Made by a program: the position numbers and the translations under genes. A stretch of DNA of 20,091 nt from a virus: positions 1 through 20,091 of the IMG/VR virus record IMGVR_UViG_3300043409_000745; one strand, 5' to 3'. The notes under the pieces were generated by a model. The model was not told where the DNA came from, did no database searches, and was given only the letters and a program-made list of their open reading frames with translations. Numbering within the stretch: position 1 is the first letter of the stretch; every line of letters begins with the position of its first letter. Below, piece after piece: positions 1 through 20,091 of the stretch.

Positions 1-396
1 GTTAGCCGTAGCGAGCAACCTAAGTAGCGGGTGTTCGTCGGTCATTTCCTCAAAATCGGCGCCAAGTTCCGCGGCCTTGCGCATGACTAGCGGCGACGGA
101 TTGCGCGCGCCATCACCCCGCAACCACGTCATGGATTTACGCGACGCGCGGCGCGTGGACCAGTTGCGCCGCGTTACGCCCGACGACCGCACATACAACC
201 GTAGCGGCGTCGATGCCACCGCGTTGGCGTTGATCGTGGCGGCCGCGTAAACCCATGAGTTATACATTTGCACGGCGCTGGCGCGGTCGAATGGTTGAAC
301 GTGCGCCGTGTTGTTGGACAATTCAAACGAACGCGACGATGCTGCAATCCATGCGCGGGGATTAACGGCCTTTGATAGGGTGTCCCAAATCGTCAT
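1..396 (-). CDS. Phage portal protein, N-terminal part (cut by window edge)
   Basis: An open frame of 132 codons starts at the ATG at 396 and runs off the left edge without a stop. It begins MTIWDTLSKAVNPRAW. Around residues 43-70 it reads MYNSWVYAAATINANAVAS followed by TPLRLYVR. This is the typical start of HK97-type portal proteins: the helix in which the protein samples 'W-V-Y-A-A' and 'I-A', followed by 'P-L-R-L-Y'. The portal is the dodecameric ring at one head vertex through which DNA is packaged and the tail attached. The start lies two bases after the terminase stop, which is the usual terminase-portal order. The identification is by recognisable motif and by position; the C-terminal part cannot be seen. 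Confidence 0.85.
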   Translation of the reverse strand, partial: MTIWDTLSKAVNPRAWIAASSRSFELSNNTAHVQPFDRASAVQMYNSWVYAAATINANAVASTPLRLYVRSSGVTRRNWSTRRASRKSMTWLRGDGARNPSPLVMRKAAELGADFEEMTDEHPLLRLLATAN

Positions 397-398
397 AT

Positions 399-1601
399 TT
401 AAATTACCTTGAATACGAACGGACGGTGCCGCCGTTTCGCGGCGACGGCTAGTGCGATAGCGCACACGCCGTCGTCGTGTCCGATTGTGCCCTCATAGAT
501 TACCCGCCCTGAACTGTATCGGAATCCAAACGCGTCTAGTTCGGCGCGCAACCACCCGTCGGGGTAGCGGATTTCGCGAGATTGAATCGCCGACGCCAGC
601 CCTTCCATTAGTTGTTGCTTACTGGCGCTAGTGAATTTGTAGCCCTCCGCGCCACGGCATACGCGCGCAATATCTTCCACAATTGGGTCGCCGACGCCCG
701 TAGAATCAATGAACGACGACACGCCGCCGATGATCTTGGCGACGCGTTCACGGGTCGCGGCCCAATCGGATTGCCACCGTTCCAACACGCACACGGCGTT
801 GTCCGCGTCTAGGCCAACAACTACGGTATGGTCGTGTGATTTGGCTAAATCCACGCCAAACGCAACCGCGCGGCCCGTGGACAATGGCGCCAGGCACGCG
901 CGAATAGCATCGACGCCAAACGGGTTAGACCCGTCTTCGGTAGGTTCCGCCAAATACAATTCACGAAACACGGCGTCGGGCAATATCGCGCGCGCCTCTG
1001 CGATTTCGTCGGCGTGTAGGATTCCACCCGCAACGGCGTCGTGTGCGGTTAGTCGGTGGTACGCCATGTTTGCCGCGCCAGCCTCCGCCATGCGCGCCAG
1101 GCGAAACGCCCAATTGCGTCGGCCCTTAACGTTGCCAATAATGCGCAGCGGTCCACGCGTCGCGGTCAACGTCGAACGTACCGCGTTAAATGACTCTTCA
1201 GGGCACCGCGTCGCCTCGTCAATCACGGCGGCGGCCACGTCGTCGCCGAACAACGAATCGGGGTTGTCCGCGGATTTAAACCAAATACGCGCCCCGTTCA
1301 CTAACACAATGCATAGTTCGGAATCGTTGGGTTTCCAAGTCCGTTGGGGGCTATCCGATTGCGTCAACATGGCGCGTAGCCGCATGTATCCAACGGTTTT
1401 TGTAACGTGGAACGTGGGCGCAATCCACCAATAGTTGCCCCCGCCAGGCGAATTCCACGCGGCGGCAAATAGCCATAGCAAACAACCCGCGGTTTTCCCC
1501 GATTTGGTGCTGGCCTCAATCACGCATATACGCGCGGGGTCGCATATTGCCGCATATTGCCGCGGGTACATTTGGGGTAGGCGCGGTGGATCAACGCGCA
1601 A
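399..1601 (-). CDS. terL: Terminase large subunit (packaging ATPase/nuclease)
   Basis: The 400-residue product has the full terminase layout. The ATPase domain has a Walker A motif ASTKSGKT at residues 30-37, a Walker B AAAVIDEAT at 123-131 (D128, E129), and a coupling segment ending RIIGN near 153-157. The RNase H-like nuclease domain has acidic residues at D251 (FGVDLA), D299 (FIDSTGVGD) and D376/D377 (GHDDGVCAIALA). It cuts concatemeric DNA and drives it into the prohead through the portal. The start shown is a TTG directly abutting the TAG of the preceding gene, with no clear ribosome site; the ATG at residue 11 (MYPRQ) is an alternative. At 400 residues it is on the short side for the family, but no motif is missing. 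Confidence 0.95.
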   Translation of the reverse strand: MRVDPPRLPQMYPRQYAAICDPARICVIEASTKSGKTAGCLLWLFAAAWNSPGGGNYWWIAPTFHVTKTVGYMRLRAMLTQSDSPQRTWKPNDSELCIVLVNGARIWFKSADNPDSLFGDDVAAAVIDEATRCPEESFNAVRSTLTATRGPLRIIGNVKGRRNWAFRLARMAEAGAANMAYHRLTAHDAVAGGILHADEIAEARAILPDAVFRELYLAEPTEDGSNPFGVDAIRACLAPLSTGRAVAFGVDLAKSHDHTVVVGLDADNAVCVLERWQSDWAATRERVAKIIGGVSSFIDSTGVGDPIVEDIARVCRGAEGYKFTSASKQQLMEGLASAIQSREIRYPDGWLRAELDAFGFRYSSGRVIYEGTIGHDDGVCAIALAVAAKRRHRPFVFKVI

Positions 1602-1973
1602 CTAGTAGCCCGCGCCGCCTGGCCGCAGTGTGATGGGCGCCAGTTCGATGCGTTCGGTAGCGGCGCCGCCGTCTAGGCGTTCGCATTTGTCGGCCGACAC
1701 TAGCGCGTCGTGGTTGTAGCGTTGCATCGACATCAGGCATTCTATGGCGCGCAAACGATCGCGGTCGGACGCGGCCGTGTCAATCATGTCCAACACGACG
1801 CGCGGTAGCGTTGCGGCTACGGTGCGCGGAATCTTCCACCCTTCGCGCAGCGCGCGCGAAATCAACCGTAAGCCCGCGCGGTCTGCGCGTGGTTCGACAA
1901 TGTCTAGGGCCGTAACAACGCGCCCGCGTTTAGCGCGGGCGCGTTTGGTCGGCGCTGGTTTGCGTTTGGTCAT
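1602..1973 (-). CDS. Probable terminase small subunit
   Basis: The 123-residue protein starts with a very basic tail (TKRKPAPTKRARAKRGR). A helical middle follows (residues about 30-95, with LRLISRALREGWKIP and RDRLRAIECLMSMQRYN) and then an acidic/Pro-Gly end. It sits directly upstream of terL with abutting codons, and its ATG overlaps the stop of the previous gene (ATGA). Small terminase subunits recognise the packaging site and form a ring that loads TerL. The assignment rests on position, size and helical nature. No classic helix-turn-helix is obvious, so it could instead be another small packaging-associated protein. Confidence 0.6.
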   Translation of the reverse strand: MTKRKPAPTKRARAKRGRVVTALDIVEPRADRAGLRLISRALREGWKIPRTVAATLPRVVLDMIDTAASDRDRLRAIECLMSMQRYNHDALVSADKCERLDGGAATERIELAPITLRPGGAGY

Positions 1974-2182
1974 CGTGTCGCGGCCGATGGCGCGGGCAAC
2001 GCTGGCGCCACGATGGCTACACGGGGCGCACGGTTAGCGCGGTGGGCCGCGGCGTTACGCACCCACGCTATGGCGCGGAATTCCGCGGGCGTGCGTGGTT
2101 CGATCCTAGCGACAATGGACGCTAGGCCGTCGCGGATAGGCGCGGTTAGGTACGGGGATTTGGTGGCGTGGGTGGTGGTCAT
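1970..2182 (-). CDS. Small hypothetical protein
   Basis: The 70-residue product is not recognised. It has a Thr/Pro-rich start and a central helix-like segment (AEFRAIAWVRNAAAHR). The Ala/Pro-rich tail contains IVAPALPAP. The start ATG overlaps the stop of the gene before it and its own stop overlaps the start of the small terminase gene, both as ATGA, so it is very probably translated as part of the same chain. No membrane segment or cysteine motif is seen. Confidence 0.55.
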   Translation of the reverse strand: MTTTHATKSPYLTAPIRDGLASIVARIEPRTPAEFRAIAWVRNAAAHRANRAPRVAIVAPALPAPSAATR

Positions 2183-2523
2183 TTGGTAATTGTTTCCGTT
2201 GCAGCGACAATTGCGGCCGCGGCCCTTTTGGCGGCGTCGATTGCGTGCCGTTCCTGGCGAATTAATTTGCGCACCGCGGCTATCGATAGTTCGTACGCCT
2301 GGCCGCTAGTTAGTTCGCCAGTGCGAAACCGCGCCCACGCCGCGGATTGCACCGCCGTCGTGTCGGACGCGTGGCCCACAAACGCAACCCGCCGTAAATA
2401 GTCTACGCGCGAATCGGCAACGGATTCGGACAACTGGCCCGCGGCGGCGGCAACGTAAACCGCCGCGGCGTCGGCCACAAATGTGGCCAGCGCTAACGGG
2501 TGCGTGGTGGGCGCGGACATCAT
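2179..2523 (-). CDS. Alanine-rich helical protein of unknown function
   Basis: The 114-residue protein is rich in alanine and predicted by eye to be almost all helical (segments around 12-28, 38-60 and 75-110). It starts MMSAP at the third copy, in transcription order, of a repeated coupling element in which the stop of the preceding gene and two start codons are fused. Its C-terminal half (ELSIAAVRKLIRQERHAI) is less repetitive than that of the two genes before it. It is the last of four such genes ahead of the terminase block. Function not recognised. Confidence 0.6.
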   Translation of the reverse strand: MMSAPTTHPLALATFVADAAAVYVAAAAGQLSESVADSRVDYLRRVAFVGHASDTTAVQSAAWARFRTGELTSGQAYELSIAAVRKLIRQERHAIDAAKRAAAAIVAATETITK

Positions 2524-2537
2524 GCACCCCCTTTCGC
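2518..2537 (-). repeat. Translational coupling repeat, copy 3
   Basis: Identical 20 bases to the copies at 2721 and 3005. It couples the poly-alanine gene to the 114-residue gene. Confidence 0.85.
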
Positions 2538-2726
2538 GGCGGCGCGTTTGGCGACGCTGCGCGCCGCGGCGTCCGCGACCGCGGCGTAGAAAACGCGTTG
2601 CGCGCTGGCGTGGGCCGCGCGGGTCGCGTCGGTTGGTTTACGACGACAGGCGGCGGCGGCCGCGGCCGCAACGGCGGCCGCCGCGTAGTAGTTAGCCCTG
2701 GCGGCGGCGGTGGTTGTCGGCATCAT
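2520..2726 (-). CDS. Short poly-alanine-rich protein
   Basis: The 68-residue product begins MMPTTTAAARANYYAA and continues into an almost pure alanine run. It then has CRRKPTDATRAAHASAQRV and ends AKRAAAKGGA. The AxYYA motif recurs in the gene at 3007-3369. The last codons (KGGA) double as the ribosome binding site of the next gene. Such biased composition could come from GC-rich out-of-frame DNA. However, the precise start/stop coupling on both sides and the shared MMPT start with the neighbouring gene support a real gene. Function unknown. Confidence 0.5.
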   Translation of the reverse strand: MMPTTTAAARANYYAAAAVAAAAAAACRRKPTDATRAAHASAQRVFYAAVADAAARSVAKRAAAKGGA

Positions 2727-2740
2727 GCACCCCCTTTCGC
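2721..2740 (-). repeat. Translational coupling repeat, copy 2
   Basis: Identical to the element at 3005-3024. The match extends five bases further on the downstream-gene side (shared MMPT codons). Confidence 0.85.
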
Positions 2741-3010
2741 GGTCGCCGCGGCCGCGTCTGCGGCGGCGGCGTGAAACATCGCCGAATCCCTTGCAATAAT
2801 CAGGGTACGGGTTAACCCTGCGCTATTGCCGTCGATCATGGCAAGCGCCGAAATCATTCCCCTGATTTCGTGAAATTCCTTTGTTATGCCAAGAATGGTT
2901 AGGTCTGTACCTGGTTGCGTTTCCAACAACGCGGTAGTTTCCGCCACGATTTGACTGCGAAGTAGGCGTTGTTTGCTTTTGAGCGTGTTGCTAGGGTCCG
3001 TCGGCATCAT
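2723..3010 (-). CDS. Small helical protein with KGGA tail
   Basis: The 95-residue protein begins MMPTDPSNTLKSKQRLLRS and has a normal-looking amphipathic body (residues about 10-75, including LTILGITKEFHEIRGMISAL). It then turns alanine-rich and ends ATAKGGA. The body has balanced amino-acid use, unlike its neighbours, so this is the most convincing protein of the four-gene series. It may be a coiled or oligomeric protein. Start and stop are coupled to both neighbours through the repeated element at 3005 and 2721. Function not recognised. Confidence 0.65.
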   Translation of the reverse strand: MMPTDPSNTLKSKQRLLRSQIVAETTALLETQPGTDLTILGITKEFHEIRGMISALAMIDGNSAGLTRTLIIARDSAMFHAAAADAAAATAKGGA

Positions 3011-3024
3011 GCACCCCCTTTCGC
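3005..3024 (-). repeat. Translational coupling repeat, copy 1 (SD + stop/start)
   Basis: Read on the minus strand, this is GCGAAAGGGGGTGCATGATG. It contains an AAAGGGGG ribosome site, the TGA stop of the upstream gene and two overlapping ATG codons of the next. The identical 20 bases occur at 2721-2740 and 2518-2537. Because it is translated, each upstream protein ends in KGGA. Confidence 0.85.
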
Positions 3025-3369
3025 AAGTTTGGCGGCGGCGGCAACGGCCACGGCGTCGGCGGCAATGGCGGTTTCTTGCGCGGCGGCGGCGGTACGGTCG
3101 GCGCCCGCGGCGGCCCTGGCGTAGTACGCGGCCTTTGATTTTGCCACGGCGGCGGAGCGGGCGCGCGTTGCGGTCATGTTTCCCGCGTCCATAGCGGCGC
3201 TAACGGCGGCAATAGCGGCCGCGTAATTTTTGGCGTAGTAGGCGGCCTTTCGATTCATAGCAACGGCGCGAAAATGGGCCGTTACGGACACGTCTGCAAG
3301 CGCACGCGCGACGTAACGGGCTTCCCTGGCAATGCAATAATTCATACGGGTGGTTGCGGTATGTTCCAT
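3007..3369 (-). CDS. Alanine-rich protein with AYYA repeats, first gene after promoter P3
   Basis: The 120-residue protein has two imperfect internal repeats, RKAAYYAKNYAAAIAA (about residues 40-55) and KSKAAYYARAAAGA (about 78-91). It continues alanine-rich to the C-terminal KLAKGGA. It is predicted to be wholly helical, with Tyr and Lys spaced along one face, which would suit a coiled coil or filament, but this is only inference. It is the first gene downstream of the promoter and leader hairpin at 3370-3479, so it is probably made in quantity. Function unknown. Confidence 0.6.
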   Translation of the reverse strand: MEHTATTRMNYCIAREARYVARALADVSVTAHFRAVAMNRKAAYYAKNYAAAIAAVSAAMDAGNMTATRARSAAVAKSKAAYYARAAAGADRTAAAAQETAIAADAVAVAAAAKLAKGGA

Positions 3370-3383
3370 GTTGTCTCATTTCT

Positions 3384-3398
3384 GCGGCATCGTGCCGC
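3384..3398 (-). promoter_or_regulatory. Leader hairpin, copy 1
   Basis: A perfect 6-base-pair stem, GCGGCA-CGA-TGCCGC, lies 14 bases before the start codon at 3369 in the 5' leader of P3. From 3367 to 3398 the sequence is identical to 6045-6076. A possible role is control of translation start or mRNA stability. Confidence 0.65.
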
Positions 3399-3414
3399 GG
3401 GTTGGTTTGCCTGA

Positions 3415-3479
3415 CTCGTCTAATTTAGCATGCAAATAAACAAAGTCAAGCGATTTCGTCGCAAATATTGCAATTTGTG
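3415..3479 (-). promoter_or_regulatory. Promoter P3 with upstream inverted repeat
   Basis: On the minus strand there is a -35 TTGACT (3444-3449), a 16-base spacer and a -10 TAAATT (3422-3427). Eleven bases upstream of the -35 lies an imperfect inverted repeat (3461-3479, arms CAAAT/ATTTG). A second promoter at 6100-6157 has the same parts at the same spacing. Transcription would start near 3415 and run into the alanine-rich genes, terminase and portal. Confidence 0.75.
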
Positions 3480-3494
3480 TTAAATAGTTTGCGG

Positions 3495-3674
3495 CTAAAT
3501 CGCTAACGCAAACCGCGGCGACGCGTTGGCGTCGTACACGGCGCCAATTTCGCACCACTCGCCCGCGACCAATTGCAGCGCCACCGCGCCAACGCCTGGC
3601 GACCACGGCGCCACGCCGTCCCATACAACGACGTTGGACACCACCCCGTCGGCGACCACGGCGTAGGTGTTCAT
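3495..3674 (-). CDS. Small tail-fibre-associated protein
   Basis: The 59-residue product reads MNTYAVVADGVVSNVVVWDG then VAPWSPGVGAVALQLV and ends in AI. This resembles the short N-terminal domain common in phage tail fibre accessory or assembly proteins (pattern 'Y-A-V-V-x-x-G-V-V-x-N-V-V-V-W-D-G'). Its ATG overlaps the stop of the glycine-rich fibre gene (ATGA), which is the expected place for such a partner. An inverted repeat (GTTTGCG/CGCAAAC, 3487-3513) spans its stop codon and could slow or end transcription before promoter P3. Role inferred from similarity to the family and position. Confidence 0.75.
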   Translation of the reverse strand: MNTYAVVADGVVSNVVVWDGVAPWSPGVGAVALQLVAGEWCEIGAVYDANASPRFALAI

Positions 3675-4513
3675 TGTTCAATCACCAAAATAAAGCCCGC
3701 GCCGCCTACGCCGCCAGTGCCAGCCGCGGCGGACCACGCGCCACCGCCGCCGCCACCGCCTGAACCACGGACGCCAGCGCCACCCGTGCCCGCCGTCGCG
3801 GATATTCGACCGCCGCCACCACCGCCGCCAGTGCCGACACCCAACCAGTATTCGGCGGTTGTCGCGCCCGCGGCTCCGTTGCCGCCGCCAGTGCCGCCAG
3901 CGCCGCCGCCGCCAGTGCTGGCGGTCATAGGCGACAACGCGCCGCCCGCGGCCCCTGCGGACGCCGTGGCGCCCGTCAATTGACCACCGCCACCGCCGCC
4001 GCCTGGCGCAGTGAACCAACCGACGCTACCCGCGGTTCCGACGCCAGTACCCGACGCGCCACCCGCGCCGTATCGCACGCCTAGCACCAACGGCGAAGTA
4101 CCAGCCGAAATCAACCCCGACGGCCCGCCGCCACTACCGCCACTTGCGCCCGTAACGGACAACGTGCCAAATGAGGACGTACCGCCAGTGCCGCCGCCAG
4201 TACCAGGGGTTCCGCCAGCGCCACCCGTTCCCGCGGCGCCGATTGTAATTGTGACCGACGATGGAATATCAGCGCCGTTGAAAATCGCAACCATGCCCGC
4301 GCCGCCAGCGCCGCCAGCGCCGCCAGTAGACGAAAGGCTAGCGGTGTTTTGGCGGTAGCCACCGCCGCCGCCACCGCCGCCACTAACAATAAACACCCAA
4401 ACCGCCGTCGTTGCGGCGTTTTTAGTGAACGTGCCCGACGAATCAAACGCCGTCACAATGCACGCATTGACGACACCCGTAGCGCCAACGGATAACGACG
4501 CGCCTAGCGGCAA
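3671..4513 (-). CDS. Glycine-rich tail fibre / adhesin-like protein
   Basis: The 280-residue protein has a short N-terminal part. A classic lead-in follows (FDSSGTFTKNAATTAVWVFI then VSGGGGGGGG) and a long glycine-rich body with GG-A-GG and poly-Gly runs up to the C-terminus FILVIEQ. Such domains fold as polyglycine-II bundles in phage adhesins and bind host receptors. The only start in frame is a TTG at 4513 with no good ribosome site. The frame stays open upstream with plausible residues (HIDPYT), so the true start could be a rare codon or a frameshift from the preceding lipoprotein gene. The antisense proline-rich frames are shadows. Confidence 0.8.
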   Translation of the reverse strand: MPLGASLSVGATGVVNACIVTAFDSSGTFTKNAATTAVWVFIVSGGGGGGGGYRQNTASLSSTGGAGGAGGAGMVAIFNGADIPSSVTITIGAAGTGGAGGTPGTGGGTGGTSSFGTLSVTGASGGSGGGPSGLISAGTSPLVLGVRYGAGGASGTGVGTAGSVGWFTAPGGGGGGGQLTGATASAGAAGGALSPMTASTGGGGAGGTGGGNGAAGATTAEYWLGVGTGGGGGGGRISATAGTGGAGVRGSGGGGGGGAWSAAAGTGGVGGAGFILVIEQ

Positions 4514-4548
4514 CGTGTACGGGTCAATGTGCGGGAACGTGCGCGGGT

Positions 4549-4875
4549 TCAGCGCCGCGGTCCTAGTTGGGGCATAGTGGCGCCGACGGCGCCGCCTAGC
4601 GGTTCGTCAGTTTCAACAAACGACGGGGGCACTAGGTACCACCCTTCGGGGTAACTGATTTGCTTGCCCCCCATTTGCCATTCGTTGTCGTCGCGGTTCC
4701 ACAAATAAACGTAGCCCCGAACATCAGGGGCCACGCGCATTACCGCCGTTTCGGGGATTAGCACCGTTCGCGTGCAACCAGGCGCGCACGCGAGCGCCGC
4801 CGCGGCGCAATAAATTAGGATCGGGCGCGGTCGCGTCGCTGGCGGAACGTTTGCCGATTTGTTTGCCGTAAACAT
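4549..4875 (-). CDS. Putative phage lipoprotein (lysis region, possible outer spanin)
   Basis: The 108-residue protein has a basic N-terminus, a hydrophobic stretch ILIYCAAAALACAPGC at about 19-34 and a possible lipobox cysteine at 34. It continues as a conserved-looking domain VRGYVYLWNRDDNEWQMGGK then ISYPEGWYLVPPSFVE. The last part is a pattern I recall from small lipoproteins in phage lysis regions. Its first 50 codons overlap the 67-residue gene in another frame, reminiscent of nested Rz/Rz1 spanin genes. An outer-membrane spanin role is an inference; it is longer and less proline-rich than classic Rz1. Confidence 0.65.
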   Translation of the reverse strand: MFTANKSANVPPATRPRPILIYCAAAALACAPGCTRTVLIPETAVMRVAPDVRGYVYLWNRDDNEWQMGGKQISYPEGWYLVPPSFVETDEPLGGAVGATMPQLGPRR

Positions 4876-4927
4876 GCAGAATCGATTCTATCACCGCGCG
4901 CATAGCGGCGATTATAAACGGGATCAT
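4724..4927 (-). CDS. Small overlapping lysis-region protein
   Basis: The 67-residue product begins MIPFIIAAMRAVIESILHVY (an amphipathic or membrane-associated helix), then has a polar, Arg-rich tail (LLRRGGARVRAWLHANG). Its ATG overlaps the holin-like gene's TGA (ATGA), which argues that it is translated. Its last 150 bases overlap the lipoprotein gene in a different frame. A small protein of this kind after the holin is common in related phages. Function unknown. Confidence 0.55.
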   Translation of the reverse strand: MIPFIIAAMRAVIESILHVYGKQIGKRSASDATAPDPNLLRRGGARVRAWLHANGANPRNGGNARGP

Positions 4928-5124
4928 TTCGCGCCCGCGGATTCCGACGATACACCGTTGTCGCGGGCCGCGATCAACCCAAACCCCGCGACAATTGCCG
5001 CAATCACGACGCCCCATTCGGGCACGGTTGCGGGGTCCGCGTCAAACAACGCCGCGCACGCCGTGGCGCCAGCCGCGACAATTGCCGCAATACCCGCGCA
5101 AGTGGTTCGCCAGGATGATTTCAT
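4924..5124 (-). CDS. Putative holin / small membrane protein
   Basis: The 66-residue protein begins MKSSWRTTCAGIAAIVAAG. It has two hydrophobic segments, about 8-27 and 37-54 (WGVVIAAIVAGFGLIAAR), joined by a short acidic loop (DADPATVPE). The C-terminal DNGVSSESAGAK ending is seen in many small phage membrane proteins next to lysis genes. It is probably a class II-type holin or a related pore protein. Its start overlaps the end of the coiled-coil membrane protein at 5124. No endolysin is visible in the window, so the holin role is inferred from topology and context. Confidence 0.65.
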   Translation of the reverse strand: MKSSWRTTCAGIAAIVAAGATACAALFDADPATVPEWGVVIAAIVAGFGLIAARDNGVSSESAGAK

Positions 5125-5408
5125 TAGTCGGCCTTTCGGTGTTCGGTTTCTAATCTTTCGAGTCGTGAACGTAGGTTAGTCAATTCGCGCAACGCGCCAG
5201 CGTCGGCCGTCGCGTTTGCCACTTGCGCCGATGCCAAATCACGGACAATCGAGGATAATTCGTTTACGCCACCCGTGGTCATAGTTAACTGCAAATCGCG
5301 GCGGCCCACTTCCGAACCAACCCACCAAATGCCGCCGACGATGGAAATAAATTGGGCAATTGATACCGCGCGGTCAATTGAAACAAACGAATGCGGCTGG
5401 CCTTTCAC
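5124..5408 (-). CDS. Membrane-anchored coiled-coil protein (possible inner spanin or holin partner)
   Basis: I place the start at a GTG (5408) whose last two bases form the stop of the nuclease gene (GTGA), giving 94 residues. A single hydrophobic segment (SIAQFISIVGGIWWVGSEVG, about 15-34) is followed by a long helix with heptad-like leucines, ending LRELTNLRSRLERLETEHRK. The topology, one N-terminal membrane segment plus a coiled coil, matches inner-membrane spanins and also small holin-like phage proteins. The nearby lipoprotein would make a natural pair. An open extension upstream to 5486 overlaps the nuclease gene and is probably not used. Confidence 0.6.
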   Translation of the reverse strand: MKGQPHSFVSIDRAVSIAQFISIVGGIWWVGSEVGRRDLQLTMTTGGVNELSSIVRDLASAQVANATADAGALRELTNLRSRLERLETEHRKAD

Positions 5409-5749
5409 AATAACGGCTCCGCGCGCGCGCGTTTGATTTCGTCCACGAACTGAATTACGTTTTTTAGTCGAACCATTAGTACCCATTCGGTGTCGCCGTC
5501 CTCACGAATCATCGCGCACGGTATGGCGCCTGGCGTCGCGTCGCGTTCGGCCTGGCGTATGAATTGCAACGCGGCGATAGACGCACGGCGTTTAATTTCC
5601 ATGTGGACGTTGGCCGACGTGGCCAAATCAGCGTCGCCGTAGGCGCCAGTTCGTTGGGCCGAACGCATGGCCGCTACGCCAGTCGCCAGCGTAAACGCGT
5701 GCGCCGCCTCGCGTTCGCCCGCTGCGCCCTTGTTTCGCGAATTCACCAT
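5405..5749 (-). CDS. PD-(D/E)XK nuclease, Holliday junction resolvase-like
   Basis: The 114-residue protein reads NSRNKGAAGEREAAHAF at the N-terminus (E12, E14). It then has QRTGAYGDADL (D39, D41) and VHMEIKRR (E51, K53). The spacing D-x9-E-x-K is the PD-(D/E)XK signature found in archaeal-type resolvases and small phage nucleases. The enzyme would cut branched DNA during recombination or before packaging. It starts about 40 bases after a terminator. A weak promoter-like pair (TAGACA, 16 bases, GATAGT) at about 5757-5784 could drive it. Confidence 0.75.
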   Translation of the reverse strand: MVNSRNKGAAGEREAAHAFTLATGVAAMRSAQRTGAYGDADLATSANVHMEIKRRASIAALQFIRQAERDATPGAIPCAMIREDGDTEWVLMVRLKNVIQFVDEIKRARAEPLL

Positions 5750-5790
5750 ATGCGCAAACTATCGGCAAACTAGGGCGTTTGTCTACCACC

Positions 5791-5824
5791 AAAAAACAAC
5801 GCGCACCCCGTAAGGGGCGCGCGT
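5791..5824 (-). terminator. Rho-independent terminator
   Basis: On the minus strand an 11-base-pair stem (ACGCGCGCCCC / GGGGTGCGCGT, one G-U pair) has a TTAC loop. The stem is followed by TGTTTTTT (5791-5798). It lies after the stop of the 58-residue gene at 5871 and ends that transcript, or at least attenuates it. Confidence 0.85.
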
Positions 5825-5870
5825 CGCGGAAAGGGGAAGAACCGCACACTATCGGCGCGGCGCGCCATTG

Positions 5871-6047
5871 TTAGGCGTTCGGGTTTTGCAAGTGTGCCGT
5901 ACCCTGGCGCGTAAACCAAACTTCGGCAACCGTGTCGGCGTCAAGCGCCACCACAAACGAAACACCCGCGACCATTGAACCAGCATGGTTAAACATTTCA
6001 GCGGCAATCAGGCGGGCGGCGGCAACGGTCGTAATTTCTGCGGTCAT
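5871..6047 (-). CDS. Short protein in its own promoter-terminator unit
   Basis: The 58-residue product reads MTAEITTVAAARLIAAEMFN at the start, followed by VAGVSFVVALDADTVAEVWF. The fold looks like helix then beta strands. It is flanked by a strong promoter and leader hairpin (6048-6157) and a strong terminator (5791-5824), so it forms a single-gene transcript. A phage spending a whole transcription unit on one tiny protein suggests early host takeover or a regulator, but this is inference. Not recognised. Confidence 0.75.
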   Translation of the reverse strand: MTAEITTVAAARLIAAEMFNHAGSMVAGVSFVVALDADTVAEVWFTRQGTAHLQNPNA

Positions 6048-6061
6048 GTTGTCTCATTTCT

Positions 6062-6076
6062 GCGGCATCGTGCCGC
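6062..6076 (-). promoter_or_regulatory. Leader hairpin, copy 2
   Basis: The same GCGGCA-CGA-TGCCGC hairpin as at 3384, again exactly 14 bases before the start codon (6047). The whole 32-base leader end is identical to the copy at 3367-3398. Confidence 0.65.
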
Positions 6077-6092
6077 TGGTTGATTTGCTTGA

Positions 6093-6157
6093 CATGCTTA
6101 GTTTAGCATGCCATTTTGTTAAATCAACCCATTTGGGCGCAAATCTTGCAATTTGTG
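6093..6157 (-). promoter_or_regulatory. Promoter P6 with upstream inverted repeat
   Basis: On the minus strand there is a -35 TTGATT (6122-6127), a 16-base spacer and a -10 TAAACT (6100-6105). A dyad (ATGCT/AGCAT, 6094-6109) overlaps the -10 and may be an operator. The upstream element at 6139-6157 matches 3461-3479 in 18 of 19 bases and sits the same 11 bases from the -35 as in P3. Confidence 0.75.
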
Positions 6158-6257
6158 CGAAATGGCGTTGACGGCTACTAGGGCGTTGGTTGCGGGTGGC
6201 GCTCAATGCGCGTAACGCCCCCAAACCCCCACCCGCACGGGGGCGCTACGAACCCGC

Positions 6258-6518
6258 CTACGGCGTCGCCGTGTTGGGGGCGGTCGTTAGGGGTTCGCGA
6301 CACTGGCGCACGGCCTGGCGGACCTGCGGCCCAATATGGGCTAGTTCAGCGTCTACCATGCGCAACACGGTTGCCGTGGTGGTTCCCGTTGGCACGCGCA
6401 CCCGAACCATAGCGCGCACCGTAATGGTTTCGGTGGTTTCCACGGCCGTCGTAATGGTTTCAATCGGCGCGGCCGCGGTTTGCGCGCGGCCGCCGATCCC
6501 AAATCTAGGGTACGGCAT
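6258..6518 (-). CDS. Small hypothetical protein, end of early gene chain
   Basis: The 86-residue product is MPYPRFGIGGRAQTA followed by a Thr/Val-rich beta-like stretch (IETITTAVETTETITVRAMV). A helix follows (LRMVDAELAHIGPQVRQAVR). The ATG has a good ribosome site (AAAAGG) and overlaps the end of the HTH gene by 14 bases. It is the last gene before the P6 unit. A GC-rich hairpin (6216-6245) follows it but has no T-run. Function unknown. Confidence 0.55.
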   Translation of the reverse strand: MPYPRFGIGGRAQTAAAPIETITTAVETTETITVRAMVRVRVPTGTTTATVLRMVDAELAHIGPQVRQAVRQCREPLTTAPNTATP

Positions 6519-6852
6519 CGCTTACCTTTTCTGATTCAGCGGCTACACGTTCGACCAGGTCCAACCAGTTCGCGCGGTCGCGCCAGGGCAACGCGCACCA
6601 ACGCTCGAAATCGGTCATAGCCGTAGTGTGCGAACAACCCACGACCGCGGCCACGTCGGGCCACGACGGCGCGGGGCGTCCACATTCGCGCAGCGCGGCG
6701 ATTAGAACCATGCGCCAATCGCGTTTCGCCATCGCGCGTATGGCGGCGGTGTCGGACACGGCGGCGTCGTTGTCGGCGTGTAGGCGTGTCGGATTCTGCG
6801 CAATGAATCGGACCGCGTAGGATAAATCAGCGTGGCGAAAGGTACTAACCAT
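6505..6852 (-). CDS. HTH protein with DnaA domain IV-like signature
   Basis: I start this 115-residue gene at ATG 6852, which overlaps the stop of the preceding gene by eight bases; a longer frame begins upstream but lies inside that gene. The central part, SWPDVAAVVGCSHTTAMTDF (63-82), has the spacing and the HTT motif of the DnaA C-terminal DNA-binding helix-turn-helix. It is preceded by a basic helix RDWRMVLIAALREC. No AAA+ domain is present. It may bind DNA at the origin or regulate early genes. The DnaA link is by motif only and could be convergent. Confidence 0.6.
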   Translation of the reverse strand: MVSTFRHADLSYAVRFIAQNPTRLHADNDAAVSDTAAIRAMAKRDWRMVLIAALRECGRPAPSWPDVAAVVGCSHTTAMTDFERWCALPWRDRANWLDLVERVAAESEKVSDAVP

Positions 6853-7210
6853 TTGCCACCGCCACCCAAACGCGCGCGGCGCGGCCTGAACGTGTAAGCC
6901 TAGCACCACTGGCGACGATTGCGCCGTGGCGCATTAGCCCGTTGATCGATGCCGACGCGGTTTGGTGCGTTAGATTTAAACGGGTTTCGATTTCGTCGCA
7001 CGTCGCGGGCGACGCGCGTAACGAATCGAGAATTCGACCAGCAACGCCAGGCGCGGCTAGCGCGTACGCCGCGTCGGACGTTGCCCACCGTGTCCGTTGG
7101 TTCGCGGTTTGGCGCGGCGGGTCGTCTAGCGCTGGCGGCGCGGCGAACAATCCGCCCAATGTTCGCGGGTCCGCGGCATGCGCGTAGTGCATCGAAGGGT
7201 CGTGTTTCAT
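6845..7210 (-). CDS. Winged helix-turn-helix DNA-binding protein
   Basis: Starting from the ATG at 7210 (ATGA overlap with the preceding stop), the product is 121 residues. Residues 58-118 form a winged helix: GRILDSLRASPATCDEIETR (helices 1-2), LTHQTASASINGLMRHGAIV (recognition helix and next helix), then a wing ending GRAARVWVAV. The N-terminal 55 residues are polar and Pro-rich, possibly a linker. This domain type is frequent in phage early regions and controls transcription or replication. A longer frame to 7273 overlaps the upstream gene and is unlikely. Confidence 0.75.
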   Translation of the reverse strand: MKHDPSMHYAHAADPRTLGGLFAAPPALDDPPRQTANQRTRWATSDAAYALAAPGVAGRILDSLRASPATCDEIETRLNLTHQTASASINGLMRHGAIVASGARLTRSGRAARVWVAVANG

Positions 7211-7527
7211 TTCGCACCAACTATCGACGATTTGCGCGATTTCCTGCGCAATGATTCCGTCCACTGAACGCAATTAAATCGGGGTTGCCCGTTGTCCGCC
7301 ACCCGACCAATTTCGCGGAATTCAATACGCGGCGGCAACGCGTCAAACAAACGGCACATGGTAAAACACGCGGTATCGGGCACGGGTCCACCCGCTAGCC
7401 AATTGCAGACGGTTTGTGGCACCACGCCGCACGCGGCCGCGGTGCGTCGCACGCCGTAGGCGCGGACCCGTTCCACTAGTTCGTCCGATTCCGTCAACAC
7501 CCAATGGACATCGATTAGAACCTTCAC
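7207..7527 (-). CDS. Helix-turn-helix regulator (Cro/YdaS-like)
   Basis: A GTG at 7527 overlaps the previous stop (GTGA) and has a GGGGGG ribosome site. The 106-residue product has a helix-turn-helix at about 18-48 (VRAYGVRRTAAACGVVPQTV, then CNWLAGGPVP), like Cro/YdaS-type repressors, where the second helix is followed by 'W-x-x-G'. The C-terminal half has beta-like and basic stretches (LRRKSRKS). It is probably a transcriptional regulator of phage genes. The frame extension to 7629 lies inside the membrane protein gene and was not chosen. Confidence 0.65.
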   Translation of the reverse strand: MKVLIDVHWVLTESDELVERVRAYGVRRTAAACGVVPQTVCNWLAGGPVPDTACFTMCRLFDALPPRIEFREIGRVADNGQPRFNCVQWTESLRRKSRKSSIVGAK

Positions 7528-7715
7528 GCGCCCCCCATTGTGCCAAACACTAGGCGAAACAACCACCACCAATACACGGCGCACGCCGTCAACACGGCGG
7601 CGCATGCCGTAAACCCTACGAACACGCATGCGGCAACCAACACGGGCACCGCCAGCGTATCGCGGCGCGACGGGGTGGGGCGCATTCGGTCGTCGTCGTC
7701 GTAATCACCCAACAC
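7524..7715 (-). CDS. Small membrane protein
   Basis: A GTG start at 7715 has a strong ribosome site (GGAGG, six bases upstream) and overlaps the end of the csrA-like gene. The product is 63 residues: an acidic start (GDYDDDDR), then two hydrophobic helices (VPVLVAACVFVGFTACAAVL and TACAVYWWWLFRLVF). ATG 7685 would give a 53-residue form. Two membrane passes of this size occur in superinfection-exclusion and host-takeover proteins, but no specific family was recognised. Confidence 0.6.
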   Translation of the reverse strand: MLGDYDDDDRMRPTPSRRDTLAVPVLVAACVFVGFTACAAVLTACAVYWWWLFRLVFGTMGGA

Positions 7716-7908
7716 GGGGCACCTCCGCGGCACGGTGGGCCACGACGCGGGTAGCCGTTTCTCCGCGCCAAATTTCCACCGATTTGGGCATATCAAACGC
7801 AACCCGCACGCGGTCGGCGCGCAGTTTGGAAACCCGCACGGTGCCTAGCGACGTGCCGTTATAAATAAACTCAAATGTTTGGCCGTCCGTGACCGTTACG
7901 ACTAGCAT
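7705..7908 (-). CDS. csrA: CsrA/RsmA-like RNA-binding translational regulator
   Basis: From ATG 7908, with AGGGGG ribosome site six bases upstream, the 67-residue product matches CsrA in length and strand order. It starts MLVVTVTDGQTFEF and has LGTVRVSKLRADRVRVAFDM (21-40) and then PKSVEIWRGE (41-50). Compare the family core 'G-x-Q-V-R-I-G-I-x-A-P-K-x-V-x-V-H-R-E-E'. The key C-terminal arginine (R48) is kept, but the usual R6 is V and the usual H is W. CsrA dimers bind GGA in mRNA leaders and block or stabilise translation. It is placed among early regulators, so it probably acts on host or phage mRNAs. The extension to 8019 is not supported. Confidence 0.8.
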   Translation of the reverse strand: MLVVTVTDGQTFEFIYNGTSLGTVRVSKLRADRVRVAFDMPKSVEIWRGETATRVVAHRAAEVPRVG

Positions 7909-8447
7909 TTGGGACCCCCTAGCGTGGTCGGTTCCGTGTCCGCCACTGCGGCGGCACGGTGTCCATTGTAACGGGACACTAGGCCAGCGACAACCACAAA
8001 GATATCCGAATCCCGCCAATCTTCGTAGCGAGGGGATAATGGTTTATTGCTTAGCCAACCGCTGTAGCGCAGCGCGACCACGGCGCGCGCAATATCGTCG
8101 CGTGGGGTAGCGTCTAGCCGTTGCATGCACGCGGCACGGTCTGCGGCTAGTTCAACGGCGCGGTCGCGCACGCGGTCGGGGTACGACGTTTGCGCGGCAT
8201 GGCGTTCGGCGCTGGCGTTCGCCGTGGCGCGGTAGATGTCGAGAAATTCCGCAACGCGAAACACCGTAGAACCCGACGCGCAGCGGTACGCGTCAATTGC
8301 GTCGCGTACCCATTCATGGTTTAGGTTTGCTAGGCGTGCGTTGATTAGTTCACGTTCGGCGGCGGTCGGTTCAAATCGTGGCCATAGCCCGTTGATTCGG
8401 TCGCGGTTGGTTTGCCAATTTGGTGGGGTCGTGTCGCGGTTGATCAT
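7902..8447 (-). CDS. Replication accessory (helicase loader-like) protein, tentative
   Basis: I choose ATG 8447 (MINRDTT) because the 23 codons upstream in frame coincide with the leader hairpin copy shared with two non-coding leaders. The 181-residue product has LWPRFEPTAAERELINARLA then EWVRDAIDAYRC and VFRVAEFLDIYR in the first 80 residues. This pattern recalls small phage proteins downstream of replication initiators, sometimes proposed as loaders. The C-terminal half is helical with YSGWLSNKPLSPRYEDWRDS. Its stop overlaps the csrA-like start. The function is an inference from position and partial resemblance. Confidence 0.6.
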   Translation of the reverse strand: MINRDTTPPNWQTNRDRINGLWPRFEPTAAERELINARLANLNHEWVRDAIDAYRCASGSTVFRVAEFLDIYRATANASAERHAAQTSYPDRVRDRAVELAADRAACMQRLDATPRDDIARAVVALRYSGWLSNKPLSPRYEDWRDSDIFVVVAGLVSRYNGHRAAAVADTEPTTLGGPKC

Positions 8448-8464
8448 TTGCGTTTCTGATTTCT

Positions 8465-8479
8465 GCGGATTCGTTCCGC
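8465..8479 (-). promoter_or_regulatory. Leader hairpin, copy 3 (covarying stem)
   Basis: The stem GCGGA-ACGAA-TCCGC lies 17 bases before ATG 8447. Flanks match copies 1 and 2: AACCAAACCCGCGG before and CCGCAGAAATCAGA after. The fifth stem pair is A-T here and C-G in the other copies, so pairing is preserved by a double change. Confidence 0.6.
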
Positions 8480-8497
8480 GGGTTTGGTTTGGTTCGG

Positions 8498-8514
8498 GGC
8501 ATTTCTTAAATGCC
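8498..8514. promoter_or_regulatory. Perfect dyad at the end of the initiator gene
   Basis: The sequence is GGCATTT-CTT-AAATGCC with 7-base arms, spanning the stop codon at 8506. It sits about 18 bases before leader hairpin 3. In the P6 leader the -10 dyad sits at a similar distance from hairpin 2. It could be an operator or the stem of a weak terminator. Confidence 0.45.
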
Positions 8515-9006
8515 ATTTAGGCGCGCGCGCCCTTTTTTTCTCTCTCTCTCTCTCTTCTCTACTCTACTCTCCTCTACTCTAATAACGGTGTCCATCGTTA
8601 CGGGGGAAATCGGCGTAACGGTGTCCACCGTTACGGAACGAATCGGCGTAACGGTGGTTGCGTTACGCGTGCGGAATTTGGCCGCGCGTAGCGAACCCTG
8701 CGCGCGTTGTTTCGCGGTTTCGCCATTGTGTTCGCCGTAGCGTAGTAGTGCAATTCCAAATGGCGCGTCAATTTCTTCCAACCAACCCACGGCAAATAGT
8801 GCCGCGGCCACGCCAGGTATGCACGCCATAGCGTCTACCTGGCGCGCCGTGAAATAGCGCAAAAACCCGTCGGTAGAATGTTCATCGGCGTACGACCATA
8901 ACACCACCAACGCGCCCACGACGTGCGGCGGCGGGTGTCCAACTAGACGCGCGATTTCCGCGACCCGCGGGTCCGACGCTAAATTGGTTCGTACCTTAAT
9001 CCACAA
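8506..9006 (-). CDS. Phage replication initiator-like protein, gene carries the putative origin
   Basis: The 166-residue protein begins MWIKVRTNLASDPRVAEIAR and continues VVGALVVLWSYADEHSTDGF and IALLRYGEHNGETAKQRAQG. This is a winged-helix-like N-terminal domain that I recognise from phage replication proteins. The C-terminal part is low complexity: an 11-residue repeat (TVTPIRSVTVD / TVTPISPVTMD), then a very charged tail (ESRVEKRERERKKGRAR). This tail is encoded by 33-base DNA repeats and a purine tract, so the DNA rather than the protein may be conserved there. The start is a TTG overlapping the previous gene's end. Role inferred from family resemblance and position. Confidence 0.7.
   Translation of the reverse strand: MWIKVRTNLASDPRVAEIARLVGHPPPHVVGALVVLWSYADEHSTDGFLRYFTARQVDAMACIPGVAAALFAVGWLEEIDAPFGIALLRYGEHNGETAKQRAQGSLRAAKFRTRNATTVTPIRSVTVDTVTPISPVTMDTVIRVEESRVEKRERERKKGRARLNGI
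8531..8666. other. Putative origin of replication
   Basis: Three iterons (8582-8666) lie next to a 50-base tract (8531-8580) that is all pyrimidine on the plus strand except three A residues, including long TC repeats. Lambda and related phages have the same layout: iterons plus a strand-biased easily melted tract inside the initiator gene. The location in the replication block supports an origin role. This is inference; no experiment is available. Confidence 0.6.
8582..8666. repeat. Iterons: three 33-base direct repeats, each with a dyad
   Basis: Copies start at 8582, 8615 and 8648, exactly 33 bases apart. Copy 2 holds a perfect inverted repeat with 9-base arms (GTAACGGTG-TC-CACCGTTAC, 8615-8634). 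Copy 1 is nearly identical, and copy 3 keeps the left arm and the CGTTAC end. A diverged copy is found at 7956-7974. They lie inside the initiator-like gene, like the iterons in lambda gene O. Confidence 0.8.
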
Positions 9007-9379
9007 TTTGGCCGCCGATTCTGCGCACGCGCGCGATGCGTGTCGCCGCCGCTAGGTATTCGATGCGTTTGGCGCCGTCCAACATTTCGTAGATCAGTTC
9101 CGCGGCGCGCACCGTGTCCACATGTACCCCAATGCGTTTCGCAAACCGCGCACGCCGCGGGGATAGGTGGCCAGGCATCATATCGTAGACGATGCCGACT
9201 ACCGCCAGTGGACGCGGTAGCCCCGTTTCGGGCCAAATGATTTCCGCCGCGTGCATCGCTTCCGTGATGGTAAACGCGTGCGACGGCACGCGCCCCACGC
9301 CCACGGCGCATCGGACGGATTCAACCGCCCGCGCGCCGTGGGTAATGTCGGGGGAACTAGAACGGCAATTCGTCGGCAT
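8996..9379 (-). CDS. Small protein with possible helix-turn-helix
   Basis: Using ATG 9379, which lies inside the last codons of the erf-like gene, the product is 127 residues (MPTNCRSSSPDITHG). The middle reads AFTITEAMHAAEIIWPETGL. The C-terminal part has LSPRRARFAKRIGVHVDTVR, which fits a helix-turn-helix, then a helix AAELIYEMLDGAKRIEYLAA. It overlaps the initiator gene by 11 bases. It may help replication or regulate it, and is not assigned to a family. The start is uncertain; no strong ribosome site is seen. Confidence 0.6.
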   Translation of the reverse strand: MPTNCRSSSPDITHGARAVESVRCAVGVGRVPSHAFTITEAMHAAEIIWPETGLPRPLAVVGIVYDMMPGHLSPRRARFAKRIGVHVDTVRAAELIYEMLDGAKRIEYLAAATRIARVRRIGGQIVD

Positions 9380-10334
9380 GCGCGATAGCCCTTTTTTTCG
9401 TGGTTGGTGTCGGTGTCGGTGTCGGTTGCGCAACGTCGCGCAATTCCACTAGTAACGGCATGCGCGACCCGCCGCGTTTGATTATGACGGGCACAAACGT
9501 AACGCCTAACACGTCGCGCGACTGGTCGCAAATATCGGCGTACAACACCCCGTCCAACACATATTCCGACGTAGAGCCGTCCGCAATAAATTCGCCAATG
9601 TGGAACGTTTGTCCGTTCGCAATTCGTTCGCTAATTCGGTGGCATAGCGCGGGTGGTTGCGGTTCGGTCACGGGGTTCGTTCGTTCCCACGCCGCCGCGG
9701 GGGCCACGGGCGCCGCTGGCGGCACGGTTGCCGCCATGCGCGCGTTGATTGCTTGCACGGGTGTTTGGGCGGTGGCGCGCGGCGACGCCGTAGCGGGCGT
9801 CGTAGCGGCCGTGGGCGCACGGCGTATGCCGTGTTCCGCGGTGCCACTAGCGTCGTTACGCTGATCCATCGACCCGTCGCCGTCTTCGCGTGGCAACAAC
9901 AACACGTCGCGTAGCCAATAGCCTAGCGACGTCGTCAACGCGCTGGCTACCGCCTTATCGATTGGGCGCCCCTTTTCCACGACCACGGGCCAAACGATTT
10001 CGGCGATCGCTTCCTCAAGTGTCCACGCATGCGCTACGGACACCGTAGACACGACGTACAACCCGTCGTCGGTCACACGCCAGGCCGTACGCCTAGCGAC
10101 TACGCCGCCGATTTGTAGCGCGGCGCGGCATGCTGAAATCATGCCCTCCGCGCTCGTGTAACTGTATCGGTGAAACGTGTTTTTAGCATCCTTTGCCACG
10201 CCATCGATTGCGCCCTGCGCAACCAACAACCCGTCCACCAAACCGACCGTACCCGTACGCGGACATTTTGTGTCCGACGCGTCGCCCTCGATTACTTTGT
10301 CGGGGGCCACGATTCCTGTTCGTATCTTCGCCAT
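9357..10334 (-). CDS. erf: Erf-family single-strand annealing recombinase
   Basis: The 325-residue protein has the ERF core at about 34-155. Key stretches are LLVAQGAIDGVAKDAKNTFH, RYSYTSAEGMISACRAAL, SVAHAWTLEEAIAEIVWPVV and AVASALTTSLGYWLRDVLLL. An Ala/Pro/Thr-rich linker (about 165-230) leads to a second domain (FHIGEFIADGSTSEYVLDGV). The end is a PTPTPTPT run and the acidic tip ADELPF, which resembles the tail by which SSB proteins recruit partners. Erf anneals complementary strands during phage recombination and genome circularisation. It follows the exonuclease gene and has an AAAGG ribosome site. Confidence 0.85.
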   Translation of the reverse strand: MAKIRTGIVAPDKVIEGDASDTKCPRTGTVGLVDGLLVAQGAIDGVAKDAKNTFHRYSYTSAEGMISACRAALQIGGVVARRTAWRVTDDGLYVVSTVSVAHAWTLEEAIAEIVWPVVVEKGRPIDKAVASALTTSLGYWLRDVLLLPREDGDGSMDQRNDASGTAEHGIRRAPTAATTPATASPRATAQTPVQAINARMAATVPPAAPVAPAAAWERTNPVTEPQPPALCHRISERIANGQTFHIGEFIADGSTSEYVLDGVLYADICDQSRDVLGVTFVPVIIKRGGSRMPLLVELRDVAQPTPTPTPTTKKRAIAHADELPF

Positions 10335-10343
10335 GTTGTACCT

Positions 10344-11138
10344 TTATTGGTTGGGCAATGACCATACGGGCATCGCGATTTCTTCAATGGTTTGCGGGTA
10401 GCCTGGCCACGCGCCAGCCCGTTCGCACGCGTCAAACAACAACGCGGCGCCCTCGACCGCGGACATTGCCGCGTCTAACTCATGCGAACGCATGACGTAC
10501 ACGGCCACCGCGTACGGTGGGGTTTTTTCAACTGCAACCAACACGGCGTCGTCCACGGTAACGCCCGATTGCCGCAACAACGCGCGGTACATGGCTAGTT
10601 GATAGTGGTACCCGTAGTCGGCACACGAACGGGCAAACGCCCTAGGGTGCGCGGAGATTGTGGTTTTGACGTCCACCAACACGCCAGGCCCCACCGCGTC
10701 CACGCGGCATTTAGCGGGCACGCCCGCGATATCCCCCGTGTAGACACGTTCGCGGTGCGGCGCCGCGTCCATCACCGCGCGCGCCGACGGGTGCGCGTTG
10801 ATTGCGTCCACCATTGCGTCTACCTGGCGTTGTTCCGTTTCATCGATCACGGCACGCCCGACGGATACCAGCGCGAACGCTTCCGCCGCCGCCTTACCTT
10901 CCTTTGTGCGGCGGTCAAATTTGGGCGACGTCACAAACTCCGCGGCGTAGTCCGCGGGCCGTAGTCCGCGGCAATGCAACGCCCGCCCGATGCGCAGCGC
11001 GTCGGTGTCCGCGTCGTCGCTATTGCGCCGTGCGTACAAATGCGCGGGCGTTGCAGAAATCAGTTGCTTGACAAACGACGCCCGCAAACCTGGTAGCGCG
11101 GAGTAGTCCGCCTCACTCATGAGTAGGCCAGCGTTCAT
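10344..11138 (-). CDS. RecE-like exonuclease (PD-(D/E)XK, exonuclease VIII type)
   Basis: From ATG 11138 (ATGA overlap with the 35-residue gene) the product is 264 residues. The start LLMSEADYSALPGLRASFVK is typical of RecE/exodeoxyribonuclease VIII C-terminal domains. The catalytic residues are visible: H55 in GRALH, E130, D147 in KCRVDAVG, D156 and K158 in VLVDVKTT, and the QLAMY motif after YGYHY (175-184). It resects double-stranded ends 5' to 3' and hands single strands to the Erf protein downstream. A longer frame to 11231 was not used because the 35-residue gene fits that space better. Confidence 0.85.
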   Translation of the reverse strand: MNAGLLMSEADYSALPGLRASFVKQLISATPAHLYARRNSDDADTDALRIGRALHCRGLRPADYAAEFVTSPKFDRRTKEGKAAAEAFALVSVGRAVIDETEQRQVDAMVDAINAHPSARAVMDAAPHRERVYTGDIAGVPAKCRVDAVGPGVLVDVKTTISAHPRAFARSCADYGYHYQLAMYRALLRQSGVTVDDAVLVAVEKTPPYAVAVYVMRSHELDAAMSAVEGAALLFDACERAGAWPGYPQTIEEIAMPVWSLPNQ

Positions 11139-11242
11139 CGCGTACCCCCACGGCGTGGCCGCACATATTCGCGGTGGTAGGCGTTGGTTGCAAGGCCCGC
11201 GCAAATCGCCAGTATCCAAACGGTAATCCATTCAATCATCAT
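11135..11242 (-). CDS. 35-residue membrane protein
   Basis: Two ATG codons at 11242 and 11239 open a 35-residue frame: MMIEWITVWILAICAGLATN, then AYHREYVRPRRGGTR. It is one membrane helix followed by a strongly basic tail, so the C-terminus probably faces the cytoplasm. The TGA overlaps the RecE-like start (ATGA), which is the rule in this genome. It is the first gene after leader A. Function unknown; a small anti-host peptide is possible. Confidence 0.65.
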   Translation of the reverse strand: MMIEWITVWILAICAGLATNAYHREYVRPRRGGTR

Positions 11243-11260
11243 CGGTAACCCAATTCGTAA

Positions 11261-11330
11261 CGGCGTCGGCCGCCGTGGCCACCCCCCGTAGGTGGGGGAA
11301 ATACGTTGTCGGCCATCGGCCGCAATGTCT
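11261..11330 (-). promoter_or_regulatory. Leader A (duplicate of leader B)
   Basis: Plus-strand block 11261-11280 matches 12217-12236 in 19 of 20 bases. Then comes a hairpin (CCCCC/GGGGG, 11283-11298), and further on the blocks GTTGTCGGC and CAATGTCTA, shared with leader B but split by nine extra bases. It precedes the 35-residue gene and the RecE-like gene. It probably holds a promoter or 5' leader; no clear -10/-35 pair is assigned. Confidence 0.55.
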
Positions 11331-11358
11331 ACAATAAATGGACGGAATCGTGGCGCGT

Positions 11359-11715
11359 TCAGCGCTCGAAATCACGACCGCGCCGCGCGGCGGACGCCGC
11401 CAGGTCGGACGCCATGCGCGCGCGCGCGCTAGCGGCGGCGTCGTCGGTCGTCGCGCCACCCGCAGCGCGTTGCGGCTGGTAGTCGTGTCGGTAAATCACT
11501 TTCGTAACGCTATCGCACGGCATGACGTGCAGTAGGTCAGTATCAACGTAGCGCGTACGGCATGATTCAACCCAAACCGCGACCACGTCCGTATCGGGTG
11601 GCGGTGATTTCGCGCACGCGATAGCCTCCGCGCGGGTGTCGAACAATTGCGAGTCGGGCGCGTCGTCGTCGCCATCGACGTCGTAGCCGACTAGGTATTG
11701 CGTTTGGTAAATCAT
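11359..11715 (-). CDS. Hypothetical acidic early protein
   Basis: From ATG 11715 (ATGA overlap) the product is 118 residues. The N-terminal two-thirds look like a small alpha/beta domain (IYQTQYLVGYDVDGDDDAPD, then VVAVWVESCRTRYVDTDLLH), with several aspartates. The C-terminal third is Ala/Arg-rich and helical (AAASARARMASDLAASAARR). No family recognised. It is co-transcribed with the gene before it from leader B. Confidence 0.6.
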   Translation of the reverse strand: MIYQTQYLVGYDVDGDDDAPDSQLFDTRAEAIACAKSPPPDTDVVAVWVESCRTRYVDTDLLHVMPCDSVTKVIYRHDYQPQRAAGGATTDDAAASARARMASDLAASAARRGRDFER

Positions 11716-12197
11716 CGGACCGCCTCCGCGCTGGCGGCCGCGGTTTCCGCAGCATCGCGCCACGCACTGACGGCGGCCAACATCGGCGCGTACGTCGGCG
11801 CGTCGCCGTAGGACAATTCGATATCGCGACATGTGCGCGCACACACATAGGCGCCGCAGTAGTCGCCCGCGGCAATAGAATCCAAACACTCACGGGCTTC
11901 CGCACGCGCGCGGTCGGCGTCGCGTTGGCAATGCTGGCCGTAGTTGCGTTCAATATTTGCAATGTATTCGGCGTCCACGCCTGGCGCGGCCAAACTAGCC
12001 GCGCGGGATTCGGACCATAGGCGCCAACCCTTGGCGCGGGTGCCGTCGTCCCACCCGTCCACCACATGGCCGTCGGTGGGGTAACCCATGTTTGACGCGT
12101 CGTGGGACCATTCCCAACCCGACCAGGGGTTGCCGTTCATTGCTTCGTTGACTGCGGTACGGGCGGCGTCGCGGAAAATTTGAACAGTGTGAGACAT
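11712..12197 (-). CDS. Hypothetical early protein, first gene after leader B
   Basis: The 161-residue protein starts MSHTVQIFRDAARTAVNEAM with an AGGAAA ribosome site. It is rich in Trp in the first part (WSGWEWSHDASNMGY, DGWDDG, GWRLW). It then has a helical region with four cysteines spread over 95-125 (QRDADRARAEARECLDSIAA, YVCARTCRD). It ends helical and Ala-rich. As the first gene of the leftward early block next to a divergent gene, it may act early in infection. Not recognised. Confidence 0.65.
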   Translation of the reverse strand: MSHTVQIFRDAARTAVNEAMNGNPWSGWEWSHDASNMGYPTDGHVVDGWDDGTRAKGWRLWSESRAASLAAPGVDAEYIANIERNYGQHCQRDADRARAEARECLDSIAAGDYCGAYVCARTCRDIELSYGDAPTYAPMLAAVSAWRDAAETAAASAEAVR

Positions 12198-12216
12198 TGC
12201 GATTTCCTATCGTTGT

Positions 12217-12287
12217 CGGCGTCGGCCGCCGCGGCCTGTTCCCGTCGCGGGAACGTGTGAACCATACCGCGGTTGTCGGCAATGTCT
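12217..12287 (-). promoter_or_regulatory. Leader B with hairpin, before the early genes
   Basis: It shares three blocks with leader A. It carries a perfect hairpin GTTCCCG-CGA-CGGGAAC (12238-12254), whose CGA loop is the same as in leader hairpins 1 and 2. A weak -35/-10-like pair (TAGACA, 16 bases, TATGGT) lies just upstream on the minus strand. It would drive the early leftward genes. Confidence 0.5.
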
Positions 12288-12755
12288 AGTGGTGTTGGAC
12301 AGTTAATCGAAAAAATGTGCAAATTGTTTGGTACGATTGCCCACGCCGTGTACGACGAACAACGCAACCGCCCCAAATTTAACTACCGCCAGTTGAACGC
12401 CGCCGCCGACATTGCGCGTAGCCGCATGCTGGCGGCGTGGTCGATTTGTGCGGCTATACGCGAGGGCCACCGCACGCCCTACGGGTGCGCGGCGCGCGTG
12501 GCCCCAAATCTAGGCGCACGGCGGGCGTGCATGCGCCTCATGCGCGCCGTAGCCGAACACCGCGACATACACCGACCCGCGTGCATCGACGCACCACCGC
12601 GCCTAGTAGACGGTTTGACGGCGGACGCGCTGGCCGCGTTGGGCACCGTGCTAGCCATCACTGGCGACACGACCGAATCCGCCGCCGTGCGGCACGGGAT
12701 ATTGCAAGCCCGCGGTATGGCACACGCCGCGCTTATTCGCGAAATCACGAAATAA
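12282..12755 (+). CDS. Only plus-strand gene; unknown, possible regulator
   Basis: The 157-residue product (ATG 12282; ATG 12315, MCKLFGTIAHAVYD, is also possible, and a TTG at 12273 extends it) has balanced residue use. It is helical throughout: NYRQLNAAADIARSRMLAAW, then YGCAARVAPNLGARRACMRL, which could hold a helix-turn-helix, and a C-terminal segment TADALAALGTVLAITGD. It diverges from the early genes, with its start inside leader B, and converges on the tail genes with an 11-base overlap. This is where a repressor gene sits in temperate phages. No family was recognised and no immunity role is shown. Confidence 0.6.
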   Translation: MSSGVGQLIEKMCKLFGTIAHAVYDEQRNRPKFNYRQLNAAADIARSRMLAAWSICAAIREGHRTPYGCAARVAPNLGARRACMRLMRAVAEHRDIHRPACIDAPPRLVDGLTADALAALGTVLAITGDTTESAAVRHGILQARGMAHAALIREITK

Positions 12756-12757
12756 GC
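12731..12757. terminator. Possible two-way terminator between convergent genes
   Basis: A hairpin GCTTATTCG / CGAAATAAGC (one bulged A, 8-base loop) spans the overlapping stops of the plus-strand gene and the structural gene. There is no long T-run on either side, so its strength is doubtful. Confidence 0.35.
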
Positions 12758-14127
12758 GAATCTAGGATCGTTTCGCCGCCCGCCGTGTTGCCGCGTAGCA
12801 CCAACCCCAATTCGTACATGCCAAAAAATCGGTCAAAATCGGTATTAAACTTTCCTTCGCCCTGGTTGGTAGACACCAATCGCAAATGGTCGTTTGCAAC
12901 CCAATCGGTGGAACCAGGCAAGATAACGACGCCCTGGCCGCCCGCGCCCACCTGACGTACTTCCGCCAACACCAATTCGTCTAGGTACATGATACCGCCA
13001 ACGTTCAAGGCGACGGTTTGTTGAATCGCCGCGTAGACGGCCGACGGCAACACTAACGGGGCGCGGAAAAACACATATTGCCACGCGTAGGACGTGCCGA
13101 TGTTCCACGAAATGTCGAGGGTAGTACCCGTTACAACGGTGCCCGCGGAATTTTGTAGGCTTACGCGCACGTTGCCCGCCGACGCCGTACCGTTGACGCG
13201 TGCGGCCACCGCCAACACATACAGACGGTCCGCAGCAATCGTAGACGACGCGCCCGCGGTGTTCGCCAATGGCTGGCGAATCTTGGCCAGCGTGGCGCCG
13301 TCGCCCGTCATTTTAAACGCGGAACCGCCGCGGTAGGTAATCGAAGTTTCTTGGCCGTAGTCGGTGCCCGTTACGCCCGTCACTGTTTCCCAATAGTCGG
13401 GCAAATTCGCCAACGTGTCGTAGGTCGTAAACGCTGAATTGCGCAGCATGTTTGCGTAGCGGGCGCCCGTGTCGAGCGCCGCGTTTAATACGGGCATTTT
13501 CATATCCGTACCACTACCCGCGGGAAATCGGTAGTCTAGGTTGGCGTACCTAGTTTGGCCGCGCAAGTGGAACACTTCCGACCCCGATAGAATTTCCTTA
13601 GATTGCGCATCGTCTACGCATCGAATTTCGATGCGTTCGGTGCGAATGTTTGGGTACTGAACCACCACGGCGTCCAACGCCAGCGGGGGCAATTCCGTGA
13701 ACAACAATGTACCGTTACCCGTGTTGCCCGTGCCGACCGATACCGCGGCCTTGCTTACGGTGGTACCGTCTACCGATTGGGCATCTAAACCCATTTCGCG
13801 AATCAGATACAACAACGCGTCGTAGGTGGTTTTTTCGGGCATGACGGAACGCGAAGATACGCCCGCGTCGTTGTACGTCATTTCCACTAGCGTGCGATTT
13901 GCCGCGTTGCGCACGTCGGCGACGATTACGCCCGCCATCGCTACGCGGGCTTCCATTTGCCCAACCAAATCGCCCAACATGTAGGCGCTAGCGGGGTTGT
14001 ATTCGTTTTGAATATCCTCAATTCGGTCGCGGATATCTTGTTGGTGCAACCGTACCGCCTCTGCTAGGCCGAACAGTTTGCCCAAACGCGTAAATAAACC
14101 GTCCGTGCCGTCATAGGTTAATGCCAT
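12745..14127 (-). CDS. Phage structural protein, probable tail fibre/tip with carbohydrate-binding-like middle
   Basis: The start at ATG 14127 has an AAGGAA site. The 460-residue protein begins MALTYDGTDGLFTRLGKLFG, a start I recall from a family of phage structural proteins. A helical segment (residues about 25-75, DIRDRIEDIQNEY) follows, then mixed beta structure. Around 240-400 it looks like a jelly-roll module of the kind found in carbohydrate-binding domains (SWNIGTSYAWQYVFFRAPLV). The end reads FDRFFGMYELGLVLRGNTAG. It is the last gene of the tail block and may touch the host surface. Confidence 0.65.
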   Translation of the reverse strand: MALTYDGTDGLFTRLGKLFGLAEAVRLHQQDIRDRIEDIQNEYNPASAYMLGDLVGQMEARVAMAGVIVADVRNAANRTLVEMTYNDAGVSSRSVMPEKTTYDALLYLIREMGLDAQSVDGTTVSKAAVSVGTGNTGNGTLLFTELPPLALDAVVVQYPNIRTERIEIRCVDDAQSKEILSGSEVFHLRGQTRYANLDYRFPAGSGTDMKMPVLNAALDTGARYANMLRNSAFTTYDTLANLPDYWETVTGVTGTDYGQETSITYRGGSAFKMTGDGATLAKIRQPLANTAGASSTIAADRLYVLAVAARVNGTASAGNVRVSLQNSAGTVVTGTTLDISWNIGTSYAWQYVFFRAPLVLPSAVYAAIQQTVALNVGGIMYLDELVLAEVRQVGAGGQGVVILPGSTDWVANDHLRLVSTNQGEGKFNTDFDRFFGMYELGLVLRGNTAGGETILDSLIS

Positions 14128-14128
14128 T

Positions 14129-14407
14129 TTAGGGTTCCTTTTTGGTGCTATCGGCAAACGGTATAGCCGCGTTTAGCGCGGCGCGTCGCGCGTTGCAGTT
14201 GCACGGACGCCCCGTTGCCGCGGCGACGCCATGCGCCACCACGGCCAAACCTGATAGACGCGCCACGCGTTCGACGATGTCGCCTAGTCCGCGCGGTAGG
14301 CCAACGTAATGGGCACACTGGTTACATGCCGCGTCGTCAATGGCGCCGCCTACCCGTGGGTTTATGCAATGGGTGCCGCGGCGGAATATGCATTGGTTGG
14401 CAATCAT
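14129..14407 (-). CDS. Small cysteine-rich phage protein (GLGD family)
   Basis: The 92-residue product has NQCIFRRGTHC near the N-terminus and CNQCAHY at about 28-34. A conserved-looking core GLGDIVERVARLSGL (40-54) leads to a C-x-C pair, CNCNARRAALNAAIPF. Four or more cysteines suggest a zinc site. The pattern 'GLGD ... C-x-C-x-x-R-x-x-x-L-N ... P-F' is familiar from small proteins in phage tail regions, of unknown role. Start overlaps the previous stop (ATGA). Confidence 0.7.
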   Translation of the reverse strand: MIANQCIFRRGTHCINPRVGGAIDDAACNQCAHYVGLPRGLGDIVERVARLSGLAVVAHGVAAATGRPCNCNARRAALNAAIPFADSTKKEP

Positions 14408-15105
14408 GTAACGGAAAAATCTAAGTAGCCGCTAGTTGTTAAATCTAATTTAAATGAAACATCACTCTGTATAGTTTCGCTACGGGTGCCGTAAAAATTA
14501 AACTCCATTGGCCGCATGTCGTAAAGCGTAATAAATCCAGGCCCTAAAGGTACGCCCCCGTCGTACGCTTCCTGCATTCGTGGCGCACATACTATTGTTG
14601 GGTTTAAACACGGGTTACAAATAAGGCCGTAAATTGCCCAATTGGTAGGGCCGTTGCTGCGGGGTAGCCCGTTCCATGTTTCGTTATACAGGCCACCTAA
14701 TGTCGCCTCAAAATGGCCGCATGCATAATTTGCCGACGGGTAAAAATCAACGGTGCTTACCTGAACGGCATAGGAAACAACAATCATAGTATCCGAAGGA
14801 ACATCGTATTGCGAAATTGTGGCCGTAAGGGTTCCCGTAAGGTAGTTTATTCCCGTGTTGTTTACGCCCTCTGCAATGTATGGGCCCGTTAATTCAAATT
14901 GGCACACGCCCGAATAGATTTGGTATGCGGTCCATACGTCGCCCGTTTCTGTTCCTACTAAGTACGACGCCGTAGCAGAGTAGGTTGATTCACCCGATAT
15001 GGAAATTGTGGCGGGGCCAGGGCCGTGGCAAAGCAGGTTAATTTGCGGACACGACAACGTCGGCGGCGTCACTTCGCAACAACACGCCGCACGGCGCCGC
15101 GTCAT
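14404..15105 (-). CDS. Structural protein with cysteine cluster, lower GC than neighbours
   Basis: From ATG 15105 (ATGA overlap) the product is 233 residues. It starts TRRRAACCCEVTPPTLSCPQ and then has a long beta-rich body (SISGESTYSATASYLVGTET, LTATISQYDVPSDTMIVVSY). The end reads VSFKLDLTTSGYLDFSVT. The body has scattered further cysteines (YACGHF, ICNPCLNPTIVCAP), which could form disulfides or metal sites. Its DNA is clearly more AT-rich and uses different codons than the genes around it, a sign of separate origin. Function unknown; tail-tip or receptor-binding is possible. Confidence 0.65.
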   Translation of the reverse strand: MTRRRAACCCEVTPPTLSCPQINLLCHGPGPATISISGESTYSATASYLVGTETGDVWTAYQIYSGVCQFELTGPYIAEGVNNTGINYLTGTLTATISQYDVPSDTMIVVSYAVQVSTVDFYPSANYACGHFEATLGGLYNETWNGLPRSNGPTNWAIYGLICNPCLNPTIVCAPRMQEAYDGGVPLGPGFITLYDMRPMEFNFYGTRSETIQSDVSFKLDLTTSGYLDFSVT

Positions 15106-15473
15106 GCGGGCAACGCCGTTTCGCGCCCGTAGACGGACACACACACGACCGCCGCGACCGACGCGCGCCCGCGTAGTTGTTCGTTGGGCGTCATAGCCCG
15201 CCGCACGTCGTCTACCAGCGTCGTTCCGTTAGCCAACCGCGCGTCGTAGTATTGCGCATTAGCAACGCCGCTAGCAACCCCTGGCCGCGTATGATGCATT
15301 CGTAGCGTGGCTAGTGTCGTGTGCGTATTGCACACGACGATAGTTTGAATTTCGGCCGTGTAGCCAGCGGGCACAATGTAGATACGGTCGTCGGTGGCCG
15401 TAAGTACCACCGACGCCAGTAGCCGCGGGTTGTAGTCGGTGCGCGCGCGGGTGTTGGTTTGGTAGTTCATCAT
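15102..15473 (-). CDS. Small structural protein of the tail region
   Basis: The 123-residue product (start MMNYQTNTRARTDYN, ATGA overlap) has a beta-sandwich look: LASVVLTATDDRIYIVPAGY, TAEIQTIVVCNTHTTLATLR, then a C-terminal strand ASVAAVVCVSVYG. The 'I-Y-x-V-P-A-G-x-T-A-x-I-x-x-I-x-V-x-N' pattern is common in small phage virion proteins of unknown exact role. Probably a virion or tail-tip accessory. Confidence 0.65.
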   Translation of the reverse strand: MMNYQTNTRARTDYNPRLLASVVLTATDDRIYIVPAGYTAEIQTIVVCNTHTTLATLRMHHTRPGVASGVANAQYYDARLANGTTLVDDVRRAMTPNEQLRGRASVAAVVCVSVYGRETALPA

Positions 15474-16261
15474 GGCGGGCATGTGATGTTAAGGCCGTTT
15501 GGTACAGAGAAAAACGGGTACGGTCCGTCGTAGGACATTGTTACAACAACCCCCGCCGATACGGGCGCGTTGGATTCAACGGTACCCACTGGCCCCGTAC
15601 CGCCGATGCCGTGTACGTTAGCCTGTTCGCAACCGTTAACCGCAAACGGTTCGTCGCCAGGCGCGCCCGCTGATTTGCGGCCGTTGGGTTTGGTAATCCA
15701 TTCGCGGCTACTTGCGTCGTTCGTTGTAACTTCGATCCATTGGTAGGCCCAACGTCGAACCGCTGGCGGCGCGGTGGTGCGCGGGGCGGCGCTAGTAATC
15801 ATTGCGGGAAACGTAGTTGGCGCGGCGGGGCTAATGATTTGCCACGCTATTTTACCGTCGGTTCCTTTCATGCGTCCTAACACCACCACCGTATCTACGG
15901 GAATGCGGACGGGATTTTGTCCGTTAAACGTAAACCCCGACGGCGCGTAGGCTGGTTCGTATTTGTCGCCAGTTGTAACCGCGCCCGATTTTCGGCCACC
16001 GCTGCGGGTTTCCCATTGGCATGACCAAACCAAATTGTTACGGGCTTTGGGTATCACTTCCTCCCAAACATGGTCGCCGTAATTGTTGGTTCCAACGTAG
16101 GGCAATATGCGCGCCCATAGCGTTTCGGTTTCCGTGCCGTCCAACATAAACGCATTGCGCAACAACAACGGCCGCAAACGGTCGATAGTGTCGCAAATTT
16201 CGTTTAGGTGTTCAAACGAAAGGCGCCCGATGGAACCGCTATTAAATCGTGGTAGTGCCAT
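15470..16261 (-). CDS. Phage tail-region structural protein
   Basis: The 263-residue protein begins MALPRFNSGSIGRLSFEHLN with a helix (EICDTIDRLRPLLL). An OB- or SH3-like beta part follows (TLWARILPYVGTNNYGDHVW, EEVIPKARNN), and the C-terminal half has WITKPNGRKSAG. The N-terminal pattern 'A-L-P-R-F-N ... G-x-L-x-F-x-H-x-N-E' is one I know from a set of phage structural proteins without a defined role. Start and stop are coupled to both neighbours. Confidence 0.65.
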   Translation of the reverse strand: MALPRFNSGSIGRLSFEHLNEICDTIDRLRPLLLRNAFMLDGTETETLWARILPYVGTNNYGDHVWEEVIPKARNNLVWSCQWETRSGGRKSGAVTTGDKYEPAYAPSGFTFNGQNPVRIPVDTVVVLGRMKGTDGKIAWQIISPAAPTTFPAMITSAAPRTTAPPAVRRWAYQWIEVTTNDASSREWITKPNGRKSAGAPGDEPFAVNGCEQANVHGIGGTGPVGTVESNAPVSAGVVVTMSYDGPYPFFSVPNGLNITCPP

Positions 16262-17136
16262 TACCAGTTCGCCGATAGGGTTGCGAAATCGACAAAGTCG
16301 GGGAACGGCTGGCGGAAATAAACATTACGCGCGCGGTTCACGCCCGAATAGTCAATGGTTGGAATTTTGCCCGTAGCGTCGCGTTCGGGTACTTGCACCA
16401 AATGGTATTCGTCGTCCTCGACTATGCGGTGCGTGATTTGATACAACGAAACGCCCGTACGCCGAATTTGCGCGCCAACATACAACGCCTTGCCCTTAAC
16501 TATGCTTTCCCACGTTCCGTTATTGCGTTTGCCACGCCCTAGGCGCGCCGTCGCAATTTGCGCGGGCACGCCTGACGTCGATTGAATGGTTTCATTAATT
16601 ACGATTTCTGACGTGTAGCGCAATCGCGATAGCGGCACGCCCTCGATGTCGATATGCACCCCGCCCGTCACTAACTGTAACGCAGGGGTTGCGCCTACCG
16701 TTCCATTTGACGGGAACGACGGCGCGGTTACAAACGTTTCGGAAAAACCCGCCTGAATGTCTAACGTCCATTCAACAAACCCTACTTCGCCAGGTTGCGC
16801 GGTGGACGAACTAACTTGCGCGTTGCCGTACGTCCAAACCACTTGCCACACGTCGGATTCGGCTAGGCGCGTGATTTCGTAGGACCGCGCCCATACGCCT
16901 GATTCGGCGGGGAATAATTCGCCCTTTGCGGGCAACGCGTCGGGGCCGCCCTGCGTTTCACTACCAACCACGCCCGCTACGGCAATGCCAAACCACTGGC
17001 GCACGGTAAACGGGCTATTTAATACTGCGGTACCAGTAGCCCACATGTTAAACGTGCGTTTAGTAGTCACTTTGCCGCCGTCGTAATTCCAACCGCGGCT
17101 ATCGTGTTGTTCGTAAACGTAAACAATTGCGGGCAT
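16261..17136 (-). CDS. Tail protein following the tape measure (distal tail/baseplate-like)
   Basis: The 291-residue protein (MPAIVYVYEQHDSRGWNYDG) is beta-rich. It contains FTVRQWFGIAVAGVV, VWARSYEITRLAESDVWQVV and TARLGRGKRNNGTWESIVKG, and ends VYFRQPFPDFVDFATLSANW. Lying right after the tape measure, it is in the place of the distal tail protein in many siphoviruses. The identification as a baseplate or tail-tip component is from position and composition only. Confidence 0.6.
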   Translation of the reverse strand: MPAIVYVYEQHDSRGWNYDGGKVTTKRTFNMWATGTAVLNSPFTVRQWFGIAVAGVVGSETQGGPDALPAKGELFPAESGVWARSYEITRLAESDVWQVVWTYGNAQVSSSTAQPGEVGFVEWTLDIQAGFSETFVTAPSFPSNGTVGATPALQLVTGGVHIDIEGVPLSRLRYTSEIVINETIQSTSGVPAQIATARLGRGKRNNGTWESIVKGKALYVGAQIRRTGVSLYQITHRIVEDDEYHLVQVPERDATGKIPTIDYSGVNRARNVYFRQPFPDFVDFATLSANW

Positions 17137-18392
17137 TAGGTAATCCCCATTGATTGCATGTATTCGGCCGTTTTTTGGGTCGCCGTTAAAATGCCATTTT
17201 GGACGGTGCGTTGTTCGGTCGCGGGGTAGGCGTCAAACGTAAACGAACCTAACGCAGTAGACGCGCTACCCGTTGCGTTGGCCGCGCGTGCCGCCGCGTT
17301 TGCCGATTTTTCTTTGAGCGCCGCGGTACGTTCCTCTAAATCAAACCGTAGGTTAATTGCGTCGGTTTCTTTTTCAGTCAGTGAATCGCGTAGCGCCGCC
17401 TGGCGCGCATACATACGTTCGTCTTTTTCGCGCGCCGATTGCAACGCACGCAAACGGGTCGGGTTGTCCGCTGATTGGGCTTCCAACAAACCGCCCGACG
17501 CGCGCGCGACATCGCGTGCGGCCGCCTGTTCGCGGTCGGCAATGGTTTTAGCCTTTGCGTCGTTTAATTTAGTTTGCGCGTCCATTTCTTTTTGCGCGGC
17601 GGCGGCGGCCCTTTTTTCCGCGTCGTCAATATCTTTTAGTTTTTGGTCGCGTTCAGCGGCGGCGGCGCGTTGTTTCTCCGCGTTCAATTTATTAAACGCG
17701 TTTAACTCGATTTCCGAAACGTCGTTGGCTATAAGCAAATTCATTTCAAACGCTTGTTGCGCTAGAACCTGCAAATATTCCGCGTTTGCTAGGGCGCGTT
17801 TATCACCGCTGGCGCGCACGTCAATTAACTCATTTGCAATACTTAACCGTTTTGCGTCAAAGACCATAGCCGCCGCGGAATCTTGCGCCTTATTTTCTAA
17901 TTGTTGCGCGGCGCCCGCGCGCGCGGCCATTTCCCCCGCGGCCTTCATTTGTTCAGCAACCAAATCTTCGGCGGCCTTATCCGCGGCGCCAAATGTCGCA
18001 TCATAAATTGCGGAACCCAAATCGGCAAACGCGCCCACGAACGGTATGGTTTTCACCGCATCTAATATTGCGTCGGGCATCGATTTGTCGGACCGCATCA
18101 CGCCCGCGACGGCCTTGGCTAGCGTTGCGGCGATCATTGGACCCGCCAGCGCACCCATTACGCCTTTAGCCTGTTCGCCGAATTTGTCGCCAAAATCGTA
18201 ACCCGCCTTAGCGCCCGCGCCCGCAATAGCGGGCGACGGCGCTTTTACCTTTTCCCCAAACTCTTCCTTAAATTTTTTGCCCGATTTCTCGCCTGATTTG
18301 GCGGCGGCATCCTCCGCTTCCTTAAGTTTTTTTTCCATGTCGGCTAGGCGCGCCGTGATGTCTATATAGACTTCGCCCGCAGCACTAGACAT
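17136..18392 (-). CDS. Tape measure protein (short)
   Basis: The 418-residue protein begins SSAAGEVYIDITARLADMEK, typical for tape measure N-termini. It has a Gly/Ala hydrophobic patch at about 78-100 (AGPMIAATLAKAVAGVM) and a very long charged coiled coil (about 165-365, with EKQRAAAAERDQKLKDIDDA). The end is GSFTFDAYPATEQRTVQNGI. It sets tail length and may carry DNA into the cell. The start overlaps the previous stop (TAATG) with an AGGGGG site. The small size predicts a tail of some 60 nm, if the usual ratio of about 1.5 angstrom per residue holds. Position after the chaperone pair supports the call. Confidence 0.8.
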   Translation of the reverse strand: MSSAAGEVYIDITARLADMEKKLKEAEDAAAKSGEKSGKKFKEEFGEKVKAPSPAIAGAGAKAGYDFGDKFGEQAKGVMGALAGPMIAATLAKAVAGVMRSDKSMPDAILDAVKTIPFVGAFADLGSAIYDATFGAADKAAEDLVAEQMKAAGEMAARAGAAQQLENKAQDSAAAMVFDAKRLSIANELIDVRASGDKRALANAEYLQVLAQQAFEMNLLIANDVSEIELNAFNKLNAEKQRAAAAERDQKLKDIDDAEKRAAAAAQKEMDAQTKLNDAKAKTIADREQAAARDVARASGGLLEAQSADNPTRLRALQSAREKDERMYARQAALRDSLTEKETDAINLRFDLEERTAALKEKSANAAARAANATGSASTALGSFTFDAYPATEQRTVQNGILTATQKTAEYMQSMGIT

Positions 18393-18613
18393 TAGCGCCC
18401 CCTGGTTGTATAGGCGTCAACGTGGGCGCGTGCGTCGGTCGATGTTTCGCGGCGCAATTCGCCACGCCCGCACGCCGATAGGTACCCGTTAAATTCGACG
18501 ACGGGTAACGCCAGCGGGTCGGAAATGTGGGTAATCGTGGCCAACAAATACGCCTCAATCATGTAATCGCGGAAAGTTTCGCGCCGCCCGTCGCACGCGC
18601 GCGGCGCACCCAT
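18392..18613 (-). CDS. Tail chaperone, T-like part (made by -1 frameshift)
   Basis: This frame is entered when ribosomes shift back one base at 18613-18619, giving a fusion of 124 + 73 residues with the upstream gene. It also has its own possible start at ATG 18562 (MIEAYLLATITHISDPLALP), overlapping the upstream stop as ATGA. By analogy with lambda gpG/gpGT the fusion would bind the tape measure and tail tube during assembly. The 56-residue body lies directly before the tape measure gene. Confidence 0.75.
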   Translation of the reverse strand: MGAPRACDGRRETFRDYMIEAYLLATITHISDPLALPVVEFNGYLSACGRGELRRETSTDARAHVDAYTTRGR

Positions 18614-18984
18614 TTTCCCAAATCATCGGACCATTCAAACCCGATGATTTGCAATGCGATATCGGTTAAATCGTCGGGGGCTATGCCGTCCACGCATGCG
18701 TCTACGTTGGCGGCCCCTACGGATTCCGTAATGAGCCGTAACGCGCCGTCTAGGGTGAAACACCACCGAACTACCGCGGTCGATAGGCGGGCATCGTCGC
18801 GCGATTTACGGCACGCCAATAACGTTTCGTCGGCGGACAACGCCAGGCGGCGGCAATCGTCGCCCGTGTCTACCGCGGCACGTTCGGCTAGCACCGATTG
18901 CATTGTGACCAATTGCCGTACGGTCAATGGCGGAAACCGCCGCACGTCGTCGCCCACGGACCAACAAATGTCGCCTATGTTCAC
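18559..18984 (-). CDS. Tail assembly chaperone, G-like
   Basis: The 141-residue protein begins MNIGDICWSVGDDVRRFPPL and is mostly helical (LTVRQLVTMQSVLAERAAVD). The end reads GFEWSDDLGKWVRRAR. Sitting between the tail tube protein and the tape measure, it is in the place of lambda gene G. A perfect slippery heptamer lies in frame at codons 123-124, and a hairpin follows it, as in G-T pairs. Sequence similarity to a known G protein was not recognised. The frameshift signal and context make the call. Confidence 0.75.
   Translation of the reverse strand: MNIGDICWSVGDDVRRFPPLTVRQLVTMQSVLAERAAVDTGDDCRRLALSADETLLACRKSRDDARLSTAVVRWCFTLDGALRLITESVGAANVDACVDGIAPDDLTDIALQIIGFEWSDDLGKWVRRARATGGAKLSAIT
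18572..18619 (-). promoter_or_regulatory. Programmed -1 frameshift site with downstream hairpin
   Basis: In the reading frame the bases are G GGA AAA (18613-18619), codons 123-124 of the chaperone. Five bases later comes a perfect 7-base-pair stem GCGCCGC/GCGGCGC with a 13-base loop. The -1 frame continues directly into the T-like frame, whose first codon re-uses the last A. Lambda uses G GGA AAG in the same place. Confidence 0.85.
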
Positions 18985-18987
18985 TGG

Positions 18988-19251
18988 TTACCCTTTCATT
19001 AGTTGTCGCAATTGGGCGGCGTAGTCCTCGACTACGACGCGCACATGTTCAGACGCACGGCACACGCGTACCGCGTCCACGTTGGCTAGCGGAATGGCCG
19101 CCGAACGTATCGCCCGCATGGCCGCCACGTCGTCGGGTAGCGTGCCTGGCGATACCCGATATTTGGAAACCGCGCCGCCGCGCAGCGTAACGCACACAAT
19201 CCAATCGGTGTCGGCGATTGCCGCGATTGGATTTGGTGGTGGGTGCGTCAT
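18988..19251 (-). CDS. Small hypothetical tail-region protein
   Basis: The 87-residue product (MTHPPPNPIAAIADTDWIVC) looks like a small alpha/beta domain: VTLRGGAVSKYRVSPGTLPD, then VRVCRASEHVRVVVEDYAAQ and a helix to the end. It lies 20 bases after the tail tube gene and 3 bases before the chaperone gene. Function not recognised; it could assist tail assembly. Confidence 0.6.
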   Translation of the reverse strand: MTHPPPNPIAAIADTDWIVCVTLRGGAVSKYRVSPGTLPDDVAAMRAIRSAAIPLANVDAVRVCRASEHVRVVVEDYAAQLRQLMKG

Positions 19252-19271
19252 GCCGCCGACATGTTACGACA

Positions 19272-19706
19272 TTAAACGGTAGTCCAAACCATTGTCGGCC
19301 CGTTGCTATCGTTCATTTCAAAATTGACGGTTAACGACGCGTCGCCGTTTTTGTCGGAATTAAACGCGAACGAACTAAACACCGCGTCAAATTGCACTAG
19401 GGCGGCGGCTGTTCCGCTAGTTGTAGTACCACCCGACAACGACAACACCAACGTACCGCCTGGTTGCGTTGGTAGCGCGTTGGCCGTAATGGTACCCCAC
19501 GGGGTGCCCGTGTCGCGGGTTACGCTGCAATTGAGCGAACCCGTAATATCCGCCAAACCCAAACGGCGAACGTGGCCAGTGTGCGCAAACCCCGTAACGT
19601 CCTGAGACGAGTACGCAATATTCATTGCAAAAACTTTAACGTTCAGCGAATGGTTAGTGGGGAGCAACACGGACCCGTCGTTGCCGACGATAAATGCGGT
19701 GGCCAT
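19272..19706 (-). CDS. Major tail (tube) protein
   Basis: The 144-residue protein begins MATAFIVGNDGSVLLPTNHS and has VTGFAHTGHVRRLGLADITG (about 37-56) and FDAVFSSFAFNSDKNGDASL (about 105-124). The end reads MNDSNGPTMVWTTV. The layout of an N-terminal 'A-x-F-x-x-x-x-G-x-V', a 'D-V-T-G-F ... G' stretch and a C-terminal beta strand carrying 'F-x-F-x-M' matches small siphovirus tail tube proteins. A ribosome site AAAGG lies ahead of the ATG. Position before the chaperone/tape measure pair supports the role. Confidence 0.75.
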   Translation of the reverse strand: MATAFIVGNDGSVLLPTNHSLNVKVFAMNIAYSSQDVTGFAHTGHVRRLGLADITGSLNCSVTRDTGTPWGTITANALPTQPGGTLVLSLSGGTTTSGTAAALVQFDAVFSSFAFNSDKNGDASLTVNFEMNDSNGPTMVWTTV

Positions 19707-19718
19707 AAAGAAACCTTT

Positions 19719-20091
19719 TTAGAGTAGTTGCCCAACCAGTTCGTACACGTCGGACATTGTCCATACATCATCGGCGAAATTAGGCGTGCCGCGTTGCCGC
19801 AGCAAACACAAAACGCGGTCGTACGACGCGGACACCAAATCAACGCCGTCTAGCAGCGTGCGCAAACGGTCCGACGCTACTGGCCCCGTCACTAGATCAC
19901 TTCCGCCCTCAAAAAACGTAAACGTAACGCGCAGTATGTGCGATTCAGTGCCGCTAAACGAACGGTCAAATTTGACGTGTTCCACCGCGTAGACCGCCAG
20001 CGGTAGCGCGGTATCGCCTGGCGCCGCGTCCAAAAACACGCGCGACGTGTAGAGCGCCATAAACCCCGTGCCGCCCGTTGACGTGTTTAAC
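19719..20091 (-). CDS. Head-tail connector or tail completion protein (cut by edge)
   Basis: An ATG at 20060 gives 113 residues (MALYTSRVFLDAAPGDTALP). The same frame is open to the window edge with plausible residues (LNTSTGGTGF), so the true start is probably outside. It reads LAVYAVEHVKFDRSFSGTES and VTFTFFEGGSDLVTG, beta-rich like the tail terminator/completion proteins that cap the tail before joining the head. The end is helical (WTMSDVYELVGQLL). It precedes the tail tube gene, as such proteins usually do. Confidence 0.6.
   Translation of the reverse strand, partial: LNTSTGGTGFMALYTSRVFLDAAPGDTALPLAVYAVEHVKFDRSFSGTESHILRVTFTFFEGGSDLVTGPVASDRLRTLLDGVDLVSASYDRVLCLLRQRGTPNFADDVWTMSDVYELVGQLL

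Follow-up and report, generated by a model that had tools for sequence, protein, structure and literature searches.

A probable iteron-type replication origin within the initiator gene of a phage

Results

The initiator gene and its neighbors

The DNA analyzed was a viral stretch of 20,091 nt (IMG/VR record IMGVR_UViG_3300043409_000745, positions 1 to 20,091), referred to here as the window. Its minus strand carries at 8506..9006 a gene with a TTG start for a 166-residue protein, which a first-pass annotation of the sequence had described as initiator-like. Profile searches supported that description, as the protein matched PHROG 2509 ("replication initiation protein") over residues 2-151 with an E-value of 3.2e-31 and PHROG 9474 with an E-value of 4.6e-26. 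Its PHROG matches were to families 2509, 9474, 3926, and 2447 only, and there was no match to Pfam, the lambda O family included. The alignment to the 277-position PHROG 2509 profile stops at profile position 142; the C-terminal domain of that family is absent from the window protein, whose gene ends after the purine tract described below. Near relatives (L019-L022, L259-L264, L266, and L269) are equally short. Relatives of the protein identified by tblastn were those of epsilon15, phiPSA1, Xanthomonas phage CP2, Cobetia phage Carin1, and a Rac variant, and PHROG 2509 was matched by 114 of 114 relatives.

An AF2 model of the protein (mean pLDDT 84.6) predicted, in order, a winged-helix-like DNA-binding domain, a long basic helix (residues 95-116), a linker, and a C-terminal helix rich in R, E, and K. 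The linker was poorly defined and coincides with the stretch encoded by the inverted repeats discussed below, and the C-terminal helix (residues 138-164) was predicted confidently. The fold neighbors among viral predicted structures were primosomal protein 1, replisome organizers, and DUF1376 proteins, and a BFVD fold match was to Streptococcus phage Abc2. Sequence and fold searches of the PDB gave no significant match, with MarR-type winged helices scoring best, and a viral scan with the single protein as query gave no match.

The next gene (7902..8516, minus strand; 204 residues) has an ATG that overlaps the stop of the initiator gene, and it occupies the same place in near relatives. Its product matched no known family or fold, and identities as lambda P, DnaC, or G39P were unsupported. 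At the corresponding position, locus L004 has a DnaC-like loader. Since the product has no family or fold match, it is by position only that we consider this gene a candidate helicase loader. Another minus-strand gene (8996-9433), for a protein of about 130 residues with no family match, lies between the gene of an Erf-like annealing protein and the initiator gene. A gene is present in this place also in L019 and L021.

Dyads and a purine tract within the initiator gene

The initiator gene of the window contains three dyads. Dyad 1 (8582..8601, ATAACGGTGTCCATCGTTAC) is 20 bp long with one mismatch, and its outer half-site adjoins the purine tract, as in relatives. Dyad 2 (8615..8634, GTAACGGTGTCCACCGTTAC) is also 20 bp and has perfect 9-bp arms, or 10 bp if the flanking C/G pair is counted. 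Dyad 3 (8648..8666, GTAACGGTGGTTGCGTTAC) is 19 bp, the first in the coding direction and the most distant from the tract. The coordinates confirmed the first-pass observation of an inverted repeat in each copy, with perfect 9-base arms in the second. The dyad starts are spaced 33 bp apart, and the array had been described as three 33-base direct repeats. Copies 1 and 2 are indeed full repeats (27 of 33 positions identical), whereas copy 3 is identical to copy 2 at 15 of 33 positions and matches it as a dyad only, so that the array consists of two full 33-bp repeats and a third dyad. No further 19-20-bp dyad with GTAACG arms was found in the 20-kb window.

We compared these features with a synonymous null in which the protein was fixed and codons were resampled 20000 times from the usage of the other genes of the window. 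The six copies of the half-site 6-mer were equalled in one of the 20000 resamplings, the number of inverted 6-bp arm pairs spanning 17-22 bp in 24, and the identity at a lag of 33 in 114.

The purine tract lies between the dyads and the end of the gene, at about 8530..8581 (purine on the minus, coding strand and pyrimidine on the plus strand), where it codes for EESRVEKRERERKKG. As first reported for a tract of about 50 bases, the plus strand has only three purines from 8530 to 8579, at 8561, 8566, and 8577. None of the 20000 synonymous resamplings reached the observed value, and in 100 first-order Markov sequences modeled on the whole window the tract score never exceeded 17, compared with 36 observed. 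Arginine is encoded by AGA or AGG at five of five positions in the tract, compared with 2.5% in the other genes of the window. In duplex stability, only one other separate 40-bp stretch of the 20 kb ranks below the tract, although the tract is not AT-rich, and we consider it a candidate unwinding element. Directly after it in the coding direction is a perfect 12-bp palindrome (8520..8531, GGCGCGCGCGCC). The dyads and the tract lie within 8506-9006, as had been claimed.

Dyad geometry and half-site classes in relatives

Relatives were drawn from 16 phage records and scans of IMG/VR and analyzed as a first set of 71 dereplicated genes and a later set of 58. About 160 dereplicated loci had one layout, in which dyads of 19-20 bp, with half-sites about 11 bp apart, are followed by an (AGAGA)n tract that is locally the least stable DNA. 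The last half-site usually adjoins the tract (CGTTACCTAGAGAAGAG). No clear dyad or tract was found in a few of the relatives (L061, L067, and L082).

Dyads of 19 bp outnumbered those of 20 bp by 67 to 6 in a search that favored lengths of 19-20 bp. In an unbiased count, spans of 19 and 21 bp were seen 54 times, whereas the synonymous null predicts 4.4; for spans of 30 and 32 bp, longer by about 11 bp or one helical turn, the count was 44, compared with 4.5. Half-site repetition was significant against the same null (p<=0.05) in 48 of 71 family genes. In L278 (about 3300-3480), at least seven GTTACG half-sites in a single direction follow one another in 11-bp steps instead of forming dyads.

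Most loci have half-sites of the class GTAACG; the others are GTCCGC, GTTCGC, GTCAT, GTAGAC, GTCAC, and, once, GTCCAC. Between classes the 19-bp geometry is kept and the encoded peptide is entirely different (e.g., NA.SVT versus VSASDADKKRT). The nearest relative, L019 (50% identity), has three dyads at a spacing of 24 bp and a different, 8-residue peptide repeat. This is the opposite of relatives keeping the protein repeat and losing the dyads, the pattern that the first-pass annotation had named as speaking against an origin. The spacing in L019 also indicates that a tandem period of 33 bp is peculiar to the window phage. The first-pass emphasis on that period, as about three helical turns and 11 codons, thus holds in the window, whereas what the relatives conserve is a dyad of 19-20 bp with half-site steps of about 11 bp. 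The broader suggestion that DNA sites are maintained at the expense of the protein was upheld, with dyads and tract persisting across the family while the peptide changes.

Residues of a basic helix separate the half-site classes

The code for helix 95-116 (8659..8724, minus strand), the candidate specificity helix, contains four residues that track the half-site class. Residues 100, 104, 108, and 111 (i, i+4, i+8, and i+11, on one face of the helix) separate GTAACG from GTCCGC phages, with a mutual information with class of 0.79-0.91, compared with at most 0.47 at every other position. The combination of an acidic residue at 104 and Lys at 108 was present in 45 of 45 GTCCGC phages and in 0 of 99 GTAACG phages, a perfect separation across the 144 classifiable dereplicated loci, and the rule also held in a later, separately gathered set. 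GTTCGC phages, whose half-site differs from GTCCGC at base 3, have Met in place of Lys at 108. The residues of the window protein itself (Q100, G104, A108, and F111) are not the commonest set of the GTAACG class.

On a tree of the residues preceding the helix there were at least 13 class changes, on a topology with few well-supported branches, and just one switch between GTAACG and GTCCGC falls on strongly supported branches. Because the helix code and the sites are adjacent in the DNA, co-inheritance contributes to the association; the peaked pattern of residues along the helix argues that recognition contributes too. Based on this covariation, helix 95-116 probably reads the half-sites, with its residues presumably contacting the DNA.

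The covariation also bears on whether the dyads might instead be an operator, at which the initiator or a phage repressor controls transcription or its own synthesis, with replication starting elsewhere. Dyads of about 20 bp would suit repressor dimers as well, and several small DNA-binding-like proteins are encoded close by. We nevertheless consider an operator unlikely, since the sites are late in the initiator gene and not at a promoter, adjoin a conserved destabilized tract, covary with the initiator's own helix, and include several half-sites at the 11-bp steps typical of iterons.

The purine tract across initiator genes

When 108 family loci were averaged, nearest-neighbor duplex stability was weakest exactly at the start of the tract (z = +2.94). 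In 45 of the 108 loci, compared with 7.6 expected, the weakest 30-bp segment lay within 60 bp of the tract. In the 71 family genes, arginine codons were AGR in 132 of 134 cases in the tract, compared with 177 of 1143 outside it. One 29-bp tract sequence (ACCAGAGAAGAGAAGAGAAGAGAAGATAT) occurs identically in epsilon15 (L006), where it is translated in frame 0, and in ctnlZ23 (L003), where frame 2 is used.

These data are relevant to the view that selection acts on the protein only, maintaining a low-complexity linker (VTP repeats) and a coiled helix rich in R, E, and K, and that the DNA repeats arise as a by-product. The confident AF2 prediction of helix 138-164 would fit such a view, as would REEKRRE being the commonest tract-encoded peptide in the family. 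Yet the protein-preserving nulls reject it, the peptides vary between site classes at constant dyad geometry, one tract sequence is translated in two frames in different phages, and the arginine codons of the tract are almost exclusively AGR. Of the alternatives weighed here, this is the one to which we give the least credence, and we regard it as highly improbable.

A further set of loci was retrieved with a 25-base query of tract DNA and nothing else. They sit in initiator-like frames, and 50 of the 71 have the motif of the window's initiator family; several of the others, with other N-domains, have different half-site arrays directly upstream. In L285, L287, and L352, dense GTGACG/GTAACG arrays lie immediately 5' of the same purine tract in genes of another N-domain family, suggesting that the tract may be common to several initiator types.

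The tract is often followed by further structure, in that a hairpin of at least 6 bp occurs after it in 44% of family loci, compared with 12% under the synonymous null. Such hairpins, found 15-60 bp past the tract (e.g., in L003, L020, L042, L098, and L109), are of unrelated sequence (CCCCCC..GGGGGG, CCGTATCtaaaGATACGG, ACACACGCtacGCGTGTGT) and often have a TAAC or TTAC loop. In the subgroup of the window there is often a GC-alternating stretch right after the tract instead of a hairpin, as at 8520-8531 in the window and in the near relatives L261, L263, L264, and L269, where stretches or hairpins similar to the window palindrome occur.

Both purine/pyrimidine mirror tracts and hairpins can make forks stall or favor recombination. 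Together with the frequent hairpin after the tract, this would be compatible with a DNA site that serves some other process, such as packaging (a pac site), recombination, or termination, and sits by chance in the initiator gene. Such a site would not be expected to track residues of the initiator's DNA-binding domain if it belonged to a terminase or recombinase, however, and the initiator-like genes that contain the tract are of several N-domain types. We therefore consider a site for another step to be very unlikely, slightly more so than an operator.

Discussion

A proposed mechanism

We propose, with a probability of about 85%, that the window contains a phage replication origin inside its own initiator gene, made up of initiator-bound dyads and a melting purine tract at which a helicase is loaded. 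The proposal builds on the initiator homology, the DNA-level selection on dyads and tract, the conserved geometry, the destabilized tract, and the covariation of residues and sites computed here. From these we infer DNA binding, dimerization, melting, helicase loading, and origin activity. Through their winged-helix domains, initiator dimers would occupy the three dyads of 19-20 bp, with basic helix 95-116 reading each half-site. The bound array would end right at the purine tract, where the duplex is weakest locally, and the tract would open under negative supercoiling. A host DnaB-type helicase would then be loaded there by the initiator, probably with the product of the next gene or a host factor. 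The GC skew, proposed in the first-pass annotation as a check, is uninformative in this 20-kb linear record, which has no end repeats and has nearly all its genes on one strand; the skew shows a drift but no turn at 8.6 kb.

We also lean, with less assurance, toward a broader reading in which this arrangement is a swappable specificity cassette, representing a very widespread and undescribed class of phage origin. Helix, sites, and tract would be held within about 200 bp of one gene, and at least six half-site classes would share one 19-bp geometry. Specificity would change jointly and in frame, so that neighboring phages escape cross-recognition of their origins, and residues 100, 104, and 108 would form a simple recognition code. 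If this is correct, origins could be read from sequence in many phages and prophages that have an annotated initiator but no annotated origin, and the family would offer natural matched pairs of protein and site for testing how initiators read DNA and how origin specificity evolves. In addition, the REEKRREE-like peptide of phage "primosomal" proteins would be a by-product of DNA-level selection for the purine tract.

Comparison with known systems

The locus is best explained as an iteron origin that would operate in the manner of ori-lambda or SPP1 oriL and that lies outside the lambda O family. The iterons of lambda are 19-bp imperfect inverted repeats inside gene O with an easily melted stretch adjoining them, and iteron number varies between lambda and Stx phages, being 4 or 6 (PMC7466680). 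The window is similar in that its dyads and tract lie inside the initiator gene (8506-9006), the dyads are inverted repeats of 19-20 bp, and the stability minimum, at the tract, adjoins them. Unlike lambda, in which the melting region is AT-rich, the candidate in the window is a purine tract; the initiator is not a recognizable relative of lambda O by Pfam or PHROG, the half-site sequences differ, and the family has several site classes tied to specific initiator residues. The first-pass label "lambda-like" is thus apt for the layout and the probable mechanism but not for homology, given the lack of a Pfam match to lambda O and the different PHROG families, and its statement that the repeat sequence is unlike that of lambda was correct.

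In SPP1, gp38 binds repeats within gene 38 beside an AT-rich unwinding element, and the start of the helicase loader gene (gp39) overlaps the initiator stop (PMC6316719). Similarly, the window has sites within the initiator gene beside a candidate unwinding element, and an overlapping next gene. The differences from SPP1 are that the product of this next gene has no detected similarity to a loader, that repeat type and initiator family differ, and that SPP1 has a second origin, oriR.

PHROG 2509/9474 initiators (epsilon15, phiPSA1, CP2, and the Rac variant of E. coli 442/2), which are annotated as "replication initiation protein" or "primosomal protein I", have the same N-terminal domain and the same layout of dyad and purine tract. 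They extend well past the tract, whereas the window protein stops after it, and they have one dyad and single half-sites compared with the three dyads of the window. Kinship to Phage_rep_org_N (PF09681), the lactococcal and streptococcal replisome organizers, is weak in both sequence and fold (the latter from the Abc2 match), with 3 of 114 members at E<=0.01 and no Pfam match for the window protein.

The K-12 Rac prophage, which has an active origin, oriJ (PMC3945230), encodes the DUF1376 initiator ydaU. We rejected ydaU as a member of the window's N-domain family, since its N-domain and its repeats are both different. Its C-terminal region is nevertheless that of the 442/2 Rac variant. The two Rac variants, L018:5120-5977 (E. 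coli K-12 ydaU) and L011:1228-2016, have in common a C-terminal region and a C-run/G-run stretch and differ in N-domain and repeats (TGTTCAAAC versus GTAACG). From these sequences, N-domain and origin seem to have been swapped as a unit before a constant C-terminal domain.

For the switching of specificity, the closest precedent is the type-specific recognition of origins by O proteins among lambda, phi80, 82, and P22. No earlier description of the origin of this family was found in a search of the open-access literature. An iteron origin inside an initiator gene is already known in kind. What is new, as far as our searches reach, is an architecture common to a large group of initiators, a purine tract, the candidate unwinding element, that is kept by selection on the DNA, and a switching of helix residues in step with site class.
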